Below are positions 1-64,000 of a DNA stretch of 64,000 nucleotides, one piece after another. The stretch spans positions 3,906,001 through 3,970,000 of the forward strand of contig NZ_CP013293.1 in assembly GCF_001456155.1 (NCBI RefSeq). Direction: 5' to 3'. The position numbers were made by a program, and so were the translations under genes. The notes below the pieces were generated by a model that worked only from the letters and a program-made list of their open reading frames with translations, was not told the DNA's origin and did no database searches. Position 1 is the first letter of the stretch. Every line of letters begins with the position of its first letter. This DNA comes from Chryseobacterium sp. IHB B 17019. GTDB taxonomy: Bacteria > Bacteroidota > Bacteroidia > Flavobacteriales > Weeksellaceae.

Positions 1-378
1 AACACCCGCTTTTCCAACGTCACCAACAACTCTTGCATGATCTGAATCGTAACCTCTATGGGTTGCCAAATCGAAAGCGACAGAAAGTCCTTTCTGACCT
101 GCCGCCAAGTTTCTTCTGTAAAAAGCATTCGACTCTTCCGCTGTTGAGAAACCTGCATATTGACGAACCGTCCAGGGTTTTTGAACATACATTGTCGAAT
201 ATGGTCCTCTTAAATAAGGCTCAATTCCCGGGGAAGTCTTTGTTAAGGCTTGATCTTTAACATCTTCTGATTTGTAAGAGGATTTTAACTGCAATCCATC
301 TTTTTCAAAAGAATAGATTTCAATATTTTTTTCGGTTATATTAAATTGAGGAGTTTTATTCTGAACTTCCCTTCTCAT
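1..378 (-). CDS. scpA: methylmalonyl-CoA mutase large subunit, 5' end only
   Basis: This is the N-terminal part of the B12-dependent enzyme that interconverts succinyl-CoA and methylmalonyl-CoA. Only the first 126 codons lie in the window; the gene continues beyond position 1. The reverse-strand translation begins [12 protein letters not shown]. It reaches the family-typical block [17 protein letters not shown] and then [21 protein letters not shown], which line the substrate entrance of the TIM barrel in this family. The start at 378 is the first ATG before the conserved block. A 7-of-8 match to the Bacteroidota -7 element (TAATTTTA, 398-405 on the minus strand) lies just upstream. The catalytic and B12-binding parts cannot be seen. 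The assignment rests on recognised family motifs and is firm for the family. Confidence 0.9.
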
Positions 379-473
379 ACTTGATTTATTTGATGGCTAA
401 AATTACACATTTTTGAAATAATAATTTTGTGATTAATTTTAAATAGAAATGACGTATAAACATCTTCTTGTTG

Positions 474-507
474 CCACAGATTTCACGGATTTACACGGAT
501 AATGTGG
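474..507. repeat. partial copy of a CCACAGATTTCA dispersed repeat
   Basis: This short stretch in the gap between scpA and the peptidase begins CCACAGATTTCACGGATTTA and ends in ATGTGG, so its ends are complementary. It resembles one arm of the large inverted repeat at 58159-58250, and a TTTACACGGATTT piece recurs near 53050. The rest of the 379-613 gap holds only the weak scpA promoter and the terminator at 560-581. Confidence 0.5.
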
Positions 508-559
508 GTATTTTTGAAAATATTAGTGTCATTTTTGTTTAAACTACTTTGATTTAAAT

Positions 560-581
560 AAAAAACGGGCTTTAGCCCGTT
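560..581 (-). terminator. intrinsic terminator of the prolyl oligopeptidase gene
   Basis: A 7-bp perfect stem (AACGGGC, loop TTTA, GCCCGTT) at 564-581 is followed on the minus strand by a T-rich run. It lies 33 bp after the stop codon of the peptidase gene. Confidence 0.8.
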
Positions 582-613
582 CCTATTGATGTTATATTTT
601 ATTTTTGAATAAA

Positions 614-2725
614 TTATTTTCCCAACTTTCTAATTCCCATTTCATACAAAGCAAAAGAAATCAAATCAGCATTTTCACTGATCACCTGATCGGTTGCTCT
701 TCCTGCTCCATGACCTGCATTTTTTTCGATTCTTAACAAAATCGGATTGTTGCATGCCTGTTTTTCCTGCAATTCTGCCCCGAATTTGAAAGAATGGGCC
801 GGAACAACTCTGTCGTCATGATCACTTGTAATGATCATTGTGGAAGGATAGCAGGTTCCTTTTTTTACATTGTGAACCGGAGAATATGATTTTAAATATT
901 CAAACATTTCCTTGCTGTCTTCTGCAGTTCCGTAATCATAAGACCAGCCCGCCCCAGCCGTGAATTTGTTGTATCTTAACATATCCAAAACCCCAACTCC
1001 CGGGAAGGCAACTTTAGCTAAGTCAGGACGTATTGTCATCGTTGCACCAACAAGCAGTCCGCCGTTTGACCTTCCGGAAAGAGCCATATATTCTTTGGAT
1101 GTATAACCTTTGCTTTGCAAATATTCTCCCGCTGCGATGAAGTCGTCAAAAACATTTTTCTTTTGCTGTTTTGTTCCCGCATCATGCCATTTTTTACCAT
1201 ATTCACCACCGCCACGGATGTTTGGAACGGCATAGATTCCGCCGTTTTCCATCCATATGGCATTTACAACTGAGAATGCAGGCTGTAAACTGATGTTGAA
1301 ACCTCCATAAGAGTATAAAATTGTAGGATTTTTCCCGTCTAGCTTTGTCCCTTTTTTATAATTGATCATCATCGGGATTTTTGTCCCATCTTTTGAGGTA
1401 TAGAAAACCTGCTCAGAAATATAATCTTCAGGATTGAATTTTACTTTAGGCTTTTGATAAACCTCCGATTTTCCTGTATCCGCATTGAATTTGTAGGTTG
1501 TTCCGGGCGTGATATAATTGCTGAATGAAAAATAAAGTTCCTTTTCTTTTTCCTTACCTCCGAATCCCGAAATATTTCCTTTTCCGGGAAGAGAAATTTC
1601 TCTGATCAGCTTTCCGGATTTGTCATATTGCTTCACCTTATCAATCGCGTCGATCATATACGTTGCAAAGAAATAGCCGCCTCCAGTAGAAATTGACAAT
1701 ACATTATCTGTTTGAGGAATTACATCTTTCCAGGTTTCCGGGGCTGGATTTTTGATGCTTGTCTTTACCAAACGCATATTTGGGGCATCTTTATCAGTAA
1801 AAATGAAAAGATCGTCGCTTTGCGTATCAACAATATTGGCGTTGATATCAAAACCTTCATTAATTCTGACAAATTCTCCTCCATTTTTTAAATCTTTAAT
1901 ATATAATTCATTTCCGTTGGTCGCATTGGCAGCAGAAATAATTAAATACCTCTGATCCTCAGAAACGCCTGCTCCTAAATATCTTCTCGGAGTTTTATCT
2001 CCCCCGAAAATCAATTGGTCTTCAGATTGTTTTGTGCCTAATTTGTGAAAATATACCTTATGCTTGTCCGTCATTCCGGAAAGTACGGTTCCTTCTTTCG
2101 GCTTGTCATAGCTTGAATAATAGAACCCTTCATCACCCTGCCATGAAATTCCGCTGAATTTTACATCCACTAAAGTTTCATCAATCTGCTTTTTGGTAAT
2201 GGCATCAATGACGATAATCTTGTTCCAGTCGCTTCCACCTTCTGAAATTGAATACGCTGCAAGATTTCCTTTTTTATTAAAAGACAATTGAGACAGGGAA
2301 GTTGTTCCTTTTGCCGAAAATTTATTGGGATCAAGGAAAATTTCCGTTTCTTTTGTCTGATTGTTTGTTCTGTATAAAACCGACTGAGCCTGTAAGCCGT
2401 CATTTTTATAATAATAAGTATAATCGCCTTCTTTGAAAGGTGCTGAAATTTTTTCGTAGTTCCAGATATCTCTCAACTGGTTTCTGATCTCTTCTCTGAA
2501 AGGAATTTTTGAAAGATAGTCCTGACTGTGCTTCACTTCCTGATCCACCCATTTCTGAGTAGCGTCGGAATCATTTTCCAAATCCCTAAATGGGTCTGCA
2601 ACAGAAATTCCGAAGTACATATCTTTTTGATTTCCTTTTACTGCTTTAGGATAAGTCATATTTTGAGAATACATTGCTGCGGAGAACAAAACTCCGGCTG
2701 TTAATAAGATCGGTTTAAAATTCAT
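614..2725 (-). CDS. prolyl oligopeptidase family serine peptidase (S9A)
   Basis: This secreted or periplasmic peptidase cuts after proline in short peptides. The protein has an N-terminal signal peptide (MNFKPILLTAGVLFSAAMYSQ), then an S9 N-terminal beta-propeller region, then a C-terminal alpha/beta-hydrolase domain. The catalytic triad is visible: Ser in GRSNGG, Asp in DHDDRV and His in NAGHGAG, the last about 30 residues from the end. The length of about 703 residues is normal for prolyl oligopeptidases. An upstream TTG at 2746 gives a longer frame, but it lies inside a perfect promoter -7 element (2744-2751), so the ATG at 2725 is the better start. It is a single gene with its own promoter and terminator. 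The exact substrate is unknown. Confidence 0.9.
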   Translation of the reverse strand: MNFKPILLTAGVLFSAAMYSQNMTYPKAVKGNQKDMYFGISVADPFRDLENDSDATQKWVDQEVKHSQDYLSKIPFREEIRNQLRDIWNYEKISAPFKEGDYTYYYKNDGLQAQSVLYRTNNQTKETEIFLDPNKFSAKGTTSLSQLSFNKKGNLAAYSISEGGSDWNKIIVIDAITKKQIDETLVDVKFSGISWQGDEGFYYSSYDKPKEGTVLSGMTDKHKVYFHKLGTKQSEDQLIFGGDKTPRRYLGAGVSEDQRYLIISAANATNGNELYIKDLKNGGEFVRINEGFDINANIVDTQSDDLFIFTDKDAPNMRLVKTSIKNPAPETWKDVIPQTDNVLSISTGGGYFFATYMIDAIDKVKQYDKSGKLIREISLPGKGNISGFGGKEKEKELYFSFSNYITPGTTYKFNADTGKSEVYQKPKVKFNPEDYISEQVFYTSKDGTKIPMMINYKKGTKLDGKNPTILYSYGGFNISLQPAFSVVNAIWMENGGIYAVPNIRGGGEYGKKWHDAGTKQQKKNVFDDFIAAGEYLQSKGYTSKEYMALSGRSNGGLLVGATMTIRPDLAKVAFPGVGVLDMLRYNKFTAGAGWSYDYGTAEDSKEMFEYLKSYSPVHNVKKGTCYPSTMIITSDHDDRVVPAHSFKFGAELQEKQACNNPILLRIEKNAGHGAGRATDQVISENADLISFALYEMGIRKLGK

Positions 2726-2743
2726 ATCAAAATTCGATTTTCT

Positions 2744-2751
2744 CAAAAATA
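2744..2751 (-). promoter_or_regulatory. -7 promoter element (TATTTTTG) of the peptidase gene
   Basis: The minus-strand sequence TATTTTTG matches the Bacteroidota -7 consensus TAnnTTTG exactly. It ends 18 bp before the ATG at 2725. Its position rules out the TTG at 2746 as a translation start on this transcript. Confidence 0.6.
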
Positions 2752-2774
2752 AGGAATCTATATCAAATAAAAAA

Positions 2775-2792
2775 GCCCCTGAATTCAGGAGC
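2775..2792 (-). terminator. intrinsic terminator of prfA
   Basis: The inverted repeat GCCCCTGAATTCAGGAGC contains one G-T pair and is flanked by an A-run that reads as a T-run on the minus strand. It lies about 28 bp downstream of the prfA stop, between prfA and the peptidase promoter. Confidence 0.75.
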
Positions 2793-2819
2793 CTTGATTG
2801 TATATTTTTTAATACTTTT

Positions 2820-3905
2820 TTATAAGTTTTCTTCCTCGCCTTTCATCTTTTCAGCGTTTTCTGCCATGATTACTGCGTCAATCATCTCAGAAATATCACC
2901 ATTCATATAAGCGTCAAGATTGTACATAGATTTGTTGATTCTATGATCTGTCACCCTTCCCTGAGGATAGTTGTAGGTCTTAATTTTTGCCGAACGGTCA
3001 CCTGTAGAAACCATTGATTTACGCTGTGCAGCAATATCTCCCTGAACTTTTTGTAATTCGATGTCGTATAATTTCGTTCTCAACATTTCCATTGCCAGTT
3101 CGCGGTTGGCCAACTGAGAACGGGCCTGCTGACAAACAACCACCAACCCTGAAGGCTTGTGTGTCAACTGAACTTTGGTTTCAACCTTGTTTACGTTCTG
3201 ACCCCCGGCTCCTCCTGAACGTGAAGTCTGCATTTCGATATCCGCAGGATTCAATTCAAAATCAACTTCTTCTGCTTCCGGAAGAACAGCAACCGTGATG
3301 GCCGAAGTGTGAACTCTACCCTGAGATTCCGTCTCGGGAACACGCTGTACACGGTGAACTCCGGACTCGAATTTCATGATTCCGTACACGCCTTCTCCTT
3401 CCACTTTCATGATCAATTCTTTGTATCCTTTTGCCGCTTCGTTGGAATCCGTCACTTCATGTTTCCAGCCTTTTGTTTTGAAATACATGGAATACATTCT
3501 GTAAATATCTTCCACGAAAATAGCCGCTTCATCACCACCGGTTCCGGCACGTAATTCTACAATTACGTTTTTATCATCTGCAGGATCTTTCGGAATTAAT
3601 AATACTTTTAATTCTTCCTCTAGTCCGGGAATTTTTTCCAACGCTTCGTTTTTCTCGATTTTTGCCAATTCAACAAAATCTTTATCTGATCCGTCAGCAA
3701 TGATTTCGTCGGATTCTTCGATGGTGTCCAAAGCTCCTTTATATTGATCGTAAACTCTTACAATTTTTCCCAAATCGCTATATTCTTTGTTCAAAGAAGA
3801 ATATCTTTTTTGGTCTGAAATCACATCAGGCTGAATAATAAGGTCGGCAACCTCATTATATCGTTGTTTTATAGCTTCTAATTTTGGAATTAATGATTTA
3901 GACAT
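2820..3905 (-). CDS. prfA: peptide chain release factor 1
   Basis: RF1 recognises UAA and UAG stop codons and triggers release of the finished protein on the ribosome. The 361 residues match the family length. The GGQ catalytic loop is present ([11 protein letters not shown], residues about 230-240). The anticodon-like tripeptide region reads [13 protein letters not shown], so the PxT motif of RF1 is seen as P-E-T. The coiled N-terminal domain begins [17 protein letters not shown] perfect -7 promoter element lies 20 bp upstream of the ATG and a terminator follows, so the gene looks monocistronic. Confidence 0.97.
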
Positions 3906-3924
3906 TATGAAAATTTTGTGGGTG

Positions 3925-3932
3925 CAAAGATA
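3925..3932 (-). promoter_or_regulatory. -7 promoter element (TATCTTTG) of prfA
   Basis: This is an exact TAnnTTTG match on the minus strand, 19 bp upstream of the prfA start codon. No clear TTG at the usual -33 distance was found, so the assignment rests on the -7 element and its position. Confidence 0.6.
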
Positions 3933-4090
3933 AGGATTATTAATTCAATTTTAAAACTAATAGTTTGATTCACAAGTGGGGTAGGCTTTCTTTAAAAATC
4001 AGCTTCCTATGTCGATTTTAAAGGACTGCTTTTTGACTTAAAGCAAAGTATTCTTTAATTAAACTTAACAACTTAAATCGTCCTGATAGT

Positions 4091-5389
4091 TCAATGTTTA
4101 ACTCTGGAAAACCTTTTATCAACCCAATACAAAACAATTCCTACTGCAACAATCCCCAATCCGATCATGCTTTCTTTTGGATTGTGAACTAAAGTGAAAT
4201 ATAAAATGTAAAAGCTAAATAATAAAAAAACGGTCGGAAAAACGTAAAACAAATTTGATTTAAATATTTTCCGTTGATCTTTTTTAATGAAATAAGCCGT
4301 AGAAATTGCCAAACTCGCAAACAATTGAAGGATAAAAGAAGTGTAAACAAAAATTTCTTTAAAACTTCCCGTTAGAATAATCAACGTTGCAATAATAGCA
4401 TGAGCGAAAATAGCTCTTACCGGAATTCCTTTCTGATTGCCGGCTGACAGAGTTTTCCATAATCTGTTTTCTTTAGCAAAAGCCTGCGTTAGTCTTGAAC
4501 CAACCCACAAATATCCGCTGATTGTCGCCACCAATTGCAATGCAATAAAGATATTTACCACCTTTCCGAAAGTATGTCCGAGCATATTATTGGCCGCTTC
4601 TCCCATCACATCTTCCTTTCCTGCTAATTGATTGACAGGAGCATGTTTCAGCATGATAAAATTAACCAAAAGGTAGCAAACGGTTACAAAAACGGTTCCT
4701 AAAATCAATGATTTCGGGAGGTTTTTCTGAACATCCTTAATCTCCCCTGCAATATATGAAGCGGAATTCCAACCTGTATATGAATAGGTTACAAAAACCA
4801 AAGAAGTTGCAAAAGCAGGAAGCATGATTTCGTTTTTCCAGGAATTATCTAATTTTAAACCATTTCCGATTTCCGGTCCCGAAAGCATTACGCCAAGAAT
4901 GATTAAAACAACAACAAAAGCTATTTTAATAAAAGTAAAAAAATTATGAAACCTGCTCGAAGCCTTTAAACTAAACGATAAAAACATTGCCACCAGAAAA
5001 ATCATTCCAATGGCAAAACCGTTTCCAAAAGAATAATTAAAAGCTGAAAGGTATTTCGACATTGCCAGGGCGGCCAAAGCCACCGGCGAAGAAAACCCGA
5101 TGATCAGAGAAATCCAGCTCACCAGATAACCCAAAAGCGGATGATAGGTTTCTTTGAGATAAATAAAATCGCCTCCGTTTCCTTTAAAATGAGCTCCCAA
5201 TTCCGCATAACAAAAAGCACCGAACAAAGCCAAAACCCCTCCAATTGCCCAAAGAAGGAAAATGCTGTAGGTATTCGTAATATCAACCAGCTGAAAGCCC
5301 AAAGTTGTAAAAATTCCTGTACCGATCATGTTTGAAACGACGATGGCAACCGCAGTCTTCCAGCCGATTTGATGTGAAGTGTTTTCCAT
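4091..5389 (-). CDS. APC-superfamily amino acid permease
   Basis: This is an inner-membrane transporter of about 12 hydrophobic segments in 432 residues. The first helix carries the APC-family glycine-rich signature (SNMIGTGIFTTLG), which forms part of the substrate site in this superfamily, and helix 2 has the usual GALCYAELG-like block (here GAFCYAELGAHF). It resembles the amino acid/polyamine and LAT-type branch. The start lies 4 bp after the stop of the upstream TonB receptor, so the two are almost certainly co-transcribed from the promoter near 7840. That suggests the pair handles the same nutrient across the two membranes. The substrate cannot be read from the sequence. Confidence 0.88.
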   Translation of the reverse strand: MENTSHQIGWKTAVAIVVSNMIGTGIFTTLGFQLVDITNTYSIFLLWAIGGVLALFGAFCYAELGAHFKGNGGDFIYLKETYHPLLGYLVSWISLIIGFSSPVALAALAMSKYLSAFNYSFGNGFAIGMIFLVAMFLSFSLKASSRFHNFFTFIKIAFVVVLIILGVMLSGPEIGNGLKLDNSWKNEIMLPAFATSLVFVTYSYTGWNSASYIAGEIKDVQKNLPKSLILGTVFVTVCYLLVNFIMLKHAPVNQLAGKEDVMGEAANNMLGHTFGKVVNIFIALQLVATISGYLWVGSRLTQAFAKENRLWKTLSAGNQKGIPVRAIFAHAIIATLIILTGSFKEIFVYTSFILQLFASLAISTAYFIKKDQRKIFKSNLFYVFPTVFLLFSFYILYFTLVHNPKESMIGLGIVAVGIVLYWVDKRFSRVKH

Positions 5390-5393
5390 TTAA

Positions 5394-7820
5394 TTAAAAT
5401 GTAAAATTAAGCCTTCCGAAGAAATAATTCCCCAACGTTCCCATTTGAACCGGCGCATATTTGAAAACACCAAAATAAGAATTTTCATAAATCTGCAAAT
5501 CCGGGAAAACATCAAAAACATTGTTTGCCCCGACCGTCAGGTTAACATTTTTCGTGAAATCATAGCCTACACTTACATCGGTCACTACTTTTGGAGCAAA
5601 TTCCTGAACGTCACCAAATGGATAACCATCACGAATCACCTTCCCGAAATAGGTATTTCTCACCAGGAAATTAAATTTTCCAATTCCGTAATTCAAGCCC
5701 AGTGTGGCTTTTGTTTTTGGAGATAATGTTTCGATAATATTGATCTGATCCGGCCCGAAAAATTCGTTTTGAGGCGTCTGTAGATTTGCTGGAAAATGAA
5801 AATCCGTGATTTTTGTTTCGGTATAATTTCCTGCGAGATTAATGTTTAAATTTCCACCGGCCAATTTCCAATCGTAGGAAACAACAAGGTCGACACCTTT
5901 TGTTTCTGTATCGATGGCGTTGGCAAAAAATCTTCCGCTTTCCACTCCGTAAGGCGTCAGTCGATCGTCTGTAATATTACTTGTAATAACGATTCTGTCT
6001 TTTACTTTAATTAAATATCCATCCACCGTAATGAAAAGCCTGTTTGCCGGCTTCAAGGTAAATCCTACACTTCCATTGACGGAAGTTTCTTGTTTTAACT
6101 TATCAAAACCAAGCACTTTTGCGGCCCCACTATCATTGTTAAAAATACCTTTTGTAACAATTGAATTTCCTGTTGTAGAAATATCCGCATAAGAATTATT
6201 AAAATGCTGCTGTTGCAAAGATGGCGCACGGAAACCCGTTCCCACCGCAGCACGGATAGCATAATTTTTTACAAATTCATACCTTACGGCCAGTTTCCCG
6301 TTCAAAGTACTTCCAAAATCTGAATAATTCTCGAATCTTCCGGCTAAATCTATATTTAATTTTTTATCTAAATCATAAGAAACATCTGCATAAACCGCCG
6401 TTGAATTTCTCGATTTTCTTAAAGCATTATTCGGTGAAAAACCAATGAAAGACTGCGATCCGCCTGCTCCTTCCATCGGAACTGGAGATCCCGGAACTGC
6501 TATATTTCCATTAATATCATATCTTGAGTAAGAAGCTTCTTCACCTGCTTGAATATCGTATTGTTCAAACCTGAATTCTCCACCAAAAGCAATATTAAAA
6601 TTGTTGATATTTTTAGAAACATCAAGATTGATTGTATTTTGAAGGAAACTGTGTGATCCCGCCTTAAAACTTGTTGGTGATTTTGCTCCTAAAGAAGCGT
6701 TCACCGTATTGCTTACATCATAATTGAAAGTGTTATTCCCGAAAGTATTGCTCAGATCAAAAAGCCAGTCATTCACATTATATTTTGCTCCGACTGCATA
6801 AGAAATATCATAAACTTTTGAACCTAAAACCGGCTGAAAACCGTTGGGATAAATAGAGTTTACATTGTTGGAAGTTTCACTTGGAAGCCTTCTGAAACCG
6901 AAACCTTCACCTTCTTTTATGCTGAATCCTCCGAAAGAGTATAGTTTAAAACGATCATTAAAAGGATATTCTGAATTAAAAAATAATTGTGCCTGCCTGA
7001 TTTGGGCATCTCCGATCTGGAAATTGAAATCGTCACGGGTTAGACCTCTTTGTCGAATTATTTCATCATCATCAGCTCTTGCCGTAGCGGGATCATCAGC
7101 AAAATCGTAGGCAAAATTATCCCCGAAAATATCAAGATTATGATTCTGTGTTCTCGTTGTTTTTCCTTTGTGGCTCAACTGTAATGAAAGATTGATATAC
7201 CCGTCTTTTTTTCCTAAAGAAGCTCCGTAATTGGCTCCTGCCTGGTAAGTTTCCCCATCATTTCTTCCGGTAATTCCGTAATTTAAACTTGCGGAACCGC
7301 CCATATTTTTTTTAAGGATAATATTAATGACTCCGGCAATGGCATCAGAGCCGTATTGTGCTGCCGCGCCGTCTCTTAAAACTTCAATCCTGTCAATCGC
7401 AATCACGGGAATTGTCCCAAGATCTGTTCCTACAGAGCCATTACCAACTGTATTCTGATAATTAACCAAAGATGTTGTATGTCTTCTTTTACCATTCACC
7501 AAAACTAAAACCTGATCCGGACCCATACCTCTTAAACTCACAGGATCAATATGCTCTGTTCCGTCTGAAGCTGTCTGCTTTACAGAATTAAAAGAAGGAA
7601 TGAGGTAGTTCAGTAAATCCTGAACGGTAGTTTGTGGTGAAGATTTTTGTATTTTTTCGATGCTGATGACATCTACCGGAACCGGCGTTTCTATTTTAGT
7701 TCGCTTAGCATTTCGGTTTCCGACAATGACTACATCTTCAATTTGAGTTTCTTTTTCCTTTTCCTGAGCTGAAACGAAAACAGCTCCAAGCAACACTATA
7801 GAAATGCTTAGTTTTTTCAT
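5394..7820 (-). CDS. TonB-dependent outer-membrane receptor
   Basis: This protein imports a ligand across the outer membrane using TonB energy. The 808 residues begin with a signal peptide (MKKLSISIVLLGAVFVSAQ). A short region with a TonB-box-like segment (EDVVIVG) follows, then a plug domain of about 120 residues containing VSLRGMGPDQVLVLVNGKRR and the IDRIEVLRDGAAAQYGSDAIAGVIN signature, and then the beta-barrel ending in GRLNFTF. It lacks the N-terminal carboxypeptidase-D-like domain seen in SusC proteins and has no SusD neighbour, so it is not a typical glycan importer. It is the first gene of a two-gene operon with an amino acid-type permease. The substrate is unknown; the neighbour suggests an amino compound. 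Confidence 0.9.
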   Translation of the reverse strand: MKKLSISIVLLGAVFVSAQEKEKETQIEDVVIVGNRNAKRTKIETPVPVDVISIEKIQKSSPQTTVQDLLNYLIPSFNSVKQTASDGTEHIDPVSLRGMGPDQVLVLVNGKRRHTTSLVNYQNTVGNGSVGTDLGTIPVIAIDRIEVLRDGAAAQYGSDAIAGVINIILKKNMGGSASLNYGITGRNDGETYQAGANYGASLGKKDGYINLSLQLSHKGKTTRTQNHNLDIFGDNFAYDFADDPATARADDDEIIRQRGLTRDDFNFQIGDAQIRQAQLFFNSEYPFNDRFKLYSFGGFSIKEGEGFGFRRLPSETSNNVNSIYPNGFQPVLGSKVYDISYAVGAKYNVNDWLFDLSNTFGNNTFNYDVSNTVNASLGAKSPTSFKAGSHSFLQNTINLDVSKNINNFNIAFGGEFRFEQYDIQAGEEASYSRYDINGNIAVPGSPVPMEGAGGSQSFIGFSPNNALRKSRNSTAVYADVSYDLDKKLNIDLAGRFENYSDFGSTLNGKLAVRYEFVKNYAIRAAVGTGFRAPSLQQQHFNNSYADISTTGNSIVTKGIFNNDSGAAKVLGFDKLKQETSVNGSVGFTLKPANRLFITVDGYLIKVKDRIVITSNITDDRLTPYGVESGRFFANAIDTETKGVDLVVSYDWKLAGGNLNINLAGNYTETKITDFHFPANLQTPQNEFFGPDQINIIETLSPKTKATLGLNYGIGKFNFLVRNTYFGKVIRDGYPFGDVQEFAPKVVTDVSVGYDFTKNVNLTVGANNVFDVFPDLQIYENSYFGVFKYAPVQMGTLGNYFFGRLNFTF

Positions 7821-7833
7821 CTTTTGTTTTTTG

Positions 7834-7841
7834 CAAAATTA
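7834..7841 (-). promoter_or_regulatory. -7 promoter element (TAATTTTG) of the TonB receptor/permease operon
   Basis: This is an exact TAnnTTTG match on the minus strand, 13 bp upstream of the receptor ATG at 7820. Confidence 0.6.
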
Positions 7842-7938
7842 ATAATAAATCCGAATGAATGAAATCTGTAATGAAGAATCAAAAATAATAAAAGCCAATA
7901 TCATTTTTACATTTATTTAAATATAAAAAAAACAAAAA

Positions 7939-7961
7939 CACGTCCCAAAATCTGAAACGTG
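7939..7961 (-). terminator. probable terminator of lon
   Basis: A 5-bp stem (CACGT/ACGTG) with a 13-nt loop lies about 30 bp after the lon stop and is followed by a long T-rich tract on the minus strand. The stem is weak, so the call is tentative. Confidence 0.4.
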
Positions 7962-7992
7962 CTTCTTTATTAATAATGATGATTTTTATGAA

Positions 7993-10398
7993 TTATTTTT
8001 CAATAGCAATGTCAATTACCTCTTCCATTCTATTGACGTAGTGTACTTTAAGGTTTTTAAGATAATCTTTTTTTATTTCTTCAACGTCTTTTTTATTGGC
8101 TTCACAAAGAATTACATCTTTGATCCCGGCTCTTGTTGCTGCCAACAGTTTCTCTTTGATTCCGCCGACAGGAAGTACTTTTCCTCTTAAAGTAATTTCA
8201 CCCGTCATGGCAAGATGAGGTTTTACTTTTTTATTTTTAAATGAAGAAACCATCGATGTCAGCATTGCAATACCTGCAGAAGGTCCGTCTTTTGGGGTTG
8301 CGCCTTCCGGAACGTGGACGTGGATGTTTTTCTTTTCAATATCATCCTGAGAAATTCCCAGCTCATCATGCTTTGCTTTGATATATTCTAATGCAATTGT
8401 AGCTGATTCTTTCATGACTGTTCCCAGATTTCCGGTCATTGTCAAAGTGCCCTTTCCGCTACTTAATATACTCTCAATGAATAAGATATCTCCTCCTACG
8501 CTTGTCCACGCCAAACCTGTCACAACACCTGGAACCCCAGTGATTTCAGATAAGCTTTTCGGTCTCGGGACACCTAAAATTTCATCAATTTTTTCAATTG
8601 AAATTTTTGGGTCATAATCTTTTAATAAAGCGGTTTGGAGGGCTACCCAACGGGCGATTCCGGCAATTCGTTTTTCTAAAGTTCTTACCCCGCTTTCTGA
8701 AGTGTGGGCTTCGACAATATGTTTCAGTTCAGCATTGCCAAGCTTGAATGATTTTGAATCCAAGCCGTTTTCTTCCTGCTGTTTTTTTATTAAATGTCTC
8801 TTTGCAATCTCTATTTTTTCTTCCAAAGTATATCCTGCAATCTGGATAATCTCAGTCCTGTCTAATAACGGGCTCTGAATCGTTGACAATGAGTTTGCCG
8901 TAGCAATAAACATTACTTTAGATAAATCATAGTCCATTTCCAAGAAATTATCGTAAAATGACTTATTTTGCTCAGGATCAAGAACTTCTAGAAGCGCTGA
9001 GCTCGGATCGCCATGTAAACCTTGCCCAATTTTATCCATTTCATCCAGAACAATCACAGGATTGGAAGTCCCTGATTTCTTGATAGATTGAAGGATTCTT
9101 CCCGCCATTGCCCCGATATAGGTTTTTCTATGACCACGGATTTCACTTTCATCGTGAAGCCCGCCCAAAGAAAGCCTTACATATTTTCTTCCCAATGCAT
9201 CGGCAATAGATTTCCCGAGTGAAGTTTTACCAACTCCCGGAGGTCCTACAAGCAATAGAATAGGGGATTTCATGTTGTTTTTTAATTTTAAAACAGCCAT
9301 GTGTTCCAGAATTCTTTTCTTAATATCTTCCAGTCCGAAATGGGCTTTATCTAAGATTTTCTCGGCTTTTGCAATATCAAAAACGTCTTTGGTATAGGTT
9401 TCCCAGGGAAGATCCGTGAAAAAATCAAGATAATTTCTCTGGACATTATAATCGGGTGAGTTTGGATTTTGGCGTTGTAATCGGTTGAGCTCCTTTTGGA
9501 AATGTTCTTCAACTTCATTAGTCCATTTTTTCTCTTTTGCCTTTTTGATGAGGTCTTCAACATCGCTTTCAGGTCCGCCTCCAAGCTCTTCCTGGATGGT
9601 TCTGATCTGTTGATTTAAAAAATATTCTCTCTGCTGTTTGTCAAGATCCTTTGATGTTTTCTGATGAATCTGATTCCTCAATTCCAGTTTTCTGAAATCT
9701 TCGTGCATCATTTCATAACATTTGCTGGCTCTTTCCAGCAAGTTTTTCTCTTCAAGCAGTTTTTGCTTTTCAGAAGAGGGGAAATTAGCGTTTGTGCAGA
9801 TGAAATTTAATAAATCATCATTGTTGTTGATGTTTTTAATGGCAAAGTTCGCGGCACTTGGGATGTTGGGATCAAGCTCTATTATTTTTAAGGCTAAATC
9901 TTTAATATTTTCCAGGAGTGCTTCATATTCTTCCTTATTTTTTGCTTTTCCGTCTTTTAATTTTGAAATTTCAGCTTTAAAATAAGGTGAAGTTTCAACA
10001 ATTTTCTTGATCTTAAATCTGTGGAATCCTTTGGTAATGGCTGTAATGTTACCCTCGGGAAGCTTTATGATTTTAATGATTTTCGCCAAAGTCCCGGTTT
10101 GGTACAAATCATTTACGGTCGGCTGTTCCAGATCTGAGTTTTTCTGGCTTATAATACCTATAAAATCTCCATTTCTCTGTGCTTCCTCAAGAAGCTGAAT
10201 TGATGTTTTTCTGCCTGCTGTAATGGGAATAACAACGTTCGGGAACATTACCATATTTCTTACAGGGAGGATCGGGAATATCTTTTGCTCAGAATTTTTT
10301 TCTGTCTCCGCAAGATCGGAAAGGTTGATCTCTTCAGCTACAATATCAAATCCATCGCTTATCATTTCTTCTAAACTAATATCTTCAAAGTCTGTCAT
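7993..10398 (-). CDS. lon: ATP-dependent Lon protease
   Basis: Lon is a cytoplasmic AAA+ protease that degrades misfolded and regulatory proteins. The 801 residues show the expected order. First comes a Lon N-terminal substrate-binding domain (FPILPVRNMVMFPNVVIP, residues about 40-60) and a coiled linker with QQREYFLNQQIRTIQEELG. The AAA+ module has Walker A GPPGVGKTS and Walker B IVLDEMDKIG. The S16 protease domain has the catalytic serine in PKDGPSAG and the catalytic lysine in GGIKEKLLAA. The start MTDFEDISLEEM is the only ATG in a suitable position. The leader contains two perfect palindromes (10408-10424 and 10444-10455) that may control expression. The gene is divergent from the foldase gene. 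Confidence 0.97.
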   Translation of the reverse strand: MTDFEDISLEEMISDGFDIVAEEINLSDLAETEKNSEQKIFPILPVRNMVMFPNVVIPITAGRKTSIQLLEEAQRNGDFIGIISQKNSDLEQPTVNDLYQTGTLAKIIKIIKLPEGNITAITKGFHRFKIKKIVETSPYFKAEISKLKDGKAKNKEEYEALLENIKDLALKIIELDPNIPSAANFAIKNINNNDDLLNFICTNANFPSSEKQKLLEEKNLLERASKCYEMMHEDFRKLELRNQIHQKTSKDLDKQQREYFLNQQIRTIQEELGGGPESDVEDLIKKAKEKKWTNEVEEHFQKELNRLQRQNPNSPDYNVQRNYLDFFTDLPWETYTKDVFDIAKAEKILDKAHFGLEDIKKRILEHMAVLKLKNNMKSPILLLVGPPGVGKTSLGKSIADALGRKYVRLSLGGLHDESEIRGHRKTYIGAMAGRILQSIKKSGTSNPVIVLDEMDKIGQGLHGDPSSALLEVLDPEQNKSFYDNFLEMDYDLSKVMFIATANSLSTIQSPLLDRTEIIQIAGYTLEEKIEIAKRHLIKKQQEENGLDSKSFKLGNAELKHIVEAHTSESGVRTLEKRIAGIARWVALQTALLKDYDPKISIEKIDEILGVPRPKSLSEITGVPGVVTGLAWTSVGGDILFIESILSSGKGTLTMTGNLGTVMKESATIALEYIKAKHDELGISQDDIEKKNIHVHVPEGATPKDGPSAGIAMLTSMVSSFKNKKVKPHLAMTGEITLRGKVLPVGGIKEKLLAATRAGIKDVILCEANKKDVEEIKKDYLKNLKVHYVNRMEEVIDIAIEK

Positions 10399-10407
10399 AG
10401 TAAATCG

Positions 10408-10424
10408 AATGACAAATTGTCATT
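10408..10424. promoter_or_regulatory. perfect 8-bp inverted repeat in the lon leader
   Basis: The sequence AATGACAA-A-TTGTCATT is a perfect inverted repeat with a single central base. It lies 10 bp before the lon start codon. Its symmetry suits a dimeric DNA-binding protein better than an RNA hairpin, because the loop would be only one base unless the inner pairs open. No factor can be named. Confidence 0.4.
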
Positions 10425-10443
10425 GCCGTTTTAATTCGTTAAC

Positions 10444-10455
10444 GTGAAATTTCAC
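10444..10455. promoter_or_regulatory. perfect 12-bp palindrome upstream of lon
   Basis: GTGAAATTTCAC is a perfect palindrome 20 bp beyond the first inverted repeat. It lies in the 259-bp gap shared by lon and the foldase gene, so it may serve either. Confidence 0.35.
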
Positions 10456-10620
10456 AATATGCTTTAAAAAGAGATTGCATATGATGTGTGCTTAAATTGC
10501 ACAAGACTTATGCCATTCATTTTTTAACAAAAAATATGGTCAAAATTTCCTTTTTTGTAAAATTTAAATTTAAAAAAATTAAAAAGAGGGCTTTGATTTC
10601 CGTAATTTCTTAAAAATGTG

Positions 10621-10628
10621 TATTTTCG
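10621..10628 (+). promoter_or_regulatory. -7-like promoter element (TATTTTCG) of the foldase gene
   Basis: This is a 7-of-8 match to TAnnTTTG, 29 bp upstream of the ATG at 10658. The same TTCG variant is seen before both TPP riboswitches. Confidence 0.45.
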
Positions 10629-10657
10629 CACACTGATAAAAAACTATAATATATATA

Positions 10658-12799
10658 ATGGCAATTTTAGGACAAATTAGGAGTAAGCCTTGGCTTTTGA
10701 TGGGAGTAATTGCATTAGCGCTTTTGGCGTTCCTTGTAAACCCGGAGAGTATCGATAAGGTTTTTGGTAAAAATCCTGATGTTTTAGGAAAAGTGAATGG
10801 TGAGAAAATTACCCGTGAAGAGTTTAATGATCAACTTTTCGTGTTGCAGCAACAGGCAGATCAGCAGGGCCAGCCAAAAGCAGGTCTTGAGGAGCAGGCT
10901 TGGCAATTGCTTGTGCAATCGAAACTGATTAAACAACAATTCGAAAAGCTGGGCTTTGAAATGACGGAAGATTATTTCTGGAATCAACTTCAGTATGATC
11001 AGATGTTTGCTCAACAGCAGCAGTTCTTTGATGAGAAAGGGAATTTCAAGACTCAGGAGCTTAAAAAACAAATCGAAGACATGAAGGCTGCTTCGCCGGA
11101 AGGATACAATCAATGGCTGAAAACCAGAAAGTCAATCGAGTACAGATTGATGGCAAGACAGGTTTTTGCTAATGTTTCCCAAGGTATTACGACAGGTAAA
11201 AAAGAAGCTGAAGAATTAATGAAGCAAAGAGATCAGCTAGCTGATATCGACTTTGTAAAAATTGATTATGCTGCATACCTTCAAAAAAATAATATTAAAG
11301 TTACTGCTGAAGATTTAGCGAATTATATCAAGCAGCATCCTATCATGTTCAAAGCGGAAGCGAGCAGAAATCTAGGTGTTGTATATTTCCCTTCTCAGCC
11401 AAGTGCAGCAGATGATGCGGCGGCTCAGAAAGAAATCAATAAGCTATTCTCAGCAGGAACTGATGCAAGTGGAGGCGCAGAAAATTTCCAGAATACTAAA
11501 AACGATTCTATGTTTGTTATGGCGAATTCTGATATGCCTTTCAGCAATCAGTATGTAATGCCAAACCAATTGCCACAGACTATCCAGGGCCAGATTGCTA
11601 CAGCAGCGATTGGACAAACCTTCGGACCGTACAAAGAGCAAAACTTCTATGTAGTTTCTAAACTTTTAGATAAAAAAGCTTCTGATTCTACATTATCTAA
11701 GCATATTTTAATTGCGTACAAAGGTGCGGAGAGATCTACAGCAACAAGAACTAAGGAGCAAGCGAAAAAGATTGCTGATAGTCTTTTAACTGTGATTAAA
11801 GGTAATCCTGCAGCATTTGCAAATGGTCTTAAGCTTTCTGATGAGCCAAACGCAGTTGAAAGAAACGGTAGCGTGGGATGGACGACTCCTCAAAGTCAGT
11901 TTGCTCCGGGATATCTTAATTTCCTGGCAAGCAATCCTAAAGGATCTACAGGTCTTGCAGAAACAGAATTTGGTTATCACATCATTAATGTAGAAGATAA
12001 AAAGGCAGGAACGATGGGTTATAAAGTTGCCCATTTAGTAAAAGCTGTTAAGCCTTCTGATGCTACGGAAGCTGAAACTGATAAAAAAGCAAGAAAATTT
12101 ATCCAGCAGGTTCAAGGGAAATCCTTCAACGATTTCGTGAATATTGCTAAAAAAGGAAACTACCAGTTTTCAAATCCTAAACAGGCGAAGAGATTTGACG
12201 GTCAGCTTCAAGGTTTAGGAACAGATAAAGATGCTGAAATCCTTGCATGGGCTTTTGATAAGAAAAGAGAAAAAGGGGATACAGAATTCTTCACTGTAGA
12301 CGGGACAGGAGATAAAATTGTAGTTTACTTAAACGGGAAGCAGGAAAAAGGAACTGCTGATCCGGAATCTGTGAGAGATCAGATCGAAGTGGTAGTTAAA
12401 AATAAATTGGCTGCAAAACAGATTTCTGAAAAAATCGGTAAAGCAGGGAATTTGGATCAGATTGCTAAGCAATTTGCTACTACAAAACAATCGGCTCAGG
12501 TTAACCTATTGAATCCTTCAGTTGCAGGATCAATGGAGCCGAAAGTTGCCGGTGCAGCATTCGGTGTTAAGAAAGGACAGCTTTCTAAGCCGGTAGAAGG
12601 CGGAACAGGAGTTTATGTTTTAATCAAAAAGAACGAAACGGTAAACAAACAGCCTGGAGATCTTAAACAGTTCACAGAATCTATCACTCAGAGAAACGCA
12701 GGAATGTTCGGTCAAGCTTGGTTGAAGAGCTTACAGGATAATGCTAAAATTGATGATTATAGAATTGAGATCTGGAACAAAGTAGGTTCTCAACAATAA
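10658..12799 (+). CDS. PpiD/SurA-type peptidylprolyl isomerase, membrane anchored
   Basis: This is a periplasmic foldase that helps exported proteins fold. The 713 residues begin with a single membrane anchor (residues about 14-30, LLMGVIALALLAFLV). A SurA/PpiD N-terminal chaperone domain follows (VNGEKITREEFNDQL). The centre contains a PpiC rotamase domain of about 100 residues (SKHILIAYKG to FGYHIINVEDKK). A weaker, diverged rotamase-like segment lies near the C terminus (AAFGVKKGQLSKPV). PpiD is the usual name for this layout. The gene is divergent from lon and followed by a strong terminator, so it is monocistronic. Confidence 0.88.
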   Translation: MAILGQIRSKPWLLMGVIALALLAFLVNPESIDKVFGKNPDVLGKVNGEKITREEFNDQLFVLQQQADQQGQPKAGLEEQAWQLLVQSKLIKQQFEKLGFEMTEDYFWNQLQYDQMFAQQQQFFDEKGNFKTQELKKQIEDMKAASPEGYNQWLKTRKSIEYRLMARQVFANVSQGITTGKKEAEELMKQRDQLADIDFVKIDYAAYLQKNNIKVTAEDLANYIKQHPIMFKAEASRNLGVVYFPSQPSAADDAAAQKEINKLFSAGTDASGGAENFQNTKNDSMFVMANSDMPFSNQYVMPNQLPQTIQGQIATAAIGQTFGPYKEQNFYVVSKLLDKKASDSTLSKHILIAYKGAERSTATRTKEQAKKIADSLLTVIKGNPAAFANGLKLSDEPNAVERNGSVGWTTPQSQFAPGYLNFLASNPKGSTGLAETEFGYHIINVEDKKAGTMGYKVAHLVKAVKPSDATEAETDKKARKFIQQVQGKSFNDFVNIAKKGNYQFSNPKQAKRFDGQLQGLGTDKDAEILAWAFDKKREKGDTEFFTVDGTGDKIVVYLNGKQEKGTADPESVRDQIEVVVKNKLAAKQISEKIGKAGNLDQIAKQFATTKQSAQVNLLNPSVAGSMEPKVAGAAFGVKKGQLSKPVEGGTGVYVLIKKNETVNKQPGDLKQFTESITQRNAGMFGQAWLKSLQDNAKIDDYRIEIWNKVGSQQ

Positions 12800-12823
12800 T
12801 AGAAATTAATTTTTTAAAATATA

Positions 12824-12848
12824 AAAGTGGCAGAATTTTTGCCACTTT
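12824..12848 (+). terminator. intrinsic terminator of the foldase gene
   Basis: A 9-bp stem (AAAGTGGCA/TGCCACTTT) is followed by a run of T. It starts 24 bp after the stop codon. Confidence 0.85.
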
Positions 12849-12898
12849 TTTTGTGTTCAACGCAGAGCAATAAAAGAAAAACATTAATTAAAATGTAG

Positions 12899-12906
12899 TA
12901 TATTTG
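12899..12906 (+). promoter_or_regulatory. -7 promoter element (TATATTTG) of the MCE/Fe-S gene cluster
   Basis: This is an exact TAnnTTTG match ending 22 bp before the GTG start at 12929. It probably drives the MCE gene and the genes behind it. Confidence 0.6.
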
Positions 12907-12928
12907 CTCATTAGAAAAAATTTAGCAA

Positions 12929-13879
12929 GTGAAGTTCAGTAAAGAATTAAAAGCTGGTGTAATTGCACTTTTAGCTATTGTAGGATTTGTGATTTTATTT
13001 CAATTTATGAAGGGCAGAAGCCTTTTTACTACCGATAATATATTTTACGCAAAATATGACAACGTAGAAGGGTTGGCTCAATCCTCGCCCGTTTCCATCA
13101 ATGGTTTGAAAGTGGGGCAAGTTGATAAAATTATACCTCATACCGCCAAAGACGGTAAAATTGATTTTCTTGTAAAAATCACAGTTGACAATAATTTTGA
13201 GTTTTCAAAAAATTCCACACTTGAGATCTTCGAACCAGGATTGATGTCAGGAAAAGAAATGCGAGTAAATCTTGCATACGGTGGGCCAACTGCAAAAGAT
13301 GGAGATACGTTAAAAGGAGCTTTCAAACTGGGAACTTTGGGAAGCCTTTCTTCTCAAGTAGGTCCCGTGAAAGATCAACTACAGACGGTTTTATATCGTG
13401 TAGATTCTTTAATGGCCAATGCAAATCAGGTCGTAAACGCTCAAAACCGAGAAGAAATCAGAGCTTTATTAGCCAATCTTAATAAAACCGTTGCAGCACT
13501 TCAGACCACGGCCGGAAGTGTGAATACTCTGGTGGGAAATAACGATCCGAAGCTGCAGAAAGTATTGGATGATGCAAGCCTTACCATGCAAAGTGGTAAA
13601 GTGACTTTGGATAAATATGGGAACCTGGCAGAAAGCATCGATACGAAGAGATTGAATGCTACTATTGCTAATCTGGATGCTACTGTTGGTAGACTTAATG
13701 ATGTAGTTGCCGGTATCAATAACGGACAGGGAAGCTTGGGTAAACTGATGAAAGATGAGCAGCTTTACAACAACTTGAATTCTGCATCTACCAATTTGAA
13801 TTCATTAATTGAAGACATGAAAGCAAATCCGAAGAGATATATTAATTTCTCGGTTTTTGGTAAAAATAATAAAGACTAA
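12929..13879 (+). CDS. MCE/MlaD family lipid-transport protein
   Basis: MCE proteins bind lipids in the periplasm and pass them between the inner and outer membranes. The 316 residues have one N-terminal membrane anchor (residues about 9-26, GVIALLAIVGFVILFQFM), then the MlaD core (FYAKYDNVEGLAQSSPVSINGLKVGQV). The rest is a long helical region, rich in Asn, Leu and Thr, that would form the needle or coiled tail of the ring. The start is a GTG; no in-frame ATG precedes the anchor, and the promoter at 12899 fits it. No MlaE or MlaF gene lies next to it. The Fe-S gene starts 9 bp later, so the genes are probably co-transcribed though unrelated in function. Confidence 0.87.
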   Translation: MKFSKELKAGVIALLAIVGFVILFQFMKGRSLFTTDNIFYAKYDNVEGLAQSSPVSINGLKVGQVDKIIPHTAKDGKIDFLVKITVDNNFEFSKNSTLEIFEPGLMSGKEMRVNLAYGGPTAKDGDTLKGAFKLGTLGSLSSQVGPVKDQLQTVLYRVDSLMANANQVVNAQNREEIRALLANLNKTVAALQTTAGSVNTLVGNNDPKLQKVLDDASLTMQSGKVTLDKYGNLAESIDTKRLNATIANLDATVGRLNDVVAGINNGQGSLGKLMKDEQLYNNLNSASTNLNSLIEDMKANPKRYINFSVFGKNNKD

Positions 13880-13888
13880 TAGATTACC

Positions 13889-15229
13889 ATGCAATATATC
13901 GATAATATAATTTTTCTGATTTTATTAGTTGCAGGTTTTGGACTTTTTGCAAAAAGTCTGCAAAAGATATATAGAAACATCAGATTAGGACGCGAGATCA
14001 ACCGAAATGACAGAAAAGGAGAGCGCTGGGAAACCATGGCACGAGTGGCAATGGGGCAGAGCAAGATGGGAAAACGGCCGATTGCCGGTATTTTGCACCT
14101 TTTCGTTTACGTCGGTTTTATCATTATTAATATAGAACTTATCGAGATCATCGTTGATGGGATTTTCGGGACACATAGATTTTTAGCAACAATTCTAGGG
14201 CATGGTTTTTACAATTTCTTTACAGCAACTTTAGAGGTTTTAGCAATCTTGGTTGTAATCGGGGTTGTGACATTCTTCATCCGTAGAAATTTTTACGGGG
14301 TAAAGAGGTTAACCATGAAAGAACTTTTCGGATGGCCAAAACAGGATGCCAACTGGATTCTGATCATCGAGTTTGCTTTAATGATGGCTTTTTTCACAAT
14401 GAATGCTTCAGATTCTATTCTTCAGATGAGAGGTTTTGAAGGGTTTCATCAGGTAGGATCATTCCCGATCAGTCAGATGACTTTTGTTCCATTTTTTGAA
14501 GTTTTTAGTTTTGATAATGGTTTTCTATTCTTTATAGAAAGAGGAGCCTGGTGGTTCCATTTTGTAGGGATTTTGTTCTTTATGAATTACCTTTATTATT
14601 CAAAACATTTACATATAATTTTAGCTTTTCCTAGTACTTGGTACGCCAATCTGGAGAAAAAAGGGAAATTCAATAATCTGGAATCGGTAACTCAGGAAAT
14701 TAAATTAATGATGGACCCGAATGCTGATCCTTACGCTGCTCCGGCAGAAGGAAGTGAGGCAGAAGTTCCTTCAAAATTTGGTGCAGAAGATGTTTTTGAC
14801 TTAAATCAGGTTCAGCTTTTAAATGCTTATTCCTGTACGGAATGTGGTCGTTGTACTGATGTTTGTCCTGCAAATATTACAGGAAAAAAACTGTCTCCGA
14901 GATTAATTTTAATGAAAACAAGAGACCGTTTGGAAGAAGTTGGCAAAAACATTGATAAAAACGGAAGTTTTGTTGATGATGGAAAGAAACTCCTGAACGA
15001 TTATATCACAAAAGAAGAACTTTGGGCTTGTACGACATGTAATGCCTGTACTGAGGCTTGTCCCGTATTGCTTGATCCGCTTTCTATTATTTTCGAAATG
15101 AGAAGATTCCTCGTGATGGAGCAGTCTGCAGCACCGCAGGAATTGAATCTTATGATGACAAATGTAGAAAACAATGCCGCTCCTTGGCAGTATAATCAGG
15201 CGGATCGTCTGAATTGGGCAAATGATTAA
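13889..15229 (+). CDS. membrane-bound (Fe-S)-binding oxidoreductase subunit, HdrC-like with NarI-like helices
   Basis: This is an electron-transfer subunit in the inner membrane. Residues 1-280 hold about five to six hydrophobic helices resembling the NarI/DsrM type of membrane anchor. The C-terminal part has two ferredoxin-type [4Fe-4S] motifs, CTECGRCTDVCP and CTTCNACTEACP. The partner with CCG cysteine motifs is encoded at 15670. Together they resemble HdrC/HdrB, or the Fe-S subunits of lactate and glycolate oxidases. The partner dehydrogenase is not in the window, so the electron donor is unknown. An unrelated gene (15239) sits between the two halves. Confidence 0.85.
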   Translation: MQYIDNIIFLILLVAGFGLFAKSLQKIYRNIRLGREINRNDRKGERWETMARVAMGQSKMGKRPIAGILHLFVYVGFIIINIELIEIIVDGIFGTHRFLATILGHGFYNFFTATLEVLAILVVIGVVTFFIRRNFYGVKRLTMKELFGWPKQDANWILIIEFALMMAFFTMNASDSILQMRGFEGFHQVGSFPISQMTFVPFFEVFSFDNGFLFFIERGAWWFHFVGILFFMNYLYYSKHLHIILAFPSTWYANLEKKGKFNNLESVTQEIKLMMDPNADPYAAPAEGSEAEVPSKFGAEDVFDLNQVQLLNAYSCTECGRCTDVCPANITGKKLSPRLILMKTRDRLEEVGKNIDKNGSFVDDGKKLLNDYITKEELWACTTCNACTEACPVLLDPLSIIFEMRRFLVMEQSAAPQELNLMMTNVENNAAPWQYNQADRLNWAND

Positions 15230-15238
15230 TAATAAACC

Positions 15239-15655
15239 ATGCAAAAAATTGTCAACTTTATAGAAAAAAATGAGCTGGAAATTAGGCTGTCTTTCTATCT
15301 AATAGTTATCAATATTGTTTGGATCAATTTTGTAGTGTATCTTTTCTCCCAGAGTAATCTCCCTAATAATGTAGGTAATTATTCTTTATGGATACCGTCA
15401 ATATTTTTTATCATTTATATCATTATAAAGAGCATAAAGTCTTCTGAATTTTTATTGTTTCCTCCCATTAGGTTTTTCTGTTTTTATTTTTTATTTCAGA
15501 CTTTATTATTTGATGCATCCTTTTCAAGGAATTATGCTATTTTAAATCGTCAGAAATATGATAATTTAGATAAATTTATTATAGAAACTTATAATGACAG
15601 TAAAGAAATAAAAGTGACTCTTCTTGAAAAAATTTTTAACAAACTATTTAAATAA
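15239..15655 (+). CDS. hypothetical membrane protein
   Basis: I do not recognise this 138-residue protein. It has about three hydrophobic segments (near residues 16-36, 48-64 and 76-92) and a charged, lysine-rich C-terminal tail. Aromatic and isoleucine content is very high and the DNA is A+T-richer than that of the flanking genes. It lies 9 bp after one Fe-S subunit gene and 14 bp before the other, which breaks an otherwise natural pair. It may be a recent insertion. No homology can be claimed. Confidence 0.55.
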   Translation: MQKIVNFIEKNELEIRLSFYLIVINIVWINFVVYLFSQSNLPNNVGNYSLWIPSIFFIIYIIIKSIKSSEFLLFPPIRFFCFYFLFQTLLFDASFSRNYAILNRQKYDNLDKFIIETYNDSKEIKVTLLEKIFNKLFK

Positions 15656-15669
15656 AAATTCATAATATA

Positions 15670-16455
15670 ATGGATTTCAATATAAAAACAATGGCAGAAT
15701 ATGCTGCCGAAGGAAAATCACCTGAAGTTTTATTTTGGGTGGGTTGTGCAGGAAGTTTTGACGACCGTGCTAAAAAAATTACGAAAGCATTTTGCAAAAT
15801 ATTAAATAAAATAGGTGTTGATTTCGCAGTCTTAGGACAGGAAGAAAGCTGTACGGGAGATCCTGCAAAACGTGCTGGAAATGAGTTCATCTTTCAAATG
15901 ATGGCCCTGACAAATATTGAAGTTCTGAACGCTTATGAAGTAAAGAAAATTGTAACGGCTTGTCCACACTGTTTCAACACCCTTAAAAATGAATATCCAA
16001 GTCTGGGTGGAAACTATGACGTTGTTCACCATACACAATTCCTCAAAACCTTAATGGAAGAAGGACGATTGAAGATTGAAGGCGGTGCATTCAAAGGGAA
16101 AAAGATCACTTTCCATGATCCGTGTTACTTAGGAAGAGCAAATAATGAATACGAGGCTCCCAGAATTTTATTAGAAAAACTGGATGCAGAGCTTGTAGAA
16201 ATGAAGCGTTGTAAAACAAATGGACTTTGCTGCGGTGCCGGAGGTGCACAGATGTTTAAAGAACCTGAAAAAGGCAATAAAGACATTAACATCGAAAGAA
16301 CAGAAGAAGCATTATCTTTTGAGCCTAAAGTAATTGCAACAGGTTGCCCGTTCTGTAATACAATGATGACGGATGGTGTGAAACATTTCAATAAAAATAC
16401 CGAAGTTGAAGTAAAAGATATTGTAGAACTTCTTGCTGAAGCGGAAGATTTATAA
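15670..16455 (+). CDS. (Fe-S)-binding protein with CCG cysteine-rich domains (HdrB/LutA-like)
   Basis: This 261-residue cytoplasmic subunit carries cysteine-rich CCG-type motifs that bind an unusual Fe-S cluster in heterodisulfide-reductase-type enzymes. The first domain has WVGCAGSFDD and ESCTGDP. A TACPHC block follows at residues about 97-102. The second domain has FHDPCYLGR, GLCCGAGGA and TGCPFCNTM. The protein probably accepts electrons from, or gives them to, the membrane subunit encoded at 13889. The physiological substrate is unknown. The start MDFNIKTMAEYAAEGKSPE is the first ATG after the upstream gene. Confidence 0.85.
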   Translation: MDFNIKTMAEYAAEGKSPEVLFWVGCAGSFDDRAKKITKAFCKILNKIGVDFAVLGQEESCTGDPAKRAGNEFIFQMMALTNIEVLNAYEVKKIVTACPHCFNTLKNEYPSLGGNYDVVHHTQFLKTLMEEGRLKIEGGAFKGKKITFHDPCYLGRANNEYEAPRILLEKLDAELVEMKRCKTNGLCCGAGGAQMFKEPEKGNKDINIERTEEALSFEPKVIATGCPFCNTMMTDGVKHFNKNTEVEVKDIVELLAEAEDL

Positions 16456-16471
16456 ATTGAAACAAATTTCC

Positions 16472-16849
16472 ATGAAAATAAAATGGAGGCTTTCCTTTTT
16501 TTTCATATTGTCTCTGTTGACATTTCTTAGCTATTGGAATTACGAGAATAGAGTGTATGACTGGGATATGCCCGGGTACATCGGTAGTTTATATACCTTT
16601 AAACACCTACATCTACTGTTCGTGAACTCATATCCACTGGGCTTTTAGGACTTATTTTTTTTTTCAAAACATTCGTGGGTAAGAATCTGTTCACTTTTTA
16701 TCTTCGCAAATATTTATATCAAATTTTTATTTTTTCCAAATTCAGCGGGGTTAAGATTTTTCTTTGGATTTATTATGTTGCTTTTTCTAATGTTTTTGTA
16801 TGCATTAAGCAAAAAATATAATGGTTTTAAACTCAGGAAAATTGCGTAA
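16472..16849 (+). pseudogene. remnant of a membrane-protein gene with an in-frame amber stop
   Basis: From the ATG at 16472 the frame reads 58 codons (MKIKWRLSFFFILSLLTFLS, then YDWDMPGYIGSLYTF). It meets TAG at 16646-16648 and then runs open in the same frame for 66 more codons to TAA at 16847. The second part is clearly membrane-protein-like (LRFFFGFIMLLFLMFLYALS). One stop therefore splits an otherwise open frame of 125 residues with one N-terminal and two C-terminal hydrophobic segments. The WDMPGY start resembles longer hypothetical flavobacterial membrane proteins I have seen, so an internal deletion is also possible. A frame that opens at 16433 inside the previous gene is not the real start. 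Confidence 0.55.
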
Positions 16850-16875
16850 TTTTATACTTTATAAATTTATCAGAA

Positions 16876-17364
16876 ATGAAGATTGAAGAATCAAACATTG
16901 TAGAAACAAACGATTATAGAGTTATCATATATCCGGCATCAAGACCTTTAGAAACAAAAGAGGCCAAGCTGATTACAGAAAAGCTTTTCGATTTTCTGGC
17001 AACTTGGGCGGCACACGGAAAACCACTTTCATCATCTTTTAAAATTGAAAAGAATCAATTTATTATTATTTGTGTAGATGAGGAGAAGGAATTGGCTTCC
17101 GGATGCAGTATTGATGCACTTGGAAAGGTAATGAGAGAAATTGATGAAGAGTTTCAGCTTGGTTTATTCGACAGAATGAAAGCAAGCTTTGTAGAAGATG
17201 GAGAAGTTAAGACATTGAAGCTTATGGATTTTAAATCAAAGGTGAGAAATGGGGAGGTTTCTAGTGATATTCAGGTTTTTGATTTTTCAAAAAATACATA
17301 TCTGGATTTCCTAAGTCATTTTCTTTTGCCTTTTGAAAAGAGTTGGGCCGCTTCTATTAAGTAA
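16876..17364 (+). CDS. conserved hypothetical protein (often labelled ABC transporter ATPase)
   Basis: This is a soluble 162-residue protein with mixed alpha/beta composition and no signal peptide. Proteins like it in flavobacteria are often named ABC transporter ATPase. There is no Walker A, Walker B or LSGGQ motif here, so that name is not supported by the sequence. Notable blocks are FLATWAAHGKPLSSSF near the middle and PFEKSWAAS at the end. The gene has its own terminator. The function is unknown. Confidence 0.75.
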   Translation: MKIEESNIVETNDYRVIIYPASRPLETKEAKLITEKLFDFLATWAAHGKPLSSSFKIEKNQFIIICVDEEKELASGCSIDALGKVMREIDEEFQLGLFDRMKASFVEDGEVKTLKLMDFKSKVRNGEVSSDIQVFDFSKNTYLDFLSHFLLPFEKSWAASIK

Positions 17365-17386
17365 ACTTATTAAAATCAATAAAAAG

Positions 17387-17409
17387 AAAAGTGGAGCTAT
17401 TCCACTTTT
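17387..17409 (+). terminator. intrinsic terminator
   Basis: A 9-bp stem (AAAAGTGGA/TCCACTTTT) with a 5-nt loop is followed by Ts. It starts 23 bp after the stop of the 162-residue hypothetical gene. Confidence 0.85.
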
Positions 17410-17420
17410 TTGCTTTAAAG

Positions 17421-17428
17421 TATATTTG
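17421..17428 (+). promoter_or_regulatory. -7 promoter element (TATATTTG) of the glycan genes
   Basis: This is an exact TAnnTTTG match, 47 bp upstream of the glycosyltransferase ATG and just past the preceding terminator. Confidence 0.6.
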
Positions 17429-17475
17429 TAAAAAATCCCCTATTAAAAGATTTCTGATTAAAATTATTCAAAACG

Positions 17476-18606
17476 ATGTTGAAGATTCTTTTTTTAACCA
17501 CTGCTCACCGATACGACGATGATAGAATATTTTATCATCAGGCGAAGACGCTTAAAAGTGAGGGAAATCAAGTTAAAATTTGCAGTCTTTCTTCAGAGTT
17601 CCAAGGTTATCTTGAAGGAATTGAAATTGAATCTTATTCTATTTTAGAAAAGAGCACGGAAGAGAAAACGAAAGTTTTCGAAAGAGTTTGCGATACCTTC
17701 CAGCCGGATTGTATCATCTGCTCTGAGCCATTGGCTGTGATTGCTTCAAAGAAGTTCAAAAAAGAGAAAAAAATCAGTGTTATTTACGATATTACGGAAT
17801 GGTATCCATCGATGAGAATGGTTGAAAATTTTTCCTTTCCATTAAATATTATTCACGCTGTTAAGTTTTTTCTTGTCCAATTGTATGCAGGCTTTATCAG
17901 CACTCATTATATTTTTGGCGAAAACACGAAAAAATTTCCTCTGGCATATTTTTTCCCATTTAAAAAAAGTATTGTTTTACCTTATTATCCGGATGATATT
18001 TATATCCATCAACACATCAAAAAATTAGAGCAAAATAAAATTACCCTATGCTATACAGGCCAATTTTCCGAAGAAAAAGGAATCGGAAACTTTTTCGAGG
18101 CAATTAATAGTTTAAAGAATAAAAAGCCAGATCTTGAGATTTCAATTTTATTAATGGGAGGTACCAGAAAAGAAAAAGATGAGAAATATTTTTCAGAATT
18201 AATTTCAAAATATCAATTTGAGAATATCACTATTAAGAAATCGGCTTCTTTTGAAAGCTTTACAGAAGCTTACACAGACGCTGATATTTGTTTTGATTTG
18301 CGAACTCTGAATTATGAAAATCATCATTGTCTTCCAATAAAAATATTTTACTATGCAGCTTCTGGGAAGCCGGTTATTTATACAGATCTGAAAGCAACCC
18401 GGCAACAGGTAAACGTTTCAGAATTTGGGTTTTTGGTTGATCCTACAAATTCTGATGAAATAGCGGATATTATTCTCACATATATCGAAAACCCTGAATT
18501 ATATTTTAAACACGCTCATAATGCCAGGTCAGAATATGAGAAGAACTATAACTGGAATGTTATTAAAAACTCATTTATCAACTTCATCAAAAAATCTATA
18601 AAATAA
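17476..18606 (+). CDS. glycosyltransferase, GT4-like (GT-B fold)
   Basis: This 376-residue enzyme probably adds a sugar from a nucleotide donor to a surface glycan precursor. The N-terminal half is a Rossmann-like domain (MLKILFLTTAHRYDDDRIFYHQ). The C-terminal half has the GT4-like pattern: a LCYTGQFSEEKGIGNF opening and a C-terminal FGFLVDPTNSDEIADII block. The usual E-x7-E is weak. The stop is 1 bp from the start of the flippase gene, so the two are co-transcribed. The acceptor and donor cannot be read from the sequence. Confidence 0.82.
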   Translation: MLKILFLTTAHRYDDDRIFYHQAKTLKSEGNQVKICSLSSEFQGYLEGIEIESYSILEKSTEEKTKVFERVCDTFQPDCIICSEPLAVIASKKFKKEKKISVIYDITEWYPSMRMVENFSFPLNIIHAVKFFLVQLYAGFISTHYIFGENTKKFPLAYFFPFKKSIVLPYYPDDIYIHQHIKKLEQNKITLCYTGQFSEEKGIGNFFEAINSLKNKKPDLEISILLMGGTRKEKDEKYFSELISKYQFENITIKKSASFESFTEAYTDADICFDLRTLNYENHHCLPIKIFYYAASGKPVIYTDLKATRQQVNVSEFGFLVDPTNSDEIADIILTYIENPELYFKHAHNARSEYEKNYNWNVIKNSFINFIKKSIK

Positions 18607-18607
18607 G

Positions 18608-19861
18608 ATGAAGCAAAACACTATTTTGAAAACATTTTTTTCCCGTTTTTTAATTTTAATATTAAATTTTGGATTAGTCATTTACTCCACGAATATGTGG
18701 GGCAGTGAGGGGAAAGGTGTGATTTCGATAGTGATTGCAGACCTTACCATCATCAGCTTTTTTGCGAATATCTTTGTTGGAAGCAGCATGAGTTATTTTG
18801 CCTCAAAATTTAAGGTTGAGCAAATTTTACCGTTTGCCTATTTATGGTCAGTTATTATTGGAATATTGATTCCTGTTTTTTTCAGTTTTAATCATGGTTC
18901 GGAATATTCTAACTATCTGATTGTTCTTTCTGTTTTATCGTCACTTTTAGCTACAAATGTGAATTTGTTTGTGGGACAGCGGAACATTAAAATGTTCAAT
19001 CTTTATACTGTTTTACAGCAAATTATTCATATTGTATTTATTGTCATTAATGTTTATATCGTTAAAATTACTTCTGTTGATTCTTATTTTATCGCGCAAA
19101 TAAGCTGTTTCGGATTGCTGTTTTTAGTGAGCGCTTTTCAGGTTTTAAGACAATGCAATTTTAAAAATATTTCGTTTTCTAAAGAAATTGGTAGTAAACT
19201 ATTCGATTACGGTTGGAAAACCCAATTAAGTGCTTTTCTACAATTTTTAAATAACAGATTATCCTTTTACTTCCTTGAATATTTCAAAGGAATTGTGAGT
19301 GTCGGCGTTTTTTCTGTTGGTATTGCTTTTTCAGAGGCGATATGGACAGTGAGCCGGAGTCTTTCTGTGGTGCTTTATGCGGATGTTATTAATAATAAAA
19401 ATTCCAATGATGCCATTGAAAAGACCAAAGTTTCTTTGAGGGTCAGCTTTTTGATTACCTTATTATTTATCATTATAATGTTGTTAATTCCTGCAGAGGT
19501 GTATTCTATGATTTTTGGGAAAGATTTTAATCAGACTAAAGAAATTGTGTTATTTCTTTCACCCGGAATTTTGGCCATTGCAGTCAGTAATATTATAGGA
19601 TATTATTTTGCCGGAATTAATAAATTAAGGATTTTAAATGTAAAAGCTATTGTCGGACTTATTTTTACAGTGATTTCATCATTTTTTATTATTCCGAAAT
19701 GGGGAATCAAGGGTGCCTGTGTGATTACTTCGATTTCTTATTGCCTTTCTTCCGCGCTATTATTTTGGAGGTTTTATCAGATAACGGATTTTCATATTAA
19801 GGATTTTATTTTGTCGAAGGCAGAAATTAATTTGTTGTTGAAGAAGGTTTTGAAGAAATAG
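18608..19861 (+). CDS. polysaccharide flippase, Wzx/MATE-like oligosaccharide exporter
   Basis: This 417-residue protein has about 12 hydrophobic helices and the layout of the polysaccharide-transporter (PST) family, which flips lipid-linked sugars across the inner membrane. The N-terminal FSRFLILILNFGLVIYS and the later GLIFTVISSFFIIPKWGIKGACVIT blocks are typical. It follows the glycosyltransferase by 1 bp. The pair may be all that is present of a small glycan locus, because no polymerase or sugar-nucleotide gene is nearby. Confidence 0.8.
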   Translation: MKQNTILKTFFSRFLILILNFGLVIYSTNMWGSEGKGVISIVIADLTIISFFANIFVGSSMSYFASKFKVEQILPFAYLWSVIIGILIPVFFSFNHGSEYSNYLIVLSVLSSLLATNVNLFVGQRNIKMFNLYTVLQQIIHIVFIVINVYIVKITSVDSYFIAQISCFGLLFLVSAFQVLRQCNFKNISFSKEIGSKLFDYGWKTQLSAFLQFLNNRLSFYFLEYFKGIVSVGVFSVGIAFSEAIWTVSRSLSVVLYADVINNKNSNDAIEKTKVSLRVSFLITLLFIIIMLLIPAEVYSMIFGKDFNQTKEIVLFLSPGILAIAVSNIIGYYFAGINKLRILNVKAIVGLIFTVISSFFIIPKWGIKGACVITSISYCLSSALLFWRFYQITDFHIKDFILSKAEINLLLKKVLKK

Positions 19862-19890
19862 AGTACAATACTAAGCGAACTTTTATTTAA

Positions 19891-19930
19891 CCACCCGTCA
19901 AAAATTCAATTTTCGCCGTAGGGGAATTCA
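19891..19930. repeat. possible remnant of a dispersed flavobacterial repeat
   Basis: The piece CCACCCGTCAAAAATTCAAT followed by TTTCGCCGTAGGGGAATTC resembles a dispersed intergenic repeat I associate with Chryseobacterium-type genomes. It has short complementary parts but no strong stem. The assignment is from memory of similar sequences and is uncertain. Confidence 0.3.
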
Positions 19931-19992
19931 AGTCCGGATAACATTTGTGTTTAAATAAGAAAATTTATCTTCCAAAAAATTAAATAAGTTTT

Positions 19993-20000
19993 TATCTTTG
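19993..20000 (+). promoter_or_regulatory. -7 promoter element (TATCTTTG), nearly leaderless
   Basis: This is an exact TAnnTTTG match whose last base is only 5 bp before the ATG at 20006. Transcription would begin at or next to the start codon. A GTG at 20000 is in frame but overlaps the element, so it is not the start. Confidence 0.6.
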
Positions 20001-20005
20001 TGGGA

Positions 20006-20512
20006 ATGAGGAATATTGTTTTTGGTTTTCTGGTAGTTTTTTGTGCGTTTTTAAGTTGTAAAAACGGCGATGATGAAGATTTGCAGAAAATTGATCAGAT
20101 CATAAATATTTATATGAAAAATGATGCCGGGCGGGATTTATTTCATAAAAAGAAGAATACCACTTATTTTACTTACAGTATGAATGATGTAAATGGTGAT
20201 AAAGATATTGCTCCGGTAAGCAGTTCGTTGAAGGCAACTTCAGATTCTACGCTTTTCATAGAATATATTGCAGGCGCCAAAAGAGTTGGGCTGGATACGC
20301 TTGATCCAAATAACAAAACGTATCATTCTGTAATCACAGTATCTTTACTAAAACACCTGAACAATACAGTGATAGACACTATTAGTGAAGAGCTGGAGAT
20401 CCAGTACCGTTGGACACCTTCAGTTTTTGAAGTCTCGAAAGTGTATTATAATGATACATTGAGATTTACGAAAACACCGGGTTCCTCGAACGTAGTTACT
20501 ATCATAAAATAA
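20006..20512 (+). CDS. putative lipoprotein, function unknown
   Basis: This 168-residue protein starts with a lipoprotein signal peptide and a lipobox ending FLSC, followed by an acidic stretch (KNGDDEDLQ). It therefore probably sits on the outer membrane or cell surface. The rest is beta-rich with no motif I recognise. The upstream GTG at 20000 would add two residues but lies in the promoter. The downstream serS gene has its own -7 element immediately after the stop. Confidence 0.7.
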   Translation: MRNIVFGFLVVFCAFLSCKNGDDEDLQKIDQIINIYMKNDAGRDLFHKKKNTTYFTYSMNDVNGDKDIAPVSSSLKATSDSTLFIEYIAGAKRVGLDTLDPNNKTYHSVITVSLLKHLNNTVIDTISEELEIQYRWTPSVFEVSKVYYNDTLRFTKTPGSSNVVTIIK

Positions 20513-20515
20513 TTT

Positions 20516-20523
20516 TAAATTTG
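20516..20523 (+). promoter_or_regulatory. -7 promoter element (TAAATTTG) of serS
   Basis: This is an exact TAnnTTTG match just after the lipoprotein stop. It leaves a leader of about 50 nt before the serS ATG. Confidence 0.55.
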
Positions 20524-20578
20524 CAAAACTGTTGACATTTCTGATGATCAACATTCTAATAATTAACATCTAAATAAA

Positions 20579-21847
20579 ATGTTACAAGTCAATTTTTTGC
20601 GCGACAACAAAGAGCGCGTTTTAGAAGGTCTTAAAAAAAGACAATTCAAGAATCTTGAGTTGGTAGATGAGGCTATTGCTACTGACGACGAAAGAAAAAA
20701 AATTCAGTTTGAATTAGACTCCCAACTTTCCGAAATCAACAAAATCTCCAAAGAAATCGGGATTTTAATGAAAGAAGGAAAAAAAGAAGAAGCTGAATCC
20801 GCAAAATCTAAAACAGCGCAATACAAAGAGTCCAGTAAAGAATTGCAGTCACAATTAGATACAAAAGAAAAGGCTTTATTAGATATTCTGTACCAACTCC
20901 CAAACATTCCGAATGAAAAGGTAAAAAGCGGTGCATCTGCAGATGACAACGAAATCATTTATCAATCTCACGATGTGGAAGGTCTTGGTGAAGGAGCAAT
21001 TCCTCACTGGGAACTGGCAAAGAAATACAACCTTATCGATTTTGAATTAGGAGTAAAAATCGCAGGTGCAGGTTTTCCAGTTTATCTTGGTAAAGGTGCA
21101 AGATTACAAAGAGCCTTGGTTCAGTATTTTCTGGATAAGAATGTTGAGAAAGGATATATGGAAGTGAATCCGCCTCACGTTGTCAATGAAGCTTCAGGAT
21201 ACGGAACGGGTCAATTGCCTGATAAAGAGGGGCAAATGTATTTTATTAATGAAGATAATTTATATTTAATTCCGACTGCAGAAGTTCCTGTGACGAATCT
21301 TTATCGTGATGTTTTGTTCGAGGAAAAAGATTTGCCGATAAAAAATACTGCTTTTTCACAATGCTACAGAAGGGAAGCCGGAAGTTACGGGGCTCACGTA
21401 AGAGGTTTGAACCGTCTTCACCAGTTTGAAAAAGTAGAAATCGTAAGAATTGAAAAGCCGGAAAATTCTTACGCTGTTCTGGAAGAAATGGTGGAACATA
21501 TCAAGGAAATTCTTACTGATCTTGAGCTTCCATACAGAGTATTAAGACTTTGTGGCGGCGATACTGGTTTTGCTTCTGCGATGACATACGATTTTGAAGT
21601 TTGGAGTGCAGCTCAGGAAATGTGGCTGGAAGTAAGCTCTGTTTCCAATTTTGAAACTTTCCAGGCGAACAGATTGAAATGCCGTTACAAAACGGAAGGA
21701 AAGTCTCAGCTGGTTCATACATTAAACGGCTCTGCAATGGCATTGCCAAGAATTATGGCGGCTTTGCTTGAAAATAATCAGACAGCAGAAGGCATTAAGC
21801 TTCCAAAGAAGGTTGCTGAATATGCGAGATTTGATTTGATTAATTAA
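20579..21847 (+). CDS. serS: serine-tRNA ligase
   Basis: This class II aminoacyl-tRNA synthetase charges tRNA-Ser. The 422 residues match the family. A long N-terminal coiled-coil arm (residues about 30-105) binds the tRNA long arm. Motif 2 is seen as FSQCYRREAGSYG and motif 3 as GSAMALPRIMAALLENNQ. The start MLQVNFLRDNKERVLEGLKKR is typical. The gene has its own promoter element and a strong bidirectional terminator shared with the convergent TauE/SafE-like gene. Confidence 0.97.
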   Translation: MLQVNFLRDNKERVLEGLKKRQFKNLELVDEAIATDDERKKIQFELDSQLSEINKISKEIGILMKEGKKEEAESAKSKTAQYKESSKELQSQLDTKEKALLDILYQLPNIPNEKVKSGASADDNEIIYQSHDVEGLGEGAIPHWELAKKYNLIDFELGVKIAGAGFPVYLGKGARLQRALVQYFLDKNVEKGYMEVNPPHVVNEASGYGTGQLPDKEGQMYFINEDNLYLIPTAEVPVTNLYRDVLFEEKDLPIKNTAFSQCYRREAGSYGAHVRGLNRLHQFEKVEIVRIEKPENSYAVLEEMVEHIKEILTDLELPYRVLRLCGGDTGFASAMTYDFEVWSAAQEMWLEVSSVSNFETFQANRLKCRYKTEGKSQLVHTLNGSAMALPRIMAALLENNQTAEGIKLPKKVAEYARFDLIN

Positions 21848-21870
21848 TTTAATTATTTAAATATAAAACA

Positions 21871-21906
21871 AAAAAACCTCTGAAAATCTTTCAGAGGTTT
21901 TTTTTG
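21871..21906. terminator. bidirectional terminator between serS and the cco cluster
   Basis: A 13-bp perfect stem (AAAACCTCTGAAA with its complement) and a 3-nt loop are flanked by A on the left and T on the right. It can stop serS on the plus strand and the cco operon on the minus strand. Confidence 0.9.
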
Positions 21907-21922
21907 TTAGGTTAAACTATTT

Positions 21923-22690
21923 TTAATGACAATTTTCTTTGCTGTGATCATGCGTACTGTGATCTCCCGGCAAATGGCATTGTCCGTTATTGTCTTTGGA
22001 AATCGTCATTGCTGCAGCGGGTGGAGAAATATAAGGGATTCCCAGCTCCAAGCCTCTCACGATAAACAATCCGCCTAAAATAATCATGACAACAGGAATC
22101 ACCTTTAAAATTTTCATTCTAAAAGCTTGATTCATCAGATTACCGGCCAAAACTACTGCAAACATGAACGGAAGTGTTCCCAACCCAAATAAAGCCATAT
22201 ATAAAGCTCCCTGCCAGATTCCTCCGCTTGCAAGGCTAGCCGTTAAAGCCATATAAACCATTCCGCAAGGTAGAAATCCGTTTAATATTCCTGTGGTGAA
22301 TCTTGAGCGGTAATCTGCTTTTTGAAGGAGCTTTCCTAAGTTTGATTTAACTTTAAATAAAAATTTAGAAAAAAAAGGAATTTTTGAAGCAAAATCCTTT
22401 CCTCCAAAAGAAGAAACAGCCATTACAATCAATAAAATCCCAACAGCGATTGTAAGATATTTCTGGAAACCGGCCATTTCAAACCCCTCACCAATAGTCC
22501 CGAGAATCGCTCCTAGAAGGGAGTACGTAAAAATTCTCCCAAATTGATACGTAAGATTCTGAAGGTAGTAATTGGTAGCCTGCTTTTTTGTTAATCCCAT
22601 CGACAAGGCAATAGGTCCGCACATCCCGATACAGTGGAATCCGGAAGCGAAACCTAGCGCAATTGCCGATACAATAAGTGCTATTTCCAT
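21923..22690 (-). CDS. TauE/SafE-like (DsbD-type) membrane protein of the cbb3 oxidase cluster
   Basis: This 255-residue inner-membrane protein has about six helices. It carries two family motifs, FHCIGMCGPIALSMG near the N terminus and NGFLPCGMVYMAL in the middle. The C-terminal tail is rich in His and Cys (CHLPGDHSTHDHSKENCH), which suggests metal binding. It is named after sulfite exporters, but proteins of this type with the HCxGMCGP motif are commonly encoded beside cbb3 oxidase genes. A role in copper handling or electron supply for oxidase assembly is more likely than sulfite export, but this is inference. It overlaps fixH by 10 bp and is the last gene of the operon. Confidence 0.8.
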   Translation of the reverse strand: MEIALIVSAIALGFASGFHCIGMCGPIALSMGLTKKQATNYYLQNLTYQFGRIFTYSLLGAILGTIGEGFEMAGFQKYLTIAVGILLIVMAVSSFGGKDFASKIPFFSKFLFKVKSNLGKLLQKADYRSRFTTGILNGFLPCGMVYMALTASLASGGIWQGALYMALFGLGTLPFMFAVVLAGNLMNQAFRMKILKVIPVVMIILGGLFIVRGLELGIPYISPPAAAMTISKDNNGQCHLPGDHSTHDHSKENCH

Positions 22691-23133
22691 ATCACGTCGT
22701 AATCCATTCGGTAGTCTGTCTTATCTTTTGTCCAGTTTAGCCTTAATGTATAATTTCCCAGTGTCAGTACCTGAGCGGGAATTATGAATGATTTGTTGGC
22801 ATCAAGCTGTACAGATTTATGTATATCCAGATTCTGGTCGTCGGTTCTGTTTAAAACAAATTTTACCGTAGTATTGGAATTGTCATAGTCTTTTGGAAAA
22901 GTAATGGTAATTCCGTTTTTATTTTGGCTGTATACAGGCTTTTCCTGCAATTGGTCAGCTCTTCTTTTAGCATCAATTACATCTTGGTATTTTAATTCTT
23001 CTTCGTAATAATTATCAGTTACCATCTCTGAATTTTTCTGCCCGTTCGGGAAAAGAAAAAGCATCGACAAAATAAAAATTATGAACGCAAATAATGCGAT
23101 TACAACACCGTGTCCCCAACTGAAGTTCTTCAT
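22681..23133 (-). CDS. fixH: FixH (CcoH) family cbb3 oxidase assembly protein
   Basis: This 150-residue protein has one N-terminal membrane helix (HGVVIALFAFIIFILSMLFLF) and a periplasmic domain. In this family FixH is needed to assemble the cbb3 oxidase and its copper centre. The region ELKYQDVIDAKRRADQL after the helix is the usual FixH block (YYEKELKYQ-like). It lies 9 bp downstream of ccoG and overlaps the next gene, so translation is probably coupled. Confidence 0.88.
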   Translation of the reverse strand: MKNFSWGHGVVIALFAFIIFILSMLFLFPNGQKNSEMVTDNYYEEELKYQDVIDAKRRADQLQEKPVYSQNKNGITITFPKDYDNSNTTVKFVLNRTDDQNLDIHKSVQLDANKSFIIPAQVLTLGNYTLRLNWTKDKTDYRMDYDVIWK

Positions 23134-23142
23134 TGCTTAAAA

Positions 23143-24597
23143 TTAAAATTGTAATTTAAATGGTCCCTCAAAATAAGTCTGATAAGAATCTACCAGGTTT
23201 CCTTTCATATCATACACCCCGATGGTAATATTCTGTTTGGAAAGATTCATCTCTTTTTCCGGGAAGCTTATATTAATGGTTCCTTTTGTAATTTTGTCTC
23301 TTTCTACCGCAATCTTGCTTGAAGCACTGTAAATTACTTCTCCATGCTTAGGCTCGATTACTTTAATAGTTACCAGCTTTTTGTCGTTGGTCTTGTTTAA
23401 GAAAGTATAATTGTAAGTATTGGTGATCTTTCCGTCTCTCAGGAAGAAGGTACTTCCAGCAGGCTTAATGAATTTTGCTTCCATTTCACCTCTGTTATAG
23501 AGAAGATAGCCTAAAAATCCTACCAAAAGAACAAGTATTAAGGCAAAACCTTTCATTCTTCCCGTAAACTTGAATTCAGTTTCCTTTTCAATTTCATTTT
23601 CTGAGGCGTATCTGATCAGTCCTTTTGGAAGACCTACTTTCTCCATTACTTCATCACAGGCATCGATACATGCTGTACAGTTCACACATTCCAGCTGTTG
23701 TCCGTCTCTGATGTCGATTCCGGTAGGGCAGACCACCACACATTGATGGCAATCAATACAGTCTCCTTTTCCGGCTGCCTTTCTGTCTTCACCTTTTCTC
23801 CATTTGGCTCTGTTTTCGCCTCTTTTAAAATCGTAGAAAACGTTGATGGTGTCTTTATCAATTAAAACTCCCTGCAATCTTCCGTACGGACAAACTAATG
23901 TACAAACCTGCTCTCTGAACCAAGCAAATACAAAGTAAAAGGCTGCCGTAAAGAGGACCATTACAATGAAATTGGTGGGATGTGCAAACGGTCCTTCCGA
24001 AATGATTCTGAAAATTTCTTTATAACCTACAATATACATGAGCATAAAGTGAGTAATAATTAAAGAAATGATGACGTAAACAGTCCATTTAAGACCTCTT
24101 TTCCAGATTTTTTCGGTATTCCATTCTTGTCTGTCAAGCTTCATCTGCTTGTTTCTGTCTCCTTCGATAGCATATTCTATTTTACGGAAGATCATTTCTA
24201 GAAAAATTGTCTGAGGACAGATCCACCCGCAGAAAATTCTACCGAAAGCAATCGTAAATACAATAATAAATATTAAGGAAGCAATCGCTCCAAGAGTAAG
24301 GATGAAAAAATCCTGAGGATAGAAGGGTTGTCCAAAGATGAAAAACTCTCTATCAATTACGTTGAATAGTATCAGCGGATTTCCATTGATTTTAATAAAT
24401 GGAACCGCAAAATAAATGAGTAATAAAATATAGCTTACAAGATATCTATAGTTGGTATACTTTCCTTTAGGTTTTTTGGGATATACCCATTTCCTTTTTC
24501 CGGATTGATCCATTGTCCCTATAGAATCTCTGTAAGTTTCAGGGTCCAGAACTTGTCCCTGTCCGCCGCGTACTTCTATTTCTTCTATGTCTGACAT
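23143..24597 (-). CDS. ccoG: CcoG, cbb3 oxidase accessory iron-sulfur membrane protein
   Basis: CcoG is the cupric reductase-type assembly factor for cbb3 oxidases. The 484 residues have about five membrane helices. The motif CGWICPQTIF lies in an early helix region and VCPYGRLQG lies further on. Two ferredoxin-type cysteine clusters follow (CIDCHQCVVVCP and CVNCTACIDACD). A C-terminal Ig-like domain follows the last helix. The length and motif order match the family. It is separated from ccoP by 97 bp that contain a long hairpin (24619-24670). Confidence 0.93.
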   Translation of the reverse strand: MSDIEEIEVRGGQGQVLDPETYRDSIGTMDQSGKRKWVYPKKPKGKYTNYRYLVSYILLLIYFAVPFIKINGNPLILFNVIDREFFIFGQPFYPQDFFILTLGAIASLIFIIVFTIAFGRIFCGWICPQTIFLEMIFRKIEYAIEGDRNKQMKLDRQEWNTEKIWKRGLKWTVYVIISLIITHFMLMYIVGYKEIFRIISEGPFAHPTNFIVMVLFTAAFYFVFAWFREQVCTLVCPYGRLQGVLIDKDTINVFYDFKRGENRAKWRKGEDRKAAGKGDCIDCHQCVVVCPTGIDIRDGQQLECVNCTACIDACDEVMEKVGLPKGLIRYASENEIEKETEFKFTGRMKGFALILVLLVGFLGYLLYNRGEMEAKFIKPAGSTFFLRDGKITNTYNYTFLNKTNDKKLVTIKVIEPKHGEVIYSASSKIAVERDKITKGTINISFPEKEMNLSKQNITIGVYDMKGNLVDSYQTYFEGPFKLQF

Positions 24598-24618
24598 TTT
24601 ACTATATATTTAAAAAAA

Positions 24619-24670
24619 GAAAAAACATAATTCGTTACTATTTTTTTCTAATAACAAATTATGTTTTTTC
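24619..24670. promoter_or_regulatory. long hairpin between ccoP and ccoG
   Basis: The arms GAAAAAACATAATT (24619-24632) and AATTATGTTTTTTC (24657-24670) are perfectly complementary over 14 bp with a 24-nt loop. The minus-strand RNA would have a U-rich descending arm followed by A-rich sequence, so this is a possible partial terminator or RNA-processing and stability element. It would make ccoG and the later genes less abundant than the structural subunits. Confidence 0.5.
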
Positions 24671-24694
24671 ATATGCTTTAATTTTTATTTAAAA

Positions 24695-25576
24695 TTATTC
24701 TTTTTCCCAATGTGCTTCAGTTCCCTGAGGAGCAGCTCCACCCTGAGCAGGTGCCACTGGAGGTAATTCCTGGTTGATGTGATAAACGTATGCTGCAATC
24801 TTTTCAATTTCAGCTCCGGAAACCTCACCGTTTTTACCGAATGGTCTCATCGAAGGGTTGGTAGGAGAACCGTTCCAGTCCATATGGAAAACTGTTTTAA
24901 ATAATGTTTTCTCCGGCTGGTTGATCCAGTAGTTATCAGTAAGGTTTGGCCCGATACCACCGCTACCATCTTCCTTGTGACAAGATGCACAATTTGTTTT
25001 GAACAACTCCTTACCTTCTGCAATATTATCAGCTGAATATTTTGCTGTTTCAATAGTTACAGGAGGCTGGTTTTTCTGATATTCTTCTATACTTGCCAAT
25101 TGTTCCTTATATTCTTGCTCATATTCGTCCAGCGGGTGGGCGAAGTTTGTGAAAGAATAGGCTGTGATATACACAATACAAAAAGCGGTCCCAAAATAGA
25201 ATAAACCTAACCACCATTTTGGTAATTGATTATCCAACTCCATAATTCCGTCGAAACCGTGGTCGATAAGGATATCCTTTTCTTCAGCTGCAGATTGCTT
25301 TTTGAATGCTGCGTTATATAATCTCTTTAAGTAAGGAACTTTCTTTTCAGCTAAATATGCCGCTTTCTCTTCAGGAGACAGTTTTTTGAATTTATTATTT
25401 TCAATTAAATCTCCAATGGCACTGTGGATATATGCTAAAATACCGGCAATTACTACAGTTCCCCAGAAATAAGGTGATCCTAAGAAATTATAGCTTTGTA
25501 CAAACAGATAATAAAAAACTATTAAAAGTCCGATTATTATTAAAATGTTTACAACAACAGGTGTTCTTTGTTTCAT
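24695..25576 (-). CDS. ccoP: cbb3-type cytochrome c oxidase subunit III, monohaem
   Basis: CcoP passes electrons from periplasmic cytochromes to the oxidase core. The 293 residues have an extended membrane-associated N-terminal region with helices near residues 8-26, 30-48 and 128-150. One cytochrome c domain follows, with the haem-binding motif CASCH and an axial-ligand region at about DWNGSPTNPSMRPF. Proteobacterial CcoP proteins carry two haem domains; this one carries only one, as is usual in flavobacteria. It lies 9 bp after ccoQ. Confidence 0.92.
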   Translation of the reverse strand: MKQRTPVVVNILIIIGLLIVFYYLFVQSYNFLGSPYFWGTVVIAGILAYIHSAIGDLIENNKFKKLSPEEKAAYLAEKKVPYLKRLYNAAFKKQSAAEEKDILIDHGFDGIMELDNQLPKWWLGLFYFGTAFCIVYITAYSFTNFAHPLDEYEQEYKEQLASIEEYQKNQPPVTIETAKYSADNIAEGKELFKTNCASCHKEDGSGGIGPNLTDNYWINQPEKTLFKTVFHMDWNGSPTNPSMRPFGKNGEVSGAEIEKIAAYVYHINQELPPVAPAQGGAAPQGTEAHWEKE

Positions 25577-25585
25577 AATAGTAGC

Positions 25586-25786
25586 TTAATTTTTTAAATT
25601 AAAATCATCATCTTCATCATCCTGCAGAGGTGCTTCTTCTTCCTCTTTGTAATATTTTTTAGGCCTGCTAAAAACATAAATTACCAAAGCTACGAAGAAC
25701 AGCATAAAGAAAATCAGAGCCAACGTCTGGTAAAAACCAGCGTTATCTGTGTTGGATAATATGTCTTTAAAGTTCTGAGGTATCAT
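25586..25786 (-). CDS. ccoQ: CcoQ-like cbb3 oxidase small subunit
   Basis: This 66-residue protein has one central helix (TLALIFFMLFFVALVIYVFS) and an acidic C-terminal tail with EEEEAPLQDDEDDDF. Its position between ccoNO and ccoP and its size identify it as CcoQ. In other bacteria CcoQ helps stability of the oxidase; here the function is inferred from position. Confidence 0.85.
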   Translation of the reverse strand: MIPQNFKDILSNTDNAGFYQTLALIFFMLFFVALVIYVFSRPKKYYKEEEEAPLQDDEDDDFNLKN

Positions 25787-25808
25787 GATACGATCCTTTT
25801 AATGTTTT

Positions 25809-28070
25809 TTAGTTATTACTTGCTGTTTTTATTTCAGTTGTCTTGATATCCGTTCCTAATCTTTGTAGGTAAGAAATAAGAGCTACAATTTCTTTTTTCT
25901 CTAATTCACCTTTAGGTCTCTTAGCATAAGCGTCTTTTAAGTCTGCTGCTTCAGAGAAGATATCTCTTACAATTTTTGAAGCCTGGTTATCTGCCCAAGA
26001 ATTTGCAGAATCAATTTCAGCTTTTGTGTAAGGAACGTCAAATGCATTCTTCATCAACTTCATTTTGTCCACCATCTTAGATCTGTCAAGATTGTTGGCA
26101 ATTAACCAAGGGTAACGAGGCATGATAGAACCTGCAGACGTAGATCTTGGGTTGTACATGTGCTTGTAATGCCAAGAGCTTGGGTTTTTACCACCTTCTC
26201 TATGCAAATCCGGTCCTGTTCTCTTCGATCCCCAAAGGAACGGCCTGTCATATACAAACTCTCCTGCTTTAGAGTATTGTCCGTTTTTACCGTTGAATCT
26301 AGTAATCTCATCTCTGAATGGTCTTACCATCTGCGAGTGACAAGCGTTACATCCTTCTCTGATATATAGATCTCTTCCTTCTAATTCTAATGGGGAATAT
26401 GGTTTTACTGCTGAAATGGTTGGAACACTTTTCTTAAGAGATAGAGTAGGGATGATTTCCACCATACTACCTATTGAGATCGTTAATAAAGATAAAATAC
26501 CTAATAACATTGGTGTTCTCTCCAACCAAAGGTGAGTACCTTCTCCTTCTTTACGCTTAGCTCCAATGTTTGCTAAAGCTGGTGCTTCTGCAGGTACATC
26601 TTTCTGGAATGATCCTTTTCTTACCGTTGCTATAAGGTTTACAACCATTAAAATAGCTCCTGAAAGATAAAATAATCCTCCTAAGAATCTCATTTTAAAG
26701 TAAGGAATAATCGCCGTTACAGTGTCCAGCCAGTTTTTCCAAACTAAAGTTCCGTCCGGGTTGAATTGTTTCCACATCAATCCCTGAGTAAATCCTGAGA
26801 TATACATTGGAACCGCATAGAAAATAATTCCTAACGTTCCCAGCCAGAAATGCCAATTCGCTAATTTTGTAGAATATAATTTCGTTCTCCACAAGATTGG
26901 GATCAGATAATAGATAACCCCGAATGCCATGAAACCATTCCATCCAAGAGCACCTAAGTGTACGTGACCAATTACCCAGTCTGTAAAGTGACCGATTTTG
27001 TTAATGTTTTTCGTTGCCAATAAAGGTCCTTCAAAAGTTGCCATACCATAACAAGTTACTGCAACAACGAAGAATTTCAAGATAGGATTTTCTCTTACCT
27101 TATCCCAAGCTCCTCTCAGCGTAAGAAGCCCGTTCAGCATTCCTCCCCAAGATGGTGCGATCAACATGATAGAGAAACCTGTTCCCACTGCCTGAGCCCA
27201 AGCCGGCAACGCTGTATACTGAAGGTGGTGAGGACCAGCCCAGATATATACGAAAATTAATGACCAGAAGTGAATAATAGACAGTTTATAAGAGAAAACC
27301 GGTCTGTCTGCAGCTTTTGGCAAGAAATAATACATCAAACCTAAAACCGGAGTCGTTAAGATAAATGCAACGGCATTGTGACCGTACCACCACTGAACGA
27401 TAGCATCTTTTACACCCGCATAAGCAGAATAAGATTTCCATCCTGTGAATGATAATGGAACTTCAAGGTTATTGAAAATATGAAGCATTGCTACCGCAAT
27501 CCACGTACCGATGTAGAACCAGATTGCAACATACAAGTGTCTTACTCTTCTTTTGGCAATTGTTAAGAACATATTTGCCCCGAAAATGATCCATGAAACT
27601 GCGATCAAAATATCAATTGGCCATTCGTGTTCTGCATATTCTTTAGAGGTGTTGATTCCCATAAAGAAAGTAATGTAAGCCGCCACAATCATGATCTGCC
27701 AAGTCCAGAAATGGATCCAAGACAGGGTGTCGCTATACATTCTTGTTTTTAATAATCTCTGTAAAGAGTAATAAACTCCCACAAATACACTATTACATAC
27801 GAAGGCAAAAATTACAGTCGTAGTATGCAACATTCTTATTCTTCCGAAACCAAATGCTCCCTGGGAATTGATAAGCCCCTGGATATTTCCGCTTCTCAAA
27901 CTCTGGATGGTAGTATCATCCGTCCCAAAGAAAAACTCTGGAAGCTCCGGATAGAAGAGCATTAATGCTGCTGTAAGCCCAAACAAAAACCCTATGATCC
28001 CGAAAACTACGGTCGCATAAAGAAATGCCCGGACAATATTGTTGTCATAACTAAACTTTTGTGTTTCCAT
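25809..28070 (-). CDS. ccoNO: fused cbb3 oxidase subunits I and II (CcoNO)
   Basis: This 753-residue protein joins the haem-copper catalytic subunit CcoN with the monohaem subunit CcoO. Residues 1-490 hold about 12 helices and the ligand histidines of haem b, haem b3 and CuB (HNAVAF, AGPHHLQYT, HVHLGALGWNG). After a linker helix the CcoO part has a c-type haem site (CNACHSQMVRPF, residues about 580-590). The fusion is typical of Bacteroidota. It reduces oxygen to water and pumps protons, with high oxygen affinity. It lies 5 bp after ccoS in the same operon. Confidence 0.95.
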   Translation of the reverse strand: METQKFSYDNNIVRAFLYATVVFGIIGFLFGLTAALMLFYPELPEFFFGTDDTTIQSLRSGNIQGLINSQGAFGFGRIRMLHTTTVIFAFVCNSVFVGVYYSLQRLLKTRMYSDTLSWIHFWTWQIMIVAAYITFFMGINTSKEYAEHEWPIDILIAVSWIIFGANMFLTIAKRRVRHLYVAIWFYIGTWIAVAMLHIFNNLEVPLSFTGWKSYSAYAGVKDAIVQWWYGHNAVAFILTTPVLGLMYYFLPKAADRPVFSYKLSIIHFWSLIFVYIWAGPHHLQYTALPAWAQAVGTGFSIMLIAPSWGGMLNGLLTLRGAWDKVRENPILKFFVVAVTCYGMATFEGPLLATKNINKIGHFTDWVIGHVHLGALGWNGFMAFGVIYYLIPILWRTKLYSTKLANWHFWLGTLGIIFYAVPMYISGFTQGLMWKQFNPDGTLVWKNWLDTVTAIIPYFKMRFLGGLFYLSGAILMVVNLIATVRKGSFQKDVPAEAPALANIGAKRKEGEGTHLWLERTPMLLGILSLLTISIGSMVEIIPTLSLKKSVPTISAVKPYSPLELEGRDLYIREGCNACHSQMVRPFRDEITRFNGKNGQYSKAGEFVYDRPFLWGSKRTGPDLHREGGKNPSSWHYKHMYNPRSTSAGSIMPRYPWLIANNLDRSKMVDKMKLMKNAFDVPYTKAEIDSANSWADNQASKIVRDIFSEAADLKDAYAKRPKGELEKKEIVALISYLQRLGTDIKTTEIKTASNN

Positions 28071-28075
28071 ATCAA

Positions 28076-28300
28076 CTATTCACTTTTTTCTTCAATTTTA
28101 TTATTTTCTCCTTTCTCTTTATCGCCTTCTTCGTTGCCATCACCTTCCTTTTCCTTGATTTCTTCGGAATCGAAAAGTATTCGTACAGCCGGAGATTCAT
28201 CATCTTCAAACTGTCCTTTTCTGGCATAGACTATAAAGACGACCAGGAAAACTGCAGCCAAAGAAACGCTGCAAAGGATCATTAAATATAGAATATCCAT
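28076..28300 (-). CDS. ccoS: CcoS, cbb3 oxidase assembly protein
   Basis: This 74-residue protein has an N-terminal helix (MDILYLMILCSVSLAAVFLVVFI) and the CcoS motif GQFEDDESPAVRILFD just after it. CcoS is needed to insert cofactors into cbb3 oxidases. The tail is unusually long and highly charged (residues about 45-74), rich in Glu, Lys and Gly. It is the first gene of the ccoS-ccoNO-ccoQ-ccoP unit. Its ATG lies only 7 bp after a perfect -7 promoter element. Confidence 0.92.
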   Translation of the reverse strand: MDILYLMILCSVSLAAVFLVVFIVYARKGQFEDDESPAVRILFDSEEIKEKEGDGNEEGDKEKGENNKIEEKSE

Positions 28301-28307
28301 CAGACAA

Positions 28308-28315
28308 CAAAATTA
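28308..28315 (-). promoter_or_regulatory. -7 promoter element (TAATTTTG) of ccoS-ccoNOQP
   Basis: This is an exact TAnnTTTG match on the minus strand, 7 bp before the ccoS ATG, so the transcript would be leaderless or nearly so. An Fnr-like motif lies about 48 bp further upstream. Confidence 0.65.
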
Positions 28316-28349
28316 ACCTATTTTCGGGGTTCAAATTTAATGAAAAATA

Positions 28350-28363
28350 ATGACATTCATCAC
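28350..28363 (-). promoter_or_regulatory. Fnr-like operator candidate upstream of ccoS
   Basis: Read on the minus strand the sequence is GTGATGAATGTCAT, which holds the TGAT-N4-GTCA pattern of Fnr/Dnr-type sites. It differs from the site at 30859-30872 at one of 14 positions. Its centre is 48 bp upstream of the end of the ccoS -7 element, a position where activators can act. Confidence 0.5.
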
Positions 28364-28409
28364 GAAATAAGGATTTCAGCTAATTTAAAATCAGTCTAAA
28401 TAAGGGCTT

Positions 28410-30794
28410 TTAAGCCTGTTTTTTGAAATATTTTCTGCCCAGGATCCAAGTCGAAAATGTTGTAAACGTTACCACCGTGATCGAACTTATAGGCATAAGT
28501 ATCGCTGCAAAAAGTGGGTGCATATGTCCTGTAACTGCGTAACTTAAACCGACAATATTGTAAAGGAAACTGATTATAAATGTCATTTTCACAATCGTAA
28601 TCGAGCCCTTACAAACGTTGAGATAGTCATCCAGCCTGACTACTTTTTCACCATTCATGATCACATCGGATGAGGGTGTAAAGCTGTTGGTGTCGTCTGC
28701 AATGGCAATCCCGACATTGCTTTGTTTCAATGCTCCCGCATCATTCAGTCCGTCTCCAAGCATGGCGACTTTCATTTTCTGATTCTGAAGGTTTTGGATG
28801 TAATTAAGTTTGTCTTCCGGACTTTGATTGAAGGCCATTCCCTGATAATTCGGGATTAATTCCTTCAACTGGTTTTCTTCAGAAGAATTGTCTCCGCTCA
28901 GAATAAAAATTTTATAATCAGTCAGTTTTTTGAATAAATTTTTAAGATTTTCGCGGTATTCATTTTTAAAAATAAATTTCCCTAAAAATTCTCCATTTTT
29001 ACTGATATATACAGCTGTTTCAAGATTTTTAGATTCCTGATTGTTGTATTTTGCAGAACCGATCTTGTAAACATTTCCTCTTATGCTTGCCTCATATCCT
29101 TTTCCGGAGATCTCCTGAAAATTTTCAACCGGGAAATACTCATCTTTTATCTCAATAAATTCATATAAAGATTTAGAAAGCGGATGGTTTGAATTCTTTA
29201 ATAATGTTTTAATATTCAGTAAATCAAAGTCTTTTATTTCCGAACCTTCATATTTGATATTGGATTTTTTTCTGTGGGTAATTGTGCCTGTTTTATCAAA
29301 AACAATGGTATCTAATTTTGCAATTTTTTCGATCGTTAAAGTATCTTTTACATAAAACTTATTTCGACCTAAAATCCTCATAATGTGTCCAAAAGTAAAA
29401 GGTGCTGACAACGCAAGCGCACAAGGACAGGCAATAATTAAAATCGCGGAAATTACCTGAAACATTTTCTCGAAATCAACCGTTGCCCAATAAATTCCGG
29501 ATAGTAAAGCAATGCCTAAAATAATGAATGTGAAATATTTACTGATGTTATTTGTAAGTGTGTCAAGCCCTGTTTCGTGCTTTTTGAAAGCTTCTTTATT
29601 CCAAAGCTGAGTCAGATAACTCTGATCAACATTTTTAATAACTTCCAACTCCAAAGAAGATCCAATTTGTTTTCCCCCTGCAAAAATCTTATCTCCCGGC
29701 TGTTTGCTGATCGTTGCACTTTCTCCGGTGATAAAACCATTGTCAATATTCCCTTCTCCATGAATCAGAATGGCATCAACAGGAATAATTTCCTGATTTC
29801 TGACTAAAATTCTATCGCCAATTTTAATTTCAGAAAGTAAAATATTATCCTGTTTTCCTTCAAAATCAACCTTTGTTACTGCAATCGGGTAGAATGATTT
29901 GTAATCTCTGTCGTAAGACAGCGCACTGTAGGTCCTTTTTTGGAAAATTTTGCCTAAAAGCATGAAGAATAAAAGTCCACATAAAGTATCGAAATATCCT
30001 GGCCCATAATCAGTTGCAACTTCATACAAGCTACGACCGAAAAGAACAATAATTCCCAAAACAATCGGAACATCAATGTTGACAATTTTATTTTTTAATC
30101 CATACCAAGCAGATTTATAATAATCCGAAGCCGAATAAACTACAACCGGAATCGCGAGAAAACACATCAAAGCCCTGAAAAGCCCTTTATAGTGATCCAT
30201 CCAATAATCTTCGCCACCGATGTATTCAGGAAAGGCAAGGAACATCCCGTTTCCGAAAGCAAAAGCGGCAATAGCAAACTTTACAAGCAGGGATTTATCG
30301 AGATGCTCAACATTTTTATCAGCCGTTTCAAGGCTGATAACGGGCTTATATCCTAAATTTGTTAAGAAATTAGCTAATTCGCTTAGTTTTAAATCATTAT
30401 GGTTGAATGAAATCTGTAAGGTCTTTCTTGTGAAATTGACCTGGGAATATTTAATGTCTTTGTTTAAAGTATGAAGGCTTTCCAATAGCCAAATGCATGA
30501 TGAACAATGGATTACGGGAATTTTAAATGTAACAAGGCTTGTGTTTCCTTCTGAGAAATCGGTTACTTTTTCAAAAATTTCCGGAGTATCTAAATAATCA
30601 AACTGTGAAGAATTTTCATCGCTCGGACGAATTCCTGCTCTTTTATTTAATTCGTAAAAATTACTTAAATTATTAGCATTCAGAATCTCGTAAACAGACT
30701 TACAGCCGTTGCAGCAAAAAATCCTTTCATCAAAAGAAATTCTTTCCTTTTCGATACCCTGACCACAATGAAAACAGTTCTCGCTCACCTCCAT
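28410..30794 (-). CDS. ccoI: copper-exporting P-type ATPase for cbb3 oxidase assembly (CcoI/FixI)
   Basis: This 794-residue pump moves copper out of the cytoplasm so that the oxidase can be assembled. The N-terminal region has CFHCGQG and CCNGCKSVYEI, a cysteine-rich metal-binding piece. An HMA domain follows, with CSSCIWLLES. About eight helices hold the CPC ion-binding motif (ACPCALALSAPF). The catalytic loop has DKTGTITH, and the hinge is GDGLNDAGAL. This is a P1B ATPase of the FixI type. It is divergent from the Crp/Fnr gene and is followed by ccoS after 109 bp that hold a separate promoter. Confidence 0.94.
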   Translation of the reverse strand: MEVSENCFHCGQGIEKERISFDERIFCCNGCKSVYEILNANNLSNFYELNKRAGIRPSDENSSQFDYLDTPEIFEKVTDFSEGNTSLVTFKIPVIHCSSCIWLLESLHTLNKDIKYSQVNFTRKTLQISFNHNDLKLSELANFLTNLGYKPVISLETADKNVEHLDKSLLVKFAIAAFAFGNGMFLAFPEYIGGEDYWMDHYKGLFRALMCFLAIPVVVYSASDYYKSAWYGLKNKIVNIDVPIVLGIIVLFGRSLYEVATDYGPGYFDTLCGLLFFMLLGKIFQKRTYSALSYDRDYKSFYPIAVTKVDFEGKQDNILLSEIKIGDRILVRNQEIIPVDAILIHGEGNIDNGFITGESATISKQPGDKIFAGGKQIGSSLELEVIKNVDQSYLTQLWNKEAFKKHETGLDTLTNNISKYFTFIILGIALLSGIYWATVDFEKMFQVISAILIIACPCALALSAPFTFGHIMRILGRNKFYVKDTLTIEKIAKLDTIVFDKTGTITHRKKSNIKYEGSEIKDFDLLNIKTLLKNSNHPLSKSLYEFIEIKDEYFPVENFQEISGKGYEASIRGNVYKIGSAKYNNQESKNLETAVYISKNGEFLGKFIFKNEYRENLKNLFKKLTDYKIFILSGDNSSEENQLKELIPNYQGMAFNQSPEDKLNYIQNLQNQKMKVAMLGDGLNDAGALKQSNVGIAIADDTNSFTPSSDVIMNGEKVVRLDDYLNVCKGSITIVKMTFIISFLYNIVGLSYAVTGHMHPLFAAILMPISSITVVTFTTFSTWILGRKYFKKQA

Positions 30795-30808
30795 AAATTA
30801 TTGAACTA

Positions 30809-30816
30809 CAAAATTA
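30809..30816 (-). promoter_or_regulatory. -7 promoter element (TAATTTTG) of ccoI
   Basis: This is an exact TAnnTTTG match on the minus strand, 14 bp before the ccoI ATG. The Fnr-like motif at 30859-30872 is centred about 56 bp further upstream of it, close to the class I activator distance. Confidence 0.6.
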
Positions 30817-30851
30817 TAACAATTTTTTTTGTTTATCGAGTTAAAAAGTTC

Positions 30852-30859
30852 TATTTTTG
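30852..30859 (+). promoter_or_regulatory. -7 promoter element (TATTTTTG) of the crp/fnr gene
   Basis: This is an exact TAnnTTTG match on the plus strand, overlapping the left end of the Fnr-like motif. Binding there would block this promoter. Confidence 0.6.
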
Positions 30860-30872
30860 TGATAAATGTCAT
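30859..30872 (+). promoter_or_regulatory. Fnr-like operator candidate between crp/fnr and ccoI
   Basis: The sequence GTGATAAATGTCAT (TGAT-N4-GTCA) is nearly identical to the motif before ccoS. It sits over the start region of the crp/fnr transcript and at a class I-like distance from the ccoI promoter. It could therefore repress the regulator and activate ccoI. Confidence 0.5.
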
Positions 30873-30877
30873 ATAAA

Positions 30878-31591
30878 ATGTCGCAGGAACAACAGATTGC
30901 CATTGAAGAGAGGTTCGCCAGAGTTTTTAATGATAAATCATTTAAGGAAAGACTTTCAAGTGCAGATTTTGATAAATATATCAACGCCAAAAAGAAACTG
31001 AGTTTTCAAAAACATGATACGATCTTCGAGGATGGTGAAACTCCGAGAGGGGTTTATGTTTTGGAGAGAGGTGCTGCAAAATTATCAAAATCAGGAGCTT
31101 TCGGAAAAGATCAGATTTTAAGATTTATCAAAGAAGGGGACATCATCGGATACCGTTCTTTGCTTTGCGGGGAAAATTTCCAGGCGAAGGCTGAAGCTAT
31201 GACAGACATTGAAGCTACTTTTTTACCTTCAGATGTTTTCATGCATCTGCTGGAAGTCGATTCCCAGCTTTCTTTTATAATGCTTCAGAAAATTTCTTAT
31301 GAATTGGGAGAATCATCAAATACGATTACTTTCCTGGCTCAAAAAACGGTAAGAGAAAGATTAGCGGAGATTTTATTGCTGTTGGAACAGAAATTAGGAG
31401 TTGACCCTGAAGGATTTATCAAAATTTCTTTAACAAGGGAAGAAATTGCCAACATTATCGGAACGGCTACAGAAAGTGCAATCCGTTTGATTTCCGAATT
31501 TAAAGGAGACAATCTCATCGAAGTAGATGGAAGAAACATCAAAATTCTCAACCACGACAAATTAATGAAACTAGGACACGTAGTTTTATAA
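30878..31591 (+). CDS. Crp/Fnr family transcriptional regulator
   Basis: This 237-residue regulator has an N-terminal cyclic-nucleotide-binding-type beta roll (FEDGETPRGVYVLERG) and a C-terminal winged helix with the recognition block TREEIANIIGTATESAIRLI. The E and R of that block align with the residues that Fnr uses to read TGA/TCA half-sites. There is only one cysteine, so the oxygen-sensing Fe-S cluster of E. coli Fnr is absent; the signal is unknown. It is divergent from ccoI and shares a likely operator with it, so it probably controls the cco genes. An in-frame ATG at 30866 would add four residues (MSYK), but the ATG at 30878 is the better start. Confidence 0.88.
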   Translation: MSQEQQIAIEERFARVFNDKSFKERLSSADFDKYINAKKKLSFQKHDTIFEDGETPRGVYVLERGAAKLSKSGAFGKDQILRFIKEGDIIGYRSLLCGENFQAKAEAMTDIEATFLPSDVFMHLLEVDSQLSFIMLQKISYELGESSNTITFLAQKTVRERLAEILLLLEQKLGVDPEGFIKISLTREEIANIIGTATESAIRLISEFKGDNLIEVDGRNIKILNHDKLMKLGHVVL

Positions 31592-31605
31592 ATCATACAA
31601 AATTT

Positions 31606-31626
31606 AAGTCGGCTCAGGGCCGACTT
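31606..31626 (+). terminator. intrinsic terminator of the crp/fnr gene
   Basis: An 8-bp stem (AAGTCGGC/GCCGACTT) with a 5-nt loop is followed by T. It lies 14 bp after the stop codon. Confidence 0.85.
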
Positions 31627-31650
31627 TTTAACTTTTAAAATAGATACATT

Positions 31651-32466
31651 ATGTCTGTTCACTCTGAAATTAAAAAAGTTACGACTGAAACCTTGCGTAA
31701 AATGAAATTCGACAAGGAAAAAATAACGATGCTTACGGCATACGATTTTACCACTGCGAAAATGGTGGATGCAGGAGGAGTTGATACAATTCTGATCGGG
31801 GATTCTGCTGCTAATGTGATGGCGGGTTTTGAAACAACATTGCCAATTACTTTGGATCAGATGATTTATCATGCCCAAAGTGTTGTGAGGGGAACGGACA
31901 GAGCTTTGGTAGTTGCTGATTTACCTTTCGGATCTTATCAGAGCAATCCTGAAAAAGCTTTGGAATCTGCGGTAAGAATGATGAAAGAGGGTGGTGCTCA
32001 CGCTGTGAAAATTGAAGGAGGAAAAGAGATTTCAAAATCAATAAAGAAAATTATCAATGCCGGAATTCCTGTGATGGGACATTTGGGTTTAACGCCACAA
32101 TCCATTTATAAATTTGGCACCTATAAAGTAAGAGCGAAAGACGAGGCTGAAGCTGAAAAATTAATCAGTGATGCACAACTTTTGGAAGAATTGGGTTGTT
32201 TTTCTGTTGTTTTAGAGAAAATTCCAGCAGATTTAGCCAAAAAAGTGACAGAAGCAATTTCAATCCCAACCATCGGAATCGGAGCCGGACCTCATTGTGA
32301 CGGACAGGTTTTAGTTTACCACGATATGGTTGGAATGAATAAAGGTTTCAGTCCAAAATTTTTAAGAAGATACCTTGACCTTTACACAGAAATCACAGGA
32401 GCGGTTTCTCAATACGTACAAGACGTGAAAAGCCAGACTTTTCCTAACGAAAATGAAAGTTACTAA
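31651..32466 (+). CDS. panB: 3-methyl-2-oxobutanoate hydroxymethyltransferase
   Basis: PanB makes ketopantoate from alpha-ketoisovalerate, the first step toward pantothenate and coenzyme A. The 271 residues match the family. The metal-binding and catalytic regions are visible: [46 protein letters not shown] and [18 protein letters not shown]. The fold is a TIM barrel. It starts a three-gene operon with spacings of 3 bp each. Confidence 0.97.
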
Positions 32467-32469
32467 TTA

Positions 32470-32793
32470 ATGAAAAATCAACAATCTACACAGGGAATTC
32501 TTTCCATCGTTGCATTGGTTTGCCTTGCAGCGGGATGGTTCAATTTCTTTTCACCGGAAATTAATATTTTACTTTCCAGAAGAATCTTTTATGTGCTCAT
32601 TGGGATTAGCTTTTTCCTGCAGGCACCATCTCTTACCAATAAAAACTTTATGTATGCAATGTACGGCGCAGCTGCACTGTGTATCGTGGGAGCATTATTT
32701 CCTTTGGAATGGAAGATTGCAGGGATAAAAACAATTGGACTTTTAGGAGGAATTATTCTTTCATTTACAAACAGACCAACGTACCGTCAGTAG
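32470..32793 (+). CDS. small hypothetical membrane protein
   Basis: This 107-residue protein has about four hydrophobic segments covering most of its length and ends in a short polar tail. I do not recognise a family. It lies 3 bp after panB and 3 bp before the pseudouridine synthase gene, so all three are probably translated from one mRNA. No function should be inferred from the position alone. Confidence 0.7.
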   Translation: MKNQQSTQGILSIVALVCLAAGWFNFFSPEINILLSRRIFYVLIGISFFLQAPSLTNKNFMYAMYGAAALCIVGALFPLEWKIAGIKTIGLLGGIILSFTNRPTYRQ

Positions 32794-32796
32794 ATC

Positions 32797-33474
32797 ATGG
32801 AGGAGCAGATTGTGTATGAAGACAACCATCTTTTGGTGATTAATAAAAAGGTCGGGCAGCTTGTACAGGGCGACAAAACCGGCGATGAATCTCTATTGGA
32901 TTCAATTAAAAATTTTATAAAAAAAAGAGACAATAAACCCGGAAATGTTTTTCTGGGTTTGGTCCATCGTATTGACAGGCCGACATCGGGGTTGGTGATT
33001 TATGCTAAAACATCAAAAGCCCTTACCCGATTAACCCAAATGGTAAAAAACCGTGAAATCGAAAAAACATATTGGGCAGTTGTTGCTAAGGAAATGATTC
33101 CCCAGACGCAAAGGCTGGTTCATTACTTACAGAAAAACGAAAAGAATAATAAGGCTATTGTTTTCCCGAAAGCTACACAAGGCGCAAAGGAAGCGATTCT
33201 TACTTATCATATTATTAAAACGTTGGATAATTATTTACTTCTTGAAATTGATCTTGAAACAGGAAGGCATCATCAAATCAGGGCTCAGTTGTCAAAAACA
33301 GGAATTCCCATTAAAGGTGATTTAAAATATGGAGCGCCACGTTCCAATCCGGACGGCGGAATTAATCTTCATGCCAGGAAGCTGGAATTTATTCATCCTG
33401 TTACCAAAGAAAAAATAAAAATTACAGCTCCCGTTCCGCAGAATGATGCGATTTGGAGAGCTTGTGAGGATTGA
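32797..33474 (+). CDS. RluA-family pseudouridine synthase
   Basis: This 225-residue enzyme converts uridine to pseudouridine in RNA. The catalytic aspartate motif is HRIDRPTSGLVIYAKT, the RluA signature. The C-terminal region GRHHQIRAQLSKTGIPIKGDLKYG is also typical. It lacks an S4 domain. The exact RNA target (rRNA or tRNA) cannot be decided. It ends the panB operon. Confidence 0.9.
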   Translation: MEEQIVYEDNHLLVINKKVGQLVQGDKTGDESLLDSIKNFIKKRDNKPGNVFLGLVHRIDRPTSGLVIYAKTSKALTRLTQMVKNREIEKTYWAVVAKEMIPQTQRLVHYLQKNEKNNKAIVFPKATQGAKEAILTYHIIKTLDNYLLLEIDLETGRHHQIRAQLSKTGIPIKGDLKYGAPRSNPDGGINLHARKLEFIHPVTKEKIKITAPVPQNDAIWRACED

Positions 33475-33505
33475 TTTTTAATAGGTCGGAAGTTAGAAGA
33501 TGGAA

Positions 33506-33611
33506 GCTGGAAGTTATATTCGGGGGTTCCATTTTTTATTTTAGCCCATAATTAAAATCAAATAATACTTTTTACGGTTACAAAACCTCCAGCCTTCATC
33601 CAACTTCCAGC
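33506..33611. repeat. loose inverted repeat in the gap before the thiamine genes
   Basis: GCTGGAAGTT at 33506-33515 is complementary to AACTTCCAGC at 33602-33611, and a further GGAAG-rich part lies just upstream at about 33488-33505. The segment resembles small intergenic repeats seen in flavobacteria. No gene is visible in it. The 299-bp gap also holds the promoter and TPP riboswitch. Confidence 0.4.
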
Positions 33612-33648
33612 CCCTTCTGAAAAATTTTGCCCATTTCAAAAAAATAAC

Positions 33649-33656
33649 TAACTTCG
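33649..33656 (+). promoter_or_regulatory. -7-like promoter element (TAACTTCG) of the thi operon
   Basis: This is a 7-of-8 match to TAnnTTTG directly upstream of the TPP riboswitch. The other TPP riboswitch in the window has the same TTCG form at 49229-49236. Confidence 0.45.
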
Positions 33657-33663
33657 TCCAAAC

Positions 33664-33748
33664 TTTAGGGGTGTCTGCGAGAAGCGGACTGAGATTTTAC
33701 CCTTTGAACCTGATCTGGATTATACCAGCGTAGGGAAAAGTGAGATGA
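33664..33748 (+). ncRNA. TPP riboswitch (THI element) of the thiamine biosynthesis operon
   Basis: The conserved TPP aptamer landmarks are present in order: GGGGTGTCTGCGAGAAGCGG, then CTGAGATTTTACCCTTTGAACCTGATCTGG and TTATACCAGCGTAGGGAAAA. The aptamer precedes thiS and thiC, the normal arrangement. When thiamine diphosphate is abundant it should shut the operon off. The hairpin at 33782-33815 pairs CATTCCTAAA with TTTAGGAATG and covers the thiS start codon, so control may be at translation. Confidence 0.93.
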
Positions 33749-33812
33749 CTTTTGCTGCACATTCTATTGTGCAATGACGGACATTCCTAAAGTATATTTA
33801 AAAAATTTAGGA

Positions 33813-36398
<2,586 letters not shown>

Positions 36399-36423
<25 letters not shown>

Positions 36424-37142
36424 TGAGTATTGCAGGCTACGATCCAAGTGGTGGAGCAGGTTTGTTGGCGGATATTAAAACAATGGAACAGTTGAAAGTT
36501 CAGGGTTTAGGAGTTTGTACGGCAATGACTTTACAGACAGAATCTCAATGTTTGAGTTTGAATTGGCAACCTTTAGATGAAATTTTGAACTCAATTGATG
36601 TTTTAATGAAAAAATATGCTGTTCAGGTTGTAAAAATCGGAGTTGTCAAAGATGCGGAATTTTTAACTGAAATTGTAAAAACAATTAAATCTATTAATCC
36701 TCAAACAAAAATAATTTGGGATCCCGTTTTGAAAAGTACATCCGAGTTTTCTTTTTTTGATCTGAATACAATTTCTGAACTGGAAAATGTTTTACAACAA
36801 ATTGATTTAATGACACCAAACTATAATGAATATAGGGTTTTACAGAAATTTAATCTTTTTAAAAATGCGAAAAATTCATGTTCAGTTTTAATTAAAGGTG
36901 GACATCGAGAGGATAAATTAGGCATGGATATTTTATTGGATAATGGAAAAGAAATTGCAATTCATCCAAATGATGAAACCTCGGTTTTCTACCCAAAACA
37001 TGGTTCCGGTTGTGTACTTTCTTCTGCGATTGCAAGTCATTTAGCTTTAGGTGAAAATTTAGAAAATGCCTGCCGAAACGGAAAATTATACATTGAAAAG
37101 TTTTTAACAAGTAATTCTACTTTACTGGGTTTTCATTCTTAA
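36399..37142 (+). CDS. thiD: hydroxymethylpyrimidine/phosphomethylpyrimidine kinase ThiD
   Basis: ThiD phosphorylates hydroxymethylpyrimidine twice to give the diphosphate needed for thiamine phosphate synthesis. The 247 residues belong to the ribokinase fold. The opening SIAGYDPSGGAGLLADIKTM and the C-terminal HGSGCVLSSAIASHLALG (ATP/anion-hole region) are typical. The start at 36399 overlaps the preceding gene by 25 bp. Confidence 0.95.
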
Positions 37143-37169
37143 AAATTATGAGTAAAACGTGCTGTCTTT

Positions 37170-37247
37170 GCTGAGTGAAACGCCTTTGCGAAAAAGAAAT
37201 ATGCAGTATAACTTTAAAACTAACCTTGCGATCTTTGCGTTAAAAAT
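37170..37247. repeat. 78-bp repeat, copy 1, before thiE
   Basis: The segment from GCTGAGTGAAACGCC to CTTTGCGTTAAAAA recurs at 39892-39969 with about nine differences. The gap between thiD and thiE (120 bp) is almost wholly this element. Its 3' part contains GATCTTTG, a near match to the -7 promoter element, so it may provide a secondary promoter. Confidence 0.75.
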
Positions 37248-37262
37248 TAAATTAAGAATTAA

Positions 37263-37877
37263 ATGGAAAAATTACAATACATCTCACAAGGATTTACGAT
37301 AGAAGACCAGGAACTGAACATCCGAAAAGCTCTTGATGCCGGAGTAAGATGGATCCAGGTTCGCTGGAAAAATGCTCCTGAAAATAAATTTATTAAACTT
37401 TGTGAAATTTCAAAAAATTTATGCTCAGACAATCAGACAGTTTGTATCATTAATGACCATGTTCAGATTGCAAAAGATATTGATGCAGACGGTGTTCATT
37501 TAGGATTAAAAGATACTTCTATAGAAATTGCAAGACATATTTTAGGTCAAAATAAAATTATTGGAGGAACAGCAAACACCATCGAAGATGTTCTTCAAAG
37601 AATGAATGAGCCATGTGATTATATCGGTTTGGGACCTTTGAGATTTACTTCAACCAAAGAAAAACTGAGCCCGATTTTAGGTTTTGAAGGGTATGAAAAA
37701 ATCATTCAAGATTTAAAAGAAAAATCATTAGAAATTCCAAAAATATTTGCCATTGGCGGAGTTGTTCTGAATGACATTCAATTATTACAGCAAATAGGAA
37801 TTTATGGTGTCGCAGTTTCAGGAGTAATTACAAACGAACCGACTTTCGTAAAAGAATTTAAAAAAGTTTTACAATGA
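37263..37877 (+). CDS. thiE: thiamine phosphate synthase ThiE
   Basis: ThiE joins the pyrimidine diphosphate and the thiazole phosphate to give thiamine phosphate. The 204 residues keep the canonical motifs: [27 protein letters not shown], a GGTAN substitute for the usual SxH site, [17 protein letters not shown] and FAIGGV. It is therefore the likely true synthase. It overlaps thiG by 4 bp and is preceded by a 78-bp repeat. Confidence 0.93.
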
Positions 37878-38650
37878 AAAATCAACCATTAATTATAGCA
37901 GAAAGAACTTTCGAATCGAGATTGTTTTTAGGAACAGGAAAATTCGGAAACCTTTCAGAAATGACCGATTCCATTATCGCTTCAGGAAGTGAAATGGTAA
38001 CAATGGCATTGAAAAGAATCGATTCCCAATCTTCAGAAGACGATTTGTTGAGTGCTTTAAAACCTACAAAATCTCATCTTTTACCCAACACTTCAGGAGC
38101 CAGAACAGCAAAAGAAGCGGTTTTAGCAGCGCAATTGGCAAGAGAAGCATTGGAAACCAATTGGGTAAAACTGGAAATCCATCCTGATCCAAAATATTTA
38201 TTACCAGATCCTATTGAAACCCTTTATGCAACGGAAGAATTGGCAAAATTAGGATTCATTGTGATGCCTTACATTCATGCCGATCCTGTTTTATGCAAAC
38301 GACTGGAAGATGCAGGAACAGCAGTTGTGATGCCTTTGGGAGCGCCGATTGGAACGAATAAGGGCTTGAGAACGCTGGACTTTTTAGAAATAATTATTGC
38401 CCAAAGTAATGTTCCTGTGGTTGTTGATGCTGGAATTGGAGCACCTTCCGATGCGGCAAAAGCCATGGAAATGGGCGCTGATGCGGTTTTGGTGAATACT
38501 GCCATTGCGGTTGCAAGAAATCCTGTGAATATGGCATTAGCTTTTAAAGAAGGGGTAATTGCCGGAAGAAGAGCCTTTGAATCTGGTTTAGGAGCGATTG
38601 GGAATCATGCTGAAGCATCAAGTCCGTTGACTTCTTTCTTATTTGATTAA
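37874..38650 (+). CDS. thiG: thiazole synthase ThiG
   Basis: ThiG makes the thiazole ring from deoxyxylulose phosphate, dehydroglycine and ThiS thiocarboxylate. The 258 residues form a TIM barrel. Recognised blocks are [10 protein letters not shown]-like ([11 protein letters not shown]), the catalytic lysine in VTMALKRID or [15 protein letters not shown], and [25 protein letters not shown]. It is coupled to thiE upstream and its end overlaps the first thiH frame. Confidence 0.97.
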
Positions 38651-38660
38651 ACTTAATTTT

Positions 38661-39779
38661 ATGAAGAGTTTTAAAGATTTTTTTGAAAATTATCAATGGG
38701 ATGAGGTAAAGGCAAAACTTGAAAAAGTGACGTTATCTGATGTGGAAAGCAGTCTTCAAAAAAAGAATAAAACAATCGAAGATTTCCTGAATTTTCTTTC
38801 ACCTGTTGCGGCTCAGAAATTGGAGGTCATGGCGAAAATGACGCAGCAACTCACTCAGAAACGATTCGGAAAAACTATCCAGCTGTATGCTCCGCTGTAT
38901 CTGAGCAATGAATGTCAGAATATTTGTACGTATTGCGGTTTTAGTTTGGATAATTCCATTAAAAGAAAAACACTTTCTGATATGGAATTGATGATAGAAG
39001 CCACTGTTTTAAAATCAATGGATGTCAATCACGTTTTGTTGGTAAGCGGAGAAGCGAATAAAACAGTCGGGATTAATTATTTTTTGAATGCTGTCCGTTT
39101 GTTGAAGCCACATTTTGCCAATATTTCAATTGAAGTTCAGCCGTTGTCGGAAGAAGAATATCAGCAGCTTCATGATGCGGGTGTGAATGCTGTTTTGGTC
39201 TATCAGGAAACGTATCATCAGGAAGTTTATAAAGAATATCATCCGAAAGGTAAGAAGTCGAATTTCAATTTTCGTTTGGAAACGCCTGACAGAATCGGAA
39301 AAGCCGGAATTCACAAAATAGGGTTGGGCGTTTTGCTCGGTCTGGAAGATTGGAGAGTCGATAGCTTTTTTAATGCGTTACACATCGATTATCTTCAAAA
39401 GCAGTATTGGAAAAGTAAATTTTCCGTTTCATTTCCGAGACTTCGACCTGCCGAAGGAATCATTGAACCGAATTTTATCATGTCTGATAGAGATTTATTA
39501 CAATTAATTTGCGCCTATAGAATTTGGAACGAAGATCTGGAAATTTCTATTTCAACAAGAGAAAATGAAAAGTTTAGAGATAATATCATTTCATTGGGAG
39601 CAACGGCGATGAGTGCGGCTTCAAAAACGAATCCCGGTGGTTATGCGGTTGATAAAGAGTCTTTGGAACAATTTGAAACCAGTGACGAAAGAAGCATGGA
39701 GGAAATTAGAAATATCATTAAAAAAGCAGGCTATGATCCTGTGATGAAAGACTGGGATTCTGTTTATAGTGGAATTTAA
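38661..39779 (+). CDS. thiH: 2-iminoacetate synthase ThiH
   Basis: ThiH is a radical SAM enzyme that cleaves tyrosine to dehydroglycine and p-cresol for thiazole synthesis. The CX3CX2C motif is CQNICTYC (residues about 85-92 of this form). The start at 38661 gives MKSFKDFFENYQWDEV, the family-typical N terminus. A longer frame starts six codons earlier at 38643, inside thiG. The 372 residues are a normal size. Confidence 0.96.
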   Translation: MKSFKDFFENYQWDEVKAKLEKVTLSDVESSLQKKNKTIEDFLNFLSPVAAQKLEVMAKMTQQLTQKRFGKTIQLYAPLYLSNECQNICTYCGFSLDNSIKRKTLSDMELMIEATVLKSMDVNHVLLVSGEANKTVGINYFLNAVRLLKPHFANISIEVQPLSEEEYQQLHDAGVNAVLVYQETYHQEVYKEYHPKGKKSNFNFRLETPDRIGKAGIHKIGLGVLLGLEDWRVDSFFNALHIDYLQKQYWKSKFSVSFPRLRPAEGIIEPNFIMSDRDLLQLICAYRIWNEDLEISISTRENEKFRDNIISLGATAMSAASKTNPGGYAVDKESLEQFETSDERSMEEIRNIIKKAGYDPVMKDWDSVYSGI

Positions 39780-39840
39780 ATCTAGAAATTATTTAACGCA
39801 ATGTTCGCAAAATTTTTCATCCAACTATCATATCTCTCCG

Positions 39841-39969
39841 TTCGCAAAGGCGTTTCACTCTGCAAATGATAGATGTTATTTTTCGCCCTGGCTGAGTGAA
39901 GCGCCTTTGCGGACAAAAAATATGCAGTAAAACTTTAAAACTAACCTTGAGATCTTTGCATTAAAAACA
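39841..39969. repeat. 78-bp repeat, copy 2, with an inverted part, before thiF
   Basis: The block 39892-39969 is the second copy of the repeat at 37170-37247. Just before it, 39842-39862 is an inverted copy of the GAGTGAAACGCCTTTGCG part (complementary to 39896-39914), so the segment can fold. The 220-bp gap between thiH and thiF contains nothing else that I can see. Confidence 0.75.
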
Positions 39970-40000
39970 AAATTTAAAATGATTCAACCATAACTTATTT

Positions 40001-40711
40001 ATGAAAAGCGAAGACACTTTTGCACGATACAGCCGACAGATTTTTATTGAAGAAATAGGACTTGAAGGTCAACGAAAAATCATGAATTCAAAAGTTCTTG
40101 TCATTGGAGCCGGTGGTTTGGGAAGCCCAGTTATTCAGTATTTGGCGGCGGCGGGAGTTGGGACTTTGGGAGTTGCAGACTTTGATGAGGTTGAACTACA
40201 TAATTTAAACCGACAAATTATTCACAATGAAAATTCGGTTGGGATTTCAAAAGTGAAAAGTGCAGAACAGTTCGTGAAAAACCTTAATCATCAAGTCGAT
40301 TTTATCGGAATTGAAAGCAAAATCAATGATTCAAATGCAGAAGAAATCATTTCTCGGTTTGATATTATTGTTGATGGTTCGGATAATTTTAAAACAAGGT
40401 ATTTAATTAACGATACTTGTAAAAAGCTTTCTAAACCGTTGGTTTACGGAAGTATTTTAGGCTTTTCGGGGCAGGTTGCTATTTTCAATTTTAAAGGAAG
40501 CAAAAACTTGAGGGATATTTTTCCTGAACCACCTTTGGATGAAAATCTTCCGGATTGTGACAGTCTCGGAGTTTTGGGAGCCCTACCGGGAATTGTTGGG
40601 AGCATGATGGCAAATTTGACATTGAAAATAATGACTGATTTGCCTTTACACGTCAATCAATTAACATTAATTGATACTTTAAACTGGAGATTTCAGACTC
40701 TTGATTTCTAA
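40001..40711 (+). CDS. thiF: HesA/MoeB/ThiF family adenylyltransferase
   Basis: This enzyme adenylates the C terminus of ThiS so that sulfur can be loaded. The 236 residues have the ATP-binding GAGGLGSPVIQYLAAAGVG block, the N-terminal YSRQIFIEEIG, and the DGSDNFKTRYLINDTC and DCDSLGVLGALPGIVGS blocks. The paired CxxC zinc motifs of E. coli ThiF are missing; only isolated cysteines remain. MoeB cannot be excluded by sequence alone, but the position behind thiH makes ThiF the likely role. It is separated from thiH by the second repeat. Confidence 0.85.
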   Translation: MKSEDTFARYSRQIFIEEIGLEGQRKIMNSKVLVIGAGGLGSPVIQYLAAAGVGTLGVADFDEVELHNLNRQIIHNENSVGISKVKSAEQFVKNLNHQVDFIGIESKINDSNAEEIISRFDIIVDGSDNFKTRYLINDTCKKLSKPLVYGSILGFSGQVAIFNFKGSKNLRDIFPEPPLDENLPDCDSLGVLGALPGIVGSMMANLTLKIMTDLPLHVNQLTLIDTLNWRFQTLDF

Positions 40712-40867
40712 TTTCCAAGAAAGAATATTTCTATCTTTTGTGGTATGTGAAAAAGCATTTTATTTTGTTTTAGTTAATTTAATCCGAATATTATTTTGAA
40801 TTTGTTATTTATTTTGGGTAATGTTTATTTAAAATGTATATTTAAGATTAATTTAATCCACATCCAA

Positions 40868-42913
40868 ATGAAACATTTTTACAAATCTTTCTCTCTTCCG
40901 GAGAGGGGAAAAAAGTTTTTTACGCCAACCATACTTGGGGTTGCATTATTTTTAGGAATATATAACACGGCTCAGGTAAGTACCTATAGCTTTACCCAGT
41001 CGGCAGGGAGTTTTTCGGCTATTAGCGGAACAAATTTAGATATTGCGACGGGTAATACCTCTACAACTAATCTTAACAGCGCTGTTTATCCTGTAACATT
41101 ACCTTTTAACTTTGTTTTTAATGGAATTTCTTATAGTTCCATGAATGTATCGACGAATGGTTTTGTAACATTCGGGGCAACAGCACCTTCCACGACAACT
41201 ACAACACCTATTTCCTCTACAACTGCCTATGAAGGAGCTATTGCGGCTTTCGGAAGAGATATCAGCAGTATGTATGAAATTAACGGGACTACAGGAAGTA
41301 TCAGTTGGGAAACTTTGGGGACGGCTCCCAACCGTGAGGTTGTTGTTCAGTGGAAAAATTTCCGCCCAAACAGCAGTACTTCTGTAACGGCAGCGTATGC
41401 ATTTGCATTTCAGATAAGATTACATGAAACCACAAATGTTATTAATACCGTATATGATACCGGAGGTTATATTATAGGTAACACTGCTTTGTCCGGAACT
41501 GTACAGATTGGTTTAAGGGGAAATTCTAATGCTGATTTTAATAACAGGCTAAATGCAACATCACTGGAATTCATAAGTTCTACTCCAGGTACTGCGAATT
41601 CGAGTACACAGAATTTTCATACAATTAATGCTGTTCCGGGAATGCCTACTGCTGGATTAACGTATACCTGGACTCCACCTACATGCTGGGTTCCACAAAC
41701 GTTAACCGTAGTATCCACTGCAACAAATTCAGCAAATATCACATGGCAGGCTCCTTCCACCGCACCGGCGAGTTATGATATTTATTACAGTACTTCAAGT
41801 ACACCGCCAACTTCTTCTACACCTCCTACAATGCCAAACTTTGCGGGTACGACAGCTACATTAAGTCCGCTGACGGCTGCAACAACGTATTATGTTTGGG
41901 TAAGATCAAATTGTGGTTCAGGTAATTTCAGTGCATGGTCTTTATTACCTGTACAATTTACTACACAATGTCAGCCGCCTGTAGTTTCTTCAACTACTCA
42001 GGCTACGGTCTGTCCGGGAAGCACAGCAACTTTATCAGCAGTGACAACGGATCCTGCAGCTGTTTTGACTTGGTATGACGCAAGCTCAGGAGGAAATGTC
42101 GTAGGTACAGGAAGTACTTTTACGACACCTGCACTATCTGTTACGACTCCATATTATGTTTCTGCTACCAACGGAACTTCTATGTTTGTAGGTCCGGCAA
42201 CTCCGAATTCTATGGCAGCACCGGCTATAACAGGAGCAATTAATACTTATTATATTCAGTTTGAAGTGACAAATCAGCCGCTAACTTTAGTTTCGACAGA
42301 TGTATTTCCGGAATCGGCAGGACAAAGTACAACGCTCGAAATTTTACAGGGACCAACATCATTTAGTGTAATTAATACCATTCCTTTCACTTCCACAATT
42401 GCAAGTGATGGAACAACACCTCAGACAGTTCCTATCAATATGACACTGACGCCGGGAACTTACAGAATGAGAATGTCCGGTGGAAATTATTACAGAAATT
42501 ATCAGAGTAATGCGGTTTTCCCATATTCAATTCCTAATTTCAGTATTACAACAGGCTCAAATGCAGCTTCCGATTCTTATTATTTTATGTATAATCTTAA
42601 AGTAAATTCGGGATGTGAATCTCCAAGAACAACAGTAATGGCAACCGTAGATGCCAATTGTTTGTCTACTTCGGAAGTAAAATCAAAAGATTTGCTGAAG
42701 GTTTATCCTAATCCTTTCACGGATGTTATTAACATTGACAGGCCGGAGATGGTAAAATCAATTCAGGTAACTGATGTTTCCGGAAAATTAATTAAAAATA
42801 ACGTCAAAGCAGAATCAGTTTTAAGGTTTAATGATCTTTCGCAAGGTTTATATATTTTAATTCTTGATATGAAGGACGGAACGAAACAATCCATTAAAGT
42901 GATTAAGAAATAA
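40868..42913 (+). CDS. large exported protein with type IX secretion sorting domain
   Basis: This cell-surface or secreted protein has a signal-type N terminus (MKHFYKSFSLPERGKKF then a hydrophobic run) and ends in a type A T9SS sorting domain (LLKVYPNPFTDVINI to SIKVIKK). It has a fibronectin type III-like domain (residues about 275-375) and a bacterial Ig-like domain (about 380-450, CPGSTATLSAVTTDPAAVLTWYD). The first 270 residues form a lectin-like or beta-rich region. An upstream TTG frame from 40796 is less likely; the ATG at 40868 is preceded by A-rich sequence. Codons are Thr- and Ser-rich, usual for this class. The function is not known. Confidence 0.8.
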   Translation: MKHFYKSFSLPERGKKFFTPTILGVALFLGIYNTAQVSTYSFTQSAGSFSAISGTNLDIATGNTSTTNLNSAVYPVTLPFNFVFNGISYSSMNVSTNGFVTFGATAPSTTTTTPISSTTAYEGAIAAFGRDISSMYEINGTTGSISWETLGTAPNREVVVQWKNFRPNSSTSVTAAYAFAFQIRLHETTNVINTVYDTGGYIIGNTALSGTVQIGLRGNSNADFNNRLNATSLEFISSTPGTANSSTQNFHTINAVPGMPTAGLTYTWTPPTCWVPQTLTVVSTATNSANITWQAPSTAPASYDIYYSTSSTPPTSSTPPTMPNFAGTTATLSPLTAATTYYVWVRSNCGSGNFSAWSLLPVQFTTQCQPPVVSSTTQATVCPGSTATLSAVTTDPAAVLTWYDASSGGNVVGTGSTFTTPALSVTTPYYVSATNGTSMFVGPATPNSMAAPAITGAINTYYIQFEVTNQPLTLVSTDVFPESAGQSTTLEILQGPTSFSVINTIPFTSTIASDGTTPQTVPINMTLTPGTYRMRMSGGNYYRNYQSNAVFPYSIPNFSITTGSNAASDSYYFMYNLKVNSGCESPRTTVMATVDANCLSTSEVKSKDLLKVYPNPFTDVINIDRPEMVKSIQVTDVSGKLIKNNVKAESVLRFNDLSQGLYILILDMKDGTKQSIKVIKK

Positions 42914-42920
42914 TAAAAAG

Positions 42921-42946
42921 AAACGGCTCAGATTAATGAGCCGTTT
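42921..42946. terminator. terminator shared by the T9SS protein gene and the convergent receptor gene
   Basis: A 10-bp perfect stem (AAACGGCTCA/TGAGCCGTTT) is followed by T on the plus strand and preceded by A-rich sequence, so it can stop both convergent genes. Confidence 0.88.
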
Positions 42947-42960
42947 TTTTATTGTTTAAG

Positions 42961-45192
42961 TTATTGTCCTGGCTGTATTACACCGCCATTTTCTTCTTTT
43001 TTGGTACTGTTCAGGATGTTTGGATCTTCTTTGGCCAACTTATTTTTTGTTGGGATTTTATAATTGATTGATAAACCAAAGTTTCTCGTATCATATTTAT
43101 TCCTCATATAAACAGCTTCTCCGGAAGGCGGATTGGAACGCACCTGCATTACCTGCCCGTTGAAAATATCATTCGCAAAAACAGAAACCGTAAGACGGTT
43201 ATCCATAAATTTCTTTGTTAAAGTTATATCTAAAGAATTATTAAATGGTTTTTCCGCCGTGAAATAAAAATATCCTGCTTTTGGCGTTAAATAACTGTAA
43301 TTTGCCGTTAATTTAATCTCTTTCGGCAAAATAATTTGCGTCATAATATTAAAAATCCAGAAACCTTTATTGTTTAGATTGTCAATGTCATGCTTTTGAT
43401 AACCCGCGTACAGATACATGAAATTAATTTTATCAGGATTAAAATTAAACTTCATAATCTCACTGATCGGCTTACTGAAAACCATAAACGGAATCGGAAG
43501 CCCCACATTGAAGTTGTGAATCTTCATATTGGAAATATTCACCTGCTCATTGTACAGGTTTTTACCATCTTTTCTAATGATCTGAGCCACCTGATTTTTC
43601 GCCGAACTTACACTGTATCCGATGAAAGCATAATCGAAGGCCGAAACTTTCAATTCATAATTATCAAAAATTGTTGGCTGTAGATTCGGGTTACCTGTTA
43701 CCTGTGTATTGGGTCCCTGAAACGTTGTGTTGTTCGGGTTTAAGGCAGAAATACTCGGTAAGCTGATCTTTTTATTGTAATTTGCAGCAACATACACTTG
43801 GTTCATTAAGTTGTACTGAACGCTTGCATTCGGGAATAATTTAAATTTATTAAATGGAATTAAATCCTTCTGAACCACAGTATTTGTACTGTCCAACACT
43901 CTCGTAACTCCCGAAATATCGTAGTTTTCTGCACGTGTCCCTAAAATAAAGTCAAACTTTTTCAACTTAGCCTGGAATTCCAGATAAGTTGCTGTAGTTT
44001 GTCTTTTATATTCTAAATTCGTTAAACCTTTGCTTTCCGTATCAAAATCCTGATTTTCATATAAACCTCCCAAGCTTACTTTTCCACCGTCAAGAATTTT
44101 CAATGGTTGAGAATAATCGACTTTAAAATTGGCGATTCTCATATCGGATTTGTTGCTTAAAACATTTCCTGCTGTAAATGAAAATGCTTCTTCCGGATTG
44201 TAAAATGTACCTCTTCTGAAAATGTTATCCTGATCAAATTTGCTGTCCGATTTTGTATATCCAAACTGGAAATCTAATTTCTGAGCTTTATCATCAAATC
44301 GTTTTTGATAAGTGACAACCGCTTCCTGTCTCGTATTCAAAGTATGCGCGGCATCGGAAGCATCAAAAATAAAGTCTCTGTAATAAAATTGTTCAGGGTT
44401 GGTGTTGGGAATTGTAACTTTTTCAGCTCCTTCACCATCACTCAAGGTGTAATTGTCATTGTTATTGTGATAAATATCGTAGTTTAATAATAATCTGTCA
44501 TCCCCAAGATCAAAAGTCAACCCTGATTTTGCAAAATATCCGCGTCCGTATCTGTCTGTATTGCTTCGTAACAAATCATTTTGATTAGTAGTAAGCATAC
44601 TTTCACGATAGTTTTGACCGATGTTCAATTGCCATCCGAAAATTTTATTTCTTGCATTTAAGTTTAATGAATTACTCGTTCTGCTTCGGAATTTATCGTA
44701 ATTGGTGAAAGAATAATTTCCTGAATAAGTTGCCGTTAAATATTTATTGGCATTTTTATTCGTGATAATATTCATGATCGCACCTCCGGAAGTGGCCGGG
44801 AATTCTGCGCCGGGCTGCGTGATCACTTCAATTCTGTCCACTGAATTGGCAGGCATGCCTTCAAGAAAAGAATTTAATTCGTTGGAGGTAATATTTAAAG
44901 GTCTTCCGTTAAGATAAACATCTAAAACTTTTCCTTGATACATCATTCCTGCAATGTCTGTAGAAACAAGGCCGGGAAGTTTTTTAATTCCTTCTAAAAC
45001 ATTCCCGTTATTGAGTTGCGGCTGTTCTGAGAAATCAAAAATGGTACGGTCAGCTTTTTGTTCAACAGCTTTTTTAGTTTTAGTGATCGTAACTCCTTCG
45101 ATTTGTTTTTCTTTGGTTTGATTATCAGGCTTTTCCTGGGCATAGGTAAATATTGAGCCTAAAATCAGCAACGGAATAGTTATTTTTTTCAT
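42961..45192 (-). CDS. outer-membrane beta-barrel receptor (TonB-dependent-like)
   Basis: The 743 residues begin with a signal peptide (MKKITIPLLILGSIFTYAQ). A region like the TonB-receptor plug follows (QIEGVTITKTKK, GNVLEGIKKLPGLVSTD, ANSVDRIEVITQPGAEFPATSGGAIMNIITNKN), then a beta-barrel resembling the outer-membrane barrel family 3. A final Lys/Glu-rich tail follows the barrel. It lacks a typical C-terminal phenylalanine, so it is a variant of the family. The ligand is unknown. There is no obvious partner gene. Confidence 0.82.
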   Translation of the reverse strand: MKKITIPLLILGSIFTYAQEKPDNQTKEKQIEGVTITKTKKAVEQKADRTIFDFSEQPQLNNGNVLEGIKKLPGLVSTDIAGMMYQGKVLDVYLNGRPLNITSNELNSFLEGMPANSVDRIEVITQPGAEFPATSGGAIMNIITNKNANKYLTATYSGNYSFTNYDKFRSRTSNSLNLNARNKIFGWQLNIGQNYRESMLTTNQNDLLRSNTDRYGRGYFAKSGLTFDLGDDRLLLNYDIYHNNNDNYTLSDGEGAEKVTIPNTNPEQFYYRDFIFDASDAAHTLNTRQEAVVTYQKRFDDKAQKLDFQFGYTKSDSKFDQDNIFRRGTFYNPEEAFSFTAGNVLSNKSDMRIANFKVDYSQPLKILDGGKVSLGGLYENQDFDTESKGLTNLEYKRQTTATYLEFQAKLKKFDFILGTRAENYDISGVTRVLDSTNTVVQKDLIPFNKFKLFPNASVQYNLMNQVYVAANYNKKISLPSISALNPNNTTFQGPNTQVTGNPNLQPTIFDNYELKVSAFDYAFIGYSVSSAKNQVAQIIRKDGKNLYNEQVNISNMKIHNFNVGLPIPFMVFSKPISEIMKFNFNPDKINFMYLYAGYQKHDIDNLNNKGFWIFNIMTQIILPKEIKLTANYSYLTPKAGYFYFTAEKPFNNSLDITLTKKFMDNRLTVSVFANDIFNGQVMQVRSNPPSGEAVYMRNKYDTRNFGLSINYKIPTKNKLAKEDPNILNSTKKEENGGVIQPGQ

Positions 45193-45247
45193 AATGTTTT
45201 TTCTACTTCTATCAGTTAGACGCTGAAAAATAAGTTTTGTTACAAAA

Positions 45248-45273
45248 AAAGGTCTTGCAAACGCAAAACCTTT
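45248..45273 (-). terminator. terminator of the ICMT-like gene
   Basis: On the minus strand AAAGGTTTTGC pairs over 11 bp with GCAAGACCTTT (one G-T pair, 4-nt loop) and is followed by Ts. It lies 26 bp downstream of the stop. Confidence 0.85.
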
Positions 45274-45298
45274 ATTATGATTAAATATGAAGTTTAAT

Positions 45299-45808
45299 TT
45301 ATAACATCCCTTTCATTGCTTTTTCTTCCTGATAAATTCTTATGATTAAAATAACAAGATAAACCGGAAGTACAAACATCATCGTTTTCCAGGCATTACA
45401 TAATAAGGTAACGCCAATGATTTCGGGAATTACATTTAAAAAATAATTCGGGTGGCGGACAGTTCTGAACAAAAATGATTTTACAATTTTATGATTGGGA
45501 ACGATGAAAATTTTCACCGTCCAAACTTCACGAAGCGCATAGATTACATAAAATAGCATCAAATATGAAAATGTAAGAATACATAAACCGATTTTTAAGT
45601 AAAGATTGAATTCAACATTGTTGGTATATGCTTCATAAAACGAACCTCCGTAAACAGCGATGTGAGCAAGAGTTAGTAATAACGAATTTAGTTTTCCGTA
45701 TTCTATAGCCCCTGATTTTTTTATTCTTTGCTCGTTTTTGATGGAAATAAAAATTGTAATGAGTCTTACAGCGAAGAAACAGATTAAAATGATGGAAACA
45801 GTATTCAC
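45299..45808 (-). CDS. isoprenylcysteine carboxyl methyltransferase-like membrane protein
   Basis: This 169-residue membrane protein has about four hydrophobic segments and the SAM-methyltransferase motif RTVRHPNYFLNVIPEIIG, which is the RHPNY block of the ICMT/PEMT family. The substrate is unknown. The start is a GTG at 45808; the promoter element TACTTTTG (45833-45840) lies 24 bp upstream. It is a single gene with its own terminator. Confidence 0.8.
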   Translation of the reverse strand: MNTVSIILICFFAVRLITIFISIKNEQRIKKSGAIEYGKLNSLLLTLAHIAVYGGSFYEAYTNNVEFNLYLKIGLCILTFSYLMLFYVIYALREVWTVKIFIVPNHKIVKSFLFRTVRHPNYFLNVIPEIIGVTLLCNAWKTMMFVLPVYLVILIIRIYQEEKAMKGML

Positions 45809-45832
45809 GATGATAATTTTTTTTGATCAGTG

Positions 45833-45840
45833 CAAAAGTA
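45833..45840 (-). promoter_or_regulatory. -7 promoter element (TACTTTTG) of the ICMT-like gene
   Basis: This is an exact TAnnTTTG match on the minus strand, 24 bp upstream of the GTG start. Confidence 0.55.
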
Positions 45841-45888
45841 AAGATTTTTCTTCATATCGTGAAATAATATGGGATTAAAAACACAAAA

Positions 45889-45914
45889 AAAGCAGCTCCA
45901 ATTGGAACTGCTTT
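45889..45914 (-). terminator. terminator of the aconitase gene
   Basis: A stem pairing AAAGCAG and CTGCTTT, with the self-complementary core TCCAATTGGA, lies about 25 bp after the aconitase stop. On the minus strand it is followed by T-rich sequence. Confidence 0.8.
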
Positions 45915-45939
45915 ACTTATGATTAATTTAATCTAACAA

Positions 45940-48207
45940 TTAATTTTCTTGTTGTTTAATCAAGTTTAATGCAGAACCAGCTTTAAACCAATCGATTTGC
46001 TGAGCATTGTAAGTATGATTTGCCATAACAATGTCTTTCGTTCCGTCTGCGTGAACGAATTCTAAAGTCAATTGTTTACCTGGAGCGAATTGCTCAAGAT
46101 CTAGGAAGTTTACAGTGTCGTCTTCCTGGATTTTGTCATAATCAGCTTCGTTTGCAAAAGTTAATCCAAGCATACCTTGTTTTTTAAGGTTAGTTTCGTG
46201 GATTCTCGCGAATGATTTTACCAATACTGCTTTTACTCCAAGATGTCTTGGTTCCATTGCAGCATGCTCTCTTGAAGAACCTTCTCCGTAGTTTTGATCT
46301 CCCACAACGATTGAAGGAACTCCTGCAGCTTTGTAAGCTCTTTGTACAGCAGGAACTTCTCCGTAAGAACCGTCTAGTTGGTTTTTAACTTTATTAGTTT
46401 CCATGTTGTAAGCATTTACGGCTCCAATCAACATGTTATTTGAAATATTATCAAGGTGACCTCTGTATTTCAACCATGGTCCGGCCATAGAAATGTGGTC
46501 AGTTGTACATTTTCCGAAAGCTTTGATCAATACTTTAGCTCCTTCGATATTTTTACCGTCCCAAGCCGGGAACTCTTCTAATAACTGAAGTCTGTCTGAA
46601 GTAGGGCTTACATTTACCTGAACAATAGATCCGTCTGCTGAAGGCGCTTGGTATCCCGCATCTTCTACTGCGAATCCTCTTGCCGGCAATTCAGAACCTT
46701 TAGGCTCATCTAATTTTACCTGCTCACCGTTTTCAGCTGTTAAAGTATCTGTAATCGGGTTGAAGTCTAATCTTCCAGAGATCGCTACAGCAGCTACCAT
46801 TTCAGGAGAAGCTACGAATGCGTGAGTATTTGGGTTACCGTCAGCTCTTTTTGCAAAGTTTCTGTTGAAAGAGTGGATGATAGAGTTTTTCTCACCTTTT
46901 TCAGCGCCTTCTCTGTCCCATTGACCGATACATGGCCCACAAGCATTAGTAAAGATTCTTGCGTTCTCAAATTTTCTGAAAGAATCTAAGAATCCGTCTC
47001 TCTCAGCTGTATATTTTACCTGCTCTGAACCTGGGTTGATTCCCAAAATAGCTTTTGGCTTTACACCTTTGGCTACAGCATCTTCTACAATAGAAGCAGC
47101 TCTTGACAAATCTTCGTAAGAAGAGTTGGTACAAGAACCGATCAAAGCCCATTCAACTTCTAATGGCCATCCGTTTGCTTCCGCTTTAGCTCTGAATTCA
47201 GAAACAGGAGTCGCTAAATCCGGAGTGAAAGGTCCGTTAAGATGAGGAGTAAGTTCAGAAAGGTTGATTTCGATTAATTGATCAAAATATTGATGAGGGT
47301 TTGCATATACTTCAGCATCACCCGTTAAGTGCTCAGCAATTTTATCAGCAGCATCTACTACATCCTGTCTTCCTGTAGCAGCCAGATATCTTCTCATGGA
47401 ATCATCATACCCGAAAGTAGAAGTTGTAGCCCCAATTTCAGCACCCATGTTACAGATAGTACCTTTACCGGTTGCCGAAAGAGATTCTGCTCCTTCCCCG
47501 AAATATTCTACGATGCATCCTGTCCCACCTTTTACAGTAAGAATTCCTGCTACTTTTAAGATAACGTCTTTGGCAGAAGTCCATCCGCTCATTTTACCAG
47601 TTAATTTTACACCGATAAGTTTAGGCATTTTAAGTTCCCAAGCCATTCCCGCCATTACATCTACTGCATCAGCACCACCTACACCGATGGCTACCATTCC
47701 CAATCCTCCCGCGTTTACCGTGTGAGAATCTGTACCGATCATCATACCTCCAGGGAATGCATAATTTTCCAATACAACCTGGTGAATGATACCAGCTCCC
47801 GGTTTCCAGAATCCGATTCCGTATTTATCACAAACGGAACTTAAGAAATTAAATACCTCAGAGTTTTTATTGATACCTTCCTGTAAATCTTTATCTGCAC
47901 CTACCTTTGCCTGAATCAGGTGATCGGCATGAGCTGTAGAAGGAACTGCAACTTTGCTTTTTCCTGCCTGCATAAACTGTAAAAGTGCCATCTGTGCAGT
48001 TGCATCCTGCATTGCTACCCTGTCCGGAGCGAAATCCACATAGGAATTCCCTCTTTCATAAACTTGTGTAGCATTACCCTCCCAAAGGTGAGTGTATAGT
48101 ATTTTTTCTGATAATGTAAGAGGTTTGCCCACGATTTGTCTTGCCGCAGCAATTCTTTCCGGGTAACGCTCGTACACTTTTTTGATCATATCGATATCAA
48201 ATGTCAT
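45940..48207 (-). CDS. aconitate hydratase
   Basis: Aconitase interconverts citrate and isocitrate in the TCA cycle with a [4Fe-4S] cluster. The 755 residues are of the mitochondrial-type aconitase A branch. Cluster ligands are visible in [10 protein letters not shown] and in ACGPCIGQW. The C-terminal swivel domain contains [22 protein letters not shown]. The start [19 protein letters not shown] is typical. A perfect -7 promoter element lies 43 bp upstream of the start. It is a single gene with its own terminator. Confidence 0.96.
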
Positions 48208-48250
48208 ATCTCAAAAACGTTTTAAAATTATCAAACAATTAAAATGTTCC

Positions 48251-48258
48251 CAAAATTA
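48251..48258 (-). promoter_or_regulatory. -7 promoter element (TAATTTTG) of aconitase
   Basis: This is an exact TAnnTTTG match on the minus strand, 43 bp upstream of the aconitase ATG. Confidence 0.55.
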
Positions 48259-48337
48259 CGAATTTTTAATATTTTATCGGAGTTAAATTATTTAGATTCT
48301 TTATAAATATGAATTTTATATTTTCTATTTTTGGTCG

Positions 48338-48345
48338 TATTTTTG
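48338..48345 (+). promoter_or_regulatory. -7 promoter element (TATTTTTG) of the WG-repeat gene
   Basis: This is an exact TAnnTTTG match on the plus strand. The first ATG (48353) lies 7 bp after it and the ATG at 48362 lies 16 bp after it. The transcript would be leaderless if the first ATG is used. Confidence 0.6.
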
Positions 48346-48361
48346 CAACCAAATGATGGAT

Positions 48362-49132
48362 ATGAAAAATGTAGTTCAATTTTTATGCGTATTTATTTCA
48401 GTTTTCATTTTTTCTCAGACCAAATCTGTGAAGAAACTGCCTATTAAAAATACACCGAAAACTGCTGTTAAAAAGATAACCGGAACGCCGAAGAAAACCT
48501 CTGATTTACCTGTGGTGAATGCAGAAATTCCTCTTTTGATCCCGAAAAAGAAAGACGGAAATTTTGGCTATGTAAACCAGAAAGGAAAGTTTATTATCCA
48601 ACCGGAATATCATATTGCCGTATTTTTTTATGAAGATTGTAATCTTTTAAATTCACCTAACGAAAAAGTAAGAAAGTTCGGAACAGCAGATTATGCAACG
48701 GTGGAAAAGGATGAAATATCATATAGGATAAATAAAAAAGGAAAGAGGGTTTATAAATTTAAAAAAGAGGATCTTGGGCAATGTGCTCATAAAGAATACG
48801 TGCAGCAGCTATTTCAGGCCTACACTATGAACGGCTTTTTCGGTATTATAGAAAAAGCAAAATTCCGAAATGCTCAGGATTACAGAGATTTTCAGATATA
48901 TCCTCAATATGAATATTTATATATTCTGGAAGGAGATGATGTAGCAAATCCTATGATTGTTGCTTCAAAAAATGATACTTTCGGGGTCATTGATGTCAAT
49001 AACAATATTATTATCCCTTTTGAATATTCAGATATAAAACGAAACTTCAGCTGGAAACTGGGGAAGATGTTTGATGTTTCCAAAGACGGAAAAAATTACT
49101 ACTACGTTGATTCAAAAAACAAAACGTATTAG
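48362..49132 (+). CDS. WG repeat-containing exported protein
   Basis: This 256-residue protein has a signal peptide (MKNVVQFLCVFISVFIFSQ), a Lys-rich linker, and at least two WG-type repeats (FGYVNQKGKFIIQPEY and FGVIDVNNNIIIPFEYSDI). WG repeats are widespread in Bacteroidota but have no fixed function. In-frame ATGs at 48353 and 48356 precede 48362; the signal peptide begins best at 48362. Confidence 0.8.
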   Translation: MKNVVQFLCVFISVFIFSQTKSVKKLPIKNTPKTAVKKITGTPKKTSDLPVVNAEIPLLIPKKKDGNFGYVNQKGKFIIQPEYHIAVFFYEDCNLLNSPNEKVRKFGTADYATVEKDEISYRINKKGKRVYKFKKEDLGQCAHKEYVQQLFQAYTMNGFFGIIEKAKFRNAQDYRDFQIYPQYEYLYILEGDDVANPMIVASKNDTFGVIDVNNNIIIPFEYSDIKRNFSWKLGKMFDVSKDGKNYYYVDSKNKTY

Positions 49133-49228
49133 GCTGGAGCCGAAGCATCTTCTTCAATTATAATCTGCGAATTTTTTAACTAAAAATTAATCCTAAAAGC
49201 TTAAAACCAACATTTCGTAAATTTTTCG

Positions 49229-49236
49229 TAATTTCG
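49229..49236 (+). promoter_or_regulatory. -7-like promoter element (TAATTTCG) before the second TPP riboswitch
   Basis: This is a 7-of-8 match to TAnnTTTG, 10 bp before the aptamer. It has the same TTCG form as the element before the thi operon. Confidence 0.45.
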
Positions 49237-49245
49237 CGACTGAAA

Positions 49246-49320
49246 TAAAGGGGTGCTGTAACAAGCTGAGATTATACCCAATGAACCTGGAACGGGTAAT
49301 GCTGTTTAGGGAAGCATTTA
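49246..49320 (+). ncRNA. TPP riboswitch upstream of a TonB-dependent receptor
   Basis: The aptamer landmarks are in order: AAAGGGGTGCTGTAACAAGC, CTGAGATTATACCCAATGAACC, TGGAACGGGTAATGC and TTAGGGAAGCAT. It is the second TPP riboswitch in the window and lies 135 bp upstream of a TonB receptor. Thiamine-responsive control of outer-membrane receptors is known in Bacteroidota, so the downstream receptor probably takes up thiamine or a precursor. Confidence 0.9.
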
Positions 49321-49410
49321 TATAATTGATAAATGATAATTGATAAATAATTTTATCAGTTTTTATAAAAAAAGTTAAAATCAATCATCTTTTATCGCTT
49401 ATCAATTATA
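49321..49410. repeat. A+T-rich inverted repeat after the second TPP riboswitch
   Basis: TATAATTGATAA (49321-49332) is complementary to TTATCAATTATA (49399-49410), and additional TGATAA copies lie between them. The hairpin could be part of the riboswitch expression platform. A CCCC run at about 49422-49425 could also pair with the GGGG of the aptamer at 49250-49253. There is no gene in the 322-bp gap between the WG gene and the receptor gene apart from the riboswitch. Confidence 0.4.
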
Positions 49411-49454
49411 AATAATCCGCCCCTTTTATTCATTAAATTTTAAAAATTTATAGA

Positions 49455-51560
49455 ATGAAAGGATTATTTTTTTTAGGGCTTACCGTTGGCTCTTTTGCTT
49501 TTTTACAAGCACAAAATACCGATTCCCTGAAAATAAGGGAAATTGAAGCTGTTAATTTTACCAAAAGACTTCCTGTTGCCAAAGAAATCATCAATGTTGC
49601 CAAAGATATTGACAGCCGGAATTTAGGTCAGGATCTGCCGATCCTTCTTAAAAACCAGACTTCCATTATCTCAACTTCGGATGCCGGAAATGGTGTTGGC
49701 TACACGGGATTCAGGATTCGTGGAGTTGCAGGAAACGGAATTAATGTCATGATGAACGGCGTTCCATACAACGATTCCGAAAGCCAGGGAACTTTTTTTG
49801 TGAATGTCCCGGATCTTACAAGCTCTGCGTCACAAATCGTAATTCAAAGAGGAGTTGGAACTTCAAATAACGGTGCGGCAGCGTTTGGGGCGAGTATCAA
49901 TGTTCTTTCCAAAGATCCTGAAGAGAAGTTTTATTTTAAAACCGATGACAGCTACGGTTCGTTCAACACCTACAAATATTCTGCGGAAATAGGTTCCGGA
50001 AAATTCTGGGGAAACAGGCTTTCTGTGATGGGAAGATACACGCACATCAATTCCGACGGCTATATTGACAGAGCTTTTTCAAAACTGGATTCTTACAATT
50101 TCACAGCTTTGTATGAAGAAGGAAAAACGAGAATCCGCTTAATGGCTTTTGGTGGAAAAGAAAAAACGTATCAGGCCTGGAACGGAATTGATAGGAAAAC
50201 CTGGGAAACAAACCCGAAATTCAATTATTCCGGAGCAATTTATGATGCAAATTGGGAAAATATCGTTGGTTTTTACGACAACGAAACTGATAATTACAGA
50301 CAAAACCATTACCAGTTACTTTGGGAGCAAAAATTTAATGACCGTTGGAATTTAGAAACAACTTTACATTACACAAAAGGAAAAGGTTACTATGAAAATT
50401 ACAAGCAGGGAGATCCTTTTGCGAGATACAATTTGGCTGATACAAATGGTGAAGAATACTCAGATTTTATCAGAAAAAAATGGCTGAATAATGACTTTTA
50501 TGGCTTAGTTTCTACATTGTACGGAAAATTTGAGAATCTTGATTTGAATTTCGGAATTGTAGGAAATCAGTATTACGGAAGACATTTCGGAAATGTGACC
50601 GGCGTTTTCTTCCCGGAAATTGATGAGCACGAATACTACAGAAACCGTTCTGTGAAAAATGAAGTAGCGGGATTTGCAAAAGCTTTAGTCAGAGTTGATA
50701 ACTTTGAATTTTTTGGAGATCTGCAGTTGAGAAATATTGATTACGATACGAGAATTATTACGGAAGGAGACGATGAAGGTGCTAATTTGGACAAAAACTG
50801 GTTGTTTTTCAACCCAAAAGCGGGAGTTAATTATAGAATTCCACAAGGAAAAATCTTCATTTCCTATGCTCATGCTCACCGAGAGCCAAACAGAGATGAT
50901 TTATTAGCCAATAATAACGTTAAAGCAGAAAAACTTCATGATTTTGAGGCTGGTTTAGAAAAACAATTCGGGATTGTGTCGTTTACGGCGAATTTATATT
51001 ATATGTATTATGTCAATCAGTTAGTTTTAAATGGTGAACTGAATAATGTCGGAGCTTTCATCAGAACCAATTCCGGGAAAAGTTTCAGAAGCGGAATTGA
51101 ATTAGGAGCTTTGGCAAAACTTTCAAAACAATGGGAGGTTTCAGGAAATGTAAGCTTCAGCAACAACAGAAACTTAGATTTTAAAGTAGAAAATGAAGGT
51201 TCAACGAAAGATTTAGGTAATACTCAGATTTCTTTTTCGCCGGACGTTATTGCCAATTTAGGAGTGAAATTTAATCCTACAAAAAACTTCCAGTTTGCAT
51301 TAATGAATCAATACGTTGGAAAGCAATACCTAGATAATTCAGAAGATGAAAATTTACAGTTGAAAGATTATCTTTTGACGGATTTTAATGCACAATATCA
51401 ATTTAAAATAAAAAATAATGATATTGCATTGAAGCTTTTGGTGAATAATATTTTCAACAAAAAGTATGTGAACAACGGAGCTGTTTATGACGGAACTCCC
51501 TACTATTTTTCCCAAGCCGGAACCAATTTTATGTTCGGGATCAGCTGGAAAATTCAGTAA
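49455..51560 (+). CDS. TonB-dependent receptor, probable thiamine uptake
   Basis: The 701 residues begin with a signal peptide (MKGLFFLGLTVGSFAFLQAQ). A short TonB-box-like segment (EIEAVNFTKRLP) follows, then the plug (GYTGFRIRGVAGNGINVMMNGVPYNDSESQGTFF, ASQIVIQRGVGTSNNGAAAFGASINVLS) and the barrel ending TNFMFGISWKIQ. The control by a TPP riboswitch, not the sequence itself, points to thiamine or a pyrimidine/thiazole precursor. No inner-membrane thiamine permease (PnuT-like) is nearby. It is followed by a terminator. Confidence 0.85.
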   Translation: MKGLFFLGLTVGSFAFLQAQNTDSLKIREIEAVNFTKRLPVAKEIINVAKDIDSRNLGQDLPILLKNQTSIISTSDAGNGVGYTGFRIRGVAGNGINVMMNGVPYNDSESQGTFFVNVPDLTSSASQIVIQRGVGTSNNGAAAFGASINVLSKDPEEKFYFKTDDSYGSFNTYKYSAEIGSGKFWGNRLSVMGRYTHINSDGYIDRAFSKLDSYNFTALYEEGKTRIRLMAFGGKEKTYQAWNGIDRKTWETNPKFNYSGAIYDANWENIVGFYDNETDNYRQNHYQLLWEQKFNDRWNLETTLHYTKGKGYYENYKQGDPFARYNLADTNGEEYSDFIRKKWLNNDFYGLVSTLYGKFENLDLNFGIVGNQYYGRHFGNVTGVFFPEIDEHEYYRNRSVKNEVAGFAKALVRVDNFEFFGDLQLRNIDYDTRIITEGDDEGANLDKNWLFFNPKAGVNYRIPQGKIFISYAHAHREPNRDDLLANNNVKAEKLHDFEAGLEKQFGIVSFTANLYYMYYVNQLVLNGELNNVGAFIRTNSGKSFRSGIELGALAKLSKQWEVSGNVSFSNNRNLDFKVENEGSTKDLGNTQISFSPDVIANLGVKFNPTKNFQFALMNQYVGKQYLDNSEDENLQLKDYLLTDFNAQYQFKIKNNDIALKLLVNNIFNKKYVNNGAVYDGTPYYFSQAGTNFMFGISWKIQ

Positions 51561-51616
51561 TCAATCAGGCTATATTTAAACTAAATTATAGTAAAAGGTA
51601 AAAGTTAGATTTTTTT

Positions 51617-51636
51617 AAGGCTGCTTCGGCAGTCTT
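51617..51636 (+). terminator. intrinsic terminator of the riboswitch-controlled receptor
   Basis: An 8-bp stem (AAGGCTGC/GCAGTCTT) with a stable TTCG loop is followed by T. It lies 56 bp after the stop. Confidence 0.85.
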
Positions 51637-51749
51637 TTTTATTTGTGGATTTTCAGATTTGAAAATATTAAATTAAATCGGTCTCAATCTTATCCTTAAT
51701 CTTAATCTCAACTTAAAAATAAATCTCTCCAAAAGTCACGAAAAAGTCA

Positions 51750-51757
51750 TAAATTTG
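51750..51757 (+). promoter_or_regulatory. -7 promoter element (TAAATTTG) of the HU-CCDC81 gene, nearly leaderless
   Basis: This is an exact TAnnTTTG match ending 7 bp before the ATG at 51765, so transcription would begin within a few bases of the start codon. Confidence 0.6.
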
Positions 51758-51764
51758 CCACCAA

Positions 51765-52517
51765 ATGAATATTTCAGCTTACATTTTAGAATATTTGAAA
51801 CAATTCGGGACCGTTACAGTTCCGGGATTTGGGGTGTTTTCTCTTGAAAATTCCAAAGCAATTATCAATTCCGAAAATGGGAGCATTCTTCCTCCTGCCA
51901 GTCAAATCGTCTACTCGCCTGATTATGAGGTGCAATCTGATGAATTGGCGGCTTTTATCGCGAATCACAAGCAGATGACTTTGGAAGCGTCAAAAACAGA
52001 TCTGCAGATTCAAACAGATTTTTGGAAGAAAAAATTGCAGGCAGACCAAACACTGGAAATTCAGGGTTTGGGAGAAATTTTCATTGAGGACGGCGAAACT
52101 CATTTTAAAGGAAACAGGCTGCAATCTGACCATCCCAATTTTTACGGCTTGGAAGAAATCATAATTTCAGACATTAATAATAAAAATCTGAAACAAAAAG
52201 TTCCTGTAAATTCTGAAAAGGATTATAAATTTAATAAATCAATTCTTTGGACTTTCTTGGTTATTATTCCGGTTTTAGGAATTATTTATGTAGCTTATAC
52301 TCAACAGGAGCTTCTTTTCGGGAAAAAATCCTTCGATAAAACGAATATTTCCGTACAGACAAAAACCCACAGGATTGAAAAAGATACTGTGAAATTACAT
52401 AGTTATACTCCACCGGTTATAGATTCTTTGAAAAAAGATTCAGCCGTTCAGCCGGCAACACAAAATGATGTCAAAAGTCCCACAACACACAACACTAAGA
52501 CTAAATGGCAAAAGTAA
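51765..52517 (+). CDS. HU-CCDC81-type domain protein with one membrane helix
   Basis: This 250-residue protein starts with two HU-like (CCDC81-type) DNA-binding fold repeats (MNISAYILEYLKQFGTVTVPGFGVF and the IQGLGEIFIED region) instead of a signal peptide. A single membrane segment follows near residues 158-178 (ILWTFLVIIPVLGIIYVAYT). The C-terminal 70 residues are polar and contain no SPOR domain. HU-CCDC81 proteins in Bacteroidota often have a C-terminal SPOR domain that targets the division septum. The function is unknown. The acyl-CoA thioesterase start lies inside its 3' end (13-bp overlap). Confidence 0.8.
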   Translation: MNISAYILEYLKQFGTVTVPGFGVFSLENSKAIINSENGSILPPASQIVYSPDYEVQSDELAAFIANHKQMTLEASKTDLQIQTDFWKKKLQADQTLEIQGLGEIFIEDGETHFKGNRLQSDHPNFYGLEEIIISDINNKNLKQKVPVNSEKDYKFNKSILWTFLVIIPVLGIIYVAYTQQELLFGKKSFDKTNISVQTKTHRIEKDTVKLHSYTPPVIDSLKKDSAVQPATQNDVKSPTTHNTKTKWQK

Positions 52518-53026
52518 AAAAAGCGTCAGAATCTCTGACTATCATGACAAATATTGTTCTTCCGAACGAAACAAATTCTTTGAGAAACCTTTTTGGAGGC
52601 GAACTGTTGGCAAAAATGGATCGCTGTGCATCTATCTCCGCAGCAAGACATTGCGAAAGAAGAGTAGTGACGGCTTCTGTAAACCACGTTTCCTTCAATC
52701 ATCCGATTCCGGAAGGCGGAGTGGTAGTGTTGGAATCTAAAGTTTCCAGAGCGTTTTCCACATCCATGGAGGTTTACGTAGATGTTTGGCTGGATGATCC
52801 TATCAATCAGACGAAAGTTCATACCAATGAGGGAATTTATACATTCGTGGCTGTGGATGAATTCAACAGGCCAATTCCTATTCCCGATATGATTCCGGAA
52901 ACAGAAGAGGAAAAATCTAGACATGCCGCAGCTTTCAGAAGAAAAGAGCTGTCATTGATTCTTTCAGGAAGAATGAAACCTTTGGAATCTGTGGAGTTGA
53001 AGAAATTGTTCCAGGAACCTAGTTAA
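52505..53026 (+). CDS. acyl-CoA thioesterase, hotdog fold
   Basis: This 173-residue enzyme hydrolyses acyl-CoA esters. The hotdog-fold hallmarks are the N-terminal SLRNLFGGELLAKMDRCASISAARH block and VNHVSFNHPIPEGGVVVLESKVSRAFSTSMEV. The family is often annotated as acyl-CoA thioesterase or YciA/BFIT-like. It is translationally coupled to the HU-CCDC81 gene by a 13-bp overlap. The chain-length preference is not known. Confidence 0.9.
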   Translation: MAKVKKASESLTIMTNIVLPNETNSLRNLFGGELLAKMDRCASISAARHCERRVVTASVNHVSFNHPIPEGGVVVLESKVSRAFSTSMEVYVDVWLDDPINQTKVHTNEGIYTFVAVDEFNRPIPIPDMIPETEEEKSRHAAAFRRKELSLILSGRMKPLESVELKKLFQEPS

Positions 53027-53139
53027 TTAAACACAAATAAGCACAAATGTTTTACACGGATTTTCACAAATAATTTAATAGTGTTACAATGGGATATTAG
53101 TGTAATTCTTTAAATTAAAAACATAAAGATGAAAAAAAT

Positions 53140-53532
53140 ATGAAAACGGATATTTCAGAAAATGATATATCGCGAATTGTTTATGAATCAGGTTATTTGG
53201 TTTATAAAAGCTTAGGGCCGGGATTGTTGGAAAGTGCTTACGAAGAATGCATGTTTTATGAATTAAGAAAGCATCATCTTCTTGTTGAAAAACAGAAACC
53301 GATGCCACTAGTTTATGATGAAGTAAAATTAGATATTGGATATAGACTCGATTTAATAATTGAAAATAAATTTATTCTTGAAATAAAATCTGTTGAATCT
53401 TTGAATGATATTCATCTGGCTCAGATTCTGACGTATCTTCGTTTAAGTAATTGTAAACTAGGGATGTTAATGAATTTCAATACACTTCATTTTAAAAATG
53501 GAGTTAAAAGAGTAATCAACGGAAATTTATAA
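53140..53532 (+). CDS. GxxExxY protein
   Basis: This 130-residue protein carries the defining motif (GLLESAYEE) near residues 28-36, followed by a PD-(D/E)XK-like nuclease core (DLIIENKFILEIKSVE). The family is widespread in Bacteroidota and is often found in gaps between unrelated genes. Its function is not established. It is flanked on both sides by similar degenerate TAGTGT and TCATTTGTG phrases (53080-53105 and 53539-53578) that are absent from other gaps here, which suggests it may have been mobile. Confidence 0.85.
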   Translation: MKTDISENDISRIVYESGYLVYKSLGPGLLESAYEECMFYELRKHHLLVEKQKPMPLVYDEVKLDIGYRLDLIIENKFILEIKSVESLNDIHLAQILTYLRLSNCKLGMLMNFNTLHFKNGVKRVINGNL

Positions 53533-53588
53533 TAAGAATTAGTGTTATTCGTGAAAAAATTAGTGTCATTTGTGTTAAATTAAAAAAA

Positions 53589-54521
53589 ATGAAGATCCTC
53601 CTTTTAGATAAGAACCACCCATTAATTACCGATCAGCTTTTAGAAAAAAACTTTATTCTGGAAGAAGATTTCGTATCTACTTATGATGAGGTTTGCAACA
53701 AAATCGAAAATTATGACGGGGTTATTATCCGAAGCAGAATTCCTTTGGATAAAAACTTTTTAGAGAAAGGAAAAAATCTGAAGTTCATTGCAAGAGTGGG
53801 AGCCGGAATGGAAAATATTGATATTCCTGTTGCTGAAAAACTGGGAATTCAATTAATTAATTCTCCCGAAGGAAACAGAGATTCTGTAGCGGAACATGTT
53901 GTTGGAATGTTATTGGTTTTAATGAACAGGCTTTTCATTGCATCACAGGAAGTAAAAAACGGAATCTGGCTGCGTGAAGAAAACAGGGGCGACGAATTAA
54001 TGGGAAAAACTGTTGGGCTCATCGGCTACGGGAATATGGGGAAAGCCACCGCAAAAAGACTTTCGGGATTTGGCTGTAAAGTGATTTTTCATGATATTTT
54101 GCCCAACCTTTCAGATGAATATGCTACACAGGTTTCTTTGGAAGAATTAAAAGAAAAAGCTGAGGTTTTGAGCTTACATATTCCTTTGACTGAAATATCT
54201 TATTATTTAATAGACGGACCTTTTATTTCTGATATGAAAAACGATTTCTATTTTGTGAATACGGCAAGAGGGAAAAATGTAGAAACTAAAGCTTTAGTTG
54301 AAGCTATAAAAGCCGGAAAAGTAAAAGGAGCCTGTCTTGATGTTTTAGAATACGAAAAATCATCTTTTGAGCATTTGGAAACAGAAAATGAAGACTTAAA
54401 ATATCTTCTGGAGTCCGAAAAAGTAATTGTGACTCCCCACATTGCAGGATGGACCATTCAAAGCAAGGAAAAGCTGGCGCAGGTGATTGTTGATAAAATT
54501 ATAGCTTCATTTAGCAAATAA
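53589..54521 (+). CDS. D-2-hydroxyacid dehydrogenase family protein
   Basis: This 310-residue NAD-dependent dehydrogenase has the SerA/2-hydroxyacid layout. The NAD-binding site is GLIGYGNMGKATAKRLSGFG. The catalytic Arg lies in NTARGKNVE, the Glu in the next helix region, and the His in PHIAGWT. Upstream is the substrate-binding domain with IRSRIPLDKNFL and VGAGMENIDIP. There is no ACT domain, so it is shorter than bacterial SerA. It could be a phosphoglycerate or another 2-hydroxyacid dehydrogenase; the substrate is not decided. No serC or other amino acid gene is nearby. Confidence 0.85.
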   Translation: MKILLLDKNHPLITDQLLEKNFILEEDFVSTYDEVCNKIENYDGVIIRSRIPLDKNFLEKGKNLKFIARVGAGMENIDIPVAEKLGIQLINSPEGNRDSVAEHVVGMLLVLMNRLFIASQEVKNGIWLREENRGDELMGKTVGLIGYGNMGKATAKRLSGFGCKVIFHDILPNLSDEYATQVSLEELKEKAEVLSLHIPLTEISYYLIDGPFISDMKNDFYFVNTARGKNVETKALVEAIKAGKVKGACLDVLEYEKSSFEHLETENEDLKYLLESEKVIVTPHIAGWTIQSKEKLAQVIVDKIIASFSK

Positions 54522-54657
54522 CGTAACAAACGTATAACACTTTCGTATTTTAGCTTATTCGCTATTTCGTTCTTTTATGTTAAATAATTCATAATTCGCA
54601 CTCAATATATAATAATTATTTTGAGTTTTATTAAATTGCCGCTCATTTTCGAAACTC

Positions 54658-55920
54658 ATGAAGAAGCGTAATTTTGTACTTTTTTTAACTGTCTTTTTAT
54701 TCCTTTTTTCCTGTAAAAAAAACTCTGAAAATCAAGATACTGTCGCCGGAAGTGCGACCGGTCTTCCTAATTACGGGAACGTAGATTTGAGTACTGTTTT
54801 CACAAAAGGAGATAGCGAACTTTCTGACAAAGCTTCTTTGGTACGATACATTGATCAGTATTATAAAAGGGTTTGGGAAGGGAGTAATCTTAGCGGCGGA
54901 GTTTTAGTTGCAAAAGGAGATGACATTCTTTATGAAAATTACAGAGGTTTTGCCAGAGAAGGTGACCAAAAAACGATTAATAAAAATACACCGCTGCACG
55001 TTGCTTCAGTTTCAAAAACGTTGACGGCAATGGCTATGCTGAAATTAGTGGAAGCCGGAAAAATAAAATTATCAGATCATCTGACCCAGTTTTTTCCCGG
55101 GTTTCCTTACCCAGATGTTACGGTAAAAAATTTATTATCTCAAAGAAGCGGCCTTCCGAAATACGAATATTTTATTACCAAAATACAACCCGCTCCGGCA
55201 GAGCTTTCAAAGACTTTTATTACAAATCAGGATGTTTTAAATATGATCATTAAATATAAACCTGATTTGGCCAGAGATACCGATACCGGCTTTATGTATT
55301 GCAACACGAATTTTGCCATGCTGGCTTTATTGATCGAAAAAGTAACGAAAGTTCCTTTTCCTCAGGCAATGAAAGAGATGATTTTTGATCCGCTGAAAAT
55401 GAAAAACTCCTTTATTTTCCAGGAAAAAGATATCCCGACGGCTTCTCAATCTTTCTATTACGGTGGAAACAGGTTGTATCCTCTGGACAGGCTGGATCTT
55501 ATCTATGGTGATAAAAATGTCTATACAACACCAAGAGATTTATATAGTTTTTCAAAAGCGATGTATTCTAAGGATTTTTTAAAGCCGGAACTTATGGAAA
55601 TGGTTTTTACGCCTTACAGCAATGAAAAATTCGGGACAAATAATTACGGGCTTGGTTTCAGGATGAAAATTTTTGATAACGGTGAAAAGCTGACGTATCA
55701 CAACGGGTGGTGGCATGGAACTAATTCTGTTTTTGCTCATTTGTTAAAATCAAAAGTAACGATTGTGGCCATCGGAAACAAATATTCAAACAGAGTATAT
55801 ACTGCATTGGCTCTGTCCGGGTTGTTTGAAGATTTTCCACCTCAGAAAGACAAGCTTCACAGCATTATGAGCGATGATAAGGATACTTTGAACGGTCATA
55901 ACGAGGTTTATGGAGAATAA
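54658..55920 (+). CDS. serine hydrolase, beta-lactamase/DD-peptidase-like lipoprotein
   Basis: This 420-residue envelope enzyme starts with a lipoprotein signal peptide ending FLFSC. The family motifs are in order: SVSK (nucleophile, residues about 117-120), YCNTNFAML (YxN-like), and HNGWWHG near the C terminus (HxG in place of KTG). This is the class-C beta-lactamase/serine hydrolase fold. It may act on peptidoglycan peptides or small esters. Resistance should not be inferred. Confidence 0.85.
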   Translation: MKKRNFVLFLTVFLFLFSCKKNSENQDTVAGSATGLPNYGNVDLSTVFTKGDSELSDKASLVRYIDQYYKRVWEGSNLSGGVLVAKGDDILYENYRGFAREGDQKTINKNTPLHVASVSKTLTAMAMLKLVEAGKIKLSDHLTQFFPGFPYPDVTVKNLLSQRSGLPKYEYFITKIQPAPAELSKTFITNQDVLNMIIKYKPDLARDTDTGFMYCNTNFAMLALLIEKVTKVPFPQAMKEMIFDPLKMKNSFIFQEKDIPTASQSFYYGGNRLYPLDRLDLIYGDKNVYTTPRDLYSFSKAMYSKDFLKPELMEMVFTPYSNEKFGTNNYGLGFRMKIFDNGEKLTYHNGWWHGTNSVFAHLLKSKVTIVAIGNKYSNRVYTALALSGLFEDFPPQKDKLHSIMSDDKDTLNGHNEVYGE

Positions 55921-55924
55921 TGTT

Positions 55925-55932
55925 TATTTTTG
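55925..55932 (+). promoter_or_regulatory. -7 promoter element (TATTTTTG) of the Ig-like lipoprotein gene
   Basis: This is an exact TAnnTTTG match on the plus strand, 13 bp before the ATG at 55946 and just after the serine hydrolase stop. It supports 55946 rather than 55910 as the start of the next gene. Confidence 0.55.
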
Positions 55933-55945
55933 CTTAAACATATTC

Positions 55946-57679
55946 ATGAAAAGACTTCTTCTAATATTTGTCATTGGTTTTCTTTTGCAGTCTTGTGCAA
56001 GAGTTGGTTCCCCTGTTGGTGGAGCAAAAGATACATTGGCCCCCAAATTTTTAAGCTCAAATATTGATACGACAAGAATTAATGTTCCAAGAGATATCAA
56101 AGAGCTCCGTATTGATTTTGACGAATATATAACGCTGAAAGATGTCAGCAAAAACCTGATTATTTCCCCGCCTATTAAAAATATTAAAAGAATTATTCCT
56201 TCCAATATTGCGAATAAATTTATTTTAATTCAATGGACGGATACATTGCAGGCGAATACGACATATAATTTCAATTTCGGGAACTCCATTGCCGATAATA
56301 ATGAAGCTAATATTTTACGTTATTTCAATTTCGCTTTTTCCACAGGTGAAAAACTTGATGATCTCTACATCAGTGGAGACGTCAAAGATGCATTATCTAT
56401 AAAAAATACTACTGAAAACAAATTTGTTGTCGGGCTGTATCAGGTAAAAGATACTATTAATTACAAGCAGAAGCCTTACTACATCACAAAAGTGGATGAG
56501 GATGGCTATTATGAACTGAATTATCTGTCTCCGGGACAATATAAGATTATCGCTTTTGACGACGAGAACGGAAACTCAATGTACGATCCCGGAAAAGAAA
56601 AGGTAGGTTTCCAGAAAGAGCATGTAGTTGTTGAAAAGTCTGTTTCAGGGTTAAATTTAAAATTATTTCCATCCAAAAAGCCTTTAAAATATGTCGAAAT
56701 GAAAGAAACTCCTGGTGGTATCTTAATGACTTTTGAAGGTAAACCTAGTGATGTAAAAGTGCTTTCCATTAATGAAAAGCTCCAGAATATTAAAGCAACA
56801 CATCGCCCAAAATCTGATTCTGTAAATATCTGGTTTGATGCGGTGAAAAGTAATGTTGGGCAAACGGTAACCGAAAATTTAAAATTCAGCTACAATGCAG
56901 ACAATAAACAGGATACCGTTTCAGTATTTTATAAGTACAATACGAAAAACGCCATGGATATCAACAGTGATAATGGCGGGGGAATGTTGGCTCCAAAAGC
57001 AGATTTCAAGATAAGCTCGAATTATTATTTAGATAAAATCAATCCGGATAAATGGGCTCTGAGAATGGAAGGTGATACAATAAATACAGTCCCTTTCACA
57101 GCAAATATTTCTGAGACGAATCCTTATCAGATTTTGGTAAAATCAGATTTTGTATCAGGAAAAAAATATCAGCTGACAGTTCCGAAAGAAACGGTTTCAT
57201 CTTTTTATGCCAAGAATACACAGTCCAAACGTTTTGATTTTGAAGTTGATAAAATTGAAAATTTCGGAAGCTTAACATTTAAACTGCAAAATGCGCCGTC
57301 TTCAAGCTACTGGATTCAGCTGGTTGATACTTCTGATAAAGTCTTATTCCAAAAATACACAAAAGGTGATGAGGTTAAGTTTAATATTCTGAAGCCTGGA
57401 GAATATATTGTAAGGATTTTGGTGGATAACAATGAAAATAAATATTGGGATGAAGCTGACTTCCAGAATGATATATTTGCGGAAGATTCTTACATCTATT
57501 ATAAGGTAGTGGTTGTACGACCGCTTTGGGACAGTAATGAAAACTGGGATCTGAAAGATACAAGAGCTTTGGATACTTCAAAACTAAGCTTGCCGAAGAC
57601 AAATACGAATACTCAGCAGCAGGATACAAAGAAAATGGATTTAAAGACTAATGATGCCGTGTTGACACCAACAAGGTAA
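55946..57679 (+). CDS. Ig-like domain lipoprotein
   Basis: This 577-residue protein has a lipoprotein signal (MKRLLLIFVIGFLLQSC) and then a region typical of flavobacterial Ig-like (SbsA-type) domain proteins, with ARVGSPVGGAKDTLAPKFLSS immediately after the lipid anchor. The body is beta-rich and includes a repeated GYYELNYLSPGQYKIIAFDD and GEYIVRILVDNNENKYWDEAD pattern. It is probably a surface or outer-membrane lipoprotein of unknown role. An in-frame ATG at 55910 lies inside the previous gene. Its last base overlaps the next gene. Confidence 0.78.
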   Translation: MKRLLLIFVIGFLLQSCARVGSPVGGAKDTLAPKFLSSNIDTTRINVPRDIKELRIDFDEYITLKDVSKNLIISPPIKNIKRIIPSNIANKFILIQWTDTLQANTTYNFNFGNSIADNNEANILRYFNFAFSTGEKLDDLYISGDVKDALSIKNTTENKFVVGLYQVKDTINYKQKPYYITKVDEDGYYELNYLSPGQYKIIAFDDENGNSMYDPGKEKVGFQKEHVVVEKSVSGLNLKLFPSKKPLKYVEMKETPGGILMTFEGKPSDVKVLSINEKLQNIKATHRPKSDSVNIWFDAVKSNVGQTVTENLKFSYNADNKQDTVSVFYKYNTKNAMDINSDNGGGMLAPKADFKISSNYYLDKINPDKWALRMEGDTINTVPFTANISETNPYQILVKSDFVSGKKYQLTVPKETVSSFYAKNTQSKRFDFEVDKIENFGSLTFKLQNAPSSSYWIQLVDTSDKVLFQKYTKGDEVKFNILKPGEYIVRILVDNNENKYWDEADFQNDIFAEDSYIYYKVVVVRPLWDSNENWDLKDTRALDTSKLSLPKTNTNTQQQDTKKMDLKTNDAVLTPTR

Positions 57680-58143
57680 TGCCAATGAAAACGTTTAAAA
57701 AAATCCTTTTTTGGAGCTTATTAGGTTTTGCCTTAATTCAGTTTATTCCCACGGATAAAGTAAATCTGCCTGTTGATCACAAAGTAAATTTTGTTGATGC
57801 TAAAAATACTCCTGAAAAAATCAGAGGACTGATAAAAGGAGCTTGCTATGACTGCCATTCCAATGAAACGGTATACCCGAAATACGCTTATATTGCACCC
57901 ATCTCATGGTCGGTGAAAAGCCATATCAACGAAGGAAGGGAGCATCTGAATTTTTCTGTTTGGGAAACTTATAATAAAGAATTAAAGGAAAGTATGCTGA
58001 GTAATTCTATTCAGACCATTCAGAATAAAACGATGCCAATGCCGGCTTATATTGTTTATCACAAAGAAGCCAATCTCTCGGAAGCCGAAAGAGTGTTACT
58101 GACAACCTATTTTGAGGAGATGCTGAAGTCTAAAACTTATTAA
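57679..58143 (+). CDS. haem-binding domain protein (single c-type haem motif)
   Basis: This 154-residue protein has an N-terminal hydrophobic anchor (KILFWSLLGFALIQFIP) and one CxxCH haem site (ACYDCHSNETVYPKY, residues about 55-60) followed by Trp- and His-containing helices (SWSVKSHINEGREHLNFS). It is the haem-binding domain type common in Bacteroidota, membrane-attached and periplasmic. The start ATG at 57679 overlaps the stop of the Ig-like gene (TAATG); ATG 57685 is an alternative. The partner is unknown. Confidence 0.82.
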   Translation: MPMKTFKKILFWSLLGFALIQFIPTDKVNLPVDHKVNFVDAKNTPEKIRGLIKGACYDCHSNETVYPKYAYIAPISWSVKSHINEGREHLNFSVWETYNKELKESMLSNSIQTIQNKTMPMPAYIVYHKEANLSEAERVLLTTYFEEMLKSKTY

Positions 58144-58158
58144 TTCAAATAAAATTAA

Positions 58159-58250
58159 CCACAGATTTCAAAGATTTGTACAGATGTTTACGTTTAACTT
58201 TCTATAAGAAAATATGCGCAATCATCTGTGCAAATCTTTGAAATCTGTGG
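58159..58250. repeat. 28-bp inverted repeat with CCACAGATTTCA arms
   Basis: The arm at 58159-58186 begins CCACAGATTTCAAAGATTTG and its complement at 58223-58250 differs at one position. The two are separated by 36 nt. It lies between convergent genes (haem-binding and Nudix), but there is no T-tract, so it is not a usual terminator. A related half-element is at 474-507. Confidence 0.75.
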
Positions 58251-58259
58251 CAAAATAAT

Positions 58260-58775
58260 TTAAATATTTTTCAAATACCCTTCAAAAAACCTTTTTTGGG
58301 AATCAAAAGCAAGATCATCAAGATTCAATTCTTTTAACGGAATCCATGCCGCTTCTGAAATTTCAGATAATTCAAGATTTACTTCAAACTTCTCGGAAAC
58401 ATTATATTCATAAAAAAGGTCAATTGTATTGTAATCAATCTCTTTATATTGATAGACGTTTGGAAGGCTTGTTAAGTATTTTAAATTTGAAATATCGATA
58501 TCAAGCTGCAATTCTTCAAAAAGCTCTCTTTTGCATGTTTCTTCTGCACTTTCCTTAGGATCTACAAAACCTCCGGCAAGATCAAGTTTGCCTTTTTTCG
58601 GGTCTCTGTTTCTTCTGGTAAGGTAGATTTCATCATTATGCCTGATCACGACAGCCACAGCTCCGGCTACGTTGTTGTATAATGTGAAATTGCAATTGGG
58701 ACAGCTCCATTTTTTTTCGCCATCCCAATTCAGAGATTCTTTGCCGCAGCTTGGGCAATATTTCAATATTTTCAT
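58260..58775 (-). CDS. Nudix hydrolase with zinc ribbon
   Basis: This 171-residue enzyme hydrolyses nucleoside-diphosphate-linked compounds. The N-terminal zinc ribbon has CPSCG and CPNCN. The Nudix box reads GGFVDPKESAEETCKRELFE then ELQ, matching GX5EX7REUXEEXGU except for the last G. The layout is NudC-like but shorter, so an NAD(H)-type substrate is possible but not shown. It starts 4 bp before the xerD stop (overlap), so it is coupled to it. Confidence 0.88.
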   Translation of the reverse strand: MKILKYCPSCGKESLNWDGEKKWSCPNCNFTLYNNVAGAVAVVIRHNDEIYLTRRNRDPKKGKLDLAGGFVDPKESAEETCKRELFEELQLDIDISNLKYLTSLPNVYQYKEIDYNTIDLFYEYNVSEKFEVNLELSEISEAAWIPLKELNLDDLAFDSQKRFFEGYLKNI

Positions 58776-59686
58776 TGAGCAATATTAATATTTCTCGGGT
58801 GATATGACAGGATCACATCACGAAGTTCTTCGGTTTTCAGGTGGGTGTAGATTTCCGTTGTAGTGATGCTTGAGTGACCCAGCATTTCCTGAATATAACG
58901 AAGATCCGCCCCGTTTTGAAGCAAATGGGTAGCAAAAGAATGTCTGAATGTGTGTGGCGAGATTTTCTTGCTTACACCCGCTTTATCAGTCAGTTCTTTA
59001 ATAATTAAAAATACAATTACTCTGGACATCGATGTTCCTCTACTGTTGAGGAATAGGGTGTCTTCATACTTTTTATTAATTTTATTTTTAGAACGGGTTT
59101 CCTGAATATAGCCTTCCAGCAATTCTGCAGTATAATCAGCCAAAGGAACGAAACGGGTTTTATTTCCTTTTCCATTTACCTTGATATATTGTTCTCTAAA
59201 ATTAATATTAGAAATTTTAAGATCAATCAGTTCCGAAACACGAAGCCCACATCCGTACAATACTTCGATAATGCACTGATTTCTCTTTCCGAGATCAGAA
59301 TTTATCTCTATAGCACTGATAATCTTGTTGATATCTACAAGGCTTAAGGTATCCGGAAGGTACAATCCCAACTTGGGGCCTTCCAGCAAAGAGGCCGGAT
59401 TGTCATCACGATATTCATCCTCCAAAAGATATTTGAAGAATGCTTTAATGGAAGAGATCCATCTTGCCTGCGATCTTTCGCTGAATTTTTGTTTGGAAAG
59501 GTTGAAGATATACTCCTGTAGATTTTCATAGCCGATGGAATCCGGGCCGATGTTTTCCAGGTCTTCTTCTGCGTATTCTTTTAATTTTCTGATGTCCCGA
59601 ATGTAGGCGTCGAGTGTGTTTTCTGAAAAATTTCTTTCGAATCGAAGAAAGATTTCAAAATCCTTAATTTTTTCATCCCAAGTCAT
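58772..59686 (-). CDS. xerD: tyrosine recombinase XerD
   Basis: This 304-residue recombinase resolves chromosome dimers at the dif site together with a partner in most bacteria. The N-terminal SAM-like domain is MTWDEKIKDFEIFLRFERNF and the catalytic domain has the tyrosine-recombinase residues: CGLRVSEL (Arg), KGNKTRFVPL (Lys), HTFRHSFATH (His-x-x-Arg), LGHSSITTTEIYTH (His and the Tyr). No gene pattern around it suggests an integron or phage. It follows the dCMP deaminase gene by 7 bp. Confidence 0.92.
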   Translation of the reverse strand: MTWDEKIKDFEIFLRFERNFSENTLDAYIRDIRKLKEYAEEDLENIGPDSIGYENLQEYIFNLSKQKFSERSQARWISSIKAFFKYLLEDEYRDDNPASLLEGPKLGLYLPDTLSLVDINKIISAIEINSDLGKRNQCIIEVLYGCGLRVSELIDLKISNINFREQYIKVNGKGNKTRFVPLADYTAELLEGYIQETRSKNKINKKYEDTLFLNSRGTSMSRVIVFLIIKELTDKAGVSKKISPHTFRHSFATHLLQNGADLRYIQEMLGHSSITTTEIYTHLKTEELRDVILSYHPRNINIAQ

Positions 59687-59693
59687 TGTTGTG

Positions 59694-60116
59694 TTATTTT
59701 TTTAGTTCAATATCCGAAATTTGTTCTATTTCAATGTTATGGTTTCTAAGGAACGATATTCCGTCTTCGTCCGAATATTCATTAATATACACCAGCCTTG
59801 TAATTCCTGCCTGTAGAATGAGCTTGCTGCATTCTTTACAGGGCGAAAGTGTCAAATACAAGGTCGCACCTTTTGCAGATTGTGTAGATGCGGCCAGCTT
59901 TAAGATCGCATTGGCTTCTGCATGCAGTACATACCAGTGTGTTTTCCCGTCATCATCCTCACAGCAGTTTTCAAATCCTGAGGGAGTACCGTTGTAACCA
60001 TCTGAAATAATCATCCTATCTTTTACGATAAGAGCTCCTACCTGCTTTCGTTTACAGTAGGAAAGTTTTGCCCATTCCTGAGCCATTTTAAGATAAGCTT
60101 TGTCAAACTTATTCAT
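59694..60116 (-). CDS. dCMP deaminase family protein (ComEB-like)
   Basis: This 140-residue enzyme deaminates deoxycytidylate to deoxyuridylate for dTMP supply. The zinc motif is HAEANAI (catalytic Glu) and SPCKECSKLI (PCxxC). A GTPSGFENC and CCEDDDGKTHW block is typical of dCMP deaminases. It is in line with the enoyl-CoA hydratase gene upstream and xerD downstream. Confidence 0.92.
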   Translation of the reverse strand: MNKFDKAYLKMAQEWAKLSYCKRKQVGALIVKDRMIISDGYNGTPSGFENCCEDDDGKTHWYVLHAEANAILKLAASTQSAKGATLYLTLSPCKECSKLILQAGITRLVYINEYSDEDGISFLRNHNIEIEQISDIELKK

Positions 60117-60165
60117 ACCGCAGCATTGTTTTGTTTCGAAATAATTTGTTTAAGGTGGATAATTT

Positions 60166-60933
60166 TTAGAAGTTTGGCTTTCTTTTTTCAATAAAAGCGG
60201 TTACTCCTTCTTTTTTATCATCAAGTTCAAAAACTTCTCCGAAATATTTAATCTCGGCTTCAAAGCCTTTATCCGTATCTGATAAATTCACTGCGCGAAT
60301 TGCCTTAGAAATTGCCATTGGTGAGTTGTGGGCAATTACGTTTGCTAATTCCTTTGTTTTGGTTAATAATTCTTCAATAGGAAACACTTCGTTTACCAAC
60401 CCGATTTCTTTTGCTTTTTGAGCAGTAATCATTTTGGCTGAGAAGATCATTTCATTGGCAATACCTTTTCCTACAAGCTTCGGAAGCCTTTGAGTTCCTC
60501 CATAACCAGGAATTAATCCCAAAGTCACTTCCGGAAGACCCAATTTTGCATTCTCCGATGCATATCTGATGTGGCATGCCATAGCAAGCTCAAGACCACC
60601 GCCTAAAGCAAAACCGTTTACGGCTGCAATCACAGGCTTGGTCATATTTTCAATTTTGTTGAATAAAGTGTTGTGTCCGTTTCTGGCCAATTCTTCTGCC
60701 TTCTCCTGTCCGAAATCACTGAATTCTTTAATGTCTGCTCCTGCAACAAAAGACTTTTCTCCGCTTCCTGTAATAACAACCACTCTACAAGAAATGTCTG
60801 AATTGAGTTCTTCCAGTGCAGAACTTATTTCCTTAATCGTTTGAGCATTTAATGCATTTAAACTTTCAGGTCTGTTTATTATAATGGTAGATACTTTATC
60901 TTCTTTATTTAATAATATATTCTCGTAACTCAT
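60166..60933 (-). CDS. enoyl-CoA hydratase/isomerase family protein
   Basis: This 255-residue crotonase-fold enzyme hydrates enoyl-CoA in fatty acid or amino acid breakdown. The oxyanion-hole residues lie in the AGADIKEF and GGGLELAMACH blocks. The catalytic region is LPEVTLGLIPGYGGTQRLPKLVGKG. MSYENILL at 60933 is the normal start; a frame starting at 60942 adds three residues. The exact substrate is unknown. It is probably the first gene of the run ending with the Nudix gene. Confidence 0.9.
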   Translation of the reverse strand: MSYENILLNKEDKVSTIIINRPESLNALNAQTIKEISSALEELNSDISCRVVVITGSGEKSFVAGADIKEFSDFGQEKAEELARNGHNTLFNKIENMTKPVIAAVNGFALGGGLELAMACHIRYASENAKLGLPEVTLGLIPGYGGTQRLPKLVGKGIANEMIFSAKMITAQKAKEIGLVNEVFPIEELLTKTKELANVIAHNSPMAISKAIRAVNLSDTDKGFEAEIKYFGEVFELDDKKEGVTAFIEKRKPNF

Positions 60934-60980
60934 TTTCAGCATTAATATTATTTGTGCAAATTATAAATTTTTTACAAAAA

Positions 60981-61009
60981 AAAGGAAAAATATTAACTTT
61001 TTTTCCTTT
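60981..61009 (-). terminator. intrinsic terminator of katA
   Basis: AAAGGAAAAA pairs with TTTTTCCTTT across 10 bp and is followed by a T-run on the minus strand. It lies 30 bp after the katA stop. Confidence 0.8.
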
Positions 61010-61038
61010 ATTATTGAAATTATTGTTATTCAATATAA

Positions 61039-62526
61039 TTATTTGGAATGATTCATCATATTTGCATCGATAACGACATTCAGTTGAGATGCCACTTTCA
61101 TGCCAAGCTCAATATTTGCTCTGAAAAAGTGACACAGCTGACGATTGATGATTTCATCTTTCTTCGGGCCGTTGATCTGGTTCATGCTTCCAACAATATT
61201 TGTAACAAGATTCTGCCTGTCTTCCGGACTCATCGCTTTTGAATATAATAATCCTGGCTGAGTATAATGATCATCATCGTTTTCATTTCTGTTGTAATTG
61301 GACACATGGGCGCTGTCTAATTCATATTCATAATTTTTATAGGAAGGATCCGGCTTAATGTCGTCAAAACTATTCGGGTGATAATTCGGCTTGTCCTGAT
61401 ACTGGCTTGAATCTGCCATAAAACCGTCTCGCTGGTAATTATTAACCGCAAAAGGGCATCTGTTCACTTCCAACAGGTGAGAATTTACGCCAACCCTGTA
61501 TCTGTGGGCGTCGGGATAAGAAAATAATCTGCCTTGAAGCATTTTATCCGGTGAAAAGCTGATTCCGTTAATTAAATTGCTTGGTGAAAATGTAGACTGT
61601 TCAACGTGAGCAAAATAATTGACAGGAACTTCATTCAATTCCATTTCTCCCACTTCGATCATTGGGAAATCTTCATGAAACCACACTTTCGTAACATCAA
61701 AAGGGTTCCATCTGAAATCTCTTGCCTGCTCTTCTGTCATTATCTGGATATACATGGTCCATTTCGGGAAATCTCCGTTCTCAATGGCATTGCAAAGGTC
61801 TTCCTGTGCAAAATCCGGGTTTTCTCCCGCCATTTTTACGGCATCTTCGTTTGAGAAATTCTTTATCCCTTGTTTTGTAACGAAATGAAATTTTACCCAA
61901 ACTCTTTCATTTTTATCATTAATCATGGAATACGTATGAGATCCGAAACCGTGCATGTGCCTGTATCCGTAAGGTGTTCCTCTGTCCGACATTAAAATAA
62001 GAACCTGGTGAAGAGATTCCGGATTTAGGCTCCAGAAATCCCACATCATGGTTGCGCTTTTCAGATTCGTTTTCGGAACTCTTTTTTGGGTATGTATGAA
62101 ATCTGGAAATTTTTTAGCATCTTTAATAAAGAAAACAGGGGTATTGTTTCCTACCAGATCCCAGTTTCCGTCTTCTGTATAAAATTTTAAAGCAAAACCT
62201 CTAGGATCTCTTGCCGTATCTGCGCTTCCTTTTTCGCCTCCAACAGTGGAAAAACGAGCAAACATCCTGCATGAGTTTCCAACTTTAGAAAATAGTTTTG
62301 CTTTTGTATATTGACTGATATCGTGTGTCACGGTAAATGTTCCATACGCACCGCTTCCTTTTGCATGAACAATCCTTTCAGGGATTCTTTCTCTTACAAA
62401 ATGCGCCAGATTTTCCTGAAGTATAAAATCCTGCAACAAAACCGGGCCTCTTGGGCCGACTGTCTGTGAATCCTGATGTTCAAAGTAAGGAGAGCCGTTG
62501 CTTAACGTTAATTTTTTAGAATCCAT
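61039..62526 (-). CDS. katA: catalase (haem-dependent, monofunctional)
   Basis: This 495-residue haem enzyme turns hydrogen peroxide into water and oxygen. The active-site His lies in VHAKGSGAYG and the Asn in the GNNTPVFF block. The haem-ligand tyrosine is in LFSYPDAHRYRVG. The length is that of small-subunit (clade 3) catalases. The start MDSKKLTLSNGSPYF is clear. It is divergent, over 687 bp, from an oxyR gene that probably controls it. Confidence 0.97.
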   Translation of the reverse strand: MDSKKLTLSNGSPYFEHQDSQTVGPRGPVLLQDFILQENLAHFVRERIPERIVHAKGSGAYGTFTVTHDISQYTKAKLFSKVGNSCRMFARFSTVGGEKGSADTARDPRGFALKFYTEDGNWDLVGNNTPVFFIKDAKKFPDFIHTQKRVPKTNLKSATMMWDFWSLNPESLHQVLILMSDRGTPYGYRHMHGFGSHTYSMINDKNERVWVKFHFVTKQGIKNFSNEDAVKMAGENPDFAQEDLCNAIENGDFPKWTMYIQIMTEEQARDFRWNPFDVTKVWFHEDFPMIEVGEMELNEVPVNYFAHVEQSTFSPSNLINGISFSPDKMLQGRLFSYPDAHRYRVGVNSHLLEVNRCPFAVNNYQRDGFMADSSQYQDKPNYHPNSFDDIKPDPSYKNYEYELDSAHVSNYNRNENDDDHYTQPGLLYSKAMSPEDRQNLVTNIVGSMNQINGPKKDEIINRQLCHFFRANIELGMKVASQLNVVIDANMMNHSK

Positions 62527-62572
62527 ATGCTTATGATTTGTATGAATAATTTCTTAATTGCATTCGATGATG

Positions 62573-62580
62573 TAAAGGTA
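62573..62580 (-). promoter_or_regulatory. -7-like promoter element (TACCTTTA) of katA
   Basis: This is a 7-of-8 match to TAnnTTTG on the minus strand, 46 bp upstream of the katA ATG. A symmetrical A+T-rich region lies just beyond it. Confidence 0.45.
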
Positions 62581-62604
62581 GTAAATATCAAATTTACTTG
62601 AGGT

Positions 62605-62646
62605 TTGTATAGGTATAATAGATTTTATTAATCTTATAGTATTGTA
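62605..62646. promoter_or_regulatory. candidate OxyR-binding region upstream of katA
   Basis: Three ATAG phrases and the short dyad AGATT-TTATT-AATCT lie here, just upstream of the likely katA promoter. OxyR sites in other bacteria use spaced ATAG/CTAT elements. The match is loose, so this is a suggestion based on location next to oxyR and katA. Confidence 0.3.
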
Positions 62647-62652
62647 AAAATA

Positions 62653-62674
62653 AAAGAGCCATTACCGGCCCTTT
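62653..62674 (-). terminator. terminator of the frameshifted small gene
   Basis: AAAGAGCC (62653-62660) pairs with GGCCCTTT (62667-62674) across a 6-nt loop and is followed by Ts on the minus strand. It lies 18 bp after the final stop of the small gene. Confidence 0.75.
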
Positions 62675-62691
62675 GTTTATAACTGTCTGAA

Positions 62692-62912
62692 CTATTCGTA
62701 AGTGTATAATCTTTTATAATCAAGTAAATCATTGATAGTAATATGGCGTTTTATATCATCCAGCCATGGCTGTAATGTCCGTTTATAAAAATAACGTCAT
62801 TAAATAATCCAAAAGAATCATTTTGCAAATTTCTTCTAATCTCTACCTGTGCTTCATTAAAATTGTAATGAAGCGGATAGCTGCTTTCTTGGTTTAGTTT
62901 TTTTGAGTCCAT
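62692..62912 (-). pseudogene. small gene with a one-base frameshift
   Basis: From the ATG at 62912 the minus-strand frame reads MDSKKLNQESSYPLHYNFNE to NDSFGLFNDVIF, and then changes to ...INGHYSH and stops early. In the other frame the sequence continues sensibly as YKRTLQPWLDDIKRH then LLDYKRLYTYE and a stop at 62694-62692. The two halves join if one base is added in the A5 run at 62787-62791. The whole length of 221 bp is one short of a multiple of three. It has its own terminator, so it was, or is, a real gene of about 73 residues. I do not recognise a family. It also begins MDSKKL like katA, which may be coincidence. Confidence 0.6.
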
Positions 62913-63185
62913 AAGTTAAAATGTTATATTATTGATATTTTTTTCATGGAGTACTAATTTAGCTTAATATTTGAATAAATAAACATAAATCACCAAAAAG
63001 TTACTTATTTTAAAATTGTTTGCTGCTGATTATTAGATAATTGTATAGTATGAATAAATGACTGCATATCCTTGTTGATAGGCATTACCTTTCATTATCT
63101 ATTTGAATTATTATTAAAAACTGAAACTGCTAAAGGCTTCAGTGAAAATTACTTTAATTTTTAATTACTAATAGCAAAAACATCA
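62913..63185. other. gap with no recognised gene, upstream of oxyR
   Basis: About 270 bp of A+T-rich sequence. I see no open frame longer than a few dozen codons with coding character and no strong hairpin. It probably holds the upstream control regions of oxyR and the small gene. Confidence 0.6.
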
Positions 63186-63193
63186 TATCTTTG
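63186..63193 (+). promoter_or_regulatory. -7 promoter element (TATCTTTG) of oxyR
   Basis: This is an exact TAnnTTTG match on the plus strand, 20 bp before the oxyR ATG at 63214. Confidence 0.6.
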
Positions 63194-63213
63194 TAATAGA
63201 TAATATTAATTAG

Positions 63214-64000
63214 ATGAACATTCAGCAACTGGAGTATCTTATCGCTGTAGATAAGTACAAACATTTTGGTAAAGCAGCTCAGGCATGTTTTATTACACAA
63301 CCAACGCTAAGTGCAATGATACAGAAATTTGAGGATGAACTGGATGTGAAAGTTTTCGATAGGACTACACACCCGATTCGTACCACAGATGTGGGCCTTC
63401 AGATCATCGATCAGGCAAAGGTTATCATAGAGTCTGTCAATGAGCTGAAGAATAAAGCCAATCTGCTAAATAATATTTTAGGAGGCACCATCAATATCGG
63501 AATCATCCCTACCGTTTCTTCTTTTATTTTACCTACTGAGATTTTTAAGTTTTTGGAAGACAACCCGAAAATCCAGATGAATGTAAAAGAGATGACCACG
63601 GATAATATTATTAAGGCATTGAAAGCCGGAGAGCTGGATGCCGGAATTATCTCTACACCTTATGATACGGCTGATGAATTCTATCAGGACTTCCTTTTTA
63701 ATGAAGAATTGATGATCTACAGCTCCGATACTGAGGCCAACAAGAAAAATTCTTACGTAGTTCCTGAGGAATTAAATGTAGAAAAAGTATGGCTTCTTGA
63801 AGAAGGAAACTGTCTGAGAAATCAATTTGAAAATATCTGTCACCTGAAGGAAAATACTTTGAAGCCTAAAAATCTGGATTTCTTAGCTTCAAATATCCAG
63901 ACGTTGGTACACATGGTAGATAAAGTGGGAGGAATCAGTATCCTGCCTGAGTTGGCATTGAGCCAGCTTTCTGAACGCCAAAAAGAAAATGTTTTCAGAT
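63214..64000 (+). CDS. oxyR: hydrogen peroxide-sensing LysR regulator OxyR, 3' end beyond window
   Basis: OxyR is activated by peroxide and turns on antioxidant genes. The N-terminal winged helix is MNIQQLEYLIAVDKYKHFGK then AACFITQPTLSAMIQKFE, and a LysR effector domain follows. The redox cysteines are visible as C200 and C209 in GNCLRNQFENIC, with the same 9-residue spacing as E. coli Cys199 and Cys208. About 262 residues are in the window; roughly 50 more are expected. The gene is divergent from katA, the typical arrangement. Confidence 0.95.
   Translation, partial: MNIQQLEYLIAVDKYKHFGKAAQACFITQPTLSAMIQKFEDELDVKVFDRTTHPIRTTDVGLQIIDQAKVIIESVNELKNKANLLNNILGGTINIGIIPTVSSFILPTEIFKFLEDNPKIQMNVKEMTTDNIIKALKAGELDAGIISTPYDTADEFYQDFLFNEELMIYSSDTEANKKNSYVVPEELNVEKVWLLEEGNCLRNQFENICHLKENTLKPKNLDFLASNIQTLVHMVDKVGGISILPELALSQLSERQKENVFR

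Follow-up and report, generated by a model that had tools for sequence, protein, structure and literature searches.

A candidate TPP-OFF translational riboswitch with strand exchange over the thiS start codon in Chryseobacterium sp. IHB B 17019

The thi operon, its promoter and the TPP aptamer

The analysed stretch of DNA, here called the window, comprises 64,000 nucleotides of contig NZ_CP013293.1 from Chryseobacterium sp. IHB B 17019 (genome size 4.08 Mb). It contains a TPP aptamer followed by thiS, thiC, a ThiE/TenI-like gene, a thiD-like gene, thiE, thiG, thiH and a thiF-like gene. The promoter, the aptamer and the genes were assigned as follows.

33627..33629, + strand, TTG of the putative -33 promoter element, 19 nt 5' of the -7 element
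33649..33656, + strand, putative -7 promoter element TAACTTCG, one mismatch to the consensus TANNTTTG
33657..33753, + strand, TPP riboswitch aptamer (RF00059, full length, 77.5 bits, gathering cut-off 54.3, E 1.5e-13)
33737..33741, + strand, 3' strand of P1, AAAGU, partner of 33662-33666 according to a constrained fold and the Rfam alignment
33813..34019, + strand, thiS, sulfur carrier protein of 68 aa (TIGR01683, 47.5 bits, over the cut-off; PF02597)
34031..35842, + strand, thiC (NF006763, 1084 bits)
35839..36423, + strand, ThiE/TenI-like protein (PF02581, 62.3 bits)
36399..37142, + strand, thiD-like kinase (TIGR00097, 144.3 bits, below the cut-off of 204.95)
37263..37877, + strand, thiE (NF000736, 225.6 bits, just below the cut-off of 227)
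37874..38650, + strand, thiG (PF05690, 349 bits)
38661..39779, + strand, thiH (TIGR02351, 528.6 bits)
40001..40711, + strand, thiF/moeB-like adenylyltransferase (TIGR02356, 246.6 bits, below the cut-off of 275.25)

The aptamer is the sole Rfam match above cut-off in the window. It scores above the curated threshold of RF00059 and is followed by thiamine genes, as is characteristic for members of this family, and it is predicted to bind TPP. Two genes of the ThiE/TenI family (35839-36423 and 37263-37877) are present in the operon; the first stays below every NCBIfam cut-off that it matched, and both a TenI-like and a ThiE role are possible for its product.

Just 5' of the aptamer a putative promoter of the type known from this phylum, TTG-N19-TAACTTCG, could be identified at 33627-33656. 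The published consensus is TTTG/TANNTTTG, and the -33 motif is described as weak in Flavobacterium johnsoniae (PMC6847099). The arrangement recurs in relatives that share the expression platform described below. A TAnnTTyG motif is found at most 25 nt from P1 in 89 of the 90 platform loci, 87 times at 5-6 nt before P1 (shuffles 2.1%), and in 76 of the 90 loci a TTG lies exactly 19 nt 5' of this box. A sigma-70 promoter scan of 33600-33850 returned no site, which is expected for the phylum, while the search with the TANNTTTG type succeeded. Since the -7 element is separated from the transcription start by 4-5 nt (PMC6847099), the position of the box predicts an mRNA that starts at 33661 or 33662, the edge of P1. 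The 11 nt upstream of 33661 are therefore probably absent from the mRNA.

Between a rluA-like gene and the thi promoter (33488-33611) there are units similar to GGAAGNTGGAAG together with a perfect 10-nt inverted repeat (33506-33515 / 33602-33611). With one mismatch allowed this pattern matches eight times in the window, 1.34 matches being expected, and the units are possibly a dispersed intergenic repeat.

A conserved hairpin over the thiS start codon

Between the aptamer and thiS two stems had been proposed in the initial annotation.

33756..33773, + strand, spacer hairpin TGCACA-TTCTAT-TGTGCA, paired and co-varying
33806..33815, + strand, start region UUUAGGAAUG, a near-copy of the aptamer sequence UUUAGGGGUG and the perfect complement of 33782-33791, with the thiS AUG (33813-33815) inside

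The main stem is formed by CATTCCTAAA (33782-33791), which is fully complementary to TTTAGGAATG (33806-33815), exactly as annotated. Both stems are contained in the minimum free energy fold of 33650-33850 (-52.0 kcal/mol, z -3.61, none of 200 shuffles as stable), a segment that includes 11 nt 5' of the predicted transcription start. The linker and start region alone (33754-33850) are similarly stable (z -3.53, 1 of 200 shuffles). The letters alone prove little, since CATTCCTAAAG occurs three times in the window with at most one mismatch, two of these occurrences being the hairpin arms, and 39 of 100 shuffles equal that. Conservation and position carry the case. The short TGCACA/TGTGCA stem is likewise real. 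Among 26 diverse platform sequences 91.7% of its cells are paired and 22 changes affect both sides, and neither value is reached by any of 500 shuffles.

The hairpin had been read as a device of translational control that occludes the thiS start, not as a transcription terminator, and a terminator before thiS had been named as one of the findings that would contradict this view. Intrinsic terminator-like sites are absent from 33400-34300 and from 33600-33850, and no T run follows the conserved AUG hairpin in the window. The leader thus shows no sign of the terminator hairpin and T run that precede the gene in the transcription-terminating type of TPP riboswitch, and occlusion of the thiS start is the reading best supported by the sequence evidence at hand.

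A control at the level of transcription, in which TPP would cause intrinsic or Rho-dependent termination before thiS and the start hairpin would be secondary, has to be weighed against it. RNA that is not translated is exposed to Rho, which counts in favour of this alternative. Moreover, E. coli thiC is described to combine both levels, with Rho acting near the start codon (PMC5234074), and RNA of the thiS operon of Bacteroides thetaiotaomicron drops with thiamine (PMC5613172). However, in the window there are no terminator-like sites in the ranges given above, and the conserved hairpin sits on the AUG and lacks a T run. We regard a primarily transcriptional control as rather unlikely.

The inverted repeat is perfect also at the DNA level and could be bound by a regulator protein. 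Yet the distance from the CAT of the 5' arm to the ATG varies from 27 to 41 nt across the 90 platform loci, the position of the repeat is tied to the ATG, and one of its arms matches the aptamer, which makes a protein-bound DNA repeat extremely improbable.

A reading frame of 81 residues starting at 33774, which would turn the hairpin into coding sequence, had also been noted. The frame is indeed open in this genome, and if translation began at 33774 the letters could be conserved as protein. But only 11 of the 90 platform loci, the present genome included, combine an upstream ATG with a frame that stays open, while in 57 of the 90 an in-frame stop codon separates the 5' arm from the ATG of thiS. 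The distance between CAT and ATG leaves remainders of 0, 1 and 2 modulo 3 in 38, 26 and 26 loci, so that no frame is kept. A leader peptide or upstream coding extension is refuted as a conserved feature by these counts, which leaves the coding explanation hardly credible; the start at 33813, giving the 68-residue protein, is the conserved one.

The annotation had further placed both an AGGA and the ATG in the 3' arm. This is correct, but the AGGA does not qualify as a Shine-Dalgarno sequence, because it directly abuts the ATG and has no match to the 16S tail (ACAUCUCAUUUU). The 3' tail of the 16S rRNA, GGCTGGAACATCTCATTTTAG, could be read at three of six matching places in the genome and is of the UCUCA form, an alteration described for Chryseobacteria (PMC9976891). 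According to the same source ribosomes of Bacteroidia fail to recognise Shine-Dalgarno sequences and rarely use initiation led by them. Occlusion of a Shine-Dalgarno sequence was therefore discarded as an explanation. The AGGA is nevertheless kept in 86 of the 90 loci, which we attribute to its pairing with the linker. Secondary structure near the start is described as modulating initiation in F. johnsoniae (PMC6847099). For ribosomes that do not rely on Shine-Dalgarno sequences, burying the AUG should thus suffice.

The same linker strand is complementary to the aptamer

While the hairpin proposed by the initial annotation was confirmed, a second pairing of the same linker strand, this time with the aptamer, had been missed.

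33663..33673, + strand, aptamer arm CUUUAGGGGUG, 5' strands of P1 and P2, predicted to be capturable by the linker
33782..33792, + strand, putative switching strand CAUUCCUAAAG, anti-aptamer (ON) and start-codon sequester (OFF), assigned from pairing, conservation and folding

The strand CAUUCCUAAAG pairs with CUUUAGGGGUG over 11 contiguous positions, two of them G-U, and in this genome the helix can be extended to 15 pairs (33662-33676 / 33779-33793). Start region and aptamer strand, UUUAGGAAUG and UUUAGGGGUG, differ at two positions. The start region thus imitates the aptamer strand, so that both compete for one complement. It is this second pairing that would make the hairpin a switch.

Folding of transcripts of increasing length is consistent with such a competition. 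For RNA from 33661 to 33800 the fold with the arm-linker helix reaches -47.2 kcal/mol, versus -33.1 with P1 and P2 forced, a preference of 14 kcal/mol. In the full-length RNA from 33661 without ligand the two pairings are nearly balanced (probability of the arm-linker helix 0.61, of the sequester 0.38). The forced ON fold has -47.8 kcal/mol, the forced combination of aptamer and sequester -42.6 and the free minimum -47.9. The OFF fold costs about 5 kcal/mol relative to ON, an amount that TPP would have to pay in the RNA of the window. With the 11 upstream nucleotides included (from 33650) the cost falls to about 2 kcal/mol (ON -49.2, OFF -47.3, free -52.0), and the probabilities shift to 0.05 for the arm-linker helix and 0.93 for the sequester.

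The core of the arm-linker helix forms with a probability above 0.5 in truncated RNA from all 90 platform loci. In the full-length RNA without ligand 77 of the 90 loci prefer the sequester and 13 the arm-linker helix. The ON state would therefore have to be a kinetic one in most species, set during transcription. For E. coli thiC a shift of the full-length RNA to the sequester, with a ligand-free state set during transcription, has likewise been described (PMC5234074).

The preference of the full-length folds could also be taken to mean that the hairpin lowers thiS translation constitutively, without any switching, and that the aptamer acts otherwise. A static hairpin, however, has no need for a linker that is complementary to the aptamer too, as is the case in 285 of 286 cells of the arm-linker helix, nor for one that follows the changes in P1 among the sampled loci (see below). 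A plain hairpin therefore appears improbable.

Conservation among thiS loci

The comparison with relatives is based on RF00059 matches, of which the best-scoring or hand-picked ones among the matches listed by each search were taken, so that strong aptamers are favoured; stricter filters were applied in searches over more than 40 genomes. The platform, including the hairpin over the start codon, is kept in 90 of 113 thiS loci that were found via the aptamer alone, a count that is independent of the platform sequence. Of these 90 loci 77 belong to the genus of the window, where every thiS locus in the set has the platform, 5 to g23, 1 to g32, 5 to family f3 and one each to f50 and f55. None of the 23 loci without it is from this genus; 15 of them belong to the class-level sample. 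In one locus of family f3 (L062) GGAG replaces GGGG in the aptamer, yet the linker can pair with it over about 14 bp; no start-codon pairing was seen there.

An exact scan with the pattern CATTCCTAA-N6..28-TTAGGAATGGA was run on the GTDB collection, which holds 84,980 genomes according to the description of the tool. It yielded 110 stretches, in 93 of which the ATG coincides with the first codon of a ThiS frame. Among these 93 an aptamer motif lies at most 160 nt upstream in 91; the leaders of the other two (L203, L222) are cut by the edge of the locus. The remaining 17 of the 110 have neither a ThiS start nor an aptamer motif. Most of the named GTDB records with the platform are Chryseobacterium. 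The 93 also include Sphingobacterium litopenaei, another Sphingobacterium, two Paenimyroides, a Flavobacterium MAG and three unplaced Bacteroidetes MAGs. The platform with CATTCCTAAAG is accordingly distributed over the genus of the window, some other Flavobacteriales, Sphingobacterium, unplaced Bacteroidetes MAGs and two further members of the class. One contig labelled Paenimyroides aquimaris (L186) carries a thiS leader of the Chryseobacterium type and a ThiS 87% identical to that of the window, which is due to either transfer or contamination.

The arm-linker helix hardly varies within the 26 diverse platform sequences, where 285 of its 286 cells are paired, and no co-variation was seen in it. 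In the sequester helix 87.6% of the cells are paired; the inner six pairs are kept in 25-26 of the 26 sequences, the outer pairs are often lost, and co-variation is limited to two cells, a value reached by 52 of 500 shuffles. The lack of co-variation reflects the near invariance of both helices, which in turn is expected if one strand has to match the aptamer as well as the start codon. Tested locus by locus, the pairing between linker and start surpasses that of shuffled sequence at the 5% level in no more than 76 of the 113 thiS loci. One locus (L067) was left out of this test due to its short linker. Three thiS starts were initially not placed (L140, later placed, L265 and L276).

Linkers follow their own aptamer arms in loci sampled from Bacteroidia

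In a sampling up to the class Bacteroidia each linker was compared with the arm of its own aptamer and with those of other loci. The set comprises 256 of 258 RF00059 loci (without L338 and L344) and was thinned by linker similarity to 136 representatives; thinning lowers the share of related sequences in all these tests but leaves some of them in. For 40 of the 136 representatives the own arm is placed among the best 5% (KS p 6e-14). When each distinct P1 sequence is represented by a single locus, 22 of 91 reach this rank, where 4.5 are expected and three shams, namely two stretches further downstream and the linker in reverse, give 5, 5 and 4. The original linkers had included roughly the last 8 nt of the Rfam match. 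In a retest they started at the match end, beyond P1, so that the 3' strand of P1 itself cannot take part. The counts of 40/136 and 22/91 remained unchanged, with 3 and 4 for the shams, while in the class-level sample the number fell to 20 of 95 from 27 of 95 originally. Loci with unrelated P1 letters (L322, L312, L306 and L279) are among those with own-arm matches.

For pairing with the start, each linker was tested against the region from -15 to +15, using shuffled linkers at 5% and two coding controls; 110 of the 136 representatives were usable, and start codons of genes other than thiS were mostly taken from the longest open frame, so that some may be wrong. Pairing is found in 24 of all 110 loci (controls 5 and 4), in 14 of the 48 that have their own arm among the best 10% (controls 1 and 2), and in 7 of the 34 arm-matched loci of the class-level sample (controls 1 and 0; Wilcoxon p 0.04). 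An earlier ranking of start positions had given no overall signal (all 115, KS p 0.52), and 21 of the 136 offered no room between linker and start. This ranking was blunted by overlapping windows and was replaced by the test with shuffles and controls.

The kinds of genes behind the aptamer differ in these pairings. Loci which we take, from their motifs, to be of the thiM type show arm pairing below 5% of shuffles in 20 of 23 and start pairing in 5 of 23. The corresponding numbers are 6 and 9 of 17 for loci with TonB-dependent receptors, 1 and 5 of 12 for loci with an EWFFNR motif, and 0 and 1 of 8 for loci presumed, again from motifs, to encode PnuT. The gene with the EWFFNR motif was observed 3' of TPP aptamers in L061, L066, L068, L095, L104, L105, L107-L111 and L137, and these loci seem to use another expression platform.

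A receptor locus of this kind is also present in the window.

49239..49330, + strand, second, weak TPP aptamer before a TonB-dependent receptor gene (49455-51560), 41.2 bits, below the gathering cut-off

Here AAAGGGG (49247-49253) can pair with CCCCTTT (49420-49426), and TTCATT (49429-49434) with AATGAA (49454-49459). The arm-linker duplex is matched by a fraction of 0.003 of the shuffles, the linker-start duplex by 0.123. It is possible that this second aptamer uses the same switching logic; the receptor is possibly the outer-membrane transporter of thiamine.

Taken over much of the class Bacteroidia, we lean, with modest confidence, towards one TPP riboswitch design fitted to ribosomes that ignore Shine-Dalgarno sequences. 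The linker would track P1 and decide on the exposure of the start, and the start region would evolve as an imitation of the sensor strand. In the thiS form of the design the letters CATTCCTAAAG/GGAATGGA are kept from Chryseobacterium to Sphingobacterium.

Proposed mechanism and relation to known riboswitches

We consider it highly probable that the leader is a TPP-OFF translational riboswitch which works by an exchange of three strands over the thiS start. The binding of the ligand, the sequence of folding events and the consequence for translation are inferred as follows. The mRNA would begin at P1. Without TPP, the linker strand CAUUCCUAAAG (33782-33792) would capture the aptamer strand CUUUAGGGGUG (33663-33673) as soon as it emerges, by which P1 and P2 are destroyed and the thiS start region is left free (ON). 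With TPP, P1 and P2 would be locked, and the leftover linker would pair with UUUAGGAAUG (33806-33815) and bury the AUG (OFF). This would cover thiS and probably the following genes too.

The closest likeness is to E. coli thiC. In its TPP-bound form the ribosome binding site and the start codon lie in a stem-loop, in the TPP-free form an anti-P1 stem excludes both P1 and the sequester, and a folding checkpoint is passed while the start region is inside the RNA polymerase (PMC5234074). Both hallmarks are predicted for the window: the AUG lies inside a predicted stem that would belong to the ligand-bound state, and a mutually exclusive anti-P1 stem is expected from the fold. The two platforms, compared here by their description, differ in that E. 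coli thiC hides a ribosome binding site together with the AUG, whereas the leader of the window is without a Shine-Dalgarno sequence. Moreover, in the window the start region copies the aptamer arm and a co-varying spacer hairpin is present. To the described riboswitches with sequestor and antisequestor (PMC2258182) the leader is similar in its simple hairpin at the initiation site, the mutually exclusive antisequestor and the OFF logic. In the text of that survey translational control is deduced from an absent terminator, whereas in the present case the strands that would change partner are mapped and the fit between them is quantified.

The TPP riboswitches of Bacteroides (thiSEGCHF, OMthi, pnuT) share the phylum and the kinds of targets, to which the comparison is confined. 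In 2017 the way in which TPP riboswitches act was described as uncertain for Bacteroidetes (PMC5613172). In the relevant part of the TaRTLEt report six of 57 TPP riboswitches are given as transcriptionally active, none of the six from Bacteroides. No published description of this platform from Chryseobacterium or Flavobacterium was found in the open-licence literature. The aptamer is an ordinary one and the switching logic is known; the platform is a variant thereof.

Since these bacteria rarely use initiation led by Shine-Dalgarno sequences, the textbook picture of a riboswitch that hides such a sequence should not apply to them. The anatomy described here predicts exactly which 11 nucleotides would switch their partner and the position of transcription at that moment, and the comparative signal is testable in a tractable relative. 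Leaders of this kind may also be a source of parts for the control of translation by a ligand in bacteria that initiate independently of Shine-Dalgarno sequences.
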